Virus record (IMG/VR): IMGVR_UViG_3300025785_000018
Coordinates: 1-59,957 of that record
DNA length: 59,957 nucleotides
Strand: one strand, 5' to 3'
DNA from: a virus
Made by a program: the position numbers and the translations under genes. Of this stretch, positions 1 to 59,957 are shown one piece after another. Below the pieces are notes generated by a model that made no database searches, was not told where the DNA came from, and saw nothing but the letters and a program-made list of their open reading frames with translations. The first letter of the stretch is position 1. Each line of letters starts with the position of its first letter.

Positions 1-108
1 CACCGGTTAAACCTGTAGAACCTGAAGCACCTTGAATACCTTGAGCACCTGTTGCACCGGTTAAACCTGTAGAACCTGAAGCACCTTGAATACCTTGAGT
101 GCCTGTTG
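1..108. repeat. 54-bp tandem repeat, two near-identical copies
   Basis: Positions 1-54 and 55-108 are the same 54-bp unit, differing at only two or three bases (gagcacc versus gagtgcc). The unit encodes 18 residues (six G-X-Y triplets) of the collagen-like protein. The next stretch (109-180) is a diverged copy. Such repeats can expand or contract by recombination or slippage. Confidence 0.85.
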
Positions 109-421
109 CACCAGTATAACCAGTCGCACCAGTTAAACCAGTACTTCCACTTGCTCCTTGAATACCTTGAGAACCTGTAGCTCCTGTTAAACCTGTGGAA
201 CCACTAGCACCTTGAACACCGCTTGCACCTTGAACACCTGTAGCACCAGTATTACCTGTGACTCCAGTTGCTCCTGTTAAACCTGTTGAGCCTGATGCAC
301 CTTGAAGAGTTCCGGTCGCGCCGATCCAATTACCGTATTGGTCGATGACGTCGACGATGCCTGAGGCACCACCAACGGATAGTCCGTTCTTGATGACGAA
401 CGATTTATTGCTTGTAGACAC
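1..421 (-). CDS. Collagen-like fibre protein, 3' part outside window
   Basis: The start is GTG at 421; an ATG nine bases further upstream (430) is out of frame and hits a stop. The protein opens with a conserved head ([11 protein letters not shown], then VIDxxGNWIGA) that is shared with the two collagen-like genes at 461-4570 and 4599-6875, and continues into G-X-Y triplets such as [13 protein letters not shown]. The C-terminus lies beyond position 1. It is the last visible member of a tandem array of related minus-strand fibre genes. Role inferred: virion surface fibre with a collagen-like triple helix. A gggga Shine-Dalgarno-like stretch sits just before the start. Confidence 0.85.
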
Positions 422-460
422 GGTTCATTTTCCCCAGTGTTTATGTGTATATGTTATTTA

Positions 461-3400
461 TTAGTACCCGTATGTGATCTTATCTAAATCTGTCCTTGAT
501 TGGAAGTTACCAGATACGATGTTCACTATCAATGTACTGCCATCCCATGATACTATTGTACCAGCTGCAGGGTTTTGTGGACCTATGCCAGCAGAATCAA
601 CTGTGATCTCTGTGCCGACCAATGAAGCGAAGTCGATTAAGTTAGACCAGTATGTATCTGGGTATAAGTATGCTTTACCTAATGGTATCGCGCCGTTATC
701 AGAGTTATTTAATGAGTAGAATAAGTTTAATCCGCTTGGGTCATCAACAGTTGTTCCACCGATACGACCTTGTACAGACTCTCTTACCCAACTAATCGCT
801 GTGCCAGAAGATGTTGGAGTTACCTTCAATGATATCACTGAACCGTTTGTTACTGCTGTTACATCCATGACTTTCGTAGCTTTATCTGATCTTAATGTCG
901 CATACTCAGTCATGTAAACTGCAGACGCATTTTGTGTTAAGATAACTTCTGTAGCTTGTACTTTGTTTGTTGTGCTAACACCTTGTACGATATACTTAGC
1001 TGTACCAACTTCGTTAGCAGCAAACATATCTACTGTTGTTTGTGATGTGCCAGATAATCCTGTTGAACCGTTTGCTAGGCTGTAACCTTGTAGACCTGTG
1101 TAACCTTGATCACCGTCAGGACCAGTAGCACCTGAAGCACCAGTAATACCAGTAGCACCATCTAAACCGGTTTCACCTTGTATACCTTGGTCTCCGTCTA
1201 AACCTGTTTGACCTTGTTCACCAGTTACACCTGAAGCACCTTGTACACCAGTAGCACCAGTTGAACCTGTATAACCTTGTTCACCGAAAGCACCAGTTGC
1301 ACCTTTATATCCATTAATACCTGTGGCACCATCTTGACCTGTTACACCTGATGCACCTTCCATACCGACTGCACCGTCAAGGTTAACATAAAGTGTATCA
1401 ACTCCTGGAGTACTGTTACCTACTTCTGTTACGATAGTAATATTAATAGTACCAGTAATATTATCATAACTGTTTACTAAAGCTGTAGCAAAGTTCTCTG
1501 AATCTTTAGAGATGATGATAGTTTGACCAGCAGCATATGAATATGAGTAGTCAAGTGTTTGTGAATCTATTTGTATATTGATATCACCACTTACATTGAT
1601 ATTTACACCGTTATCAATGTAGTAGTCAGTGTTAAGTAATATTGCTTTGAATCTATGACCATATGAACCAGTTGCACCATCAGTACCAGTCTCACCTGTT
1701 GGACCTGATGCACCATCGATACCTTGTACACCAGTAGCACCTGTTGCACCGTCTTGACCTGTAGGACCAGTCGCTGCGTCATAACCTAAGATACCTTGTT
1801 GACCGTCTGGACCTGTTGGACCTTGTACACCTGTAGCACCTGTCTCACCAGTTTGACCTTGATCACCAGTTATACCGATTCCGCCATCGATACCAGTTGC
1901 ACCGTCTTGACCTGTTGGACCTGATGCACCATCAATGCCTTGGTTACCGTCTGGACCAGTAGCACCTGTTGCACCAGTTGAACCTGTGTAACCTATGTTA
2001 GTTGCAGCTGTATTACCTAAATATGTGTATCCACTTGGAACATCATGTTGTGGAGTAGTTATTAATTCAAACACAGCACCATCGAGTGTGCTTACTGCTG
2101 GATAACTATGCGATTGAGCTAATAAGAATGGTGAACCGTTAGTATTAGTTGCTGGATCACCGCCTTTTGACCATGCTCCACCGTTAACTCTTGCCCAAAA
2201 TACTCCTGTATTATAATTATAATTAACTGCAACTTCTACTAAATCTCCAACGCCCCAATTAATACCTAATGAATCAGTTTGGATACCATTTATCCAAACA
2301 GTACCATCTTGTTGGAATCCTTGCGATTGGTCATCATATCTTCCTAATGCATTATTAACATCAATGCCAGATGTTCCTAAGCCAATGCGATTAGTAGTAG
2401 CAGGTATATCAGCATCTAACCTTACACCAAACATACTTAAACCAGAGTTAGCGTATGTTGCCATTTCAGCAGTAGTTATTGCTGATTCAACATAACCAAC
2501 TGTACCACTTAATATTGTATTTGCGCCGTTACTGCCGCTTGAAATTGTTTGATTAGGCCCATAATGACCATAACCAGTATCAAATTGAATTGCAGCTGAT
2601 GAACCATCACCACCTTGAGCACCAGTAGCACCAGTATAACCTGTTGCACCATCTACACCTGTGTAACCTTGTTCGCCATCAGGACCTGTTGCACCATCTA
2701 AACCTGTTGAACCTTGGATACCATCAGCACCAGAAGCTCCGTCTATACCAGCTTCACCAGTTGCACCTTGAAATCCTCGTTCACCTGTAGCACCAGCAAC
2801 ACCAGTTGCACCAGTTAAACCTACTGTACCTGTAGCACCATCAGCACCAGTTGCACCTCTGGCATTATATGTACGACCTTGCAATCCTCGTTCGCCATCG
2901 ATACCTTGTGCGCCGTCTTGACCGGTAACACCAGTAGCACCAATTTGACCTACTGCTCCGTCAAGGTTGATTACCCATGCGTTATGTGAACCAGTACCTA
3001 CGTGATCTGTTTGTGTAAATGCAAGGATGTTTGTTACTGGATCGTAACTTGTAACTGTACCATGTTGATGTATACCACCACCATCGGTAAGAATAATTGT
3101 TTCACCACCACCATAACTTAATCTTTCATCTACGACTACAACTCCTGTAGCACCTGTAGATGCAAGTGTAAATGCAGTGGTTGAAGAAGTTTTGTATCTG
3201 TGACCATATGAACCAGTTGCACCAACTTCACCTGTTTGACCTGTTGCACCTATGTAACCAGCATTTCCTGTTACACCACGACGTAAGAATGTGAATCCGC
3301 TTGGAACACCGTATTCAGCAACATCATTGATAGTAAATTGTGCAGGACCATTAGAACCATAGATACCTACTGCTGGATAAACACCAGCACTAAATACAGA

Positions 3401-4570
3401 ATTATCAACTGATAAACCGCCAACACCAGTAGCTGGATCATTAGAGATATTACCATTCCAGTAACCATTGTTTACTCTGAACCATATTAAATGGTTATCA
3501 GTGTCTACAGCTATATCAATCTTGTCTCCACTAGTATAGCTATCATAATGAGTTACATATGAACCAGCATAATAGATATCACCGTTTTGCGTATAAGCTA
3601 TGGAGTTTTCATCAGGACCACCAAGCATAGCATTAAGATCAACATTACTGTTTGCGATACCAACTGAATTAGCGTTGTCACTAAAGTAATCGAAGGTAAA
3701 GCTGAACATGTAAGCATTGCCGCCGGCAATGTTTTGAGTACCTAGCGCATTATAGTAACCTTCGTTATCATCTGAAATTGTGAAGTAGTCGTCATTTGGG
3801 TAATATAACTGACTACCGATATAAGCTGGATCGAATACGTATGTGTTTGCAATGTAACCACCGAATCCACCTGTAGCACCATCAAGACCTGTTGGACCTT
3901 GATCACCTGTTACACCTTGAACACCAGTAGCACCGTCATAACCTTGTGCACCATCTTGACCAGTTACACCTTGAGAACCTGTAGCACCTTGGGCGCCTGT
4001 TGCTCCTGTAGCACCTGTCTCACCAGTTGGGCCAGTTGCACCTGCATAACCTGTATTTGTAGCAGCGCTATATCCTGTAATTGTGATTGTTGCATTTACT
4101 GGAATATCACCTAAAGTTATAGGTGTGTTTGTTAAACCTAAGAAAGATATATCACCTTGATCTACATAATTATAAACTGTGTATGTAACTGAGTTATATA
4201 CAAACGTCATTCCTGGTGCAGGAGTAGCTGATAGCGCTCTACCATCAATACGAATGTAGCTACCGTAGAGCGTTGGATATACTAACCAAGCGTTATCTAA
4301 TGCAGCTGTTACAGTTGCATCGATTGATACATATGTACCACCATTACCGCCTGTAGCACCTGTTTGACCAGTTACACCAGAAGCACCATCAATACCGGTA
4401 GCACCAGTAGATCCTGTCTCTCCTCTAACACCTGTTGCACCGTATGGTGATTCACCTGGACCAGAAGCTCCGACCCATTCACCAGCTGTGTTGATGACCT
4501 CAAATCCAGAGGCACCGACCGCTAGTCCGTTCTTGACGTTAAACTTTATATCATTGGTTGGTAGTGACAC
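461..4570 (-). CDS. Giant collagen-like fibre protein with SPRY-like modules
   Basis: 1369 residues, GTG start at 4570 preceded by aggagat. Domain order seen: conserved head (1-40, NGLAVGASG), G-X-Y repeats, a globular insert (about 75-175), G-X-Y, a SPRY/concanavalin-like domain (about 238-430: [29 protein letters not shown]), G-X-Y, a module ending AWVINLDGA (about 462-550), G-X-Y, a second SPRY-like domain (about 670-850), G-X-Y, a second NLDGA module, G-X-Y, a C-terminal domain (TAKYIVQ, TEYATL) shared with the genes at 4599 and 6935, and a unique 80-residue end. Inferred role: long adhesive virion fibre. The modular mosaic suggests recombination between paralogues. Exact virion position is unknown. 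Confidence 0.85.
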
Positions 4571-4598
4571 GTGCCTATCTCCTGAATTTTATTTGTTA

Positions 4599-6875
4599 TT
4601 AAGCTAGTACTGCTTCTCTTAAGAAGTCGATTGTTGTGTTTGTATTTACTGGTGATACTTTAACGTATACTGTACCAGAGTCATAGTTTGCACTTACAGT
4701 CATTAGAGACGCTGTTGAGTACATCGTTGCATACTCTGTAACTGAAGCATCTGAACCATCATGCGTTACCAATACTTCTGTTGAGTGTACATCGCTACCA
4801 TGTGTAGCTTGGATGATATACTTAGCTGTCCTGTAAACTGTAGCATCATATGAATCGATAGTTTGGTTAGCAACTGTAGTTGTTAATGGATCGTTTCCTG
4901 CAGTTAAACCTGTACCTGTAGCACCAGTTAAACCTGTTGAACCACTTGCACCTTGGTAACCAGTAGCTCCATCTAATCCTTGAGGACCTGTTGCTCCTGT
5001 GAAACCTGAAGCACCTTGGATACCAGTTGCACCAGTATAACCTGTTGCACCAGTATAACCAGTCGCACCATCTACACCTTGAGGACCTGTTGCACCAGTG
5101 AAACCTGTAGCACCTGATGCACCTTGGAAACCAGTGGCACCTGAAGCACCATCGATACCTGTTGCACCTGTGTAACCAGTTGCACCTTGAACACCTTGTG
5201 CACCATCAAGGTTAACTGTCCATGCTGTATGTTCACCTGAACCAACTGCTGTTGTCTTGTCGAATACTAATTGGTCACCGCTGTAACTTACAACTGTACC
5301 TAATTGATAATTTGTATCATCGTAAGCAACTACGATTGATTGAGCTGGAGTATAAGCTAAACCAGAATCAACTGTTAATGTGATTTGACCAGTTCCGCCG
5401 ATAGTGAATCTTGAAGTTGATGATGTTGCATAGAGGTCACCGTTAGCACCGCTAGCACCAGCAATACCTGTTGCACCTGTGTAACCAGTTGCACCATCGA
5501 TACCTGTAGCACCTGAAGCGCCGTCAATACCAGTTGCACCAGTATAACCGGTTGCACCATCGATACCTGAAGCACCGTCAATACCTGTCGCACCTGTGTA
5601 ACCTGTAGCACCATCGATACCAGTTGCACCTGTATAACCTGTAGCACCAGTATAACCTGTCGCGCCACTTGCACCGTCGATACCTGTAGCACCTGTATAA
5701 CCTGTTGCACCATCGATACCAGTTGCGCCTGAAGCACCTTGATATCCTTGTACACCATCGTTACCTTGAGCACCTGTTGCACCACTTGCACCTACTGGAC
5801 CAGTAGCACCTGTATCACCAGTATAACCTGTAGCGCCGTCAGCACCAGTTGCACCTGAAGCTCCTTGAATACCTGTCGCACCGCTTGCACCATCAGCACC
5901 GGTTGCACCAGAAGCACCATCAATGCCTGTTGCACCGCTAGCACCTTGAAAACCAGTAGCACCTGATGCACCTTGATCTCCTTGAGAACCGGTTGCACCT
6001 GTGTAACCAGTGGCGCCTGAAGCACCTTGGAAACCTGTAGCACCTGATGCACCATCGGCACCTGTAGCACCGCTTGCACCTTGAATACCTGTTGCACCTG
6101 TATAACCTGTAGCACCTTGAACACCGACAGCACCATCAAGGTTTACTGTCCATGCTGTATATTGTGTGCCTGTTGCATGATCTGCGGTTGTGATGATTAA
6201 ATCTAATTGACCAGTACCTGAATTGTAGTTATCTACATAACCGATTACATAATCGGTAGGATTAGTTTGAGAAGCAACTAATACTGATTGTTGTGGAGTA
6301 TATGAAAGACCAGTTTCTACATTAATTGTTAATGTAACACCAAGAGCGTAGTCTGTAAGTGTTAATGGATCAGTTGAGGTTGTTGCGTATTTGTCACCGT
6401 TAAGACCGGCAGAACCTGTTGCACCTGTTTGACCAGTTGCACCTGTATAACCTGTAGCACCTGATGCACCATCGATACCAGTTGCACCAGTATAACCTGT
6501 AGCACCTGTGTAACCTGTTGCGCCGTCAATACCTGTTGCACCTGTAACACCAGTAGCACCTGTATAACCTGTAGCACCATCTATACCAGTTGCACCACTT
6601 GCACCATCAATACCAGTAGCACCTGTATAACCTGTGGCACCATCAGCACCCGTGGCACCTGATGCACCATCGATACCGGTTGCACCGGTATAACCGGTTG
6701 CACCGTCAATACCTTGGACACCTGTTGCACCTGTGTAACCTGTGGCACCTGTAGCTCCAGCAGGAAGTTCGGCTCCTATCCAATTACCGTTTTCGTCAAT
6801 GACGTCAATTATGCCTGACGCACCCCCTACGGATAGCCCGTTTCTTACTACAAAAGTTGAATTATTCGTTGCCAC
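4599..6875 (-). CDS. Collagen-like fibre protein, three-module paralogue
   Basis: 758 residues, GTG start at 6875 behind a strong aaggagatc ribosome site. Head (1-40) matches the neighbouring fibres ([21 protein letters not shown]). Long G-X-Y tracts ([10 protein letters not shown] and similar) are interrupted by two globular modules of about 75-90 residues (about 160-250 and 520-600), each starting YATSST/YATTST and ending [11 protein letters not shown]. The last 80 residues ([35 protein letters not shown]) form a C-terminal domain shared with two neighbours. It has its own late promoter upstream. Inferred: trimeric adhesive fibre on the virion. The very regular repeats open long meaningless ORFs in the other frames. 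Confidence 0.85.
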
Positions 6876-6916
6876 AGTTTGATCTCCTTGATGATGGTGT
6901 TAGTGCTTTATACTAT

Positions 6917-6924
6917 TATTTATA
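6917..6924 (-). promoter_or_regulatory. T4-type late promoter (TATAAATA)
   Basis: Exact TATAAATA on the minus strand, 41 bases upstream of the GTG start at 6875, in the gap between two fibre genes. T4-like late promoters consist essentially of this octamer, recognised by gp55 with gp33; gp33 is encoded in this window. Confidence 0.6.
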
Positions 6925-6934
6925 ATAAATTTAT

Positions 6935-8539
6935 TTAGAGTCCTATCGTAGTTCTTATGTATTTTATATCAGTATAAGGACTTTGGGGCGTAAATCTTAA
7001 CTCAATATAGCCTGTCCCAGACCATTGAATACGTGATACTATTAATAAAGGTGATCTACTTTCAACAGTAGATGCTACGTATACACCTGGGCTAGTCATG
7101 ATAAACTTACTACTAAGAGTCGCTGATATAGCTCCTCCATTTAATGATATTACTGTTGTAGGTATTGCTGATAGTAATGCTTGTACTGCTGAATTTGATG
7201 TAGAGTATATAGTTAATGTTGTTCCAGTCCAGAACGACAGAGCCGAAATGTTGATATCTGGTGATGAATAGTCATTATCTACAGGTGAGTAATACGTAGC
7301 GAATGATCCTAATGATTCACCCATACCTGCATACTCTGTAAAGAATACGTTTGCTTTATCCCATAAGAGTAATAACTCTTCAGCATAGTAGTTTGTACCT
7401 TTTGTCAGCTGTACCTGATACTTTGCACTCCTATATATTGAGGTATCTAAGATGTCTATTAGCTGTTCATCTGTTGTGTTATTGGTGGTAAAGTCAATTA
7501 CGTTGTCTACACCAATACCAGATGCACCTACAGGACCTTCGATACCTGTTGCACCTGTAATACCTATAGGTCCAGTAGCACCAGTCGCTCCAGCACCCTG
7601 TGCACCTGTGGCACCGTATGGACCAGTAGCACCTGGTAAACCTACTCCAGTTGCTCCTGCAATACCGCTTGCTCCTTGTGTACCAGAAGCACCTTGAATT
7701 CCAGTAGCACCTGTTTGACCTGTGGCACCTTGTGTACCTGTCGCTCCAGTTAAACCTGTTGAACCACTTGCACCTTGAATTCCAGTAGCACCTGTTTGAC
7801 CTGTGGCACCTTGTGTACCTGTCGCTCCATCCAAACCAATAGTACCAGAAGCACCATCGATACCACTAGCTCCTTGTGGACCAGTAGCACCTGTTGCACC
7901 AGAACCTGATGCTGTTGCAGATATAGTTAATGATTGTGGGTTTGCTGAATGATCTGTTGTGATGGTGATACCAGTACCACCAATGATATGTAGTGTATCT
8001 TCTGCTACAGCTACGAGGTCTGTCTGACCGTCTACTTTGATAGTCTTGAACGCAGAACCAAGACTTACTTTAACTTCACCGCCACCAAGATCTGATACGT
8101 TGAATCCTGTATCCCTATCGAACCTTAGAGCGTTTACACCTGTTACTTCGTTAGTGATTGATCCTGTAGCACCACCAGTTGCACCACTGATGTTACTTAC
8201 CGTGATGTTTGCAACACCAACACCGCTCGCACCAGTTACACCGCTTGCACCTTGTGCACCGCTGGCTCCGATACCAGATGCACCTTGTGTACCTATTGCA
8301 CCGCTTGCACCTTGAATGCCTTGTTGACCTTGTGCACCTGATGCACCAATACCTGAAGCGCCTTGTTCTCCTTTAGGACCTGTAGCACCGCTTGCACCCT
8401 GTGGGCCTGATGCACCACCTGTATCTCCCTGTGGGCCTGTTGCACCAGTAGGACCGGTAGCACCAAAGCCAGCACCGTTACCTGATAGCCCTTGTATACC
8501 AACGGCCGCGACTTCTACGTATACGTCTCCTAATGCCAT
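6935..8539 (-). CDS. Collagen-like fibre protein with shared C-terminal domain
   Basis: 534 residues. It starts [16 protein letters not shown], a different head from the other three local fibres. G-X-Y repeats run to about residue 120. A globular insert follows (about 120-215, including [16 protein letters not shown] and a TGITITTD stretch), then more G-X-Y to about 335. The C-terminal domain ([27 protein letters not shown]) is the same fold signature as in the 758- and 1369-residue fibres, but carries about 60 extra residues between the TEYA motif and the end. Inferred virion fibre. Confidence 0.8.
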
Positions 8540-8548
8540 TCTTATTCC

Positions 8549-8902
8549 TTATATGATCTCTGGAGGATCAGATTGCGTTATTTGTGGTGTGAATATAATA
8601 ACACCTTCTGAGACTCTTAATGATTCTCCAAAAGGTGATGTCACGTATACATCATACATGTATCTTCCAGGTTTAATCGATGCAGTATCAGCTGCAGACA
8701 ATGATAGTCTTACTTGTCCACCTGTAGTAGAGTATACTTCAGCATGAAAGTCAATATGATTATGAGCTATATAAGACTTACGTATGTAAGCCCGAGTAGT
8801 AAAACCCGATAAGTTTAGTGGCAGTCCGTCTGAACCCACCACAGTGATTACTGCACCAAAGTTTGATCCAGTGTCAATATAAAAATTTGTTATAGCTGCC
8901 AT
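8549..8902 (-). CDS. Small Ig-like/BppU-N-like structural protein
   Basis: 117 residues of predicted beta-structure (GSNFGAVITVVGSDG, LNLSGFTTRAYIRKS, SIKPGRYMYDVYVTS, VSEGVIIFTPQIT). The pattern resembles the N-terminal Ig-like domain of phage baseplate/BppU-type proteins: polynomial ligand statements of the form gxPxxLxGxTxxaxIRk, then PGxYxYDV. It lies between the fibre genes and the radical SAM gene. A late promoter ends six bases before the ATG and no Shine-Dalgarno sequence is visible. Function inferred only: attachment of, or partner to, the fibres. Confidence 0.65.
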   Translation of the reverse strand: MAAITNFYIDTGSNFGAVITVVGSDGLPLNLSGFTTRAYIRKSYIAHNHIDFHAEVYSTTGGQVRLSLSAADTASIKPGRYMYDVYVTSPFGESLRVSEGVIIFTPQITQSDPPEII

Positions 8903-8908
8903 AGTTAT

Positions 8909-8916
8909 TATTTATA
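8909..8916 (-). promoter_or_regulatory. T4-type late promoter abutting a start codon
   Basis: Exact TATAAATA on the minus strand, ending six bases before the ATG at 8902. If the transcription start is at the usual distance, it would fall on or next to the start codon. Confidence 0.55.
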
Positions 8917-8930
8917 CGACACTGGTTCCT

Positions 8931-10307
8931 TTAAATTGGTTGTATGCTTATAATCTTCTTACCAGTCTTAGGTTCTGGTATCCCTTTTACAGCTCCGATG
9001 ATGTCTTTTCTAGACTCATCAAGGTCTCCGTCAATATAGTATGGGAGACATCCTGTTAACATCTCAAACGCAGCCATGAAGAACGGTATGTTATCAGAGT
9101 AAGCGTTATCACATGCTAGGCTCCACATATCTCCATGTAAAAACATGCATGAACCTTGACATATCTGTAATACTGGACATGTAGGACACTCTTCTCTATG
9201 ACTCCAGTGTGTACTAGTCTTTAACTTGATGTTGTCAAAGTCATTAACGTTACCGATAAGGTGACTCTCACCATTAAATCCTATAGCTACAGAGCTAACG
9301 TTTTGACATGTTAGCACGTTACCTTTTAAATCTACTGCAATATTGTGTTCATCATCCATCGTACACTTCTGACCTACAGCAACAGCTGGTCTTTTGGTTT
9401 GTATAGATGTTATGAACTCGTTGATCTTCTTCTTAGTGGCACCAACATTAGTTCCAAGTCCACTTCTTACTTCTTTAAACGTATTAGCTCGATAGTTAAG
9501 GTGATCGTGTTCATCAGTAAAACAAACGCTAGCACCACCTTCATCATATGGATCAATGAACCCACCTTCTCCGATAGGTACATCAAACCCAAGTTTATCT
9601 TTAAACCATTGACTTATGGCTGCACGGCTTTGGTTATCTTTATTCACCATAGCGTTAAAGCTCATACGATTCTTTGGTCCTAACCTATTCCATAGATCCA
9701 TGATCATCGCGAATTGTTCTGGATCATCGAATGGGTCTAACCCTCTAACATGATAACCTGGTCCATCATGTGATATACCAACACTAAACCCTAAGTTATC
9801 AAGCCATTCATTCTTTTCTAAGTCTAATATAGTACCATTAGTCACTATACCAAATGCTATGTTTGGATACATCTTCCTCATGCCTTCAGCAAGAGGCTTT
9901 AGACTCTTCCAATATACAAAGGGCTCACCACCCCAAAATTCTACTTTAACTCCAGTACCGTCTTTATTATCACCACCATCAAACCATGTTGGTAGTTGAT
10001 CTAAGAACGGACCTACATCATCCTTTGTCATCTCATCAGCTTTAGGTACAAACCTTTGACTGCAGTAGACACATTCATAATTACAAGATAAGCCTAGCTG
10101 TATCTTGAGGATCTTAATATCTTTACTCTTTTTTGCTGGAGTGTCTTTACTTGTAGTAAACACTTCTTTATAGGAACGAGTATTACCGTTACTAAAATCT
10201 ATCACGTTTCCATTTGCATCTGATATCTCAGAAGTCATGTTATCATACCAAAACTCTACATCTTCATTTGTTACAGGTCTCACACATTTTATATTAAACT
10301 TCGCCAT
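8931..10307 (-). CDS. Radical SAM enzyme with SPASM domain (anSME-like)
   Basis: 458 residues. The radical SAM CX3CX2C motif is at C75-C79-C82 (SCNYECVYC), followed by GGEP at about 126-129. The C-terminal half has a full SPASM cysteine set: KCTMDDEH, a Cys about 20 residues on (LTCQN), CPTCPVLQICQGSC (CX2CX5CX3C) and a final Cys in SLACDN, enough for two auxiliary 4Fe-4S clusters. Known SPASM enzymes modify peptides or proteins: sulfatase maturation, thioether formation, epimerisation. No sulfatase is present here. The next genes in the block are a 2OG oxygenase and three small proteins with Cys-Asn tails, which are attractive substrates (inference). Ribosome site aagga precedes the ATG. Family call is firm; substrate unknown. 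Confidence 0.9.
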   Translation of the reverse strand: MAKFNIKCVRPVTNEDVEFWYDNMTSEISDANGNVIDFSNGNTRSYKEVFTTSKDTPAKKSKDIKILKIQLGLSCNYECVYCSQRFVPKADEMTKDDVGPFLDQLPTWFDGGDNKDGTGVKVEFWGGEPFVYWKSLKPLAEGMRKMYPNIAFGIVTNGTILDLEKNEWLDNLGFSVGISHDGPGYHVRGLDPFDDPEQFAMIMDLWNRLGPKNRMSFNAMVNKDNQSRAAISQWFKDKLGFDVPIGEGGFIDPYDEGGASVCFTDEHDHLNYRANTFKEVRSGLGTNVGATKKKINEFITSIQTKRPAVAVGQKCTMDDEHNIAVDLKGNVLTCQNVSSVAIGFNGESHLIGNVNDFDNIKLKTSTHWSHREECPTCPVLQICQGSCMFLHGDMWSLACDNAYSDNIPFFMAAFEMLTGCLPYYIDGDLDESRKDIIGAVKGIPEPKTGKKIISIQPI

Positions 10308-10327
10308 TTCATGTCCTTAATTATAAA

Positions 10328-10972
10328 TTATAATGTAACGTAATTCCTTACAGATTCAACAACCTTTATGTTAGTAACTAATGCAATAGTATCAACGCTT
10401 CCTAAGTTAACTTCAGTAGTATGGAATATTGAAGAAGGATGTATAGTAAATGTTCCTAGTACAGGACTTATTGGGAATAACATCTCATGATTCAATAATC
10501 TACTTCTTGAAGAAATAGGATCGATTATGTGTAACCTATTTCCTGCAGGTTTTTGATGAGTATTATTATTTGGAAAGTCTGTGACTTCCATAGATACCCA
10601 TAAAACTGCCACGTAGTCAACGCTTCTATGATTGTGAGGCTTTGCATACTCACCAGGAGCAAACTTACGTAAGCTAGTGATAGCTTCAAACTCTACTTCT
10701 TCTGGATTAATAAAACCTTCAGCTGCAGCTAACTGAGCCATCCTAGATTTTAACATACTTTTAAATAGCTGGCATTCTGGACGAGGATCAGCTAGTAAGT
10801 TATAAGCTGCCTCTTTTGACTTACGCATATAATAAGGGACATGAGCCTCAGGATGCTGAGCTTCATATTCTTCACCAATACTAATAATATTCTTTAAAAA
10901 ATCATCAGTAGCTTCAACCGCTCTTTGTTCAATAAGAATATTGGTTGGCCATAGTTGTGCAATATTAGTCAA
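10328..10972 (-). CDS. 2OG-Fe(II) oxygenase-like protein
   Basis: 214 residues, TTG start at 10972 that overlaps the stop of the upstream gene (TTGACTAA). A double-stranded beta-helix core is visible: LRKFAPGEYAKPHNHRSVDY (H113/H115 and D119) followed by VAVLWVSMEV, then GTFTIHPSSIFHTTEV with the distal His184. This arrangement fits the phage and bacterial 2OG-Fe(II) oxygenase family with HxH/HxD...H ligands. The usual C-terminal Arg that binds 2-oxoglutarate is not obvious; Lys203 may serve. Such enzymes hydroxylate peptides or nucleic acids. Its place among collagen-like and Cys-Asn-tailed genes suggests a virion-protein substrate (inference). Confidence 0.7.
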   Translation of the reverse strand: MTNIAQLWPTNILIEQRAVEATDDFLKNIISIGEEYEAQHPEAHVPYYMRKSKEAAYNLLADPRPECQLFKSMLKSRMAQLAAAEGFINPEEVEFEAITSLRKFAPGEYAKPHNHRSVDYVAVLWVSMEVTDFPNNNTHQKPAGNRLHIIDPISSRSRLLNHEMLFPISPVLGTFTIHPSSIFHTTEVNLGSVDTIALVTNIKVVESVRNYVTL

Positions 10973-11741
10973 GTGTTACTACCTTAGTAGATACGCCAGT
11001 CCAGTATTTGTATCCAGTTTTAATTGTTACTACTTCACCAGCATTTAATCCAGTAGTGTCTAAGTTAAATGTACCACCATTCGTTACACGTGATCTATTA
11101 ATTACACCAATATCAGATGAAAGATAAACCGTAGTGTTTGCTGGAGCCGTCACTGTATATGCATGTGTATCACCAGCTTTAATAGTACTTGGTCCATTAA
11201 CTATGATAGGTAACCATGATTCTAAGAATGCATGCATCGATACTATAGATGTAGATGAAGGAGCTGATCCGTTAACTGTGATGTTTGCACCATCTCTAAA
11301 TATGATAGTTAGTTCGCTGGTAGGACAATCCTTATATGGTGTTAAGATATACAAGTAACCATATGAAGAGTATCTACTGTTGATAACTGACCATGGTGAA
11401 CCTGGATATGTTTTACCTTCTGCCGCTGGTGTCACATCAGTTTTTTGATAGATCATACCTGGATCACCTCCGCCCTTTTCACTTAATGAAAGTTGTGTAG
11501 TCTCCATAGCCATGAATTCTTGAGTATCTGGGATATGCATTGCTTTTGGAAACAACGCGATACATCCATGATCCTGAGAATATTTTTGTACTAGTTCTGC
11601 TAGATTGAATGTACCAACAGCATTGGTTGTTCCAATTGCAGTAACAGTAGTATCAGAAATCTCCAATGTCAAGATATCATTTTTGATAGTGACATCGTTT
11701 TTTGATAACGTTCTTGTTGTACTTAGTGAGTAAAAATTCAT
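10965..11741 (-). CDS. Hypothetical protein, Ig-like C-terminal domain
   Basis: 258 residues, not recognised. The N-terminal 180 residues include HGCIALFPKAMHIPDTQEFM, a GGGDPGMIYQKT stretch and aromatic-rich YGYLYILTPY. The last 80 residues look like an Ig-like or invasin-like beta domain (AGDTHAYTVTAPANTTVYLS, GLNAGEVVTIKT). It is translationally coupled to the 2OG oxygenase (8-base overlap) and follows the three Cys-Asn-tailed genes by 24 bases, so it belongs to the same transcription unit. It may be a scaffold, a substrate or a fibre component; no function is claimed. Confidence 0.65.
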   Translation of the reverse strand: MNFYSLSTTRTLSKNDVTIKNDILTLEISDTTVTAIGTTNAVGTFNLAELVQKYSQDHGCIALFPKAMHIPDTQEFMAMETTQLSLSEKGGGDPGMIYQKTDVTPAAEGKTYPGSPWSVINSRYSSYGYLYILTPYKDCPTSELTIIFRDGANITVNGSAPSSTSIVSMHAFLESWLPIIVNGPSTIKAGDTHAYTVTAPANTTVYLSSDIGVINRSRVTNGGTFNLDTTGLNAGEVVTIKTGYKYWTGVSTKVVTLD

Positions 11742-11765
11742 TGTTTTTTCCTTTTTATCTATTTA

Positions 11766-12131
11766 TTAGCAATTACATGCACAGTTACAGTTATAGTTTT
11801 GTAAAGTTAAAGCTCCGGAAGCACCAGTAGCACCGTTCCAATATAATCCCCAAACTCCACTTGTAAGGTGACCTACTCCTCCTCTTCCGCTACCGCATGC
11901 GCTAATAACACCACTGTTAAGGTTATCACCGCTTATGAGGTTTCCAGCTGATAAGAATGGTCCATAGTTACCAAGATCATTAGTAAACTGACTTAGTGCT
12001 GTTGGTCTTCCAACTATACCTGTGGCTCCTGTAGCGCCTGATGCACCTACAGTGCCCCATACAAATGATGCTGTACTTAAAGTAGTACCATCACCAAATT
12101 TTATATCACCATTTTCTAATATCGTTGCCAT
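11766..12131 (-). CDS. Small fibre-like protein with NCNCACNC tail
   Basis: 121 residues. N-terminal signature ENGDIKFGDGTTLSTASF, then LSQFTNDLGNYGPF, both shared with the next two genes. A few collagen-like triplets occur ([10 protein letters not shown]). The C-terminus is YNCNCACNC, alternating Cys with Asn/Ala. Only one other Cys (SACGSG) is seen. It is preceded by aggataata. The alternating Cys tail could bind metal, form disulfides, or be a substrate for the nearby radical SAM/SPASM enzyme (inference). Confidence 0.8.
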   Translation of the reverse strand: MATILENGDIKFGDGTTLSTASFVWGTVGASGATGATGIVGRPTALSQFTNDLGNYGPFLSAGNLISGDNLNSGVISACGSGRGGVGHLTSGVWGLYWNGATGASGALTLQNYNCNCACNC

Positions 12132-12140
12132 TTATTATCC

Positions 12141-12644
12141 TTAGCAGTTACAGTTGCAATTACAATTATTAGCATTGATTGACAAAGTTGTACCATTCCA
12201 GTTTAAGTGTCTTGGACCATATTCATTATATGCATAGTAACCTGATAATGTCATCTGATAAAGTTTTGTACTAGCTAAATTTTGTGAAACGCTGACCACA
12301 TATACTCCAGTACCTCCTGTAGCGCCTGAAGTCTGTGATACAAAATATGTACCGTTTGCAACACCAACACCGTTTAATGCATTAGGACCAAGATTATTGC
12401 CGATAGCTATGCTACCAGATATGATACTTGTTACAGTTAGATTGGTTCCTGATATACTTCCAATAAAAACTGCAGCATGACTTAAATTATCAATTGTAAT
12501 AAATGGATAGTAGTTGCCAAGATTATTAGTAAACTGACTAAGATTAGTAGGAGCACTAGTTAATTGTGATTGTGTAACATTTGCAGAAGATAGTGTGGTG
12601 TTATCTCCAAAAACTAATGATCCATTTGTTATTTTTGTTGACAT
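12141..12644 (-). CDS. Small fibre-like protein with NCNCNCNC tail
   Basis: 167 residues. Shares the N-terminal signature with its two neighbours (ITNGSLVFGDNTTLSSANV, then LSQFTNNLGNYYPF). An inserted beta-rich stretch (AVFIGSISGTNLTVTSIISG, FVSQTSGATGGTGVYVVSVS) makes it the longest of the three. The C-terminus is ANNCNCNCNC; there are no other cysteines, so the Cys are confined to the tail. Nine-base gap to the next gene; same operon as the radical SAM and 2OG genes. Confidence 0.8.
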   Translation of the reverse strand: MSTKITNGSLVFGDNTTLSSANVTQSQLTSAPTNLSQFTNNLGNYYPFITIDNLSHAAVFIGSISGTNLTVTSIISGSIAIGNNLGPNALNGVGVANGTYFVSQTSGATGGTGVYVVSVSQNLASTKLYQMTLSGYYAYNEYGPRHLNWNGTTLSINANNCNCNCNC

Positions 12645-12652
12645 CTATTATC

Positions 12653-12937
12653 CTAACAATTACAGTTACAGTTACAGTTGCAATTACCATCAGTTATCAA
12701 TGTTAAATTGCCCGCACTGTTTACTCCAACACCTATATTAGCAAAAGCACCAGTACTGTACGCGGTAGTATCTACACCTGTGACAGGGAAAAAACCACCA
12801 TAGTTACCCAAGTCATTAGTAAATTGACTAAGGTTTGTTTTTTTGTTTGTTATATTTGCATATGGTAAATTAGCGCTACTTAGTGATGTGTTATCACCAA
12901 ATGTTATATTACCATTACCTATCTTAGTTGTTGCCAT
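12653..12937 (-). CDS. Small fibre-like protein with NCNCNCNCNC tail
   Basis: 94 residues, first of the three Cys-Asn-tailed paralogues in transcription order. N-terminal signature IGNGNITFGDNTSLSSANL and LSQFTNDLGNYGGFF. The C-terminus is DGNCNCNCNCNC, five Cys alternating with Asn and no Cys elsewhere. Eight-base gaps on both sides. The three proteins share head and tail but differ in the middle, which looks like a common attachment head and a common modifiable tail carrying variable bodies (inference). Confidence 0.8.
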   Translation of the reverse strand: MATTKIGNGNITFGDNTSLSSANLPYANITNKKTNLSQFTNDLGNYGGFFPVTGVDTTAYSTGAFANIGVGVNSAGNLTLITDGNCNCNCNCNC

Positions 12938-12945
12938 CTTTTATC

Positions 12946-13857
12946 CTAGTTACCTTTTAAAGAGTTAACTTCTGCTCTTAATTCTTTGATAGCTTCGATC
13001 AACAGTGGTACTAATCTTTCATATCGTACGGTTAAGTACTGTGTATCTACTGGAGCGTCTGTAACGATCTCTGGTAGTACTGCTTGAACTTCTTGTGCAG
13101 ATACGCCAACTTCCCTCTTAACAGCAAAACCTAAAGCTTGAGCTGATTCATTAGCTTCATAGTAGAAGCCAGATAAAGCATCAACCTTATCAAGTGCATT
13201 TTCTATACCACCTAACTTTGTCTTTAATCTTTCGTCTGAGTAGTATGATGTGATTTGGTTTGTAGCACGGATCTCACCGACAGTACCAGATGCAGTTGTA
13301 CCAACACCAAGGCTGCTATATTGTATATTTGATGAACTACCAGGAATATCAAACCCTGTAGCTCCAGTAACTCTACCTGCGGTATCAACTGTAATTCCTG
13401 GGATAACTGTAGCAGAACCGTATGTTGCAGCAGAAATACCAGTCGTAGTAAGCTTAGAACTTGGGATACTTCCAGCTAACATGGTAGCTGTCACTGTACC
13501 AGTATCTGTAGTATACACACCGTTTGTAACTGTACCAGCATTACCTGATACACTACCTGTGACGTTACCTGTTAAGTTTGCTGTGATGACGTTTGCAGCA
13601 AAGTTACCAGATCCATCCCTCTGTACGATCGTGTTTACTGTACTAGTAGTGGCGGGTAAGTAACCATGAAGCTTATCAGCGTCAAGCCCTGAACCAGAAC
13701 CATCTACTGTTTCTAATTTAGTTAATATATCAGATGCTGTATAAGCTGATGCGAGCAACCTTGTACCAATATCTGTACTCAGATTGGTAAAGTTAGTATC
13801 CATCTCAGTGTTTGTTAAAGGTGCACCTTTTACTGATCTAAGCGTTAGTGTTGTCAT
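12946..13857 (-). CDS. Fibre protein with self-cleaving S74 chaperone domain
   Basis: 303 residues. The head LRSVKGAPLTNTEMDTNFTNL is a common phage short-fibre N-terminal signature. The middle is beta-rich fibre sequence (ANVITANLTGNVTGSVSG). The C-terminal 100 residues are a peptidase S74 intramolecular chaperone: YYSDERLKTKL with the expected Ser207/Lys212 pair, then GVSAQEVQAVLPE and a coiled-coil end (LIEAIKELRAEVNSLK). In this family the chaperone trimerises the fibre and cuts itself off. It heads the operon of Cys-Asn-tailed proteins. Confidence 0.85.
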   Translation of the reverse strand: MTTLTLRSVKGAPLTNTEMDTNFTNLSTDIGTRLLASAYTASDILTKLETVDGSGSGLDADKLHGYLPATTSTVNTIVQRDGSGNFAANVITANLTGNVTGSVSGNAGTVTNGVYTTDTGTVTATMLAGSIPSSKLTTTGISAATYGSATVIPGITVDTAGRVTGATGFDIPGSSSNIQYSSLGVGTTASGTVGEIRATNQITSYYSDERLKTKLGGIENALDKVDALSGFYYEANESAQALGFAVKREVGVSAQEVQAVLPEIVTDAPVDTQYLTVRYERLVPLLIEAIKELRAEVNSLKGN

Positions 13858-14044
13858 TTGTCATCCGTTCTATGATTGTTTCTAGTTTATTTATTCTTTC
13901 TGCAAGATCGTCTATCTTGTTTTCTCTCTCAGCTATAGCGTTTTGTATAGCTCTATGCCTATTTAACTTTACAACATCAGTCTCTAGGATAGCTCCTGTA
14001 TTAAGGTCCCTTACTAAAGTCTGGTTTTGTATCTTTGCTCTCAT
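13838..14044 (-). CDS. Small coiled-coil protein
   Basis: 68 residues. Begins MRAKIQNQTLVRDLNTGAI and continues as a charged heptad-like coiled coil (AIAERENKIDDLAERINKLE). The ATG overlaps the stop of the DUF4815 gene (TAATG), and the 3' end overlaps the S74 fibre start by 20 bases, so translation is coupled on both sides. Not recognised; the size and position suggest a small structural or assembly factor. Confidence 0.6.
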   Translation of the reverse strand: MRAKIQNQTLVRDLNTGAILETDVVKLNRHRAIQNAIAERENKIDDLAERINKLETIIERMTNDNTNA

Positions 14045-17000
14045 TATGTATCCAATGCAATGATTCTAAGGTTTTGTAGCAATGGTGTCACTGCTGTATT
14101 GCTTGATAATAATACTATCTTGATTTGGAAAGCATTAAACCTTGTTGCAATAGGTGAGTTTTGTGGCACACCATACTGATCAAAAGCACCAGTTGGGAAG
14201 AAACTATACTCTGAGAACTTATAGTTAGATGTTGATGGAGCTGCTGTGCTCTCAAGGTTCATTAGTACCCAATATTCATCAGTGATAGGTGTCGTAGCAG
14301 AAGTTGGTAGTGTTCTATAGTAACACTTGATACTTGTACCAGCTGGAGCGTTGACATCAACCCTAACGTTTAAGTTTGTTGATTCAAACCCAGATGCAAG
14401 GTTGATAGGTTTACTTACGTATCTTGCAAAGGCTGTACCACCTGCAGATACTCCAGCTTCACCTGATGCATCATTGTTGATCTTATTAAGAGCTGTCACT
14501 ACAGCAACGCTTGATGTATCAATGAATGGAGATACTTGGTCGTTTGTAGTTGTTAGTGTAGCTTGTAACCTTAAGCTTGGAGTGCCACCGATACCAGCTG
14601 CAGCAGCTATCTGTTTCAATGATGGGTAGTCAATGTTTTGACTTAAGTTGATAGATGCCCATGCAGAGTCAAAGGCCGAACCGTTATATGCTTTTGCAGC
14701 CCATGTTAGTGTTGTACCTGTTGGGGTAACAGCCGCGATGTTAGTATATAATGTTTGATAGCTGAGTGCAGATGCAGGGTCTTCTATATCAAACTCAATG
14801 GTACCTGTAGAAGTAAAGCTTGCTCTGTTGATATTAAACATGAGGTCTGAGTTTTGATCAGCAGTCCATGTAGAAGCATTTTGTGATCTAAATAGAGAAC
14901 CAATGTATGGTTGTTTATCTATCAACCTTGTACCATTTAATAGTGTTGAACCTACAGTTGCAGTAAACACTTCGTATTGGTTAGAGTTAGATGATACAAC
15001 GATAGCATATTCACCAGGAACTAAATGGATAGGGCTTGGGAACATAAAGTTAGTAGCTACTGTTGCAGTATCAGAAACGTTTACATCTTCAGCGTTTAAC
15101 GTTACAGAAGCAAATGGTATAGTACCAACTGAACTTGGATAACCATTAGCTGTAGTCCTGATCTCTACTGTTACAGGAACTGAAGTATCTGCAGACTTAA
15201 AGTATAAGTCGATAGATGTAACATGCATGCCTTGTGGGTATAATCCAGCATCTACAAGGAATGACTCTGCTGTAGGGTCATAATAGTAACCAGTTGTAGT
15301 TGTTACTTGTTGGTTTTGTACAGCACGTGTAGTTAACAACGTTGTTTGTTCTTTTTGTAGTAGACCTACAGCTGTATACGTTGCTTGACCAACAGACTCT
15401 TCAAGAGCCATATCGTTTGTATTGTTATCAATTAGTCTGATGACTCTTTGACCTGTTGCAAAAGTATTAGCTGGAACATCAAACTCAAATGCAACATTGC
15501 CATGTTCATCAGGGACTAATGCATCACCAAGAGCTGGTACAGCACTAACCGCTGTTATTTGTCCATATACACCACTAGATGAACCTACAACGTATTGACC
15601 ATTACTTGGAGTTACAGATGCACCAAATATGTATAGTAGTCTCTTTGTAGGATCAGATGCTAAAGGAGCAGAGAACAACGCTGCGCTAGCAGTACCTGTC
15701 TGTGTACCAGTATAACTTGTATTATGGAAAGTTAATGTCTCATAGTTAGCTGCATCAAACATACCTGTAGCACCATTTACTGTAAGCACTAGTAATGGTT
15801 TAACATACGATGAGATGCTTGTATTATCAAAGAATGGGTATAGACGAGCATTAGGTTTAAACTTGGTACCGACACCGATGATAGTACTTGGTCTGATATA
15901 AGGCACAGATTGAACTGATACAACGCTTGTTCCTAGTGTTGTAGTGCTTGTACTTACTAAGTTTGTATTTACTGTGCTTGATGTAGAAGTTGTAGCCCAA
16001 CGCATACCAGGATGAACACCATAGTAACCAGTAACGACTGTATCACTAAGTGATGATGCATCAGGTAATTGGATAGTCACCACGTCATTTACTGATGGTA
16101 ACACTGAGGTATCTACCCATTGATCAAATGGAGGGTCTAACTGGATATCACCTACATATCTGATAACATTGAATGGGTTGATGTTAGTGTATTCACTAGC
16201 AAGAGGTTGATTGATAGCTGATGTCTCAGTATATGATAGCGTTGCTATGTCACCTGTAACTTGTGTAGATACAGGATTAGCTGGAGTAAATTGATGATAG
16301 TTAACATCAAATGTTGCTCGTGCGTTTTGGTTATATGGATCAATAGCTACCTTAAAGTCAAGGTCTGCTGCGTTAGCGATTGAGTTGTTATTATAGTTTG
16401 TGGATGCAGAGTTCCATGTATTTGATCCATTGAACCATGCTGCCCACCAACCCCATGACTTCTTATCCCAATCTACTTGTGATGAAGCATATATGTCTGA
16501 GCTTGTAAAAGCATCTACTGCAAAGCCGTTCTTAAACTTCTCAAGGTTTGATGCATCAGTGATTGATGTACCTTGCGCTTGAGATTCTAGTAATGATAGT
16601 TGTGTGTAGTATTCTAGATTTGCGATACGTTTTTCAAGACCGCCGATGTCATGCATGGTGTATCGTTCGTTGTTGATGTACTCAACTTGAATGTCTGATA
16701 CCTTTGCTGTATATGGAGGTATGACAAGGTTATAGATCGCCATGCTATTACCAATATTTGTGGGCACCGTGGGGTAGACTGCAGGAATGCCTGATAATAC
16801 GGTAAGGTTTTTATCTGCCGTAGCAAGGATAGTGTCGATACGTGCAAGGTAATACTGGTATGCTGTAGTTAAACCAGTAGAGCTAGTTGGGTCTGGTACT
16901 TGACCGTTAGTTAATGATGTATCACCATCAGCCCTTCTAGGTCTGAAGTCAATACAATCTCTAAGGTTATACGTTACACCTGATGAAGGGTCTATAAATG

Positions 17001-19206
17001 TTGGGATGTCTTCGTATGCTACAGGATATGAGTTTACTGCTAAGTATCCATTGCCACTATGACTAAAGTTTTTATATATCACTAATAGGTAATTAGTATC
17101 TGTAGGTGCCGTACCTGTCAATACTAAGTTACCATGATCATAGATCTCTGAACGCTGACCGTTATCAACTATGTAGTTTGATGTAACTTCTGTATATGCT
17201 ACTCCGTTCCAGTCAATAACCATTGTATTACTATCTACGTTAACAGCGGTAGGATTTGTTGAACCAGTGTTATATACAGCATATACTTGATATATGTCTG
17301 ACACGCTTAGTGTATCTTTACCACCATAAGTTGTATTTAATCCAGATGCAGAACCAGTACCTAAGATAGCTGTAGAGTATCCGCTTAACCCTTTGGTCTT
17401 ATATGATTGTGTAGTTAATGTAACTTCTGCGATGATTGTAGCAGTACATGAGAAGCCTGTATCATTAACATTAAATTGTGCCTGTGAAGCACTACCTGTA
17501 GATGATACTACGATCGATCTTGAGTTTGCATCTTCAAATGAGATGATAGACCCTACACTTAAACCTGTGGAACTCGCAGTTAAGTTTCCTGTGATGACAA
17601 CATGGTAAGATTTATTCTTTATAGAATCTGTTAGTCCACCACCAAAACCTGTCGTTACGCCATCACCCTCAAAGTTTTCTGTACTGTCTTCTGTGTCTAT
17701 ATGTGCAACTCCACCTGAGAAACTTACACCAGTAAATGTTCTTTGGATAGAATAACTGCCGTTTTGTATAGTCTTAACATATTGGTTAGGTATTGGGAAT
17801 ACTAAACCTGGACTGTCAGAGCCGTATAGGATAGTATTACCAGAACCACCTACTTTACTTGATGCATCGATGTCAGCTGATGATGTAGATGTGATGATAG
17901 ACTTAACGCTCTCAAACTTTTGACCACTATTCATCGTGATGTTGAATAGGTACATCGCATAGACCGCTGAAGTTCCTGGGATACCTGAAACTTGCTGTAA
18001 GAACCTTACTTGTGCAGTACCGATCTTATATGTTGATCCAGACACTGAAGCAGTCACTACGCTATGTAGTTCTACAGACGTGTATGGTACAGTTGAAAGT
18101 TCAGTTATCTTTTTATTTGTGACGAATGGACCAACTAAGTTTGTAACGTTTACATAGTTACCGTAGTTTGTATTAACATCTTTACTGATTAAACTTGAAG
18201 GAGTCCTTGCTCTAGGTACAGACAAAGGCGTTGTACTGATAGTTTCAAATTCATATCCTTGAACATAACCTTTACCAGGACCTAATGCGGCAGTGAAGAA
18301 CCCTGTGGCTCCATCAACTGCATCTGTGATATGAAGAGGCCATACATTAACTGTATAGTTACCTGCTTCATCGAATGTCCTTTGTGCCATCTCATTGCCG
18401 ATAGCAGAGTATACAGTGTTAGTTTTATTAACTACTAATGCTCCATCAACTATACGAGCGATCTCCGTGAAACCATCAACAGAGTCTGTTAAACCTTTTG
18501 CTGTTAAAGTTAAGCTTGCATGGTAGCGATCTGCACCAGGAGCTGCATAGTTTGGTGTACCAGTAGCATTATCAAGTAATGATGTATCTGTGTTTGATGA
18601 TGCAAAGCTTTCATTGAGTACAAGACCTACTGATGCTGAAGATGTATTGGAGTACGCATCTACTGCAATGGTTTGTGGTTCAACATATACGAACATACCG
18701 TTAACAAAGAATACACCTGAATCAATAGAGAATGCCATTGACTTATTGAGTGATGAACCAGTTTGGATAGTTGCTACAGCTGTACCTGAGATAGTTAAGT
18801 TCTCACCAACAGAAAATGCAGAACCAGAAGTGATTGATACTAATAAGGTTTTAGGTTGTGTAGAAGTAGCGTCTAAGCTTAGCTTGACTAAAGCTTTAGT
18901 ACCAGAAGAAGCACCAACGATGGTAGCTCCATTAAATATAGCCATGTTGACAGCATTACCGCCAAATGATGGGTCAATCTTGATTGACTGTAGAGTATTT
19001 TCAAATAAACGGCTGCAACCAGTAACCACTGTACCGTTAACAAATATATTCTTACCAAACTTGGCTATTTGGTCTTGGATCTGTGTCTGGAGTTGTGTTA
19101 ACTCACGGGCTTGGACAGCATATCCAGGTTTAAATAGTATACGATGATAGTTCTTGGTATCATCAAAGTCATCAAAGTATGGATTTGTGGTAAAATTAAG
19201 TGACAT
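14044..19206 (-). CDS. Very large DUF4815-type virion structural protein
   Basis: 1720 residues. The N-terminus (NPYFDDFDDTKNYHRILFKP, then GYAVQARELTQLQTQIQDQI) is the DUF4815 signature found in large structural proteins of cyanophage-type T4-like phages, often at the place of T4 gp9-gp10. Middle segments include NLRDCIDFRPRR and RIANLEYYTQLSLLE, also typical of that family. The rest is beta-rich. A late promoter lies 26 bases upstream of the ATG. Inferred role: baseplate periphery protein that connects fibres. Confidence 0.8.
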   Translation of the reverse strand: MSLNFTTNPYFDDFDDTKNYHRILFKPGYAVQARELTQLQTQIQDQIAKFGKNIFVNGTVVTGCSRLFENTLQSIKIDPSFGGNAVNMAIFNGATIVGASSGTKALVKLSLDATSTQPKTLLVSITSGSAFSVGENLTISGTAVATIQTGSSLNKSMAFSIDSGVFFVNGMFVYVEPQTIAVDAYSNTSSASVGLVLNESFASSNTDTSLLDNATGTPNYAAPGADRYHASLTLTAKGLTDSVDGFTEIARIVDGALVVNKTNTVYSAIGNEMAQRTFDEAGNYTVNVWPLHITDAVDGATGFFTAALGPGKGYVQGYEFETISTTPLSVPRARTPSSLISKDVNTNYGNYVNVTNLVGPFVTNKKITELSTVPYTSVELHSVVTASVSGSTYKIGTAQVRFLQQVSGIPGTSAVYAMYLFNITMNSGQKFESVKSIITSTSSADIDASSKVGGSGNTILYGSDSPGLVFPIPNQYVKTIQNGSYSIQRTFTGVSFSGGVAHIDTEDSTENFEGDGVTTGFGGGLTDSIKNKSYHVVITGNLTASSTGLSVGSIISFEDANSRSIVVSSTGSASQAQFNVNDTGFSCTATIIAEVTLTTQSYKTKGLSGYSTAILGTGSASGLNTTYGGKDTLSVSDIYQVYAVYNTGSTNPTAVNVDSNTMVIDWNGVAYTEVTSNYIVDNGQRSEIYDHGNLVLTGTAPTDTNYLLVIYKNFSHSGNGYLAVNSYPVAYEDIPTFIDPSSGVTYNLRDCIDFRPRRADGDTSLTNGQVPDPTSSTGLTTAYQYYLARIDTILATADKNLTVLSGIPAVYPTVPTNIGNSMAIYNLVIPPYTAKVSDIQVEYINNERYTMHDIGGLEKRIANLEYYTQLSLLESQAQGTSITDASNLEKFKNGFAVDAFTSSDIYASSQVDWDKKSWGWWAAWFNGSNTWNSASTNYNNNSIANAADLDFKVAIDPYNQNARATFDVNYHQFTPANPVSTQVTGDIATLSYTETSAINQPLASEYTNINPFNVIRYVGDIQLDPPFDQWVDTSVLPSVNDVVTIQLPDASSLSDTVVTGYYGVHPGMRWATTSTSSTVNTNLVSTSTTTLGTSVVSVQSVPYIRPSTIIGVGTKFKPNARLYPFFDNTSISSYVKPLLVLTVNGATGMFDAANYETLTFHNTSYTGTQTGTASAALFSAPLASDPTKRLLYIFGASVTPSNGQYVVGSSSGVYGQITAVSAVPALGDALVPDEHGNVAFEFDVPANTFATGQRVIRLIDNNTNDMALEESVGQATYTAVGLLQKEQTTLLTTRAVQNQQVTTTTGYYYDPTAESFLVDAGLYPQGMHVTSIDLYFKSADTSVPVTVEIRTTANGYPSSVGTIPFASVTLNAEDVNVSDTATVATNFMFPSPIHLVPGEYAIVVSSNSNQYEVFTATVGSTLLNGTRLIDKQPYIGSLFRSQNASTWTADQNSDLMFNINRASFTSTGTIEFDIEDPASALSYQTLYTNIAAVTPTGTTLTWAAKAYNGSAFDSAWASINLSQNIDYPSLKQIAAAAGIGGTPSLRLQATLTTTNDQVSPFIDTSSVAVVTALNKINNDASGEAGVSAGGTAFARYVSKPINLASGFESTNLNVRVDVNAPAGTSIKCYYRTLPTSATTPITDEYWVLMNLESTAAPSTSNYKFSEYSFFPTGAFDQYGVPQNSPIATRFNAFQIKIVLLSSNTAVTPLLQNLRIIALDT

Positions 19207-19231
19207 ATCTACTCTTTCAATTGATTATATC

Positions 19232-19239
19232 TATTTATA
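19232..19239 (-). promoter_or_regulatory. T4-type late promoter (TATAAATA)
   Basis: Exact TATAAATA on the minus strand, 25 bases before the ATG at 19206 and overlapping the stop of the gp8-like gene. Confidence 0.6.
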
Positions 19240-22063
19240 CGGTTAAAAGGGTTCTTACTGTAACAATTTGCTGTGCAGAAGGAGCAAACGGCTCCATGAC
19301 TTCAACAAAGAGGAAGTCCCCAGAGAATGGGTTTATAGTCCTATTTGTAACAGCTGTAACATCTATTGTAGTAATCGGCACTGTAGGGTTTGGTATCAAT
19401 GCAATACCAGTAACTGGATTAATATCAAAAGGATCTGAGATCAGTGTATCACCCACTTCTATAGAGAAGTCATTGAATACTGATAACAAGATCTGGGTTG
19501 AATTAAAGTCAACCACCCTATACTTCTTATAGTTTGCTGAGCCGTTACTTTCTACTTTATACAACAGCATGTCATGCAATATCTTTGAGACATCAAAACT
19601 ACCAGTGATTAGTACACAACCAGAACCTACAGATCCTGTGAACTTAGGTCCACTGTTTCCTGTATACCCTTGAACATTAGACTGCTGTGATTGTAAGTTT
19701 CTAATCAGACCACACTTACGGTAGTCATTATTGATGATGAATCCTTGGTTAACTTCTGAAGCAAATGAACTATAGAAAGCTAATGTATTTGCATATAGCT
19801 CTTCAACAGCGTTTGAACCGTGACCACCTAATGGTGACATGATTGCTCTTGCTACAGCTCCTGTACCGTTACCTTCAATGATCACGTCTGTCCAAGTATA
19901 TCCAGAACCTACATTTGTCATCTCGATAGCTACTACTTTACCTCCAGAACATACAGCACGTGCTGTAGCACCTGTACCATCACCTTTGATAGTTATTGTG
20001 GCAGAACCATAACCTGTGCCTTGATCTACTACTTTGATGACTTCAATCGTTCCAGGTACAGCGAGTAACTCAACGTTTGCTTGAAGCGTGTTGATATTAC
20101 CAATATTTAGATTAGGCGTTAATACTGCACCAGAACCGGATCCAGATGTGTCTATCACCGTGATGTTAGCTGATGTATACCCTATACCACCATCTAAGAT
20201 AGCATAACCAACGATATTTCCACCAGTACCTAAACTAGCAAAAGCGGTTGCCCTAGAAGCAGATGTTTGTATTACTAACTTATGATCTGCACCAGTACCA
20301 GCTGTTATTGATATGTATGTACCGTTAGTTGCATCAAGAGCTGAAGTTGCTAGTTGGATTGTATTTGTATCAACGACTATGACATAGTAGTTAAATGTAG
20401 AAGTTAAACCTCCAACACCAGTACCACCATTATCGATATACTCTACTTCATCACCAGTATTAAACAGATGACCATCATAAGTTATGGTGTGATTAGTATT
20501 ATTAACTGCAGTCGCTGCATTAAACGTATAAGTTGGGCGATCTATAGTAACGCTAGGAGCAGTGAGGTATCCATTACCAGCTAGAGTTACTCCCACATAT
20601 GTCACTACACCGTTTGATACGTTAGCTATAGCATTAGCTGTAGTACCACTTGGTGGGTCTGAAATAGTTACGTTAGGAGTCTCAACGTATTGTGCACCTT
20701 CATTAGTTAAAGATACAGTGTATAAGCTATCAACCCCTGCACTAATGATTAAGGATATCTCTGCTTCTGTCTTTGTGATATGAGGTGTTATGACTGCATC
20801 AGCACCTATATACTGTATGCTTGCAGTACCATCTGTAATGATGTTACCAGTAGTATCAATAGGAGCTACAGTGCCTGTTGTGCCAGCAGTAGTAACTTCA
20901 TAATAGATACCATTTGAATTTAATATCTCGCCCAGAGTCACTGTAGTTAGTCGACTCCAGTTTGTACTTCCTGATATGGCTTGTGATACAGTGATGGTAG
21001 GAGCAGAGCTATATCCATATCCAGAATCTATTAAGTTAACTTGGCTAACAGATTCAGAAGTGATGACAGCATTGGCCACAGCTGTAGTACCAACATATTG
21101 AAGTTGTGCTGTACCATTATTGACTGTGCCACTTGTATGGATTGGTCCAGCATTACCTAACTGGGTACCAGAAATTACAAGGTAAAAGTTTGTACGGTTA
21201 GTAGCTGGGTTTGTGTATGCTACGTAGCTTCCAGTATTAAGGTTAAAGTATGCAGACCATTCAATATAGTTTGTGATAGGAGGAGATACCGTAAGCGTGA
21301 TAGTAGAATAACCATAACCAGGGTTTTGTATGATTAACGAGTCGATAGTATATGGGTTTGCTTCTAAGTAACCATCACCGCTGATGACAGCAGAAGTAGT
21401 GCCTTGATTATATCCATAACCACCATTGACGATGTTGATGTTATTGATAGTACCATTAGAATAGAACTGGTTAGTTAAAGCTGTAGATACTGGCATCCAA
21501 GTAGAGGATAAGAACCTATTCCTTAATGACACAGGGATGGTATACATGAACTTCCACTTATAACCATCAGCTGTAGTAAATATGTTTTGCGTTGTACCTA
21601 TAGGCATATAGGTTGATTTTGCATTGTAGTTGTTATCAATACACTTGTATACGTTATAGTCAGTTGTTAATACATAGAAGTTAGCTGTATCTAAACCACC
21701 TGCACCAGAGTATGCTGGACCGTATCCATAACCTTCTGTTGGGTTGATAGCATCATCATACATATCATATACTGTATCACTAACCCAATCAATACGACGG
21801 ATAACTAATGATACATCACCAGATGTGATCTTCTTAGCAGTTAGTATATCTCGACGTACGTGTAGTTCATACCTAAAGTTGTCTTGTGGTGCACCTGGAT
21901 AATCACCATCAGATGAAGGGATGAAAGGGCTTAAGAAGTCCTGCCATGTATTCTCTTTACCAATCCAATGATAATAACTTGATGTGTTAGATACCACCTC
22001 ATTATAGACAGCTTGTGCTATAGTGGTCTTAAAGATTGGCTTGAATATTGAGTATGAGATCAT
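19235..22063 (-). CDS. 8: Baseplate wedge gp8-like protein
   Basis: 942 residues, far longer than T4 gp8 (about 330). The N-terminus has the gp8-type core (YYHWIGKENTWQD, GAPQDNFRYELHVRRDI, RIDWVSDTVYDMYDD, NVYKCIDNNYNAKST, YKWKFMYTIPVSLRNRF). The middle is a series of beta repeats with a GYGY signature (VNGGYGYNQGT, NPGYGYSTIT, DSGYGYSSAPTI). An inserted module (about 500-590, FNAATAVNNTNHTITYDGH to HKLVIQTSASRA) has a close relative in the next gene upstream. The end (FIINNDYRKCGLIRNLQ) is again gp8-like. Role: baseplate wedge. Confidence 0.75.
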   Translation of the reverse strand: MISYSIFKPIFKTTIAQAVYNEVVSNTSSYYHWIGKENTWQDFLSPFIPSSDGDYPGAPQDNFRYELHVRRDILTAKKITSGDVSLVIRRIDWVSDTVYDMYDDAINPTEGYGYGPAYSGAGGLDTANFYVLTTDYNVYKCIDNNYNAKSTYMPIGTTQNIFTTADGYKWKFMYTIPVSLRNRFLSSTWMPVSTALTNQFYSNGTINNINIVNGGYGYNQGTTSAVISGDGYLEANPYTIDSLIIQNPGYGYSTITLTVSPPITNYIEWSAYFNLNTGSYVAYTNPATNRTNFYLVISGTQLGNAGPIHTSGTVNNGTAQLQYVGTTAVANAVITSESVSQVNLIDSGYGYSSAPTITVSQAISGSTNWSRLTTVTLGEILNSNGIYYEVTTAGTTGTVAPIDTTGNIITDGTASIQYIGADAVITPHITKTEAEISLIISAGVDSLYTVSLTNEGAQYVETPNVTISDPPSGTTANAIANVSNGVVTYVGVTLAGNGYLTAPSVTIDRPTYTFNAATAVNNTNHTITYDGHLFNTGDEVEYIDNGGTGVGGLTSTFNYYVIVVDTNTIQLATSALDATNGTYISITAGTGADHKLVIQTSASRATAFASLGTGGNIVGYAILDGGIGYTSANITVIDTSGSGSGAVLTPNLNIGNINTLQANVELLAVPGTIEVIKVVDQGTGYGSATITIKGDGTGATARAVCSGGKVVAIEMTNVGSGYTWTDVIIEGNGTGAVARAIMSPLGGHGSNAVEELYANTLAFYSSFASEVNQGFIINNDYRKCGLIRNLQSQQSNVQGYTGNSGPKFTGSVGSGCVLITGSFDVSKILHDMLLYKVESNGSANYKKYRVVDFNSTQILLSVFNDFSIEVGDTLISDPFDINPVTGIALIPNPTVPITTIDVTAVTNRTINPFSGDFLFVEVMEPFAPSAQQIVTVRTLLTV

Positions 22064-22066
22064 TTA

Positions 22067-22774
22067 TTATCCTACAGAAACTACCCATTGAATCGCGATG
22101 GTTTCAGATGATGATTTAGAGATTACTGGGAATGTTGTCCTTGCAAGCATATAACCATGCCTAATAGTGTGGTTGATTCCAGAACCAGGAGTTATAGTTA
22201 ATGCTGTGTTTGATCCAGCATGGGCATAAGTGTCAGCTAACTTGATATTATCACCATCTACTTTGATTACATAGTAGATGCCGCCTTCTGATAGTCCACC
22301 TATAGCGGTACCACCGCCTGCAGAGTATGCGATCTGATCACCAGTATTTAAACCATGGCTCGATATGGTGATCTCATTGTTTGAACCACCCACTGCTGTA
22401 GCAGCATTGAATGTTAATAACGTTGAAGAAGATTCATTGAATATACCAGCTTCTGTGATTGAACCTATACCTACACCATTACCAAAAGTAGCAGTAAACA
22501 CTGCGCTTGTACCTGAAACTGTAGCAGTAGATAAGCTAACTCGTGCTAGCTCATTGAATAGTTGGATCTGTGTAGAGTCAGCTGTAGTGGAGCTTGAACC
22601 GATAGCCATATAGTTCATCACGTCAAGCGTGTTACTGGCTAACCTTGATGCTATGAAGTTTTTACCCAACGTCACTATAAGGTTATTAAACTCTTCTGAA
22701 TAGATTAGTTCTTTATTTTCATTGTATTTTTGTATCAACAACTTACCAGTTAATACAACGCTGTCTTTTAACAT
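22067..22774 (-). CDS. Baseplate/fibre structural protein with inserted module
   Basis: 235 residues. Core: LIVTLGKNFIASRLASN, MNYMAIGSSSTTAD, LFNELARVSLS, GSITEAGIFN and the end FPVISKSSSETIAIQW, a set common in phage tail proteins. A roughly 85-residue insert (FNAATAVGGSNNEITISSHG to INHTIRH) interrupts it and resembles one in the gp8-like protein. It sits between the gp7-position protein and gp8, with three bases to gp8. Precise function unknown. Confidence 0.65.
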   Translation of the reverse strand: MLKDSVVLTGKLLIQKYNENKELIYSEEFNNLIVTLGKNFIASRLASNTLDVMNYMAIGSSSTTADSTQIQLFNELARVSLSTATVSGTSAVFTATFGNGVGIGSITEAGIFNESSSTLLTFNAATAVGGSNNEITISSHGLNTGDQIAYSAGGGTAIGGLSEGGIYYVIKVDGDNIKLADTYAHAGSNTALTITPGSGINHTIRHGYMLARTTFPVISKSSSETIAIQWVVSVG

Positions 22775-22790
22775 TTAGTGCTCCTTTATT

Positions 22791-24260
22791 CTATCCAGTA
22801 AACGTATGTGTCTCTGGAGGATTATAGTGTTCTGATGGGTCCATGTATACTTGTGAATCGTATGGATCAATACCGATTAGACCACTACCAGTACCAGGTG
22901 TTAGATAGTCTGTTATCGTAGGTATATTTATAGTGGTAAATGTAGCTTGTGATATCCATTGACCTACTTCATTTGTAGCCCCAACTATTGGTCCATAAGT
23001 ATTTTGTATCTGGAACTCTCCAAACAAGGCAGTACCTGCTGGATGTAGGTAAGACTTAAGTATGTTTATGTAGTCACTTAGTCTTTCGTTTACTGTTACT
23101 ATGTATGAGTACTTTTGATACTTATAGCTGTCTTGGATGACTATATCATCATCAAGGAACCCGTTATTGGAACTGTAGTAGCCTTGGTATTTTGCTACAG
23201 CTCCTATAGTAAAACCAATCAATAAGTAGTTAGGAGCTACTGTCTTACTAGTGTTAGCTTCTTGATAGAACTGCTGTAGTATTTCGCCCACATATGTAGG
23301 GTCTTGATAATCAGTCTCATCATAGTTAGGGTTAATGATATAACCATAGTCAGCAAATTGGTTTATGATACTATCATTGTTCAAGCTGTATTGGGTAGTT
23401 CCATCTTTGTCTATCTGTAACGTGGATGGTGTAGATATGGCTTGGTTTGACTGTAATAAGTAAAAGTCAGTGGTATACCCGCAACCAAACTCAATGTTTG
23501 TTACAGCAGTTACCCCTCCCACATTATTGACGGCTGTCACCTTAAGCTTTTGTGTTATGATAGAACCATTTGATATCGTATTACCAACTATCAAGTCACC
23601 TACCCTGAACCCGTTACCAGGATTTGCTATGTAGTATGATACGGTAGTTGGGATTATCTTACCGGTTACACCTGTGAAGGTAACAGTATAGCCAGTCTTT
23701 ATATCACCATAGTAGTTTCTATCAATAAAGATCTCATAGATGTTATCTCTCACATAGTTTACACGTACTACTATGACCTTTATGATTTGGTTTGGGCCGT
23801 TGATATCGATCCTATTTCCAGGAAGTGTATTGATATCAGCAGTAGATCCTGTAGTATCAACGAAGATTGATATGTCTTGTTGCCATTGACCGCTTGATGG
23901 GATCAATACTGATTTCCATGGGTATGATACATCAGCTGTCTTATTATATAAGATCTTAAATAAGAACTTGTATGCTTCTTCAACACCCTTCTTAGTGAAT
24001 AACTCTTTAGCTTTCCTTAAGAATAGCCTTTGATCGATGTATGGGTATGTTGTGCCATAGATATCAAGTTCGTTCTTAAAGTACTGTATGAAAGAATCTA
24101 ACGTCTCGTCGATGTCTCTTAAGCTTTGGATATCTTTATACTCATACTCATCTTGATAAGCATAGTAAGCTTCTATAAACTCTACGAATAAAGGGTACTG
24201 AGACCTGATAAATTCAGGTATCTGTTTAGTGACCGCAGTATGTAGAGGTATGTTTGACAT
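22791..24260 (-). CDS. Baseplate wedge protein at the gp7 position
   Basis: 489 residues. N-terminus TKQIPEFIRSQYPLFVEFIE, then FLRKAKELFTKKGVEEAYKF and LFKILYNKTADVSYPW, a signature of the baseplate protein located between gp6 and gp8 in cyanophage-type T4-like phages. Near the C-terminus YSYIVTVNERLSDYINILKS and YLHPAGTALFGEF are also typical. T4 has gp7 at this place but is twice as long, so homology to gp7 is not claimed. Its start codon overlaps gp6's stop position by one base. Confidence 0.7.
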   Translation of the reverse strand: MSNIPLHTAVTKQIPEFIRSQYPLFVEFIEAYYAYQDEYEYKDIQSLRDIDETLDSFIQYFKNELDIYGTTYPYIDQRLFLRKAKELFTKKGVEEAYKFLFKILYNKTADVSYPWKSVLIPSSGQWQQDISIFVDTTGSTADINTLPGNRIDINGPNQIIKVIVVRVNYVRDNIYEIFIDRNYYGDIKTGYTVTFTGVTGKIIPTTVSYYIANPGNGFRVGDLIVGNTISNGSIITQKLKVTAVNNVGGVTAVTNIEFGCGYTTDFYLLQSNQAISTPSTLQIDKDGTTQYSLNNDSIINQFADYGYIINPNYDETDYQDPTYVGEILQQFYQEANTSKTVAPNYLLIGFTIGAVAKYQGYYSSNNGFLDDDIVIQDSYKYQKYSYIVTVNERLSDYINILKSYLHPAGTALFGEFQIQNTYGPIVGATNEVGQWISQATFTTINIPTITDYLTPGTGSGLIGIDPYDSQVYMDPSEHYNPPETHTFTG

Positions 24261-26107
24261 TAGTTATAGCTTGATGTGAATACGAAGTTAGAACCACCTG
24301 ATGAGTTACCAACTGATGGCTTATCAATCACCACGTTAACGTTGATGTTAGCCGTTGGTATAGTAACTAGTTGGTTACGGACAGACACCACGTCATTTGA
24401 TTGAGGTTTGATGTTTAATAAGAATAACCCACCAGCTTGACTTAGATCGATGCCTGTGATCTCAAGGTCCGACATGATGATGTCACCATTACTATAGTTG
24501 ACTGAACCAAAAGTACGTACGTACGTCTTCACGTCTCCATTATAGTAGAACATCCTTAGCTGCCCAGTCGTACCACTTCCTGGCAAGTCTTCTATGTACA
24601 TCTTGTTAGTGTTATTAGGGATATAGAAAGCTGTTGATAGGATAGATTGTTCTGCAACACCTGCATTATAGATCGGGTTACCAAGGTTGATGGTATAAGT
24701 TGCAGTAGTGTTATACTGTACAGCAACTTCCCTTTGTAGCTTAATAGTAGTGATGTTAGATACGATCGATGGCTCTGTCGCGTCTATCTGTGATGATAAG
24801 TTTGAGAACCTAAAGATACCAGTAAATGATTCAAGGTTCTTAGTATTATAAGCTTGGATAGTTTGAGATACCAATGTCTTGATATCACTGCTTTGTAGAG
24901 ATGTTAAGTTAGGGTTATAGTATACTGTAGTGTTTACCTCAAGGTTGATGTACTCCGGATCAACGATGACCGGTGTTATGGATACTACGTTTAATGGCGC
25001 TAGCAATTCATTGATGATGTATGTCTTATCAGTCTCAGTTAAGTATTGTGATGACTTTGGTTGGATAGATAAGAATACTTGACCATACACTGGAGGGACA
25101 TTACTCTCTCCTCCCCATACGTTGACTGACTGGGCGTTTGAGTAGTTATTGAGGATGATGGTTTGATAATCGTTTGCAGTTACAGCTCTATTCTGTGTAT
25201 TGAATGCTCTTGGTGCATTGAACCTAATTGATTCGATCGGCTCAACGTCTGAACCACCTTCTGCAGGTGTGAGTGTAGTTACAGCTACTGATCCACCCAA
25301 TAGTGTTGGACCAGTGTATAAGAATATGTTTGCACCGTTTGGAGCATCAAGGTGTGTTATCATGTAGTTGATGTTAACTACGTTGCCGTTTGATAGTGCT
25401 TTACCTATGACTCCGTTACCAAACTCTATCTCATACTGTTGTCCTTGTATCTCTTTTACAAAGTATACTGCTGATTCACCGTTTAAGTTTGTTATGTTCT
25501 CTTCGTTTATGAAGGAAGTAAACACTGATGAAGTAGAGTTATCTTGTACACGCACGTTTAATGTAGATAAGTCAACTGGATTATTAGGTATGATGTATTG
25601 TACACCATCCGCTACAGTATAGCTATAGTTTAAATTTACACCTTCTGTTAACTTAACATTTGTAAAAGTATATGTAGACCCACTCAATGATGCTTGGATA
25701 GCTTCCATGTTATAGAAAGTATAAGTAGTGCCGTTTACGTTTGATGTAAATGAGCTCATCGCTGGGATGATAAGGGTTGCTGGTGTAGTAGTAGTTGCAG
25801 ACACAGTGATGTTGACTGTTGCTGTCGCGCATCTTGCAGAGTAAGGTACGTAACCGATCTCCTTAGCTCGTGATACAACAGATGCCCTCTTACTTGCAGA
25901 GTCAAGGAACGATTCGTTTACAGCAAGATTAGTGTATAAGCCGTTGTAGTGTGTATTGTAGGCAAGGATGTCTAGTAGTACTGATAAGCCAGAACCATTG
26001 AAGTTATAGTCAGAAAACGTGCTTTGACCTTGTAAGTATGTTTGGATGTTAGCCTTGATCTTGTCAAAGTCTAATTCAGATACTGATATGTTGTTATTTG
26101 CTGGCAT
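24260..26107 (-). CDS. 6: Baseplate wedge gp6 (baseplate J-like)
   Basis: 615 residues, close to T4 gp6 (660). Signature sequences: SGLSVLLDILAYNTHYNGLY, NLAVNESFLDSASKRASVVS, AKEIGYVPYSARCA, then AFNTQNRAVTANDYQTIIL, which are diagnostic for the gp6/baseplate-J family. gp6 dimers form the inner iris of the wedge around the hub. It overlaps gp25 by one base at its start and the gp7-position gene at its end, forming a tight gp25-gp6-gp7-like-gp8 block. Confidence 0.9.
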   Translation of the reverse strand: MPANNNISVSELDFDKIKANIQTYLQGQSTFSDYNFNGSGLSVLLDILAYNTHYNGLYTNLAVNESFLDSASKRASVVSRAKEIGYVPYSARCATATVNITVSATTTTPATLIIPAMSSFTSNVNGTTYTFYNMEAIQASLSGSTYTFTNVKLTEGVNLNYSYTVADGVQYIIPNNPVDLSTLNVRVQDNSTSSVFTSFINEENITNLNGESAVYFVKEIQGQQYEIEFGNGVIGKALSNGNVVNINYMITHLDAPNGANIFLYTGPTLLGGSVAVTTLTPAEGGSDVEPIESIRFNAPRAFNTQNRAVTANDYQTIILNNYSNAQSVNVWGGESNVPPVYGQVFLSIQPKSSQYLTETDKTYIINELLAPLNVVSITPVIVDPEYINLEVNTTVYYNPNLTSLQSSDIKTLVSQTIQAYNTKNLESFTGIFRFSNLSSQIDATEPSIVSNITTIKLQREVAVQYNTTATYTINLGNPIYNAGVAEQSILSTAFYIPNNTNKMYIEDLPGSGTTGQLRMFYYNGDVKTYVRTFGSVNYSNGDIIMSDLEITGIDLSQAGGLFLLNIKPQSNDVVSVRNQLVTIPTANINVNVVIDKPSVGNSSGGSNFVFTSSYN

Positions 26108-26499
26108 TATCGGCTTCTCGTTAAAATGATATCTACAGCTATCGGTGTAGATGTGTTTACAATAGTAAATGTTACTGACACATAGACTTCATTATTATCT
26201 GGTGAGAGTGTGACTAGTACATCTATCAAGTTAACTCTTGGTTCAAAGTTGATGATGACGTCTTGTATAGCTCTCTTAAGTAATACGTTGAGCATCGGTG
26301 TTGCTGGCTCAAATAATAAACCTCTTACCTGTGATCCAATCTCTGAATGGAATGGCCTCTCATAGTTTTGTGTAAGCACTAGGTTCTTTACAGAAGCCTT
26401 GATGTCTTCTGCATCATACTTGATATTAACATCATGCGTGACAGGGTGCATCGCGAACGATAAGTCTATATCAGAGAATGTCCTTGTATTACGTGCCAT
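26107..26499 (-). CDS. 25: Baseplate wedge gp25
   Basis: 130 residues (T4 gp25 is 132). Shows the GPW/gp25 pattern: PVTHDVNIKYDAEDIKASVK, LVLTQNYERPFHSEIGSQVR, then LFEPATPML with a following PRVN. gp25 joins wedge to sheath and primes sheath assembly. A CATAAATA late-promoter-like octamer ends four bases before the ATG; no Shine-Dalgarno sequence is visible there. Confidence 0.9.
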   Translation of the reverse strand: MARNTRTFSDIDLSFAMHPVTHDVNIKYDAEDIKASVKNLVLTQNYERPFHSEIGSQVRGLLFEPATPMLNVLLKRAIQDVIINFEPRVNLIDVLVTLSPDNNEVYVSVTFTIVNTSTPIAVDIILTRSR

Positions 26500-26503
26500 T
26501 TAT

Positions 26504-26511
26504 TATTTATG
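26504..26511 (-). promoter_or_regulatory. Late-promoter-like octamer CATAAATA before gp25
   Basis: One mismatch from TATAAATA on the minus strand, ending four bases before the gp25 ATG at 26499. Position 1 is the most tolerated mismatch in T4-type late promoters. Confidence 0.4.
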
Positions 26512-26512
26512 C

Positions 26513-26797
26513 CTATCCAAAGAATACGTTTTGTGAGCCTTGTGCTACTACAGACCCACAATCTATCGGGTCACCTATACGCATAGCAGCTCTTCCATTA
26601 ATGAATACTTTACTTGATCCTTCTTGTCCTCTCCCATCATGACATATGATGGTACAACAATGTGTTTCCCATAGATCACCTACACGTGCAATACCTACAC
26701 CGTTTGCAAACACGTTGCTAGATCCTTCCATCACAGTACGTGGTGGGAAACAACCATGTCCTGAACAAACATCACCAATCCTAGTTCCAGCTGCCAT
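26513..26797 (-). CDS. PAAR-motif spike tip protein
   Basis: 94 residues. Two PAAR-type repeats: GTRIGDVCSGHGCFPPRTVM and NVFANGVGIARVGD, then SSKVFINGRAAMRIGD and NVFFG. Cys/His residues (C10, H13, C15, H47, C48, H53) can bind the tip metal ion. PAAR proteins cap the gp5 spike (T4 gp5.4). Its ATG overlaps the stop of the upstream collagen-like gene by one base. Confidence 0.9.
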   Translation of the reverse strand: MAAGTRIGDVCSGHGCFPPRTVMEGSSNVFANGVGIARVGDLWETHCCTIICHDGRGQEGSSKVFINGRAAMRIGDPIDCGSVVAQGSQNVFFG

Positions 26798-28131
26798 TAT
26801 GCAATAGTACCATAAGAAGTAACACTTTGTACAGTAGTGAGGTTACCGTTTGAATCAAGCATAGCTACATGTACACCAGTAGTTCCAGTTAAGTACATGA
26901 ATATTAGTTGTCCACTTGCACCTTGTAATACAGTCCAATTTGTTGTTCCGAATCCTGGTCCTGTTGGTCCTGATGCACCACCCGTTGGACCTTGAATACC
27001 TGTAGCTCCTGTTAAACCCGATGCACCTTGAGTTCCTGTAGCACCTGTAGCACCTGTTTTACCTGTGGATCCGCTTGCACCTGATGCACCACCAGTTGGA
27101 CCTTGAATACCTGTTGCACCAGGCAAACCTGTAGATCCACTCGAACCTTGAGTTCCTGTAGCACCGCTTGCACCTATTGGTCCTGTTGAACCAGTAGCTC
27201 CTCTACCAGTCGCACCTATTGGTCCTGTTGCACCTGGAATGTTTGATACACCCGCTGGACCTGTAGATCCTGTCGGACCAGTAGCACCTGATGCACCGCT
27301 TGCACCCTGTGGACCTGATGCACCACCTGTATCTCCTTGCGGGCCTGTTGCTCCTGTATAACCTGTCGCTCCTGTCGCACCAGTATAACCTGTTGCACCT
27401 GTCGAACCAACAGGTCCTGATGCACCACCAGTTGGACCTTGAATACCTGTTGCGCCAGGCAAACCTGTCGCTCCACTTGCACCAGTAACACCTGTTGCAC
27501 CTGTATATCCTGTAGCACCGCTTGCACCTTGATAACCTGTAGCACCTGTAGCACCAACACCGCTTGCACCTTGTGGACCTGTAGATCCTGTTGAACCTGG
27601 TAACCCTGCACCTGTAGCGCCAACACCGCTTGCACCTTGTGGACCCGTAGATCCTGTAGCGCCCGTTAATCCTGCACCTGTCGCACCTGTCGAACCTGTT
27701 AAGCCCGTCGATCCGCTCGAACCTTGGATACCTGTGGCACCTGTCGAACCTGTTAAACCTGTTGAACCACTCGCACCTTGATAACCCGTCGCTCCTGTAG
27801 TTCCAGTATAACCTGTGGCACCTTGTGGACCAGTTGCACCTTGTGGACCTGTAACGTTACCTACGTCAACCCATGATGCACCTTGCCAAACCCATAAGTG
27901 ACCAGTATTAGTCGTGATGTATCCATCACCTATTGTATTTCCAGTGAGTGGTAGTAATGATGAGTTAGCAACAGAACCTTTAATCGTTACTGATTGACCG
28001 ATAGGACCTTGTGCACCTGTTGCACCTGGAGTTCCTGTAGCTCCTGTGTATCCTGTGGCTCCAGTAGAACCTGTAGAACCTATCGGTCCTTGTATCGTTC
28101 CTGAAGCTAGTTGTTGTAGAGTTATCGTCAT
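26797..28131 (-). CDS. Collagen-like fibre protein
   Basis: 444 residues. Short head ([16 protein letters not shown]), an early globular segment (about 45-95: [34 protein letters not shown]) that matches the small domain often inserted in phage collagen-like tail proteins, then about 280 residues of G-X-Y triplets, and a short C-terminal end ([20 protein letters not shown]). Some triplet blocks ([11 protein letters not shown]) recur. Inferred tail-fibre component; the gene lies between the Gly-rich fibre and the PAAR tip. Confidence 0.8.
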
Positions 28132-28140
28132 TTATTTTCC

Positions 28141-29763
28141 CTATACATACTCATAGATGATTACTATACCTGAACCACCTTGTCCGCCCGTTTGATATCC
28201 TGGAGTTCCAGCTCCACCACCTCCACCACCGCCTGCAGAACCAGGCCCAGCGTTTCCACCACCGTGTCCACCACCAAACCCGCTTCCAGATCCGAGGTAA
28301 CCAGCACCGCCTTCACCACCACCTGTAGTAGAGTATATACCACCGCCACCTGCAGAGCCACCTGATCCAATCAAGTTAACGTCACCGCCTGTCGCAGTAC
28401 CACCAGCACCACCCGCGTTTGTTCCTGCACCGCTGTTACCGTTTGATCCACCTGTACATGTTAGGAAACTACCAAACGTTGTCGTACCAGCTGGTCCACC
28501 CACAGTTATAGCAGTGATAGTAGATAGCACGTTTGACATGATCTTCTTGATCGCCATACCACCTCCACCTCCACCACCTCCACCATAGTATGCGGATCCT
28601 GCTGTGGTACCGTTTCCACCATTACCGCCTCCACCTACAGTGTGTACTACGATATAACCTGGGTTATTAACCGTCTTATCATATCCTGTTGCACCAGCAG
28701 TATTGAATGATGTTATACCTATTAAGATACCACTTAAACCTTGTGGGCCTGTCGCTCCACTTGCTCCTGTAATCCCTGTTGCACCCGTATAACCAGTCGC
28801 TCCTGTAGCTCCTGTAAACCCTGTTGCACCTGATGCACCGTCAATACCTTGTGGACCTGTAGAACCTTGTGGTCCTGTTGCTCCTTGATAACCAGTAGCA
28901 CCACTTGCACCTGTGTCTCCTTGAAGACCACTTGCACCTATAGGACCTGTTGCTCCTGTATAACCAGTAGCTCCGCTTGCTCCATCTATACCAGTGGCAC
29001 CGCTCGCGCCTTGGTATCCTGTAGCACCTGTATAACCTGTTGCACCTGTATATCCTGTCGCTCCAGTAGAACCATCATATCCACTAGCACCTGTTAACCC
29101 GGTAGAACCGCTTGCTCCTTGATAACCAGTGGCACCTTGTGGACCTGTAGCTCCTGTGTAACCTGTCGCACCCGTTGCTCCACTATATCCTGTAGCACCT
29201 GTTGAACCCGTATAACCTGTCGCACCTGTTGCACCAAACCCTGTAGCACCTGTCGCTCCTGGACCACCCGTTGCACCTGTTGCACCAGAAGGACCAACTG
29301 TTGATACTACTAACCATTGTGAACCGTCAAAGGTAAAGTATACTAGCACTCTAGCTATGTTGATGAGTAAGTCGTCATCATACCCATCGATGTTATGTCC
29401 ATTACGTAGTATGGTTAATGGGTTTTGTTGCCAATTACCACCATCTTGTAATAGTATTGACATACCAGTCGTTGGTGTTGCTGGTAGTGTTATGCTAAAA
29501 GAACCACCGCTTGTATCAGCTATGATCTGGTCATACGCATACAAGGATGGGTCTAATACGATTGAATTCGTAACCCTCTGCCAATGTAGACCTGGTTGTA
29601 CCCAACTCCTTGTACCATCAACGTTTGATGCTAGTACATAGCCGCTGTACGCTGGTAGTCCTAAGTTAGGTTCTGCTTCTGATAGTTGTAAAAACTCATA
29701 CCTGTCTGGTGATACACCAGATGGCGGTATGACTTTAACTTTACCAGATAATATTCTAGCCAT
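28141..29763 (-). CDS. Collagen-like fibre with glycine-rich C-terminal domain
   Basis: 540 residues. N-terminal globular part (1-155: [40 protein letters not shown]) then G-X-Y repeats to about 350. The C-terminal 180 residues are glycine-rich ([38 protein letters not shown]) and end [15 protein letters not shown]. This Gly-rich end resembles the gp38-type or Gly_rich phage adhesin tips, made of polyglycine-II-like helices. Inferred receptor-binding tip. Confidence 0.8.
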
Positions 29764-30087
29764 TTACTGATTCCAAGATACTTAATGTTATTTTAAATTT
29801 ACTGTTATCACTCGCTGATACTGATATTGAGTGACCGGTTTCAAGTACTAGTTTACCCGTAATTGCAGAAGCTGAATCATTGCCAGGTATAAGAAAGTCT
29901 TTGATAAGCTCTGTAGTAGTTGAATTAAATTGATGTGTAAACGTTACTGTGCCAGAAGTACCAGAGACGTTAGCTATCTGCGCCATCAATATGATAGATG
30001 ATTTACCAGCTGGTGCAGTATAGATGACTGTATCAGCTGTGGTTATTTCTGCTGTCGTGGTTTTAAATACGTTTAATGCTATAGCCA

Positions 30088-30088
<1 letters not shown>
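29756..30088 (-). CDS. Small beta-rich structural protein
   Basis: 110 residues ([64 protein letters not shown]). The pattern, a beta-sandwich with PAGKxxxIL and xSxSAxxGKLVLxxG, occurs in small fibre-associated proteins of cyanophage-type phages. It overlaps the following gene by eight bases and the preceding one by one base. Function unknown. Confidence 0.65.
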
Positions 30089-32752
<2,664 letters not shown>

Positions 32753-32756
<4 letters not shown>

Positions 32757-33331
32757 AGTAGTAAGTTATTCTCCCAATCTACGGAGTCCAGTAGTTTGTT
32801 TATCCAGCCAACTTTATCTTTATTATTATTTATCCATTCTACCAGGATCTTTTGCTGATATCTGGTTAAATGAGTGAATTTAATTAGTTGGTTCCGGCCA
32901 GTCTGCCAGTTGTTCTCTACAACTATAGTATACGTTTGCTGCTCATTATTTGCCTTAGCTATATAGCTATAAGTCTTGCTTACAGTAGGGTCTGCATGGT
33001 AGTAGTATACTTCTGATAGTGTACCATCAGCCACAGCCATGACTATATCACTCCAATGTGATACCGTCTTAAACTTATCATCAACAGTCCTATAATGGAT
33101 CTCGTTATTGAACGCATCCGTATAGTAACCAGTGATGGTATTACCCGATACATTAATAGTCGTGTTAGGTTCTACTGCAGTGATAGTCACAGGGTATGCT
33201 TGTCCTCCTGTGGATACACCCACACCTGTAGCTCCATAAGTCGGTGTAGTACTAGCAACGTAAGTTACGTTTTGTTTTACGTTCTCAAGCTCATGGACTG
33301 TAGTTAGTCTTGTAGGTACTGGTGAAAACAT
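32753..33331 (-). CDS. Tail structural protein, unknown
   Basis: 192 residues. N-terminal half beta-rich (NVTYVASTTPTYGATGVGV, VEPNTTINVSGNTITGYYTD); the middle IHYRTVDDKFKTVSHWSDIV and the C-terminal helical end (LTRYQQKILVEWINNNKDKV) recall conserved proteins found next to gp5 in cyanophage-type phages. It follows gp5 with a one-base overlap. Probably a baseplate or hub accessory protein. Confidence 0.6.
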
Positions 33332-35691
33332 TATTGAATCAGTAAGTACTGTCCTATGTTACCTACACGCGCATGATCCCTCATAGTAAACGACTGCTTC
33401 CTGTTATTTGTATATGAGAACGATACATGGATCCATACAGTCGATGCACCTGAATACTCAAGTAATAGTTGGTCATATGGTATGATCTGCTGTATAGCTT
33501 GGATAGCTTCATAATGTTTTTGCCTATCAAATCCTGGTATGACTAAGTCCGCAGCTTGACCCAAATAATGCTGTGAAGTAGGCGAAGACTGAGCTACATC
33601 ACCAGGTCTCCTGAATCCAGAAGTTATTTGGATATTAGGGTACAAACCAATGATTGCTTCAAGGCAGTTCTCTGCAAGCCCTTTAAGGTTGCATACGATC
33701 TGTTGTGGTGTTAACCCTTGTTGGGCAACGGGCATACGGGTACCGTTCTGTGTAAACGTTGCAAGCTTAAAGTGTGTTGATAACTGTAGGTCTGGACTAA
33801 AGTCACTCATACCGTTTATGATGTTACAGCTTTGTGGTAATGGTGCCACATCATTTGGTTTGACATCAGTCGTACCGTTAGTAGTACCAGAGTTAACTTC
33901 ATTAGCGTCAAGCGTACCATCGCTGATTTGTTTTGCTATGTAGTCTGCAGGGTCACCTTCGTCAGGCGTCTCAAACACTGATGCAGCTTCAAGACCTCGT
34001 GTCACAACGACAAGGTTTGGAAACTCTGGTTCACCTTCTACAGTTGGTATAGATAATCCAGTCTTGTTAGCAGAACCTGCACGACCATCGCCCAAGTCTA
34101 GACGCACACCGTCCATGTTAAGTGTTGCACCAGCTAGTACGTTCGTAGAAGCAGATGACTCAAGGTTTAAACTGTTACCAGAGTATATGTTTGTGGCTCC
34201 AGTAGATTCGATGTTGACTGATCCAGCCATGAGGTTGAATGCACCAGCCACAGCAACGTTCATGTTGTTATTGACTTGTAAGTTAACATCACCTTCTACA
34301 GTAACGTTGAGTGCGCCCTTGATATGTACAAAGCCGTTACGCTCCATTATCTCATACCCATCACCAACTATACGGTTAACTTGTGTACCGTTTGCGTCTA
34401 TCTCTGTAAATGTACCTGACTTATGGTAAGTATGGATACGTTCGGATCCTTTTGTATCATCAAACTCCATAACATGGCCAGACTCGGTCATCATTACATG
34501 GTTAAACGGGTACTTGGCATTGTACGGTATCTGTGATTGGTCCCATGTAACACCAACAGACTTGACTCCCTTATCTCGCGTTTGCTCTTTAGTGTATACG
34601 ATGGTCTTACGGATGTCTTCAGCTCTCGCTAACTTATTGGTGTCTGCTTCATTGATGTATAGAGGGTACTTACCGTTTGGGTCTTTAAATCCTATAACTG
34701 AAGCTGAAGCAGTATTACTTAACCCTGATGCATTTGGAGTAGAGTCTACTGGTGGGTTTACAGGTGTATTGACAGGGGATAGATCACCTGATACAGTTGG
34801 CACGCCATCCTTCAAGAATAGTTGTGACTCTGCAGATCTGCGCTTTGTTAATCCTGCTAACACTTGTCCACCAGCTTTATTATAGTTTGAGAACTGGTTT
34901 GCACACCCCATATAATCGGGTATGTTTAGTGTTGATAGAAGCGTTGACTTAGAGTATGTACCAGAACCAAGGTTATACACGAATGAACACATAGAATCAA
35001 ACATCGATTGGGTTATTGGTGCTTTCGTTGCAGAGTATAGTATTGGGTATACAGACTTAGTGAAGTGTGCTAGTAAGTATTCGTTTGCTTGGCTTTCAGT
35101 TATAGTCATACCTGCTGTTACAGGTGATCCATTGATTGTGGTAGTACCATAACCAATCGTCCATACACCCACAGAGTCTTGATAAGAAGTTAGTCTCAAC
35201 CCTTCAAACTGCTTGATGAGTGATATAGCATCTGATGAAGCTGTATACGTATTTGCTGGGTTTAATCCTGGTGTATCTGTAGGAGGGTTTGAGTCAGTAT
35301 TAGCAACTATATTACCGTTTACGTCTGTAGTGGTTTGCTGTGATGTAGGAGCAAGAAAACCATCTGACTTTAATATCATTTGGTTATTGTCTTGATCTAT
35401 AGATCCTTGTGCTTGAGGGATACCACCGATGACACCAAGCATGATAGGCTGTTGTTCTGCCTCGTCCCTGAACATGATGATCACCCATGTGCCTTCGACT
35501 GGACCTAACGGTGTGGTACCAATACCAGATATACCAGCAGAGGTGACTGGTTGCATTGGGAATGCCCATGGTAGTTCATAAGTTGGTAGTACACTAGCAT
35601 CGTAGTTATGTAGACCTACGACACGAACTTGACACCTACCAAGTTTTAATGGGTCTTGTCTATTCTCAACGCATCCTGTATACAACTTCAT
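33331..35691 (-). CDS. 5: gp5-like spike with GH24 lysozyme and M15 peptidase
   Basis: 786 residues. Domain order: OB-fold (1-95, CQVRVVGLHNYDASVL, ELPWAFPM); GH24 lysozyme (about 150-305) with the T4-lysozyme catalytic spacing E163, D172, T178 (KQFEGLRL, YQDSVGVWTIGYGT); a beta-helix spike (about 380-560, repeats like VEGDVNLQVNNNMNVAVAG); and a C-terminal M15 D-Ala-D-Ala peptidase-like domain (about 660-770) with the zinc ligands in SQHYLGQAADLVIP and WIHVSF. gp5 pierces the outer membrane and cleaves peptidoglycan. Here the spike carries two different peptidoglycan-cutting activities, glycosidase and peptidase (inference from motifs). Confidence 0.85.
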   Translation of the reverse strand: MKLYTGCVENRQDPLKLGRCQVRVVGLHNYDASVLPTYELPWAFPMQPVTSAGISGIGTTPLGPVEGTWVIIMFRDEAEQQPIMLGVIGGIPQAQGSIDQDNNQMILKSDGFLAPTSQQTTTDVNGNIVANTDSNPPTDTPGLNPANTYTASSDAISLIKQFEGLRLTSYQDSVGVWTIGYGTTTINGSPVTAGMTITESQANEYLLAHFTKSVYPILYSATKAPITQSMFDSMCSFVYNLGSGTYSKSTLLSTLNIPDYMGCANQFSNYNKAGGQVLAGLTKRRSAESQLFLKDGVPTVSGDLSPVNTPVNPPVDSTPNASGLSNTASASVIGFKDPNGKYPLYINEADTNKLARAEDIRKTIVYTKEQTRDKGVKSVGVTWDQSQIPYNAKYPFNHVMMTESGHVMEFDDTKGSERIHTYHKSGTFTEIDANGTQVNRIVGDGYEIMERNGFVHIKGALNVTVEGDVNLQVNNNMNVAVAGAFNLMAGSVNIESTGATNIYSGNSLNLESSASTNVLAGATLNMDGVRLDLGDGRAGSANKTGLSIPTVEGEPEFPNLVVVTRGLEAASVFETPDEGDPADYIAKQISDGTLDANEVNSGTTNGTTDVKPNDVAPLPQSCNIINGMSDFSPDLQLSTHFKLATFTQNGTRMPVAQQGLTPQQIVCNLKGLAENCLEAIIGLYPNIQITSGFRRPGDVAQSSPTSQHYLGQAADLVIPGFDRQKHYEAIQAIQQIIPYDQLLLEYSGASTVWIHVSFSYTNNRKQSFTMRDHARVGNIGQYLLIQ

Positions 35692-36986
35692 TATTGTCCA
35701 CCTTTATTCAAATCAACTATAAACGAATCTTTAATTAGTTCCATCTTACATTGATGTGCATCCCTATCTATCGAATGGTTGATAGCTGATATCACATAGT
35801 TACCTGAGAACATCTTATCTTGTATATCTTTTGATGAGTCAGATGATTGTATTGGATTAAACTTATTTAAGTTAAGGAATACCTTTTGTCCTACTGTATA
35901 ATCTGTCCTACCAGGAACCAAGATCTCAACCCTTGTAGCCATAGCTTGCTGCATCAATGACATCCTTTGTTGTATGCCAGCAGTGTTGGTCGTATCAGTA
36001 TAGCTGTTAAAGCTGCCGTAGTATTTACTGTAGTCAAACACTGTGGATGCAGACCTACGAACAGAGGCGTTAGAAGCAACAGGATAATCGTTTAAGTGTT
36101 TGTTGTTCTTAAAGTCTGTAAGCATATCATAGTTCTTTACGACGAACTTCTTAGTAGTCACATCAAAGGTAATCATCTTAGAAGCATACATACCAGACCT
36201 TGCTCTGTCAAGGTAATCAAAAGCTTTTGGTATACTTATCTCAATGATACGTTGGTACTCTGCAGGTATATCACGATAGCTTCGACCATCTGGTGTAAAC
36301 GTACGCATGAAGTTATCTGATATAAATGTTTGTACTACATTAGAAGTATATAGGTTTTCAAGAGATACGAAGTTTAAACCTTTCCTGCTCTCAAAGAATA
36401 GGTACGATAAGGAATTGTTTTGGTTTAAAGAATACTCTGCCACATGGTTGATACTCTTTACAGGAGACCAATAGTTTGCGATGAACTTTGTACTATTCGC
36501 TGTGTCTTCTATGTTAATGTTTTTCTTTGACTCTAAGCCATTGACAGTATCTTTAATGATAGTCTTTATTATGTCAGAACACTTGCCTTTATACGGTACA
36601 CTGACTTTCTTATTAACATCGACTAAAGCTTCCCTTGATATGAAGTGTAGTTCATAGATAGCATTCCTATTACCCTGTGTCTCTCTGTTTGTCATCTTAT
36701 AGATGTAGAACTGGTCATTGATGACGTTAGCTGGTCCTGTCATAGAAGGGGTATGGATAGCTATATTAACATACTCTTCACCAACAAATGGGAATAAGTT
36801 AGCAAGGTCTAATGAGTCTTTAAACGCCATTACACCAGATATGAACGGAGAGAATAAGTCTTCATAGATCTCAAGAGCTATGACTTGGTTGGTGACTTCC
36901 TGACCATACCCGTTTGCAGATATGATCTGTATCTTGTCTATGCTGACGTCGCCAGCAAACCGTATGACTTCAGCGGTCGCGCTCAT
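35691..36986 (-). CDS. 27: Baseplate hub gp27-like protein
   Basis: 431 residues (T4 gp27 is 391). Contains SPFISGVMAFKDSLDLANLF, YELHFISREALVDVNKK, HVAEYSLNQNNSLSYLFFES, and VEILVPGRTDYTVGQKVFLN near the end, the order and motifs expected of the hub protein that trimerises under the tail tube and holds the gp5 spike. It directly precedes gp5 (one-base overlap) and follows gp53 (one-base overlap). Confidence 0.75.
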   Translation of the reverse strand: MSATAEVIRFAGDVSIDKIQIISANGYGQEVTNQVIALEIYEDLFSPFISGVMAFKDSLDLANLFPFVGEEYVNIAIHTPSMTGPANVINDQFYIYKMTNRETQGNRNAIYELHFISREALVDVNKKVSVPYKGKCSDIIKTIIKDTVNGLESKKNINIEDTANSTKFIANYWSPVKSINHVAEYSLNQNNSLSYLFFESRKGLNFVSLENLYTSNVVQTFISDNFMRTFTPDGRSYRDIPAEYQRIIEISIPKAFDYLDRARSGMYASKMITFDVTTKKFVVKNYDMLTDFKNNKHLNDYPVASNASVRRSASTVFDYSKYYGSFNSYTDTTNTAGIQQRMSLMQQAMATRVEILVPGRTDYTVGQKVFLNLNKFNPIQSSDSSKDIQDKMFSGNYVISAINHSIDRDAHQCKMELIKDSFIVDLNKGGQ

Positions 36987-37480
36987 TATATAATGTCTTG
37001 GAAGTTTTGTAAGATTGTATTAAGTAGCGAAGGAGAGATTAGTTTGATTCGTCGTTTACTTTCATTGACAGATATTTCATAATCAAAGTTACTTACCGAT
37101 GCTGCACCCTCTGCGTTTGAGTTAACTACATATCCATTACGATCTACATAATGATGGGTGTTATACTCATTACCTGCACCATACTTGTTTGTTACGTATT
37201 GACTTAGTTCTTGCTGTGGTAGTGGAAAGTCGTTTATATAGTCAAAGTTTTCATTGCATAGCATGACTACCCAATGATAGTATGGGCTACCATATACTTT
37301 CTCAGCTATGATCTCAGGAGTCTCACCATCCACAACGTCATATTGATCATATAGTGTAACGTTTGAAAGGATAGCAGTCCTTACCCTAACGTTTGTAGTT
37401 ACGTCAGTGACTAATTTATAGACAGTCTTACCATTGATCTGGTAGGGATATAAGAACGTTGGAAATTGATCGAAGTACAT
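36986..37480 (-). CDS. 53: Baseplate wedge gp53
   Basis: 164 residues (T4 gp53 is 196). Motifs YFDQFPTFLYPYQ, VRVRTAILSNVTLYDQYDVV, PEIIAEKVYGSPYYHWVVML and NDFPLPQQELSQYV are those of the gp53 family, which has LysM-like folds and joins neighbouring wedges. Stop is followed directly by the gp27-like start. Confidence 0.85.
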   Translation of the reverse strand: MYFDQFPTFLYPYQINGKTVYKLVTDVTTNVRVRTAILSNVTLYDQYDVVDGETPEIIAEKVYGSPYYHWVVMLCNENFDYINDFPLPQQELSQYVTNKYGAGNEYNTHHYVDRNGYVVNSNAEGAASVSNFDYEISVNESKRRIKLISPSLLNTILQNFQDII

Positions 37481-37483
37481 ATA

Positions 37484-38500
37484 TTATAGACCGTCCTGAA
37501 TCTTCTCTTTTGTAAGGGTTGCAAGTTCTTTAAACACAAGAGTTATGTTGATTTGTGTAGGGTTACCATTATCAAACGAAGTAAACTGACCGTTTGGTGA
37601 ATAGTCAACTGTCATGTCTGTAAGTACACATGATGTATGTCTATTGATGTATAAGTTTTCCTGTGTACCATTATAGTAGAATATATCAAACTCAGAAGGA
37701 TAGACGTATAAGAAGTTCTGTGCATCTTTAAACTCAGGATGCATATGAAGCTTAAACTGGTAGATGATGTTCTGTACATTTGCTGCTTCTTGAGCGTTTC
37801 TTGGATAGAATTGGTACTCAAACGTAAAGTCTCGGAACTCTACGCCTTTAAATATCTGTTCTTTCCTTGGATTTGGTGCTAGTCCAGTAAGCTTAGAGAA
37901 CCCACCTGTACCAGGTATACTTAATCCAGCAGCAATAGCTGCAGCAGTTCCTTGGTTTGCTGCATCTTTTGAGATGTTAGATCCGCCTTTCTTCTCAGAG
38001 GCTTTCTTGAGTGCAGCTGTACCAGCTATGATACCTCCAATGATCTCATTATTTTCTGGTTCATAGTTAATAGTATACTTTGTAGACATCGTATTAGGAT
38101 TGTGTAAAGCTATGGCTGTAGCTAATCGTCTTGTTTGTGCTGAGAACGAAGCTCCAAGTTTTTGTTCAGCTTCAGCTATTGGACCTGATGCACCTTGTGT
38201 AGCAGTAGCTTGTCTTACTTGAGCAGCAAGGTCACTGTTATCTCGTGGAGTTAAGTCTTGTACTGTCTGTACTTGACCGTCTTTGATTAGCTTTGAGTCT
38301 GCTTGAGCGTTGATATAGAATATAACGTAGTTATTACCATACTCACCCAATGAACCCATTAAGTCTAAAGGATAAGAGAATGAATCTACTTTATACTTGT
38401 TACTATCAAATGTAGCTGGTCCACCTCTAGCTGCATAAGTACTACTTCCAGAGTAATCACCTAACTTAACAGGGGTACCAGTAGTTTGGGTCGTTGCCAT
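37484..38500 (-). CDS. 48: Tail tube cap / baseplate gp48-like
   Basis: 338 residues (T4 gp48 is 364). N-terminus VDSFSYPLDLMGSLGEYGNN followed by YVIFYINAQ is typical of gp48 in cyanophage-type phages. C-terminal half (FKGVEFRDFTFEYQFYPRNA, MHPEFKDAQNFLYVYPSEFD, VLTDMTVDYSPNGQF) has the tube-protein fold shared by gp48, gp54 and gp19. gp48 caps the hub and starts the tail tube. It is the first gene of the minus-strand baseplate operon, with the late promoter 24 bases upstream and an agga ribosome site. Confidence 0.8.
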   Translation of the reverse strand: MATTQTTGTPVKLGDYSGSSTYAARGGPATFDSNKYKVDSFSYPLDLMGSLGEYGNNYVIFYINAQADSKLIKDGQVQTVQDLTPRDNSDLAAQVRQATATQGASGPIAEAEQKLGASFSAQTRRLATAIALHNPNTMSTKYTINYEPENNEIIGGIIAGTAALKKASEKKGGSNISKDAANQGTAAAIAAGLSIPGTGGFSKLTGLAPNPRKEQIFKGVEFRDFTFEYQFYPRNAQEAANVQNIIYQFKLHMHPEFKDAQNFLYVYPSEFDIFYYNGTQENLYINRHTSCVLTDMTVDYSPNGQFTSFDNGNPTQINITLVFKELATLTKEKIQDGL

Positions 38501-38524
38501 TTATAATCCTAAACGTTTATTGTT

Positions 38525-38539
38525 TATTTATAATAAATA
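38525..38539. promoter_or_regulatory. Divergent late promoters, overlapping
   Basis: An exact TATAAATA on the minus strand (38525-38532) drives gp48. On the plus strand the overlapping stretch reads taataaata (38531-38539), one or two mismatches from the late octamer, just upstream of gp4 at 38546. The two converge back to back in the only intergenic space between the divergent late blocks. Confidence 0.5.
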
Positions 38540-38545
38540 CCATAG

Positions 38546-38983
38546 ATGTTCCATAAACGAATGTACAAGCCAATGTTTCCTGAGAAGTACGAGGGAGACC
38601 CCACTAATATAGTGATGAGATCAAGCTGGGAGACCCGCTTTGCATCATGGTGTGATAAGAACCCATCAGTAGTCAAGTGGCTGTCAGAGGAGACAATCAT
38701 ACCTTATAGGTGTCCCACTGATAACAGGATCCACAGGTACTTTGTAGACTTTAAGATAAAGGTTCGTACGAAAGATAACCAGATCAAGACATACCTCGTT
38801 GAGGTTAAACCTGCCAAACAAACCCAACCACCAGAGTTTCCAGGTCGTCAGACCAAAAGATACCTCACAGAGTCACTCACGTTCATGAAGAACCAAGCAA
38901 AGTGGAGAGCTGCAAACGAATGGTGTAAAGACCGGAATTGGGAATTCATCATCATAACCGAGAACGAACTAGGTCTAAATTAG
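38546..38983 (+). CDS. 4: Head completion protein gp4
   Basis: 145 residues (T4 gp4 is 150). Signature YEGDPTNIVMRSSWETRFAS, then VVKWLSEETIIPY, YFVDFKIKVRTK and TYLVEVKPAKQ, a TnsA/restriction-endonuclease-like fold with D...ExK. In T4 gp4 (also called 50/65) completes DNA-filled heads. First gene of the plus-strand block. Ribosome site weak; start ATG six bases after the plus-strand promoter-like element. Confidence 0.85.
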   Translation: MFHKRMYKPMFPEKYEGDPTNIVMRSSWETRFASWCDKNPSVVKWLSEETIIPYRCPTDNRIHRYFVDFKIKVRTKDNQIKTYLVEVKPAKQTQPPEFPGRQTKRYLTESLTFMKNQAKWRAANEWCKDRNWEFIIITENELGLN

Positions 38984-38985
38984 CA

Positions 38986-38993
38986 TATAAATA
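38986..38993 (+). promoter_or_regulatory. T4-type late promoter abutting a start codon
   Basis: Exact TATAAATA on the plus strand ending four bases before the ATG at 38998; no Shine-Dalgarno sequence lies between. It also lies just past the gp4 stop. Confidence 0.6.
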
Positions 38994-38997
38994 ACAA

Positions 38998-39591
38998 ATG
39001 GCTACAAAACAACAACTAAGAGATGTATTTGCTAAAAACCAATACGAGTTAAAAGACGCAGCAAAGAGATCTCGTACATGGTTCCAGCAGCAAGCTAGGT
39101 TATTACAGACACAAGCTATAACTCCAAATAAAGTATTAAAGGGAGATGCAAGCGCTAACGTGACTTCTATACAACCTGGAAGCTTGTACATGTTCTTATA
39201 TGATCCAAAGACAAAAGACGACCTACCATACTATGACGTGTTTCCTCTTGTATTCCCATATAAGAAGATAGGTAACAAAGGGTTTATTGGGTTAAACATG
39301 CATTATCTACCATACTACCATCGTGTACAGCTATTACAAAGACTGATGGAGTATGCAAGTAATACAAAGATGAATGATACAACAAAGCTTAAGTATTCAT
39401 GGAACTTAATAAATGGGGTGTCTAGGTTTAAATGGGCAGAACCATGTATCCACCAGTATCTAAATAGTCATATTAAATCAAATATGAGGAAGATATCACC
39501 ACAAGACTGGACGACAGCTATGCTATTACCTGTAGAGCAGTTTGTAGGTGCAAATAAAGCAACAGTCTGGAAGGACTCAGTAGGAGCATAA
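38998..39591 (+). CDS. Probable DNA end protector gp2-like
   Basis: 197 residues. Motifs YMFLYDPKTKDDLPYYDVFP, GFIGLNMHYLPYYHRVQLLQ, and AMLLPVEQFVGANKATVW are shared by a protein beside gp4 in marine T4-like phages that is usually annotated as gp2, the DNA end protector. T4 gp2 is longer (274), and I cannot verify homology, so the name is tentative; the gene neighbourhood (next to gp4) agrees with T4. Confidence 0.55.
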   Translation: MATKQQLRDVFAKNQYELKDAAKRSRTWFQQQARLLQTQAITPNKVLKGDASANVTSIQPGSLYMFLYDPKTKDDLPYYDVFPLVFPYKKIGNKGFIGLNMHYLPYYHRVQLLQRLMEYASNTKMNDTTKLKYSWNLINGVSRFKWAEPCIHQYLNSHIKSNMRKISPQDWTTAMLLPVEQFVGANKATVWKDSVGA

Positions 39592-40268
39592 TGGCTACTT
39601 TAAACCAATTCATATCATCTATAGCTAATGAAGGCCTAATGAAGATGTCACGTTTCAACGTGACCTTTACTCCGCCTAATGCTATAGCTGATGGTCCTTA
39701 CTTAAGGGATCTCAGGAAAATATTACTGTACTGTGATACTATCAGCTTACCAGGTTTATCATTAGCTACCACAGAAGCAAAGACGTTTGGTGAAATAAGA
39801 GAGATGCCATATCAAAAGCTCTTTGAAACTACCAACATGACTTTCTATGTAGATAACGCTATGATAGTTAAACTTCTGTTTGATAATTGGATTGGAGCAG
39901 TACAAGATCCTGTAACAAGGTCTTTTAATTACTATGATGACTACATAACAGATATGTCAGTAGAAGTATTTGATGTCAATGAAAACAGTAGATACACACT
40001 AAACATGTATCAGTGTTATCCTAAGGCCATAGGCGCTATACAAATGGACTATCAAAGTAAAGACCTAATGAAAGTAAGCGTTACGATGAACTATAAATAC
40101 TGGACTGCTGTAGGTTCTAAGAGCTCTATAAATGGAGATATATCTCCTGTACCTAATGCATACTTTACTAATTTTAATCAGTTCCAAACTGGAGTAAATC
40201 AAGGCATGCCACCTCCGCCTCCTCCAATACAGAACGTAACTAATACAATACCAACGCCACAATTTTAA
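39591..40268 (+). CDS. Tail tube-fold protein (gp19/gp54-like)
   Basis: 225 residues. MSRFNVTFTPP, YCDTISLPGLSLATTEAKTF, EMPYQKLFETTNMTFYVDNA, YPKAIGAIQMDYQSKDLMKV and VTMNYKYWTA form the tube-protein fold of the gp19/gp54 family (PF06841-type). It is longer than gp19 (163) because of a 40-residue Pro-rich tail (MPPPPPPIQ). The position near gp48 and the tape-measure gene favours the gp54 tube initiator over the major tube protein, but this is open. Confidence 0.65.
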   Translation: MATLNQFISSIANEGLMKMSRFNVTFTPPNAIADGPYLRDLRKILLYCDTISLPGLSLATTEAKTFGEIREMPYQKLFETTNMTFYVDNAMIVKLLFDNWIGAVQDPVTRSFNYYDDYITDMSVEVFDVNENSRYTLNMYQCYPKAIGAIQMDYQSKDLMKVSVTMNYKYWTAVGSKSSINGDISPVPNAYFTNFNQFQTGVNQGMPPPPPPIQNVTNTIPTPQF

Positions 40269-40278
40269 GGAGAGAGAA

Positions 40279-40755
40279 ATGGCTGCAGCAAAAGAAGATT
40301 TTATGACCACAAAATGGAGACCGATGATGGCTATGACATACATGGCTACTATCATATTTGACTTCATTGTAGGACCGATCATATTCAACGTATTACAATA
40401 CTGGAATCCAGGTCAGGCAGTTACAAGTTGGACACCACTAACACTACAAGGCGGTGGTCTATATCACCTTGCAATGGGTGCTATCCTTGGTATCTCAGCT
40501 CTTACACGCGGACAAGAGAAGATCGCTCAAATTAATGCAGGTGCAAATGATCCAGCACCACAAGCTCCTGTGATGAACTTACCAGTTGGTAATACACCAC
40601 AACAAACATGGGCACAAGATCCAGTACAACAACAATCAGTACAACAAGCTCCTGTGACAGTTGATGTCTCAGTTGGTGCTCCACCTCCAGCATTTGGTGC
40701 ACCACCAGTTGCAGATCCAACAGTAAGAGCAACACCTACACGTAAGATTACGTAA
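40279..40755 (+). CDS. Holin-like membrane protein (3TM family)
   Basis: 158 residues. N-terminal two membrane segments (MMAMTYMATIIFDFIVGPII and LYHLAMGAILGISAL) followed by TRGQEKIAQI match the GTA-type 3TM holin family pattern (KWRP...RGxEKI). The second half is a Pro/Gln/Ala-rich disordered tail. Ribosome site aaggagag. It lies in the plus-strand structural block, away from the endolysin, so a structural membrane role is possible too. Confidence 0.6.
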   Translation: MAAAKEDFMTTKWRPMMAMTYMATIIFDFIVGPIIFNVLQYWNPGQAVTSWTPLTLQGGGLYHLAMGAILGISALTRGQEKIAQINAGANDPAPQAPVMNLPVGNTPQQTWAQDPVQQQSVQQAPVTVDVSVGAPPPAFGAPPVADPTVRATPTRKIT

Positions 40756-40770
40756 TATAAAGGTATTATT

Positions 40771-41205
40771 ATGAAAGCTGATGAAAATTTATCAAAGATT
40801 TTTGATGTAGAACCTCTTAAACAGGGTGAAGTTGCAAGCACGGGACAAGAGATTGTCCCAGCTTCAAACAAGATGGAAGAGAACGTGGATTATGACTATG
40901 ACTCAGCTCGTAATAATCTACATAAATTATTGAATCAAGGACAAGATGCATTATATCATGCTTTGGAAATAGCCAAGCAATCTGAGCATCCAAGAGCCTT
41001 TGAGGTTGTAGGTAACTTAATGAAACAGTTAGCTGACACTAATGAACAACTGTTAACACTAAGTGAACGTAAGCAAAAACTAGATGCTCCTAAGCAGCAA
41101 GATGGAAATGCATCTGGTAAGCAAGTGACGAATAACAACGCGATATTCGTGGGATCTACTTCAGAACTATCTAAAATGATTAAAAACCTGAATAAAAATG
41201 ATTAA
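40771..41205 (+). CDS. 16: Terminase small subunit gp16
   Basis: 144 residues (T4 gp16 is 164). DYDSARNNLHKLLNQGQDAL, then YHALEIAKQSEHPRAFEVVG and NLMKQLADTNEQLLTLSERK is the conserved coiled-coil core of the T4-type small terminase. The terminase large subunit gp17, which normally follows gp16, is absent here: a homing endonuclease and gp26 follow instead. Confidence 0.85.
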   Translation: MKADENLSKIFDVEPLKQGEVASTGQEIVPASNKMEENVDYDYDSARNNLHKLLNQGQDALYHALEIAKQSEHPRAFEVVGNLMKQLADTNEQLLTLSERKQKLDAPKQQDGNASGKQVTNNNAIFVGSTSELSKMIKNLNKND

Positions 41206-41770
41206 ACCTACATATCTTTATATTAAACATCATACTATAACTGGAATGAATTATTTCGGTAAAACTACACGAAATGATATTGATAAGTATTTAGGATCTG
41301 GTAAATATTGGATTAATCATATAAACAAGCATGGTAAAGAGCATGTTATAACTATGTGGGTTTCTGAGCCATTTATTGATAAAAGCAAATTAATTAAATA
41401 TGCTAAGCTTATATCAGAAGAATTTAATATAGTTAACTCTGATAAATGGGCAAATTTAAGAGAAGAAAATGGAATTGATGGTGCACCTATAGGATACAGT
41501 CATTCAGACGAATCTAGAAAAATAATGTCTGAATCACACAAAGGTATTAGTAATAAAATCAGTGATGAAGCAAAAAAGAGAATGTCAGAAGCACAAAAGA
41601 AAAGAATTATTACTAAGGAACACAGAGCTAAAATTGGACTTAGTATATCGCAAAACACAAAGGGCAAATTGAAACCTAAAACAATATGTCCAGTATGTGG
41701 TGTGACAGGAGGAAACAACGTTATGAAACGTTGGCATTTTAATAATTGTAAAAATAATGTAGGAGAATAG
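41198..41770 (+). CDS. GIY-YIG homing endonuclease, free-standing
   Basis: 190 residues. N-terminal YLYIKHHTITGMNYFGKTTR followed by YLGSGKYWINHINKHGKEHV is a GIY-YIG nuclease core of the Seg type; the repeats SDESRKIMSESHKG and SDEAKKRMSEAQKK are NUMOD3-like DNA-binding motifs; the end (CPVCGVTGG...HFNNCK) is a zinc-finger-like element. Its ATG lies in the last codons of gp16 (8-base overlap). Such enzymes spread by cutting phages that lack them. Base composition is more AT-rich than neighbours. Confidence 0.8.
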   Translation: MIKPTYLYIKHHTITGMNYFGKTTRNDIDKYLGSGKYWINHINKHGKEHVITMWVSEPFIDKSKLIKYAKLISEEFNIVNSDKWANLREENGIDGAPIGYSHSDESRKIMSESHKGISNKISDEAKKRMSEAQKKRIITKEHRAKIGLSISQNTKGKLKPKTICPVCGVTGGNNVMKRWHFNNCKNNVGE

Positions 41771-41771
41771 T

Positions 41772-42485
41772 ATGGCATTACCAATTAATACCACGCCGGT
41801 ATATACGTTAACGTTACCTTCAACAGGTAAAGATATTAAGTATAGGCCATTTTTAGTAAAAGAAGAGAAAGCATTACTGATCGCTAATCAATCAGAAGAC
41901 ATTAAGGTCATGGTTGAGTCTCTTAAACAAGTCATCAAGGCTTGTATTAAGGATACAGTAGATGTCAATACATTCTCTACGTTTGACCTTGAATACGTGT
42001 TTACACAGATTCGAGCAAAGTCTGTAGGTGAGATGGTTGACTTGTATCTTAAATGCGATACATGTGAAGATGAAAAAGCAGTAGCAAAGGTTACTATTGA
42101 TCTTACTACTCTAACTGTTGAAAAAGATCCAAGTCATACAAATAAGATAGGATTATTTAGTGATGTAGGTGTCATCATGAAATATCCTACAGTTGATGTA
42201 GTTAATAGATTACAAAACATCGATCAAACCGACATGGATGAAGTATTTTCATTAGTGATTGATTGTATAGATTCAATTTATACATCTGACGAGATGTTTT
42301 CAACTAAAGATCAGACAAAAGCAGAATTAATGGAGTTCTTAAACAACCTTACTTCTGATCAGTTTGCAAAGATCCAGGCATTCTTTGAGACTATGCCTAA
42401 GTTGCAACACACTATTGATTATACATGCCCGGTATGTAACAAAGAGCATCATAAAGTATTAGAGGGACTCAACAGTTTTTTTTAA
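41772..42485 (+). CDS. 26: Baseplate hub assembly protein gp26, frameshift donor
   Basis: 237 residues (T4 gp26 is 208). Starts MALPINTTPVYTLTLPSTGK, then IKYRPFLVKEEKALLIANQS, typical of the T4_baseplate (gp26) family, and ends with a zinc-knuckle-like YTCPVCNKEHHKVLEGLNSFF. The last two Phe codons sit on a run of eight T, directly before the stop. The -1 frame continues as a conserved gp51-like sequence, which points to a programmed frameshift. Confidence 0.8.
   Translation: MALPINTTPVYTLTLPSTGKDIKYRPFLVKEEKALLIANQSEDIKVMVESLKQVIKACIKDTVDVNTFSTFDLEYVFTQIRAKSVGEMVDLYLKCDTCEDEKAVAKVTIDLTTLTVEKDPSHTNKIGLFSDVGVIMKYPTVDVVNRLQNIDQTDMDEVFSLVIDCIDSIYTSDEMFSTKDQTKAELMEFLNNLTSDQFAKIQAFFETMPKLQHTIDYTCPVCNKEHHKVLEGLNSFF
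42476..42483 (+). promoter_or_regulatory. T8 slippery site for -1 frameshift
   Basis: Eight T residues cover the last codons AGT-TTT-TTT before TAA. This provides the classical T-TTT-TTT heptamer, on which the two tRNA-Phe can slip back by one base. The -1 frame has no stop until 42662 and no start codon between its preceding stop (42452-42454) and ATG 42524. Confidence 0.6.
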
Positions 42486-42664
42486 TTAATCTCTCTCATG
42501 AGTCATTGCATAATTACTATAAGATGAATTTTGCACTGATGCAGTATCACCATTATGCACTAAGTGATATAGAAAACATGATACCATTTGAGAGAGAAAT
42601 CTATGTGGCTATGTTGATTAAGTACTTAGAAGAAGAAAAGAAAAGGATAGAGAGTAGAAGGTAA
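42482..42664 (+). CDS. 51: gp51-like hub assembly segment, expressed by -1 frameshift
   Basis: Sixty codons in the -1 frame after gp26. Residues read SHESLHNYYKMNFALMQYHH then LSDIENMIPFEREIYVAMLI. This is the conserved tail of the gp26/gp51 region of marine T4-like phages. The conserved part starts (SHESL) upstream of the first in-frame ATG (42524), so initiation at that ATG would lose it. TAA overlaps the next ATG (TAATG). An independent start at 42524 is possible but has no ribosome site. Confidence 0.6.
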   Translation, partial: LINLSHESLHNYYKMNFALMQYHHYALSDIENMIPFEREIYVAMLIKYLEEEKKRIESRR

Positions 42665-44295
42665 TGGCAAAGAAACAAGATCCTAGTATGAACTTATCTT
42701 ATATACTTAAGAAGCAGGAAGAAGAAAAACTTTCTGGCTTAAGTGCTAATGTTGCGTCTCAGTTGACAGAAGCTGGAGTAAATCCTACAGCTACACCGAA
42801 AGAAGCTACTCGACAATCAACTAAAGAAAAGCCAACACCTCAACTTAATATAACTCCAGTATTAACTGAACTAAAATCACTTAACAATAATATGTTAAAA
42901 GTAGTAAAATCCATGGCAGAAAACAATGGATTACTTAAGACTCTTGTTAAGAATTCTAAGGAAGCTAAGTCATCTAAAAATAATCTTACTGAAGATAAAC
43001 TTGAAGATCAAAACTTTAAAGACAAGTTAATGGATTTAATAATTGGTATCAAAGCTGGTACTGATAAGATTGAGAAGCCTAAGAAAGGTTTCTTTGATGA
43101 TTTAGGTAAATGGGCTGCAGGACTTGCTTTAGCTCTTGGTGCACTTATTGGTTGGATTCAAGCTAAAGTTAAGTTCTTGTCTAGATTTATCCCAGATAAC
43201 TTATTAGAATCAGTTAAAAAAAGGTTTGCAAATATTGGTAAGTTCTTTGAAGAACTAATAGCTCCACTTAAAGAAAGATTTGGTAAAGCATTTGGAAAAA
43301 TAGCAGCATTCTTTGAACAAACTTTTAGTAAAATTAAGAAGTTACTTAGCTTTGATAAAGAGGCTAGTATTTTTGCAGAACTAGGTAAAGCTTTTAAAGC
43401 GTTCATATCACCATTTAAAAATGCATTTAGGATCTTAAGAGTCTTAGTATCTGGCCCTATAAAAGAAGTTGAAGGCATATTTAGTGGTATAGCAAAGTTT
43501 GTTAAGACATTTAGCGGAGTTATAGGTAAAGTAGCATCAATAATAAAAATTATTGGAGAACCAATCCTAATCATCATGGCTATCTATGATACGGTAAAAG
43601 GTGCAATTGAAGGGTTCAAAAAAGAAGGTATAGTTGGTGCAGTTAAAGGTGCATTAAAAGGATTATTCGATGCAACTATTGGAGGGTTCTTAGACTTAAT
43701 TAAAGATATAGGATCTTGGGTACTAGAAAAGATTGGGTTTAAATCAGCTGCTAAGTTTTTAGATTCATTCTCGTTTAAAGATTTATACAGTAAATTCTTG
43801 GACTTAATGTTTGCCCCAGCAAAATGGTTCCAAGATATGCTATTATCTTTATGGAATACTGTTAAGAGTATACAGATAGGACCATTTAGTATATTCGGTA
43901 AGAAACTTGGTCCATGGAAACCTTTTGCATCTTTAGGTGGAAGTGATACATCGACACCGTCTGATAATACAAGTGCATCACCAACTTCTTCAGAATCATC
44001 TGATAATACAAGTGCAACACCTACGCCGACACCTGCGACATCAGTAAGTCCAGCATCAAATAGTGTACAATCATCTGATCTAGCTCCATCAAGCAGACAA
44101 ACAGCTGATACTGTTTATACAAGATCTGGAGAAAATGCTGGTATAGCACAAGCTTCTCCAGCTTCAGCACCAGTTTCAGTGGTTAATGCACCAACGACAA
44201 TAACAAAACAAACATCTAATAACTTGATTAAGCTCCCGGTACGGGATGAAGATACTACTATCCAGCAGTATTATAGATCAAGGTTCGCATATTAA
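42664..44295 (+). CDS. Tape measure protein candidate (gp29 position)
   Basis: 543 residues (T4 gp29 is 590). Helix-rich, with a Lys-rich N-terminal half, hydrophobic amphipathic stretches (WAAGLALALGALIGWIQAKV, GVIGKVASIIKIIGEPILII, GAVKGALKGLFDATIGGFL), and a C-terminal Ser/Thr/Pro-rich linker (SDTSTPSDNTSASPTSSE) before KLPVRDEDTTIQQYY. The position after gp26/gp51 and the size fit gp29, the tape measure and hub protein that sets tail length. Sequence similarity to T4 gp29 is not visible. Confidence 0.6.
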   Translation: MAKKQDPSMNLSYILKKQEEEKLSGLSANVASQLTEAGVNPTATPKEATRQSTKEKPTPQLNITPVLTELKSLNNNMLKVVKSMAENNGLLKTLVKNSKEAKSSKNNLTEDKLEDQNFKDKLMDLIIGIKAGTDKIEKPKKGFFDDLGKWAAGLALALGALIGWIQAKVKFLSRFIPDNLLESVKKRFANIGKFFEELIAPLKERFGKAFGKIAAFFEQTFSKIKKLLSFDKEASIFAELGKAFKAFISPFKNAFRILRVLVSGPIKEVEGIFSGIAKFVKTFSGVIGKVASIIKIIGEPILIIMAIYDTVKGAIEGFKKEGIVGAVKGALKGLFDATIGGFLDLIKDIGSWVLEKIGFKSAAKFLDSFSFKDLYSKFLDLMFAPAKWFQDMLLSLWNTVKSIQIGPFSIFGKKLGPWKPFASLGGSDTSTPSDNTSASPTSSESSDNTSATPTPTPATSVSPASNSVQSSDLAPSSRQTADTVYTRSGENAGIAQASPASAPVSVVNAPTTITKQTSNNLIKLPVRDEDTTIQQYYRSRFAY

Positions 44296-44296
44296 A

Positions 44297-44318
44297 AAAG
44301 GGAGCTTTCGCTCCCTTT
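44297..44318. terminator. Bidirectional intrinsic terminator
   Basis: Nine-base-pair stem (AAAGGGAGC / GCTCCCTTT) with a TTTC loop, flanked by A-rich sequence on the left and TTT-CTCTT on the right. It lies between the tape-measure gene stop (44295) and the stop of the convergent gp32 gene (44322). Confidence 0.85.
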
Positions 44319-44321
44319 CTC

Positions 44322-45236
44322 TTATCCTTCGTCAGCTATCTTCTGAAAGAAACTCATATCGAATTCATCATCCGCATTGATCTCAGGCGCCTTTGATGCT
44401 ATCGTAGGGGCTGGAGCCGATGGGTATGATGGAGGTGGAGCTACTGGCAACGGATCAGCTGATAGTTGTTCTGCTGTCGGTGTTGCTGTACCACCACTCA
44501 ATACTGCATCTAACTTAGCTTTTAACTCGTCATATGACTTAAAGTTAGAAGCAGCAAGAAACTCTGACAGTTTGTGTTGAGCGTTTACTACTTCAAGGAT
44601 ACCTTCATCTGTAGATGCCACTGAAGTAGGTTCTGCAAACACTGATTGGTCATAGTTAGGATAACCTTCAACAGTACGCATACGGATCTTGAAGTTTGCA
44701 CCTTCCCATAAGTCAAACACGTTGACTGGTTTTTCATCTTCAAACGTTGGTCTTGCTTTGTTCATGATCATATCAAATATCTTTTTACCATACTTGAATA
44801 GCATGACTTTGCCATTGTTTTCTGGGTGTACAGGGTCTGATACAACTAAGATGTTTGAGATGAAGTTTAATCTACGTTTTTGTGTACGTGCGATCTCTTT
44901 GTTTGCATCTGAACCAGAGTTCCATAGCTTGGTGTTAAGTTCACCAACTGGATCGTTCTGACCTAGTGTCGTGAGTGAGTTCTCAATGTACCATTTACCT
45001 GTTGGTCCTTGGAATCCATGTGAGAAGATCTTTACCCATGGTAACTCATCACCTTCCACTCTTGGTAAGAAACGGATAACTGCAGCTGCATTACCTGCTT
45101 TATCTCTTTCTAATTTCCAAAAGCGATCGTCTGTGTAAGACTTAGTATCTGAGGAGGGGTTTACTGTCTTTTCGAATGCTGATGCTATAGCACCGAAGTC
45201 TTGATTGCGCGAAGCGCGGAGTGTGTTAATGTCCAT
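44322..45236 (-). CDS. 32: Single-stranded DNA-binding protein gp32
   Basis: 304 residues (T4 gp32 is 301). Core motifs GPTGKWYIENSLTTLGQNDP, NTKLWNSGSDANKEIARTQK, RRLNFISNILVVSDPVHPEN, and FKYGKKIFD. The C-terminal tail is Pro/Ala-rich and ends in an acidic segment (DDEFDMSFF), the protein-interaction domain. T4 gp32 uses three Cys and a His for zinc; this protein contains no Cys, so the zinc site is lost. Ribosome site aaaagga. A late promoter lies 58 bases upstream. Confidence 0.95.
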   Translation of the reverse strand: MDINTLRASRNQDFGAIASAFEKTVNPSSDTKSYTDDRFWKLERDKAGNAAAVIRFLPRVEGDELPWVKIFSHGFQGPTGKWYIENSLTTLGQNDPVGELNTKLWNSGSDANKEIARTQKRRLNFISNILVVSDPVHPENNGKVMLFKYGKKIFDMIMNKARPTFEDEKPVNVFDLWEGANFKIRMRTVEGYPNYDQSVFAEPTSVASTDEGILEVVNAQHKLSEFLAASNFKSYDELKAKLDAVLSGGTATPTAEQLSADPLPVAPPPSYPSAPAPTIASKAPEINADDEFDMSFFQKIADEG

Positions 45237-45293
45237 CGTATTTTCCTTTTAACGTTGTATTAATGTGTATAGAGCATGACTTCTGCTCAGCTT

Positions 45294-45301
45294 TATTTAT
45301 A
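45294..45301 (-). promoter_or_regulatory. T4-type late promoter (TATAAATA) before gp32
   Basis: Exact TATAAATA on the minus strand, 57 bases before the gp32 ATG. Late expression of gp32 in addition to upstream read-through would be consistent with its long need in T4 infection. Confidence 0.5.
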
Positions 45302-45328
45302 CATCCACACATCACGAATGCAATAAAT

Positions 45329-45556
45329 TTATATATCAAGAGTACCTTTTTTGGGGAGGTAGTTATTCTCTATCATGTTCAATTCAATCTTTTGTTTGAG
45401 GTTCTTATTGATTAACTTACTGATATCTTCAGGATCAATGAAGTTCTTTTCACAGTATAGTAAGACTGCATCCATATGAGAGATTCGTTTATCTACCACT
45501 AGCTCTTCAATAAACAAAGCAAACTCATTTGTGGTCTTAAATATACGGCCTTCCAT
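45329..45556 (-). CDS. 33: Late transcription co-activator gp33
   Basis: 75 residues. NEFALFIEELVVDKRISHMD, AVLLYCEKNFIDPEDISKLI and LKQKIELNMIENNYLPKK match the gp33 co-activator family, which links the sliding clamp to RNA polymerase at late promoters. Overlaps the start of the preceding gene by one base. Its presence agrees with the TATAAATA promoters in this window. Confidence 0.8.
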   Translation of the reverse strand: MEGRIFKTTNEFALFIEELVVDKRISHMDAVLLYCEKNFIDPEDISKLINKNLKQKIELNMIENNYLPKKGTLDI

Positions 45557-45816
45557 TACAGCATACCTAGATAATAATCTGTCATCTTGATATTGTGCTT
45601 GATGTTCTCAAAAGCCTTATACTTATCGTTATATGCTTTCCAGACTGGCGATGTCTTATCTGTAGTAGCATTCATCTGATCATCGAATAATTCAAGGTAC
45701 TCCTCGAAGAAAACGTTTAGTTCATTAAGATTCTTATTAAGTTCACCTTTTACCCTGATTAGTTCTGCTTTGTTACCTGTTTGGTAACTATGATTTATAT
45801 GTTGAGCCACGTTCAT
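45556..45816 (-). CDS. Small helical protein upstream of gp33
   Basis: 86 residues, helical with hydrophobic heptads (LNELNVFFEEYLELFDDQ) and SPVWKAYNDKYKAFENIKHN followed by YYLGML. Resembles a conserved short helical protein that precedes gp33 in cyanophage-type phages; T4 has DsbA in this neighbourhood but the sequences differ. It is the first gene after promoter 45841-45869 with an agga ribosome site. Confidence 0.6.
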   Translation of the reverse strand: MNVAQHINHSYQTGNKAELIRVKGELNKNLNELNVFFEEYLELFDDQMNATTDKTSPVWKAYNDKYKAFENIKHNIKMTDYYLGML

Positions 45817-45840
45817 GTCCTATTCCTGATTTAAAATAAC

Positions 45841-45869
45841 ATTATACCATGATAAAGAATTAATGTACA
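45841..45869 (-). promoter_or_regulatory. Sigma70-like promoter, TGTACA-17-TATAAT
   Basis: On the minus strand: TGTACA (45869-45864), 17-bp spacer starting TTAATT and ending GG, TATAAT (45846-45841). One of eight sites of the same design. Start codon of the downstream gene (45816) is about 24 bases after the -10. Confidence 0.8.
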
Positions 45870-45871
45870 TG

Positions 45872-46549
45872 CTAATCTATTGAACCGTCTTCAACTTTAA
45901 GTTTTATCTTTTTAGCTGGTTTTGGTTGGTCAACGATCTCATTTTGTTTTTCTGCTAACTTTTTAGATTGTTGGTCCACAGCCTCGAACCTCTTCTTAAG
46001 TCTTGGCTTGATGTCTTCTGAATTGAACCATAACTCGATGCCGTTTAGGACCTTCTGGATCTCATCAGCTGATAAGAAACCTTTATATGCATCCTTTAAC
46101 AGCTTCTCACATTGGGCGATAGTGAAGTCTGTGTGTGCTTTAACTGTAGGAGTGTTACCGGCCGATCCGAATGATGCTGTGTGGATCATGATGTATGCTG
46201 TATCATAGACATGGACAGCATGGCAATACATGGCGATAAGAGAGGCAGCAGAGTGACATGCACCCATAAGGAATGCAGTCACTTCTGCCTGAGATGAAAG
46301 GATGCCTGATATGATTGCTCCAGCAGAATCAAGGTTACCACCATTTGAGTTTATGTATAGGTGGATCTTGTCGTTCTCTGATGCATTTACAAGTAAAGAG
46401 ATAAGCTCTCTATACTTTCCAGGTTCCTCTATCTCTTGATCTAGGAATACTTCATGTGTTCTATATACAGATTCAATCGTATTGATATGTACATTATTAA
46501 GTAATCCACTAAATATACTAGGGACGTTTTCACCTGCAAGTTTGTTCAT
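45872..46549 (-). CDS. ClpP-like serine protease
   Basis: 225 residues. S14/ClpP fold: KIHLYINSNGGNLDSAGAII, FLMGACHSAASLIAM with nucleophile Ser100, and YIMIHTASFGSAG with His123; the third catalytic residue is in the C-terminal helix region. The last 35 residues are a Lys/Pro-rich extension. Phage ClpP-like proteins often act in capsid or scaffold processing or alter host proteolysis; no partner ATPase is visible. Two bases from the SleB-like gene upstream. Confidence 0.85.
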   Translation of the reverse strand: MNKLAGENVPSIFSGLLNNVHINTIESVYRTHEVFLDQEIEEPGKYRELISLLVNASENDKIHLYINSNGGNLDSAGAIISGILSSQAEVTAFLMGACHSAASLIAMYCHAVHVYDTAYIMIHTASFGSAGNTPTVKAHTDFTIAQCEKLLKDAYKGFLSADEIQKVLNGIELWFNSEDIKPRLKKRFEAVDQQSKKLAEKQNEIVDQPKPAKKIKLKVEDGSID

Positions 46550-46551
46550 GA

Positions 46552-47079
46552 TTAACTCTTTCTATAAAATATATGATTCCCGATTACTGTTGTTATATGT
46601 ACATTTTGCCATTGAGGATGTACTTCCTTTGTATGAAAGAACATGGCACCTTTTGTAACGTCTTCCATGTTCTTATAGTTCATGTATGCATATAAAGCTA
46701 CGCTTCTTGCATGCTCAAATACTTCTTTCTCATGTCGTGTATACCTATAAGATATTGCTTTGATCCTCTTATAGTCATCACACCACCAAGAAAACTGACA
46801 CGTCTCTTCTATCTTCTGTGTCATTGTACCACATATAGATGTTGGGTACTTTCCTGAGTGCACCCTGTTAAGGGTAACCATCGCGACAGCTATCTGTCCT
46901 TTTGTTGGTTCATATCCAGCTTCGTAGTATACGTTTTGTGCTAGACACTCGACTTGTTGTTTTTCAACCTTTGTTAGTCGTTTAGGTTGTTCGTACTTTG
47001 TAAATAATGTTTGTGTTTGTGCTATGTTAAAGCAACACAGATAACACAGAGCCAATATTGCGGCGAAAGTCTTTCTCAT
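46552..47079 (-). CDS. Cell wall hydrolase, SleB type, with signal peptide
   Basis: 175 residues. N-terminal signal peptide (MRKTFAAILALCYLCCFNIA) then a SleB-type domain: ECLAQNVYYEAGYEPTKGQI, AVAMVTLNRVHSGKYPTSIC, CQFSWWCDD and GAMFFHTKEVHPQW. SleB hydrolases are lytic transglycosylases or amidases. The signal peptide implies export to the periplasm, so it may help lysis or sacculus remodelling. Confidence 0.85.
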   Translation of the reverse strand: MRKTFAAILALCYLCCFNIAQTQTLFTKYEQPKRLTKVEKQQVECLAQNVYYEAGYEPTKGQIAVAMVTLNRVHSGKYPTSICGTMTQKIEETCQFSWWCDDYKRIKAISYRYTRHEKEVFEHARSVALYAYMNYKNMEDVTKGAMFFHTKEVHPQWQNVHITTVIGNHIFYRKS

Positions 47080-47128
47080 GGGGATATTCTCCTTTTGATA
47101 GTACTTAGCTTTTTATGCGCTTAGTAGT

Positions 47129-47157
47129 ATTATACTTTAGTTATGAATTAAAGTAAA
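47129..47157 (-). promoter_or_regulatory. Sigma70-like promoter, TTTACT-17-TATAAT
   Basis: On the minus strand: TTTACT (47157-47152), 17-bp spacer, TATAAT (47134-47129), 50 bases before the SleB ATG. Spacer begins TTAATT like the other members of the family. Confidence 0.65.
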
Positions 47158-47798
47158 TTTAATTTTTTGTATTGTTGACGGATATCAACTAATTGATTAA
47201 TGAAGCCCTTACGCTTCTGTTGGAAGATTTGTGGTTTTGCATCGTCTACTCCTATGATTATCGTTAAGTCTGGAACTTTAATTCCTGTAAGTTCTTCGAA
47301 CATAACTGAATAAGCAGTTGCCTGTAAAAAGTAATGATCTATATTGTTAATATCTTTGGGGTTTTTGGATGTCTTAAAGTCTATTATACTTAATAACCCA
47401 TCAAACTCTCCGATACAGTCAACGGTTCCTGCCAATTGTAGTTTATCGGAATATAACTTGCTCTCTAGAGCATGTATATTGTCTATCTTATCCACCACTG
47501 GTTTTAAACTATTCCATAATTCAACGTCGAACATGTCGGGTTGAAGTGGCTTCCCTAACAGGAAATCCTCACATAGTGTATGGATACGAGTACCTCGGCT
47601 AGAAGCCTTTGCTGATACTCTATTTGCCTCTTCTTCACCTACTCGCTTACGCCATTCAGCGATGAATTGTCTATTCAAGAGGCCTGTTACTTGTGTTACG
47701 CTTGGATATTTATCTCCAGATGGGGTTTGATATACTCGCCCCTCTGGAGAATCAATCCTTTGTAACACCGGAAACTCATGATATATAAAGTTCTTCAA
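47148..47798 (-). CDS. PD-(D/E)XK exonuclease, MGME1/RecB-like
   Basis: 216 residues. SVTQVTGLLNRQFIAEWRKR, RGTRIHTLCEDFLLGKPLQ, then LAGTVDCIGEFDGLLSIIDF-KTSK (D...DFK, the PD-(D/E)XK core) and YFLQATAYSVMFEELTG, the family pattern of MGME1-type single-strand exonucleases. In T4-like marine phages related nucleases accompany replication genes. The start overlaps nothing and follows a small signal-peptide gene. Confidence 0.8.
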   Translation of the reverse strand: MKNFIYHEFPVLQRIDSPEGRVYQTPSGDKYPSVTQVTGLLNRQFIAEWRKRVGEEEANRVSAKASSRGTRIHTLCEDFLLGKPLQPDMFDVELWNSLKPVVDKIDNIHALESKLYSDKLQLAGTVDCIGEFDGLLSIIDFKTSKNPKDINNIDHYFLQATAYSVMFEELTGIKVPDLTIIIGVDDAKPQIFQQKRKGFINQLVDIRQQYKKLNLL

Positions 47799-48014
47799 TT
47801 ATTTTTTATCTGCGAACTTTGCCTTAAGAGTCGGTTTCTTTTTATGTTCTTTTTTAACTTCAGGCTTTGCTGCTTGTTTCTTTGCCGGTTCTGCCTTCTT
47901 AACCACAGCAGGTTTTGCCTTAACTGGCTCTGCTGCACAAACATAAACAGTGTAACTAATTAAACCAAATGTAACTGCGATTGCTGTTAATTCTTTTGCA
48001 TAATTTTTTAACAT
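47799..48014 (-). CDS. Small exported Lys/Pro/Ala-rich protein
   Basis: 71 residues. An N-terminal membrane or signal segment (AIAVTFGLISYTVYVCAAEP) is followed by a strongly basic tail (VKAKPAVVKKAEPAKKQAAK...). It has its own promoter nine bases upstream and sits between the endolysin and the exonuclease. It may be a spanin-like or DNA-condensing protein; no function is claimed. Confidence 0.55.
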   Translation of the reverse strand: MLKNYAKELTAIAVTFGLISYTVYVCAAEPVKAKPAVVKKAEPAKKQAAKPEVKKEHKKKPTLKAKFADKK

Positions 48015-48023
48015 GATAGTCCT

Positions 48024-48052
48024 ATTATATAATAAAAGTTAATAAAAGTACA
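48024..48052 (-). promoter_or_regulatory. Sigma70-like promoter, TGTACT-17-TATAAT
   Basis: On the minus strand: TGTACT (48052-48047), 17-bp spacer, TATAAT (48029-48024). The downstream ATG (48014) follows after nine bases with an AGGA motif. Confidence 0.6.
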
Positions 48053-48053
48053 A

Positions 48054-48686
48054 TTAAGCTGTGAGTATAGCCAAAGCCTTATCATAGTGGGCTTGTCTCT
48101 CTTCGAGACCAAGATATCCACCATTAATAACCTTCGTCATACCTTTGATATCACCTGCATCAGCAAACCTGTTTAGGTTGTTCTTATTCCAAAACCATAG
48201 TGCTGAGTATAATGAAGTAGGTATATCATCTGTCACGAGGTCTGGATCATCCATCACTGTTTCTGGATCTTCGAAGAAGTCAGTAGCAAACTGTTTATAG
48301 TTTGCCTTACCAGTTAATTGGATTGGTCCTCTACCTCTATACTTCCAACCTTCACCTGATGATTCAGGACCATTACCCATCCTATTTTCATAGATACGGT
48401 TAGCGATCTTTTCAGGTTGACGATGGTAGTTTGCTGCATCGCCATGAAAGTGTGTAGGGAAGAGTTTAACCAGTGCGTCTGAAGAGTAGTTTAGGTTCTC
48501 AGTCAACTTTGTAAAATCTAATGACTCATGTGCACATTGAGCAATGAATGCTGTTACCCTTTGTGCAGTAGTTACTTCAAATTGAGGCAACTGTGTAACC
48601 ATAGCGTTAAACCAATCATGCACGTTATGGTTACGTGTGATGATCTGACCTAACTTCTCTTCAGTGAAATCGAAATTAAAACTCAT
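48054..48686 (-). CDS. GH19 endolysin
   Basis: 210 residues. GH19 chitinase/lysozyme fold: RVTAFIAQCAHESLDFTKLT with catalytic Glu54, ENLNYSSDALVKLFP with Glu63, GEGWKYRGRGPIQLTGKANY, and YSALWFWNKNNLNRFAD. These enzymes cut the peptidoglycan glycan strand. The ATG overlaps the stop of a small membrane protein (TAATG), forming a holin-endolysin-like pair. Confidence 0.9.
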   Translation of the reverse strand: MSFNFDFTEEKLGQIITRNHNVHDWFNAMVTQLPQFEVTTAQRVTAFIAQCAHESLDFTKLTENLNYSSDALVKLFPTHFHGDAANYHRQPEKIANRIYENRMGNGPESSGEGWKYRGRGPIQLTGKANYKQFATDFFEDPETVMDDPDLVTDDIPTSLYSALWFWNKNNLNRFADAGDIKGMTKVINGGYLGLEERQAHYDKALAILTA

Positions 48687-48928
48687 TATTGAGCTGTAGG
48701 TGTATCAGTAGGTTGAGCTGCTGGAGCTGCAACTGGTGCTGCGTCAACTGCTGGAGCTGGAGCTGCTTTGTGTGTAAAGATGCCTTTTAAAGCATTCCAT
48801 GCACCAACTACTGCACCGATAACTGTGTGTACAAGACCAACAACTTTTGCAATTACTAATTCGATTAAAGTTGCAAACTTGCTTTCTACGTATGCGCCTG
48901 CTAAAAATGCTAATGCTAATGTTAACAT
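48686..48928 (-). CDS. Holin-like small membrane protein
   Basis: 80 residues. Hydrophobic stretches (MLTLALAFLAGAYVESKF, VVGLVHTVIGAVVGAW) and an Ala/Pro-rich soluble tail. Coupled by TAATG overlap to the GH19 endolysin, the usual holin location. Good ribosome site (aaaggagaaac). Holin function is inferred from size, membrane segments and neighbour only. Confidence 0.55.
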   Translation of the reverse strand: MLTLALAFLAGAYVESKFATLIELVIAKVVGLVHTVIGAVVGAWNALKGIFTHKAAPAPAVDAAPVAAPAAQPTDTPTAQ

Positions 48929-48969
48929 GTGTTTCTCCTTTATTAACTTGTCGATCTTATATTGCTATG

Positions 48970-48983
48970 GGGTCGACAGACCC
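48970..48983. other. Small hairpin between lysis and 81-residue genes
   Basis: GGGTC-GACA-GACCC stem-loop in the gap after the 81-residue gene stop. There is no following T run on the minus strand, so it is not a clear terminator. It may slow polymerase or be RNA-stability related. Confidence 0.3.
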
Positions 48984-48988
48984 ATATT

Positions 48989-49234
48989 TTAAAAATAACT
49001 GCTTGTTTCTTTAAGACGGCTACCTGCTGTCTTTTCATCGATACGTTGTAACACTTCTTTGAATCCTTGATCTGGTCTATGTAGACCTAATCTAACCGGA
49101 TCTATAAGAGCATTCATACCTAACATTGACTCGATGTTAGGGTTTTCTTTTAAGTATTCCTCTTTTGCGGCGATACTCATCATCTTTTCAAACACCTCAC
49201 CGGTATCTTTATTACGAAAATCATACAATGGCAT
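48989..49234 (-). CDS. Conserved phage protein, MPLYDFR family
   Basis: 81 residues starting MPLYDFRNKDTGEVFEKMMS, with LIDPVRLGLHRPDQGFKEVL. It resembles FmdB-like zinc-ribbon proteins in its first residues but lacks all Cys; such relatives are common in marine T4-like phages. Has a late promoter 18 bases upstream inside the end of the next gene, and an aggag ribosome site. Confidence 0.65.
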   Translation of the reverse strand: MPLYDFRNKDTGEVFEKMMSIAAKEEYLKENPNIESMLGMNALIDPVRLGLHRPDQGFKEVLQRIDEKTAGSRLKETSSYF

Positions 49235-49796
49235 AGTTTTCTCCTGTAGTTTTATTTATAAACTCCGGGACTGACCTTTTCTTCCAAGAGAACATCCTTT
49301 GCTTCTCACCATTGTAGTAGTTACGATATGACTGTACTCCATCACCCGGTACTTTATATTGATCAGGCATGGCTGGAGTAGGATCCGTAAATTCTCCGTG
49401 TGGTAGATTATTAGGAAACCATTTTAATTTATCTACCAAACCAATCTCTTGACACTTATGAACCTTACCGTATCGATATGTATACTCGGTACATAATGCT
49501 TTAAGTAAACACCATAACCAATAATAGTTGTCTCTATTTTGTCTGCACCATACAGCTGATGGATGGTTAACATGTGTTGCACTATACAATACTTCGTTGC
49601 GATCATCAGATAATATCCAACGTTTTACGTTACGACCAGTTGCTGTCTTACCCATAGTTTGGTCGCCGTCGAGTATACGATGCGCCGTAGACAATAGTTG
49701 ACAAGATTCAAGTATCATCTTGACACAGTGTTTATCTACATGGTATTCTGCGGCTTTGGTAGGGTTACGAGATAGGTAAAATATATTCATCTTCAA
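49221..49796 (-). CDS. Conserved phage protein, possible glycosylase-like family
   Basis: 191 residues. AEYHVDKHCVKMILESCQLL, then THVNHPSAVWCRQNRDNYYW and EYTYRYGKVHKCQ are conserved in a phage protein often labelled pyrimidine-dimer DNA glycosylase, but I see no proof of that activity. Overlaps the next gene by 14 bases and the HExxH gene by 32 bases. Confidence 0.6.
   Translation of the reverse strand: MKMNIFYLSRNPTKAAEYHVDKHCVKMILESCQLLSTAHRILDGDQTMGKTATGRNVKRWILSDDRNEVLYSATHVNHPSAVWCRQNRDNYYWLWCLLKALCTEYTYRYGKVHKCQEIGLVDKLKWFPNNLPHGEFTDPTPAMPDQYKVPGDGVQSYRNYYNGEKQRMFSWKKRSVPEFINKTTGENYAIV
49253..49260 (-). promoter_or_regulatory. T4-type late promoter inside an upstream gene
   Basis: Exact TATAAATA on the minus strand, 18 bases before the ATG at 49234, lying within the last codons of the 191-residue gene. 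Confidence 0.5.
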
Positions 49797-50301
49797 TTTT
49801 TGGTAAGAAGCGCGGGTGATTTATTAACCACTTCTTAATCTTCAATGCACCTTTTTGTTCAAGTTTATAAGCTTCAATTTCCCATGGCTGACGGCGGTAT
49901 ATGTATCTATGCTTATCGTCCTCATAAGTTAAGTATTTAATCCTAACGTCATACTTTAGTTGACCAGATATAAATTGCCTGGCATGAACTAACTCATGTG
50001 CTATAGTCTTGCATAAGTTAGTAGTATTCTTTGCGTTTAACTCGATAATGATATCATCATCATATTCTTGATCTGTAGTACCAAGTAACTCTTCAGACTT
50101 AAAGTTTTTAAACAGGAAAGTGTACTTTATGTCTTTAGATTTTTTAGGATATTTTTTGGATATGTCTTTGATCAGGGTCTTTTCAGCTGCAAGGCATTGC
50201 TTAACAAACGTAGTAAGCCTGCGCGCAGAAAGCTTCCGTACAGCAGGTGTACAGTAGACCGAAATCTTATCTGTTTTATGAAGTAATATTTGTCTTATCA
50301 T
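49765..50301 (-). CDS. HExxH zinc metallopeptidase-like (SprT-like)
   Basis: 178 residues from ATG 50301. HELVHARQF is a zinc HExxH site (TIAHELVH), and a downstream RRQPWEIEAYKLE can supply the third ligand Glu. An upstream in-frame start at 50346 is rejected because a promoter (50309-50337) lies between, placing the transcription start about at the ATG 50301. Substrate unknown; phage SprT-like proteins may act on DNA-protein crosslinks or host proteins (inference). Confidence 0.7.
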   Translation of the reverse strand: MIRQILLHKTDKISVYCTPAVRKLSARRLTTFVKQCLAAEKTLIKDISKKYPKKSKDIKYTFLFKNFKSEELLGTTDQEYDDDIIIELNAKNTTNLCKTIAHELVHARQFISGQLKYDVRIKYLTYEDDKHRYIYRRQPWEIEAYKLEQKGALKIKKWLINHPRFLPKIEDEYILPIS

Positions 50302-50308
50302 ACTATAT

Positions 50309-50337
50309 AGTATACCACAACTCCTAATTAATGTACA
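50309..50337 (-). promoter_or_regulatory. Sigma70-like promoter, TGTACA-17-TATACT
   Basis: On the minus strand: TGTACA (50337-50332), 17-bp spacer starting TTAATT and ending GG, TATACT (50314-50309), then seven bases to ATG 50301. Confidence 0.75.
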
Positions 50338-50430
50338 TGCTAACATAAGTTGTTGATTATAAAGACAATTTAAAACTCACCTGGACTCACGAGTATCCAG
50401 ACCTATAGCTTACTATCTATTTATGTAAAA

Positions 50431-50850
50431 CTATGCTCCAGGAGCTTCAGGTGCGATGAATCCTGCTGCCTCTACAGCCTTACGAGTGATCTTTTTGTAT
50501 AGCTTAGGAAGCTTTTGATCCTTGATAGCTATGATAAGCTTAGCCTCAGATGGATGTACTGACTCCAACAGAGATATGAATAACGCTTCACGCTTGATAG
50601 GTTTTAAGTCTTTCCTAAGGAACACATAGAAACGTCTAAGTTCCTGTGTAAGGATAGCTGGACTCATTCCAATGGGTGCAGCATCTGGTCTATACGGAGG
50701 TTCATCCTCAGGAAGTAGGAACTTCTTCTCAGGTAGGAAAGCATACTCAAATATGATCTTGAGTGCTGAGTTACCTTTATATTTTGTTCCTAATAGCTTG
50801 GGATCTGCATTGATCTCATCTAATATTTCGGGTAAAAATCTAATTGCCAT
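50431..50850 (-). CDS. Conserved phage protein, upstream neighbour of HExxH gene
   Basis: 139 residues from ATG 50850 (MAIRFLPEILDEINADPKLL). The start at 50865 would be TTG with no ribosome site, while GAGGA lies nine bases before 50850. AYIFEYAFLPEKKFLLPEDE-type motif and ALFISLLESVHPSEAKLIIA are conserved in T4-like marine phages. It follows the RNase H gene by one base. Function unknown. Confidence 0.7.
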   Translation of the reverse strand: MAIRFLPEILDEINADPKLLGTKYKGNSALKIIFEYAFLPEKKFLLPEDEPPYRPDAAPIGMSPAILTQELRRFYVFLRKDLKPIKREALFISLLESVHPSEAKLIIAIKDQKLPKLYKKITRKAVEAAGFIAPEAPGA

Positions 50851-50851
50851 T

Positions 50852-51745
50852 TTAAAAGTCCTCAATTGAGTCGAGTAATAATCGACATTTGTTTTTTATA
50901 AGGTAATTCATCACAGAATTCTTGTCACCTAGTGGGACAGTCTTCTCATATATATCTATAATACTTTTAGCTAGATCCTCGGGGATATAGTCAAAATTAA
51001 CGAGAGTCTGGTTACGTTGATAGTTACGTCTCTCTTCGTCATTCTTACAAGCATCGATACCCTTCTCAAAGAATTCAGGTAAACGCTTTGCTGAGAATGG
51101 TTTTTGTCGATCACCCGATACGAACACATCGTCGTTACTTAGGATGTTTGGTATACCATCACCTGAGTCACCCTTAACTATGTGTGTTATCGTATATTCT
51201 TGTATGTCCTTCTGAGATCCTTCTACGAACTTACGTTGCATAGGTGACCACTGACGGACGTTCTTGTTACGTTGTAGCTGTATGAAATCCTTATCAGATG
51301 ATACTATTAACACCTTTTGTGGTTCAGAGAATAGTCCTTGCTCCACTAATAAGTTTTCTTGTGTATACTCTGTTAGTACTGCAATGATATCATCTGCCTC
51401 CGCAGTGTCAATCAATAATAATTTATATGGAAAATAGTTTAATAAGTCTGTACGTAGCTCTGCAAGCGTATCAAATATGAAACCCCAATCAAGGTCGGAC
51501 TTATCTCTGTTTGCCTTACGGTGTGCTTTATAATGAGGGAATATAGACTTACGCCAATAGTTACGACCATCACATGCGATGACCACCTCCCCATAGTCTT
51601 TGTACTTCTTCTTATAAGACTGGATAGTAGATAGTGTCGTATGTCTGATTAGGTTCTTGATCTCTTCAGGAGTTTGATTCTTTATATCCTTCTGAAAGGG
51701 TAAGATGTTACTTAATGCGATTTGACTGTAGTCTAAGATTATAAT
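50852..51745 (-). CDS. rnh: T4-type RNase H (flap 5'-3' nuclease), ATT start
   Basis: 297 residues if started at ATT 51745. The first methionine-type start (GTG 51586) would delete 53 residues that clearly belong to the family: IIILDYSQIALSNILPFQ, and TTLSTIQSYKKKYKDYGEVV. No ATG/GTG/TTG is in frame before that, but aaggag sits eight bases before ATT. Motifs DTAEADDIIAVL, SSDKDFIQLQ and KGDSGDGIPN are the acidic metal sites. RNase H removes primers from lagging strands in T4. Confidence 0.8.
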   Translation of the reverse strand: MIILDYSQIALSNILPFQKDIKNQTPEEIKNLIRHTTLSTIQSYKKKYKDYGEVVIACDGRNYWRKSIFPHYKAHRKANRDKSDLDWGFIFDTLAELRTDLLNYFPYKLLLIDTAEADDIIAVLTEYTQENLLVEQGLFSEPQKVLIVSSDKDFIQLQRNKNVRQWSPMQRKFVEGSQKDIQEYTITHIVKGDSGDGIPNILSNDDVFVSGDRQKPFSAKRLPEFFEKGIDACKNDEERRNYQRNQTLVNFDYIPEDLAKSIIDIYEKTVPLGDKNSVMNYLIKNKCRLLLDSIEDF

Positions 51746-51820
51746 TTTGTTTTCTCCTTAATAAGAGTCCATTCTATAGTGTTGGCTCTTTTTTCACGTA
51801 TTTTTATATTTCCATAATCT

Positions 51821-52009
51821 CTAAATTTTGAAGATATACTGCCTACTGGATATCCAACGCATCTTCTTAGGTGAGTTCTTCTTCTTGTTTGATACGATCT
51901 CAGGGATATCCACATCACTCTCATATACTGAGGTGACTTGATCTGAGTTGATAGCGATTTGTTTTGTTGCATTGCCATCGAATGCATTTTCAAATAATAC
52001 GATTGGCAT
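51821..52009 (-). CDS. Small protein coupled to upstream gene
   Basis: 62 residues, MPIVLFENAFDGNATKQIAI then NSDQVTSVYESDVDIPEIVS and an end RQYIFKI. ATG overlaps the stop of the 364-residue gene (TAATG), strong support for a real gene. The first half looks like a short beta-domain protein of cyanophage-type phages. The overlapping 84-residue frame (51739-51993) continues past its end; a frameshift could join them but is unproven. Confidence 0.55.
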   Translation of the reverse strand: MPIVLFENAFDGNATKQIAINSDQVTSVYESDVDIPEIVSNKKKNSPKKMRWISSRQYIFKI

Positions 52010-53103
52010 TAGAACGCTCCCAATAAAATAGTTTCTTCGTTGATCCGACCATTTGGAACTGTTGGCTTGGTCGTTAAAGCCTTTGCTGCTGTATTCAAAT
52101 TCTTTTTACTTATAGATAAGTCTTTGAAGAACTTCTCAGGATTCCTAAGTGTCCATGACCATGACTTAGCTACACTGTAATTAATTATAGTTGTACCCTT
52201 AACTGATAATAAGTCTGAGTCATCAGCTATATAAGCCACAAGTTTTCTATACTTGATATTATATGCCCATAACTCCTTAGCACCAACGATGTCTGTAGGA
52301 TTACATGACTTAAGATTCAATAGATCGTGCTTAAACATATACTTAAGTTTCTTAACTAATACTGCAGGAGGCTTAACCTTAACTACCCTTGGCTTCTTAA
52401 CAGTAACTTGATGTTGAGCACAGTCATCTACAATAGATTGGATCGCAGCTCTAAACTTTTTAAGTTCTGTCTTAGTAAGGAATGAATAGCCTTCTGTAAG
52501 TTGTTCATCTGTACCAGTCAATGCTTCATCTATCTCATCAACGTTAAGCTTATAGTAGTCACCGATACGTTTAGCGACCATGCCTGACACGTTGTTAGAT
52601 AACAAGTGTGCTTTAGTATTGAAGTCCCACGTTTTAGAATGGATAAACTTATCAATAGCATAGTCGATGTCCTCAGAGGCAGCACGAGCTGCATCAGTCA
52701 CACGTTGATCTATAGAGATGACTGGTGCCTTAGGACGATCGTCTACTATAGGTTGATTATAAGAATAGCACTCGTATAATGAGTCAAGCTTATCTTGTAT
52801 ACCCTTTTGATCCTTATCAGATAGATGCTCACCTTTATTGAGTATAGTAATAAGAGATCCTAATGATAGGAACTCATAATCTGGCGCCTTTGATAAGACA
52901 TCATAATATTTCTTATTAGTCTTCTTAAGATAATTATGTACGGCCTTAGCACGTTCACTGTTATCCATATTAAGGTTATAGTATCCTAAAGCTTTCATCA
53001 AAGACGTACGATAGTCGTCTTGTGTTACCACAGGAGCGCCAGCACCTATGCCTTTAGCGATAGCCTTTTCTTGCCATTCTTTGGTTGGTTTTTTAGTTTT
53101 CAT
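52009..53103 (-). CDS. Hypothetical protein, Lys-rich, possible leaderless
   Basis: 364 residues, not recognised. Lys/Asp-rich, helical: KTNKKYYDVLSKAPDYEFLS, then DAARAASEDIDYAIDKFIHS, and a basic segment KPRVVKVKPPAVLVKKLKYM. No Cys cluster or catalytic motif seen. The -10 of its promoter ends six bases before the ATG, so the mRNA probably starts at the ATG. It is the first gene of the RNase H-containing transcription unit. Confidence 0.65.
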   Translation of the reverse strand: MKTKKPTKEWQEKAIAKGIGAGAPVVTQDDYRTSLMKALGYYNLNMDNSERAKAVHNYLKKTNKKYYDVLSKAPDYEFLSLGSLITILNKGEHLSDKDQKGIQDKLDSLYECYSYNQPIVDDRPKAPVISIDQRVTDAARAASEDIDYAIDKFIHSKTWDFNTKAHLLSNNVSGMVAKRIGDYYKLNVDEIDEALTGTDEQLTEGYSFLTKTELKKFRAAIQSIVDDCAQHQVTVKKPRVVKVKPPAVLVKKLKYMFKHDLLNLKSCNPTDIVGAKELWAYNIKYRKLVAYIADDSDLLSVKGTTIINYSVAKSWSWTLRNPEKFFKDLSISKKNLNTAAKALTTKPTVPNGRINEETILLGAF

Positions 53104-53109
53104 ATTGGC

Positions 53110-53138
53110 AGTATACCATAATTAATTATTAATGTACA
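53110..53138 (-). promoter_or_regulatory. Sigma70-like promoter, TGTACA-17-TATACT
   Basis: On the minus strand: TGTACA (53138-53133), 17-bp spacer starting TTAATA and ending GG, TATACT (53115-53110), then GCCAAT and ATG 53103. The predicted +1 is the A of the ATG. Confidence 0.75.
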
Positions 53139-53139
53139 A

Positions 53140-53397
53140 TTATTCAGCTTCTTGGTTTGTAACTGTTTGATAGATCGTCTCAAACTCATCGTTCAAAGCT
53201 ACCTCTTCATTAAAGTTTTGCTTATGATACGTATTAGCAAGCTTAGCAAGCGTTTTCTTAGGGATCTTAAATTCGTCATAAAGGTTCTTAAGTACTTCTT
53301 TTACAAAGTCCTTCTCAGCCTCAACGCGTGTCATAGAATCAGAGATCTCGTTAAGAGCACCTTTGATTTTCTTTTTGTCTTCGTCTAATAATTGCAT
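53140..53397 (-). CDS. dsbA: dsDNA-binding protein DsbA
   Basis: 85 residues (T4 DsbA is 89). The C-terminal two thirds (KKTLAKLANTYHKQNFNEEV, then DEFETIYQTVT) align by eye with T4 DsbA (FNRLLALYHKDN... EEVVELYDTVF). DsbA binds DNA near late promoters in T4. It has an aaagg ribosome site. A terminator-like hairpin stands directly upstream, so its transcription may need read-through. Confidence 0.7.
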   Translation of the reverse strand: MQLLDEDKKKIKGALNEISDSMTRVEAEKDFVKEVLKNLYDEFKIPKKTLAKLANTYHKQNFNEEVALNDEFETIYQTVTNQEAE

Positions 53398-53418
53398 AAT
53401 ATACCTTTCAAGTTAAAA

Positions 53419-53485
53419 ATAAAAACACACTAGACGAGGCGACCTCGTGGCCACAAGTTCCTGCTTATCTCTAATGTGTTTTTAT
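53419..53485 (-). terminator. Long hairpin followed by T run
   Basis: Arms 53419-53429 and 53475-53485 pair perfectly over 11 bp (ATAAAAACACA / TGTGTTTTTAT), extended by TAGA/TCTA (4 bp, after one mismatch). Inside is a second small hairpin (CGAGG-CGA-CCTCG). On the minus strand the base of the stem runs into TTTTTATTTTT, typical of an intrinsic terminator. It ends the transcript that carries the 44-residue gene and the structured element. Confidence 0.65.
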
Positions 53486-53492
53486 ATTTAGT

Positions 53493-53617
53493 AAGACTCT
53501 CGAAACTACGAAGTGCACTCGTAGCTGACCCATCGGAAGCAGTGGCCCGCTGAGCATGCATACCCATTAAAGCACAGCCAGTGTCCGCATATATTTTATT
53601 GATTGGCTGAGAGTCTT
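53493..53617. ncRNA. Structured RNA element with four stems
   Basis: A closing stem of nine perfect base pairs (53493-53501 with 53609-53617, extendable by one pair), a second hairpin CTACGA-AGTGCAC-TCGTAG (53506-53524), a third CAGTG-GCC-CGCTG, and a fourth AGCCA...TGGCT next to the closing stem. The gap region has no ORF. Likely transcribed on the minus strand from promoter 53757-53785 and ended by the hairpin at 53419-53485. No tRNA T-loop or hammerhead core could be fitted. Function unknown. Confidence 0.5.
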
Positions 53618-53750
53618 ATTCGTCATAGCCAGGTCCCCAGAAGTGAGGGTCGATACCACCTAGATAGTTTAGGTCTTCGTTATCATCCTCTTCAATAGGA
53701 TCTGGCACTGGTGTAATGTAACCGTCTTTTTTGTCTTTGACATTTAACAT
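53616..53750 (-). CDS. Small acidic protein of 44 residues
   Basis: Starts MLNVKDKKDGYITPVP, contains EEDDNEDLNYLGGIDPH and ends FWGPGYDE. ATG 53750 follows the promoter -10 by six bases. The stop overlaps the closing stem of the structured RNA element. Not recognised; the acidic, Pro/Gly-rich sequence suggests an unfolded regulator or protein mimic (inference). Confidence 0.6.
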   Translation of the reverse strand: MLNVKDKKDGYITPVPDPIEEDDNEDLNYLGGIDPHFWGPGYDE

Positions 53751-53756
53751 GATATC

Positions 53757-53785
53757 ATTATACCCTTTTTTTGGTTTATTGTACA
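53757..53785 (-). promoter_or_regulatory. Sigma70-like promoter, TGTACA-17-TATAAT
   Basis: On the minus strand: TGTACA (53785-53780), 17-bp spacer ending GGG, TATAAT (53762-53757), GATATC, then ATG 53750. The predicted +1 is the A of the ATG. Confidence 0.75.
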
Positions 53786-53792
53786 TATATTT

Positions 53793-53981
53793 TTAAGCCT
53801 TAACACTGTCAACTGTTGCAAAGCCAGTCACCGCTGCTTTACTGTAACCCTTAGACCAAATGCTGCCAGTCCTATTTACAGGTACTTCACTGCCTCGTGG
53901 ACCATGATATGGCAACTGTTGAACCTTACCACCATTATCTAAAAATTCTTGAACTGCTTGTTGAAATTCTTGTTCTGTCAT
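53793..53981 (-). CDS. Small unknown protein
   Basis: 62 residues from ATG 53981 (MTEQEFQQAVQEFLDNGGKV, then QLPYHGPRGSEVPVNRTGSI). An upstream start would add a region overlapping the preceding gene; aaggag six bases before 53981 decides the start. Phage proteins with EFLxxGGxVxxxP are common; function unknown. Confidence 0.6.
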   Translation of the reverse strand: MTEQEFQQAVQEFLDNGGKVQQLPYHGPRGSEVPVNRTGSIWSKGYSKAAVTGFATVDSVKA

Positions 53982-53991
53982 AGCTTTCTCC

Positions 53992-54402
53992 TTACCAACT
54001 TGAATTATAAAATACTTCTTCGCCTCTCGCAATTGCTTCGCGAGCTTTCTTGATGAACTCTAAGTCTGATGCTTTATCATCAGCATCGAACCTTGAGTCA
54101 TAACCAAAGAAGAAACCTTCGGTCATAGGTAACTGGTTAGTCTTAACGCGGGCCTCGATATAATCAAGGTCTGCCTCTGTAAGTTGAAGCTCAACTCCGT
54201 TGAAGTCGATCTTTGAGTCTTCGCTGTACTCGTCAGGATACTCGTCGATCAACCATTGTGGAACCTTAGCTCCCTTATCATGCCATAACTCTTCCATAAG
54301 ACCATGAAGAGCGTTGTGTTTTCTCCAGTATTGAAGCTCCGTTGATGGTGCTTCAGCTGCAGATTCTTTAGCGCGGCTATACGCATACATATCTAAACCC
54401 AT
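53992..54402 (-). CDS. Conserved hypothetical, MGLDMYAY family
   Basis: 136 residues, MGLDMYAYSRAKESAAEAPS, then LQYWRKHNALHGLMEELWHD and FNGVELQLTEADLDYIEARV and FFFGYDSRFDADD. It belongs to a widespread phage and bacterial family of unknown function. ATG overlaps the stop of the 53-residue gene (TAATG) and has an aaggag site. Confidence 0.7.
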   Translation of the reverse strand: MGLDMYAYSRAKESAAEAPSTELQYWRKHNALHGLMEELWHDKGAKVPQWLIDEYPDEYSEDSKIDFNGVELQLTEADLDYIEARVKTNQLPMTEGFFFGYDSRFDADDKASDLEFIKKAREAIARGEEVFYNSSW

Positions 54403-54563
54403 TATCTAATCTCCTTGATAAATTTTGCTTTGAGTAAACTTTCAACTATACCATTATCATTATCTTGAGCGGTTAACATCCAACCTTCTAAAGTAGTACC
54501 TGAAAAGGCATATTGTGGGTTAACAAGGCATTTATAATAATGTCCATTGATTTTAAAAATCAT
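54402..54563 (-). CDS. Small protein of 53 residues
   Basis: MIFKINGHYYKCLVNPQYAF, then LEGWMLTAQDNDNGIVESLL and KAKFIKEIR. Both ends overlap neighbouring genes in the TAATG manner (54402 and 54563), which strongly supports a real gene. Function unknown. Confidence 0.65.
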   Translation of the reverse strand: MIFKINGHYYKCLVNPQYAFSGTTLEGWMLTAQDNDNGIVESLLKAKFIKEIR

Positions 54564-54850
54564 TATGCAGCCTCCCTTTCATCCTTCATTAAGCTAAACA
54601 TGATGTGCTTAGCACGGTTGATGAATTGACGAGCTTCGTTAGCTTGTTGAGGTGATACCCAACCTTCGTTAGCACCGTTGAAGTCAGCACCGATAACTTC
54701 TTGTGCATCACTTAACATGCCTGCTGCGAACATCATTTCCTGACCTGGAAAAGCTTGCATTTTTACCATTTGGTCTAACTGAGCTTTAGTCATACCGTAA
54801 GCTTGTTTTTCCCATTCTAAATCTGATCCTATTGTCATTGCTGGTTTCAT
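54563..54850 (-). CDS. Small unknown protein, first gene of a short operon
   Basis: 95 residues from ATG 54850 (MKPAMTIGSDLEWEKQAYGM, then QMVKMQAFPGQEMMFAAGML). The upstream ATG 54883 lies inside the -10 box and cannot be transcribed from this promoter; ggaga precedes 54850. Helical; function unknown. Confidence 0.65.
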   Translation of the reverse strand: MKPAMTIGSDLEWEKQAYGMTKAQLDQMVKMQAFPGQEMMFAAGMLSDAQEVIGADFNGANEGWVSPQQANEARQFINRAKHIMFSLMKDEREAA

Positions 54851-54881
54851 ATATCTCTCCGTTTGTTGATTTAATATAACC

Positions 54882-54910
54882 ATTATACCGGAAAGTCTAA
54901 TTAATGTACA
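54882..54910 (-). promoter_or_regulatory. Sigma70-like promoter, TGTACA-17-TATAAT
   Basis: On the minus strand: TGTACA (54910-54905), 17-bp spacer starting TTAATT and ending CGG, TATAAT (54887-54882). Downstream leader of about 25 bases with a ggaga ribosome site. Confidence 0.8.
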
Positions 54911-54941
54911 TAGGCCCCCTTAAAATAAATAAGGTATACAG

Positions 54942-54974
54942 ATCAATAACTTACGTATTATGCAAGTTATTGAT
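54942..54974. repeat. 11-bp perfect inverted repeat, operator-like
   Basis: ATCAATAACTT (54942-54952) and AAGTTATTGAT (54964-54974) with an 11-base spacer. It lies between the cyclase stop and the promoter of the 95-residue gene, without a T run. A near-copy of one arm (aagttgttgat) lies at about 50347 behind another promoter of the same family. Could be a repressor site or transcript end. Confidence 0.5.
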
Positions 54975-55039
54975 TATATTGGACTTTAGTTTGGGTGTGC
55001 CCTGGAGCGCCTGGGACAGCGCGGGCTGGAGGATATATG

Positions 55040-57049
55040 CTACTTAGATTGTGCCCTAAAAGTGCCATCCCATTCAGCCGGGAGGCCCTCTTCCATACGT
55101 TCAATCATGTTCATGTAGTACTGCTTGATGGTTACGCTGTCATCTTCGACCAAACCTTTGGCCCATTTGATAGCTTTATCCCAGTTTCCACGATAGTATT
55201 CTTTTATGTATTCATTATGCGCGTGTTTAACTGTCTCACCGATCGTGTAGATCTTAATGCCTTCAGTCTTACCTTTCACTGCGATGTTATCTAGTTCAAT
55301 AACGTTGTAATGGTCTTTAACTAGTTCTGCTGTGCGTGCACCTAAAACAAGCTTAACACCGTACGGCTTAGATTGTCCTTCAAGCCTTGACGCCAAATTG
55401 ACTCCGTCACCGAGACAAGTATAGTCAAAACGCTGGCTAGAACCCATATTACCCACAACGACATCAGCAGTGTTAATACCAAGTCCCATCCCGAAAGCCG
55501 GTACGCCTTCTTTAGCAATCTCTTGATTGAACGCATCTAAGTCTCCTAACATTGATAGTGCAGTCTTAACTGCGTTGAGAGCATGATCTTTATCATCAAG
55601 TGGAGCATTCCAAAAAGCCATCTGTGCATCACCAATATACTTATCAAGTGTTCCGTTGTTCTCTATGATCTTAGCAGTCATAGCTGTCATGTAACGATTC
55701 ATGATCTTAGTTAAGCCTTGTACATCCTTACCATAGTGTTCTGATATGGTTGTGAAGCCTCTTACGTCTGTAAACATGATACTTAATTCTCTTGTTTCAC
55801 CACCAAGCTTTAATAGTTCTGGGTTCTTTTGTAGTTTATCAACCATTGCTGGTGATAGGTATGTACCAAACTGTTTCTTGATCTGTAGTTTTTGGTTTAA
55901 CTCGCTTACAAACTTAACAGTATATGTATGAGCATATACGATAGCCAAAGCAACGATAGGAAAAATCCCATCCAAAAGAACGCCGTAATGAGAGAAAACA
56001 TAACTAGAAGCGTAATACAAAAAGCCAAGAAGAAGCAAAATAGGGATAATAGCATATTTCCACCTTGATAGGATAATGATAAAGATTGATAATAATATGA
56101 CTGCTAATACTTCAGCGCCATCTGCCCAGCCAGGTCGTGATATGCTAGTACCTGATGTGAGCGTGTCTAGAACTGACGCTTGAAGGTAATGAGGAAAGAG
56201 TCCACCTCGAGCTGTTGCAACTGGGTTGTTAAGTCCCTTTGCGGTAAGCCCAACAATGACGATACCTCCGTTAAATGATTCTGGGAGGTCCATAAGACTG
56301 TGTTCAATTGGAGTCGAGCTCCAGTCGACCCAGATACGACCGATTGGGTCGGTTGTAATTTTGGAGAAGCTTGGGATTCGAACAGCTTCGATTCCTGAAA
56401 CGGAAGATTTGACTTGGAAACTTGGGTCTCCGACTGCGACACGCAAAGTTTCGAGAGTAATACTTGGGTAGAGCAAGCCTCCGCTTGATACGACCATAGG
56501 GATACGACGAACAACACCATCAATTTCAGGTAAGACATTTACAACTCCTATTCCAGCAGCTTTGTTATTAAATAGTTCAATGTTAGGTTGGATCCCAGGG
56601 TAATCAATAGTGAAGTCATGAGCTGGTGATCCAATCTCAGAGACTCCCGGTCTAAATGCTTGTCTAACTTGTTTATCTGTCGATGCTACCTGAGGTAAGA
56701 CGACAGGGTGTCCAGCAAGACTATCAACCAAGTTGGCATCGCGTCCAAAGCGATCAGAGTCAGGCATAAAGATATTAAAAACAACAAGACCAGCATGACG
56801 GTGATAAAGATCCTCGATAATATTTGCATATTGACTCCTTGGAAATGGGAATTGACCAAGTCTTTCAATCGACTTATCATCGATGTTAACCACGTGGACT
56901 TGCTTGGAAACGGTCTGTGGTTTACTAGTAATTAGTGTATCAAAGTACCTTAGTCGAACTGACTGCACAAAAGATGGGTCAGATGCTCTAATACCTACTA
57001 GCAGAGCTAACGTTAACAGTGCAAACCAGGGTGATAATAATCTTTTCAT
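55040..57049 (-). CDS. CHASE2-adenylate cyclase, membrane-bound
   Basis: 669 residues. N-terminal membrane segment (WFALLTLALLVGI), a CHASE2 sensor (about 40-305: VHVVNIDDKSIERLG, YANIIEDLYHRHAGLVVFNI, GIGVVNVLPEIDGVVRRIPM, GIVIVGLTA), three membrane segments (312-380) and a class III cyclase (about 420-600). All catalytic residues are present: metal Asp428 (IMFTDVRGFT) and Asp474, substrate residues Lys470 (LDKYIGDA) and Asp548 (TCLGDGVNLASR), and Asn551/Arg555. The Lys/Asp pair favours ATP, hence cAMP. CHASE2 is placed outside the cytoplasmic membrane. ATG overlaps the stop of a small basic peptide gene (ATGA). Confidence 0.9.
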   Translation of the reverse strand: MKRLLSPWFALLTLALLVGIRASDPSFVQSVRLRYFDTLITSKPQTVSKQVHVVNIDDKSIERLGQFPFPRSQYANIIEDLYHRHAGLVVFNIFMPDSDRFGRDANLVDSLAGHPVVLPQVASTDKQVRQAFRPGVSEIGSPAHDFTIDYPGIQPNIELFNNKAAGIGVVNVLPEIDGVVRRIPMVVSSGGLLYPSITLETLRVAVGDPSFQVKSSVSGIEAVRIPSFSKITTDPIGRIWVDWSSTPIEHSLMDLPESFNGGIVIVGLTAKGLNNPVATARGGLFPHYLQASVLDTLTSGTSISRPGWADGAEVLAVILLSIFIIILSRWKYAIIPILLLLGFLYYASSYVFSHYGVLLDGIFPIVALAIVYAHTYTVKFVSELNQKLQIKKQFGTYLSPAMVDKLQKNPELLKLGGETRELSIMFTDVRGFTTISEHYGKDVQGLTKIMNRYMTAMTAKIIENNGTLDKYIGDAQMAFWNAPLDDKDHALNAVKTALSMLGDLDAFNQEIAKEGVPAFGMGLGINTADVVVGNMGSSQRFDYTCLGDGVNLASRLEGQSKPYGVKLVLGARTAELVKDHYNVIELDNIAVKGKTEGIKIYTIGETVKHAHNEYIKEYYRGNWDKAIKWAKGLVEDDSVTIKQYYMNMIERMEEGLPAEWDGTFRAQSK

Positions 57050-57177
57050 TTGATAGCGTGTGTCTTGTTATGTTTTAAACTCTTCTTGATTGCTTTCTTC
57101 CAAAGCTTCTCTTCTTTTTTAGGCTTATGCTTAACGCATGCCTTATACATCTTCATTATTAGTTCTTTAACTTTCAT
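57046..57177 (-). CDS. Small basic peptide coupled to cyclase
   Basis: 43 residues, MKVKELIMKMYKACVKHKPK then KEEKLWKKAIKKSLKHNKTH and AIK. Seventeen Lys, so it is strongly basic. Stop TGA overlaps the cyclase ATG (ATGA), and the start is just after the RimK stop, so it is translationally coupled to the cyclase. May be a regulator or only a coupling leader; unknown. Confidence 0.6.
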   Translation of the reverse strand: MKVKELIMKMYKACVKHKPKKEEKLWKKAIKKSLKHNKTHAIK

Positions 57178-57178
57178 G

Positions 57179-58069
57179 CTATGCTCCTTGTATTTTAAAC
57201 TTAATATACTCTGTTATCAAGTCAGCGACGTCAGTCTCACAATACTGTTCAAACCCTTTAAATCCTGGGTTTGAGTTAGCTTCGCATACTCTAAAGCCTC
57301 TTTTGTCGAATAGTAAATCCACACCTGCAATATCTAGCTTAAGTACTTTTGCAGTCTCTCTAGCTATATATTCAATCTCGTCTGTTATCTCGTAGTTATG
57401 ACCAGTGCCACCATTAGTGATGTTAGCTCTGAAGTCACCCTCTGGTGCTGTACGTCTCATAGCTCCTACTACTTTACCACCTATGACAAGAACCCTTAAG
57501 TCCTCACCTGGACGGTCACCAAGATATTCCTGTACTATCATCGTCTTCTTAGCGTTTAAGATATCGATGAACTCCATCATCTTTTTGTACTCTCTTATGG
57601 TCTCACAGAGGTGTACACCTTCCCCATAAGAACCTGATACCAGCTTAACGACACACGGAAAGCCTATGTTATCAGTCACTAAGTCATCGTCTATAGGCAA
57701 CCTTACTAACATCGTGTTTGGTATAGGTAACCCGTTCTTACTTAATATCTGTGATGTCCTTAGCTTATCTTTTACTATCTCGACAGCAGAGCTTGAGTTA
57801 ACACACATCACGCCTGCTTGTTCAAAGTGTCTTATCACTGCTAGCTGGAAAGGTAGTATGCCTGCACCCAACCTAACCAATAATAACTTTGGTAACTCTA
57901 TCGTCTCACCGTCGTACTTGATACCTTCACGTAGGTCTTTATCTACGATGATGTCAAAGTTATCAGGATGGCAGACACGAGCAGTTATACCTTTTGATGT
58001 AAAGCTTTCTACGAGCTTATTAGTCTCGTACTCGTTTCTTTCCTGCTTTGATAATATAATTACAGTCAT
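57179..58069 (-). CDS. RimK-like ATP-grasp ligase
   Basis: 296 residues. ATP-grasp motifs of the RimK/glutamate ligase group: FPCVVKLVSGSYGEGVHLCE, MIVQEYLGDRPGEDLRVLVI, GAMRRTAPEGDFRANITNGG, LDIAGVDLLFD and VCEANSNPGFKGFEQYC. RimK-type enzymes add glutamates or make peptide bonds to proteins or small molecules. The ATG at 58069 is preceded within five bases by a -10 box. Substrate unknown; the same operon encodes the signalling proteins. Confidence 0.85.
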   Translation of the reverse strand: MTVIILSKQERNEYETNKLVESFTSKGITARVCHPDNFDIIVDKDLREGIKYDGETIELPKLLLVRLGAGILPFQLAVIRHFEQAGVMCVNSSSAVEIVKDKLRTSQILSKNGLPIPNTMLVRLPIDDDLVTDNIGFPCVVKLVSGSYGEGVHLCETIREYKKMMEFIDILNAKKTMIVQEYLGDRPGEDLRVLVIGGKVVGAMRRTAPEGDFRANITNGGTGHNYEITDEIEYIARETAKVLKLDIAGVDLLFDKRGFRVCEANSNPGFKGFEQYCETDVADLITEYIKFKIQGA

Positions 58070-58074
58070 GACAC

Positions 58075-58103
58075 ATTATAACTTATTATTTAATTAATGT
58101 AAA
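58075..58103 (-). promoter_or_regulatory. Sigma70-like promoter, TTTACA-17-TATAAT
   Basis: On the minus strand: TTTACA (58103-58098), 17-bp spacer starting TTAATT, TATAAT (58080-58075), GTGTC, then ATG 58069. Predicted +1 is the A or T of the ATG. Confidence 0.75.
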
Positions 58104-58104
58104 A

Positions 58105-58458
58105 TTATTCGAAGCCTTCGTTGCGTTTTACACGCCATACATAAGACATCTGTGTTCCATCTGGCCTATCATCATTGATAAGTATACGCTCACCGTTTGG
58201 TAAGTTAAAGATGATGTCGTCAAACCTAATATCATGTTTCTCTAAGAACTTTATAGTATGCTTCTTAAGATACTTTGGTCTAGCAGTAATTAAGATTATA
58301 TGGTCCTTTTCAGGTATAGTATCCCAAAACTCTTTAACACCAGGCAATAACTTATCTTTACATACCGCAGACTTTAATAGGTTATACCTTAATATAGTCC
58401 CATCAAGATCGATAAACCAAGTCTTGCGATGTTTAGACTTTAAGTTAGTTAACTTCAT
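58105..58458 (-). CDS. HAD-type phosphatase-like protein
   Basis: 117 residues. DxDGT motif I (WFIDLDGTIL), motif II-like HIILITARPKYLKKHTIKFL, and motif IV INDDRPDGTQ. Typical short HAD/polynucleotide phosphatase-like phage protein. It follows DUF4337 without a gap and precedes the RimK promoter. Substrate unknown. Confidence 0.75.
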   Translation of the reverse strand: MKLTNLKSKHRKTWFIDLDGTILRYNLLKSAVCKDKLLPGVKEFWDTIPEKDHIILITARPKYLKKHTIKFLEKHDIRFDDIIFNLPNGERILINDDRPDGTQMSYVWRVKRNEGFE

Positions 58459-59022
58459 TTATAGTGGTAACCAGAGCCATAAACCTTGTGACATCAATAC
58501 TACACCAACCAAACATAATAGGAATGATGAGTAGAATAATGGCATTGATACAGCAAGGATAGACGCTGATAACAACACGATAGATAGCTGATAAGCTGTA
58601 CCTGCATAACCGATCCATGGAGATCTCTTCTTAGCATAGTCACGGTCAGCTTCTAACTTCTTAGCTGTATCATATAATGCAGGTTTTCCTTCTGGTCCTT
58701 CATCATAGCTTTTAGCTTTTACTGCAAATTTCTTAGCTAGATCTGGGTTTGTAGCAGTCTGAGCTGAGATCTCATACTGTGTTTGCTTTACTGATTTAGC
58801 TTGGTAGAAGTTCCATAAGTCGTTTGCTTTGATCGTGTTGTTCATGATGAGTGAACCTAATGAACCTCCGAACCATACGTTAAATGCCAATAAAGCAGCA
58901 AATATATTAATGATTAAACCCGCATGTGATTTAATCTTAACCTCTTTTTCTGATCTTGAAGGTCCAATGTTCTTAGTCTCTTCCTTTGTTAATGTCTTAA
59001 TGACCATATCTTCTAAAGCCAT
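58459..59022 (-). CDS. DUF4337-like membrane protein
   Basis: 187 residues. SHAGLIINIFAALLAFNVWF, then ANDLWNFYQAKSVKQTQYE, a segment of about 65 charged residues, then two further membrane segments (QLSIVLLSASILAVSMPLFY and SFLLCLVGVVLMSQGLWLWL). The DLWxxYQAKSxKQ signature is that of DUF4337. Function unknown. One base from the FecR stop and next to HAD in the signalling operon. Confidence 0.65.
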   Translation of the reverse strand: MALEDMVIKTLTKEETKNIGPSRSEKEVKIKSHAGLIINIFAALLAFNVWFGGSLGSLIMNNTIKANDLWNFYQAKSVKQTQYEISAQTATNPDLAKKFAVKAKSYDEGPEGKPALYDTAKKLEADRDYAKKRSPWIGYAGTAYQLSIVLLSASILAVSMPLFYSSFLLCLVGVVLMSQGLWLWLPL

Positions 59023-59023
59023 G

Positions 59024-59957
59024 TTAGTTTCCTTTTTGATTGATGGTTATACTATTGGTCGTTTGGTCTTGATTTTTTAAATTTACCGTTACGCCATTTT
59101 GTATAATATTTATATTGTATCCTTTATCTTTATCTATTAATACTGTAGCACTATCTTTAACTGTTCTTTGTATCATCCAATATGTTTGTTTGTCAAAAAT
59201 ATAAACTTGATTTAGAGCATTATATCCTACAACAAAAGTAGCTAACAATGTATTATCAAGAGCATTTGTTAAATAGTTTGTATCAAGAGGATTAACATCT
59301 AGTTCATTGAAACCCGCATATGGGTCTTTAAATACTTTTGAATCTAATGCATTTTGTTCCAATCCTGTAAACTCTAAAGCAGAACCAGATTTATTGGCTA
59401 TTTCAGCTTGTATTCTTTCAACAACTTCTTTTGGAGGTTTAACGATAAGCATATTATCAATAGCTGATTCTGATAAAGCTAATAGAACAGGTTTAAGAGG
59501 TTTAATTTCTGATGATTTTGTTACTGTAGCTTGAAATGCTTGGTTTAAAACAACTTTTCCCATAGCTGTGCTAACTTCAATTGAACCAACTGAACCATCT
59601 GGATTAGGTAATAAAATAATGAGAGATTGACCTATTTCATCTACTGTCATTGTGAATGCTGTACCACGAACAGCAACAGTTGCCGTTGGTGTATTAATAG
59701 CCACATTTTTATTATTTTCATGGGCAATATTACCAGATGCATAACGAACAGTTCCCATTGTTACATTGAGAGCTAATTTACCTGCACCTTTTTTATTGGG
59801 GTCATAGACAAAATCGTCTATAAGAAGTTTTGAATGTTCGGTAACACGAACTTGTGTGTTATCTTCAAATGTAATGCCTACTATTCCATTGCCTGTTTGA
59901 ACAATATCATTACTATCTATATTTGATTTAGGTTTAGCCTCTATTACATCTTTATTT
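59024..59957 (-). CDS. FecR-domain protein, 5' end outside window
   Basis: The reading frame is open to the window edge (59957), so the start lies beyond. Visible FecR domain: GNGIVGITFEDNTQVRVTEH, KLLIDDFVYDPNKKGAGKLA, then GTVRYASGNIA and TPTATVAVRGTAFTMTVDE. In bacteria FecR-domain proteins are periplasmic or membrane signal receivers and are often encoded next to CHASE2-cyclases. The C-terminal 150 residues (YWMIQRTVKDSATVLIDK) are unassigned. An ATG at 59758 is an internal Met and not the start. Confidence 0.85.
   Translation of the reverse strand, partial: NKDVIEAKPKSNIDSNDIVQTGNGIVGITFEDNTQVRVTEHSKLLIDDFVYDPNKKGAGKLALNVTMGTVRYASGNIAHENNKNVAINTPTATVAVRGTAFTMTVDEIGQSLIILLPNPDGSVGSIEVSTAMGKVVLNQAFQATVTKSSEIKPLKPVLLALSESAIDNMLIVKPPKEVVERIQAEIANKSGSALEFTGLEQNALDSKVFKDPYAGFNELDVNPLDTNYLTNALDNTLLATFVVGYNALNQVYIFDKQTYWMIQRTVKDSATVLIDKDKGYNINIIQNGVTVNLKNQDQTTNSITINQKGN

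Follow-up and report, generated by a model that had tools for sequence, protein, structure and literature searches.

The minus-strand gene block considered here lies in a viral genome record (IMG/VR IMGVR_UViG_3300025785_000018, all 59,957 nucleotides of which are referred to as the window). It raises the question of why small proteins ending in alternating asparagine and cysteine are encoded beside a radical SAM/SPASM enzyme, and what the enzyme does to them. The known substrates of radical SAM/SPASM maturation are peptide natural products and a small number of enzyme subunits. We propose, as a moderately probable reading, that the window carries a phage fibre-tip maturation cassette in which the radical SAM enzyme makes S-to-C bonds in the Asn-Cys tag. 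Many phages have fibre-type proteins with Asn-Cys ends, nearly always beside this one particular radical SAM enzyme, and the arrangement probably represents a finishing step of the virus particle.

A preliminary description of this DNA had reported three small paralogues with Cys-Asn tails and a common head, and all three are indeed found on the minus strand (Table 1), sharing the head FGD[NG]T.LS.A ... LSQFTN[DN]LGNY and with Cys residues nearly all in the tails. Paralogue 1 ends in GNCNCNCNCNC, with its five Cys residues all within the tail, paralogue 2 in NNCNCNCNC (four of four) and paralogue 3 in YNCNCACNC (four of five). The middle part of paralogue 2 resembles the tail fiber protein family phrog_38233 (E 1.1e-9). 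The block opens with a context gene lacking an NC tail, whose product has a C-terminal S74 chaperone domain and matches many PHROG tail-fibre families. After the paralogues come the Ig-like protein, the 2OG-oxygenase relative and the radical SAM/SPASM enzyme, in that order; the gene for the Ig-like protein had been absent from the preliminary description.

Table 1. Genes of the proposed cassette on the window, listed from the opening gene of the block.
Feature	Coordinates	Strand	Evidence or tail
S74-type tail-fibre protein	12946..13857	(-)	PF13884 45.6 bits, cut-off 22
NC-tail paralogue 1, 94 aa	12653..12937	(-)	tail (NC)5 encoded at 12656-12685
NC-tail paralogue 2, 167 aa	12141..12644	(-)	tail (NC)4 encoded at 12144-12167
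NC-tail paralogue 3, 121 aa	11766..12131	(-)	tail NCNCACNC encoded at 11769-11792
258-aa protein with C-terminal Ig-like domain	10965..11741	(-)	AF2, structure matches, locus counts
2OG-Fe(II) oxygenase relative	10328..10972	(-)	phrog_81 E 1.5e-12
Radical SAM/SPASM enzyme, proposed NC-tail modifier	8931..10307	(-)	PF04055, TIGR04085, phrog_1802

The tails are not DNA repeats, since both residues are encoded by mixed codons: over 118 unique C-terminal tails (from proteins of at least 70 aa with at least two NC in the run), Asn is encoded by 257 AAC and 181 AAT codons and Cys by 301 TGC and 253 TGT, and the window's three tails are mixed likewise. An Asn-Ser analogue written with AGY codons had no match in the same viral collection, and together these results rule out an origin by chance or DNA repetition. 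With proteins of more than 15% Cys set aside, isolated Cys is preceded by Asn in 90 of 121 cases in tagged proteins, against 138 of 2,801 in neighbouring proteins; judged by residue composition, the unit of the tag is the Asn-Cys dipeptide. An N-x-x-C spacing of the NxxcA type was rejected as the conserved unit, as Asn stands at position -3 of isolated Cys in only 16 of 121 cases. Tagged proteins are fibre-type, 81-686 aa long, and carry the tag at or near the C-terminal end or directly before a Hint domain; among 99 radical SAM clusters with an alternating-Cys protein, simple text rules place it at the C-terminus in 68, before Hint in nine and elsewhere in 22. They show no leader-core layout and thus do not resemble RiPP precursors, that is, short peptides with a leader and a released core. 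From their fibre homology we infer that they are members of the virion.

Tail and enzyme were found to occur together when approached from either side. Starting from the tail, IMG/VR yielded 44 contigs with NCNCNCNC-stop, and 41 of them carry this radical SAM family; none of the 108 control loci that lack a tail of this kind (0.98 Mb in total) carries it. The contigs are partly redundant, L005, L007, L012, L015, L016 and L040 sharing one near-identical 133-aa protein. No such enzyme is present in the records of the NC4-stop contigs L022, L026 (23.7 kb long) and L029. When the pattern was made residue-neutral, N/D/A/Q-rich tails had the enzyme beside them in eight of ten cases among the matches listed, the records without it being L291 (27.1 kb) and L310. 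Starting from the enzyme, an alternating-Cys protein lies no more than 8 kb away in 99 of the 121 clusters found by similarity among the best relatives, at a median distance of 1,357 bases and upstream in 90 of the 99; of the other 22, 11 end too early upstream and 11 lack such a protein. With at least 3 kb available upstream, no Cys-rich partner was found at L121, L070, L152, L208, L184, L195 and G117, and L098 has one isolated NCDC and otherwise none. As the queries were built largely from enzymes beside tails, and only the top relatives were retained (80 of at least 166 confirmed in one scan, 80 of 98 in another; ORFs under 330 aa were left out before clustering), distant members of the family may differ.

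It is highly improbable that the association is accidental, reflecting shared descent or phages with many radical SAM genes. The redundancy of the 44 contigs speaks for such an accident, as does a T4-like marine phage genome with 12 radical SAM genes, noted in PMC5332604, but the control counts already contradict it. Moreover, the best relatives of the enzyme form 139 clusters at 90% identity, most with tails, on several fibre scaffolds and in many host records. A survey of 399 genomes of one bacterial family, some of which may recur in the similarity-derived set, also argues against it: the enzyme occurs in only seven, including all five with tails judged genuine, each within 3.2 kb of it, and one further genome of the seven has a variant tail. 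The DNA pattern occurs in 19 of the 399, of which 14 were judged by eye to be repeat DNA; if G024, G084 and G027 among these, with frames of 25-78 aa ending soon after the motif, are counted as tails, the enzyme stands beside five of eight. Without G016, the chosen centre of the set, the counts become four of four tails and six of 398 genomes. G016 also has a second copy of the enzyme (L152), beside which no tail was found. The preliminary description had named tails regularly occurring without the enzyme as evidence against its proposal, and this is not what was seen; its core idea, that a SPASM enzyme acts on Cys-Asn tails of virion-type proteins, is strongly supported by the two-way co-occurrence with controls. 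The tail is very probably the substrate of the adjoining enzyme; the chemistry suggested in that description, a Cys-Asn cross-link, a metal site or an adhesive tip, is a weaker part and hypothetical.

The other genes of the block are less constant companions. Across 140 loci (the 139 cluster representatives plus the window, best relatives kept), no neighbour accompanies the enzyme as widely as the Cys-tailed protein; relatives of the Ig-like protein occur in 83 and the oxygenase family in 72. It is quite unlikely that the tails stay unmodified, binding metal or forming disulphides, and that the enzyme modifies the Ig-like protein, collagen-like proteins or a small molecule. A regular series of Cys-x-Cys could coordinate iron or zinc at the tip of a trimer, and tail modification is itself a proposal, but these neighbour counts point to the tail, and disulphides or metal binding alone leave unexplained both the Asn before isolated Cys and the joint absence of tag and enzyme from a related phage (Lumi, below). 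For collagen-like substrates, raised earlier as an alternative, no support was found, because the most shared neighbour is the Cys-tailed protein.

The oxygenase, which had been placed in the same tail-modifying system, holds up as a frequent partner and is optional: its presence in 72 of 140 loci rules out an obligate role, and it is absent between tail and enzyme in some lineages (e.g. L084, L108 and JWF). Its PF13759 score of 24 bits is under the 27-bit cut-off, which is exceeded in relatives L116 and L132 and equalled in L050; a predicted metal-binding His pair, H113 and H184, is conserved in all 79 relatives aligned. The AF2 model of the 258-aa protein (pLDDT 83.2) matches intimin (Z 10.1) and the neck of phage Chi (Z 9.3) over residues 177-258, and Foldseek returned generic Ig folds. 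The protein is a probable virion adaptor.

The enzyme belongs to the radical SAM superfamily by PF04055 (31.2 bits, cut-off 29.5) and by a CX3CX2C motif (C75/C79/C82) kept in 61 of 61 relatives, and carries a SPASM domain (TIGR04085, 33.9 bits, cut-off 27). The complete SPASM set described previously is present: CX2CX5CX3C corresponds to C374/C377/C383/C387 and the remaining ligands are in place, the seven-Cys pattern C315-G329-C334, C374-C377-C383-C387, C399 being kept in 60-61 of 61. It matches phrog_1802 (E 2.3e-68), a family of PHROG category "other" without function. Its AF2 model (pLDDT 94.5) is closest to CteB (Z 23.2) and has only strands and no helix before residue 83, hence no N-terminal winged-helix RRE. 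Among the 25 of 46 NCBIfam families shown, equivalog scores lie far under cut-off (PapB 56.7 of 340, SCIFF 35.5 of 425), and no ranthipeptide, SCIFF or sactipeptide maturase cut-off is reached. The PADLOC pVip match (E 4.8e-12) covers the radical SAM core only (residues 73-182), and viperin NF038283 scores 41.7 of 180 bits.

A different chemistry on the same tail seems rather unlikely: anSME-like conversion of Cys to formylglycine or thioaldehyde, proteusin-like Asn epimerisation to alternating D/L residues, formation of C-C or cyclophane bonds, or splicing of the backbone at the dipeptide. The enzyme shares with anSME its fold (Z 20.1) and most SPASM Cys, the enzyme of Achromobacter phage JWF is annotated as an anaerobic sulfatase-maturating enzyme in one record, Asn directly before Cys would suit a dipeptide-specific reaction, and strict alternation resembles polytheonamide-type epimerisation. 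However, the cut-offs of such NCBIfam families are not reached (anSME TIGR03942, 41.8 of 349 bits), and the extra, fourth cluster-I Cys of anSME has no equivalent in the alignment. The Asp that follows the next Cys in anSME (Asp277, which we take to be the proposed base, assuming the anSME residue roles) is Gln here and in 57 of 61 relatives. Rad-SAM epimerases probably depend on a free Cys as H donor, and no Cys is nearly invariant beyond the ten cluster candidates. In favour of S-to-C bond formation, the missing extra Cys suggests that auxiliary cluster I is probably coordinated by three Cys and leaves one iron open, an arrangement described for CteB in section 8 of PMC8326336.

Returning to S-to-C bond formation, fibre-type virion proteins would bear the C-terminal tag and the dedicated enzyme, encoded about 1.5 kb downstream, would modify its units post-translationally. 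The three paralogues may form a heterotrimer. The tag sits at the C-terminus, where the tip would be expected if the fibre is trimeric, and where a Hint domain directly follows, as in some phages, self-cleavage would expose the tag. The enzyme would recognise Asn-Cys dipeptides, consistent with the residue statistics; a 5'-deoxyadenosyl radical would abstract a tag hydrogen, the tag thiolate could coordinate auxiliary cluster I at its open iron, and the resulting thioether would give a stapled, reduction-proof tip, as suggested by the pattern of SPASM ligands and the resemblance to CteB. Such a tip might, speculatively, stabilise the fibre end or belong to the host-binding surface. A C-S bond is the slightly favoured product. 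Asn next to Cys is only tentatively named as acceptor; in 116 of the 554 tail units another residue precedes Cys, so Asn cannot be the acceptor throughout. We know of no protein precedent for a small S-C ring within an Asn-Cys dipeptide. More broadly, and with similar reserve, this could be a widespread undescribed virion maturation, in which the enzyme cross-links within each dipeptide and the modified tip touches the host; some tips would be heterotrimers of three paralogues, and others would be uncovered when a Hint domain cleaves itself off.

Known systems offer partial parallels. Thioether precedents in the portions of PMC8326336 consulted are the Cys-Asn link of NxxcA and the Cys-Asp beta-carbon links of freyrasin, and PapB accepts Cys-Xn-Asp with n of 0-6 according to an excerpt of PMC9413430. 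CteB and PapB (SCIFF/freyrasin maturases, ranthipeptide synthases) likewise combine radical SAM and SPASM, act on Cys-rich substrates and share the probable open iron, but their substrates are short peptides rather than fibre-type proteins, and the window enzyme differs in its modelled N-terminus and PapB family score. NxxcB/NxxcA, a Cys-Asn beta-thioether RiPP system (PMC8326336 section 7), joins Cys to Asn as proposed here; it forms a single N-x-x-C link within a short peptide, whereas Asn directly precedes Cys in the tag. QhpD, the quinohemoprotein amine dehydrogenase maturase, is a SPASM enzyme too and, according to the same review, introduces Cys-Asp/Glu thioethers into a genuine subunit of a protein. 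The window enzyme matches its family partially (TIGR03906, 35.4 bits, cut-off 453), and the substrate of QhpD is a dehydrogenase subunit instead of phage fibres. An open-access literature search returned no report of NC tails or of phage fibres as substrates of a radical SAM enzyme. If the proposal is correct, a dedicated fibre-tip maturase would add a chemical layer to phage-host binding, the phage family phrog_1802 would gain a function, and a compact NCNC tag with its own modifying enzyme would become available for protein engineering.

When phage records were searched by tblastn, the 94-aa tail protein had short Polaribacter matches only, and two fibre proteins matched fragments, the one exception being phage 2-1 at 27% identity. 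Xylophilus phage Lumi, presented as a JWF relative in PMC9959647, has neither tag nor radical SAM enzyme in its 25-kb tail region. JWF gp029 is not homologous to the 258-aa protein (hhalign probability 0.2%), and the middle gene therefore differs between lineages. The cultured Achromobacter phages JWF (gp030) and 2-1 encode the same enzyme family (44.0 and 43.5% identity) with a tagged fibre just upstream, as in the window, but with the tag before a Hint domain instead of at the protein end. Hint domains were found in relatives and none in the window; PF05203 is under cut-off in five other Hint candidates examined, and in JWF gp028 it scores 47.5 bits (cut-off 32.1) over residues 308-344, adjoining the tag.

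As the preliminary description had stated, NC-tailed paralogues and a radical SAM/SPASM enzyme (rSAM, a name used here also for its relatives) lie together in one minus-strand block, with genes located at 8931-13857 of the window and flanked by genes for baseplate, tail and collagen-like fibres. An rSAM identical to that of the window is present on contigs of 28.8, 127.6 and 160.1 kb, so that the window is probably a piece of a larger tailed phage. Long G-x-y repeats mark several collagen-like fibre proteins of this one phage (461-4570, 4599-6875, 6935-8539 and 26797-28131), and no special link between them and rSAM was seen.

Genes of the window block, in order of transcription, and proteins in which the tag precedes a Hint domain
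Feature	Location	Strand	Remark
S74-type tail-fibre protein	window 12946-13857	minus	first in transcription order
Small paralogue ending (NC)5	window 12653-12937	minus	
Small paralogue ending (NC)4	window 12141-12644	minus	
Small paralogue ending NCNCACNC	window 11766-12131	minus	
258-aa protein	window 10965-11741	minus	C-terminal Ig-like domain
2OG-Fe(II) oxygenase relative	window 10328-10972	minus	
Radical SAM/SPASM enzyme	window 8931-10307	minus	last in transcription order
Tag, then Hint self-processing domain	L046 9796-11247		Achromobacter phage JWF
Tag, then Hint self-processing domain	L349 4501-5943		Achromobacter phage 2-1

The association of tails with rSAM reaches well beyond this window. 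A degenerate DNA pattern for NCNCNCNC and a stop codon matches 44 IMG/VR contigs, all 44 with an ORF ending in such a tail. A relative of the window rSAM is found in the locus DNA of 37 and in the full record of four of the other seven, so that tail and rSAM occur together in 41 of 44; the records without rSAM are of 9.4 kb (L022), 23.7 kb (L026) and 7.7 kb (L029). A residue-neutral pattern, CxCxCxCxCxC-stop, gave at least 118 new loci. Ten of these have N, D, A or Q at four or more of the six x positions, and among the loci listed rSAM occurs in the locus DNA of six and in the full record of two more (8/10; L291 and L310, with records of 27.1 and 10.4 kb, are without it); the remaining 108 loci listed (980,186 bases) have none. 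An Asn-Ser pattern, with AGY codons replacing Asn-Cys, had no matches.

The base rate was taken from 399 genomes of one bacterial family, with a threshold of E ≤1e-60 for rSAM. By this measure seven genomes encode rSAM, and the DNA pattern NCNCNCxC occurs in 19, five of which were judged to hold genuine tails. All five fall within the seven rSAM genomes, at 1.4-3.1 kb from the enzyme; the sixth has NCDCNCNCNCCGC about 3.1 kb from it, and in the seventh (G117) a tail was not found in 18 kb. Matches in the other 14 pattern genomes, which are without such an rSAM, resemble repetitive DNA translated in arbitrary frames. In Xylophilus phage Lumi, which PMC9959647 describes as a relative of phage JWF, the 25 kb around the tail genes contain no NC run and no rSAM.

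An alignment of rSAM proteins, used as the query, brought in 79 further viral loci (from the best 80 of at least 166 confirmed) and 79 loci in bacterial genome records (from the best 80 of 98), with titles that include Limnohabitans, Comamonadaceae, Rhodobacteraceae genera, Rhodospirillaceae and Magnetospirillum, among others. The 214 rSAM proteins of at least 330 aa form 139 clusters at 90% identity. In 99 of the 121 clusters with loci from these searches, the strand that carries rSAM also encodes an alternating-Cys protein no more than 8 kb away, upstream in 90 and within 3 kb in 95 (median distance 1,357 bases), counts to be read with the bias of an alignment drawn mostly from tail-adjacent enzymes. 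Eleven clusters without such a protein have less than 3 kb of upstream sequence. The other eleven have more, and four of them carry other Cys-rich stretches: internal NCNC/DCNC (L118 and L126), an NCDCHC end (L200), and Cys of period 3 and period 5 (L212). No Cys-rich partner was found at seven loci with longer upstream sequence (L121, L070, L152, L098, L208, L184 and L195), L098 having a single isolated NCDC. Nine loci of Rhodobacteraceae-type genomes (L190-L194, L196, L198, L201 and L206) have tails NCNCNCRC or NCNCACRC exactly 635 bases from the rSAM ORF, a spacing that would fit the retention of a conserved element.

The 118 unique C-terminal tails comprise 554 units, in which Cys is preceded by Asn (438), Ala (46), Asp (30), Arg (12) or others (28); the first and second such preceding residues are Asn in 108 and 112 tails, respectively. 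The codons are mixed, implying selection at the protein level. The 168 distinct heads fall into nine single-linkage groups (the largest of 128), thus several scaffolds bear the tag; three small tagged paralogues occur in ten clusters. Asn precedes an isolated Cys near the NC run in 244 of 339 cases, or 90 of 121 when each 50%-identity cluster is represented by a single protein; in 942 neighbouring proteins it precedes 138 of 2,801 Cys. The target unit looks like the Asn-Cys dipeptide; the N-x-x-C unit of NxxcA was rejected, Asn being at -3 in only 16 of 121. The tag is very probably the substrate of rSAM. Six loci encode a different tagged protein, with a mid-protein NC-rich stretch followed by a shared domain starting SKII/VC.KL (L106 11380-12261, L116 11418-12302, L118, L126, L134 and L136).

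The oxygenase, put forward earlier as a partner, does lie in the block, and its family occurs at 72 of 140 loci, but it is not universal. Nor is the family of the 258-aa protein (83 of 140), whose Ig-like domain matches intimin (Z 10.1) and the phage Chi neck (Z 9.3), and the minimal system is tag plus rSAM.

The AF2 model of rSAM is confident (pLDDT 94.5, pTM 0.92), with CteB (Z 23.2), ChlB (21.0), anSME (20.1) and TigE (19.2) as top structural matches. The model shows no winged-helix domain for leader binding, a lack that fits a protein as substrate. One radical SAM cluster and two auxiliary clusters would call for ten Cys, and the family keeps all of these; no further nearly invariant Cys was seen. 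The extra cluster-I Cys of anSME has no equivalent in rSAM. In CteB, according to section 8 of PMC8326336, cluster I has three Cys and an open iron; we infer the same arrangement for rSAM, which would favour sulphur chemistry on a Cys substrate. In its mode of action rSAM may resemble a ranthipeptide or QhpD-type maturase, but it lacks features by which membership of those families was tested. The predicted product is, by a small margin of preference, a C-S bond, with the Asn before Cys as a tentative candidate for the acceptor. One contig with tag and rSAM (L002) encodes a second protein with a radical SAM-type motif on the opposite strand (9024-10655, 543 aa).

The tag is non-terminal in phages JWF and 2-1 and in some prophage-like loci, where it runs directly into a Hint domain (junction NCNCDCNCNCSC-FPAGT in JWF); predicted self-cleavage would leave it terminal. 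A similar Hint, but no tag, is encoded in Providencia phage PSTNGR1 (L348 3551-4504), so the two are separable modules. The plan of the window recurs with different Cys spacing in a Parasutterella muris record (L212 6665-8061), where three consecutive paralogues with the repeats HCSYCSYCTYCSQC (period 3) and NCTTVNCTTV (period 5) are followed by a 292-aa protein and then two SPASM-type radical SAM genes.
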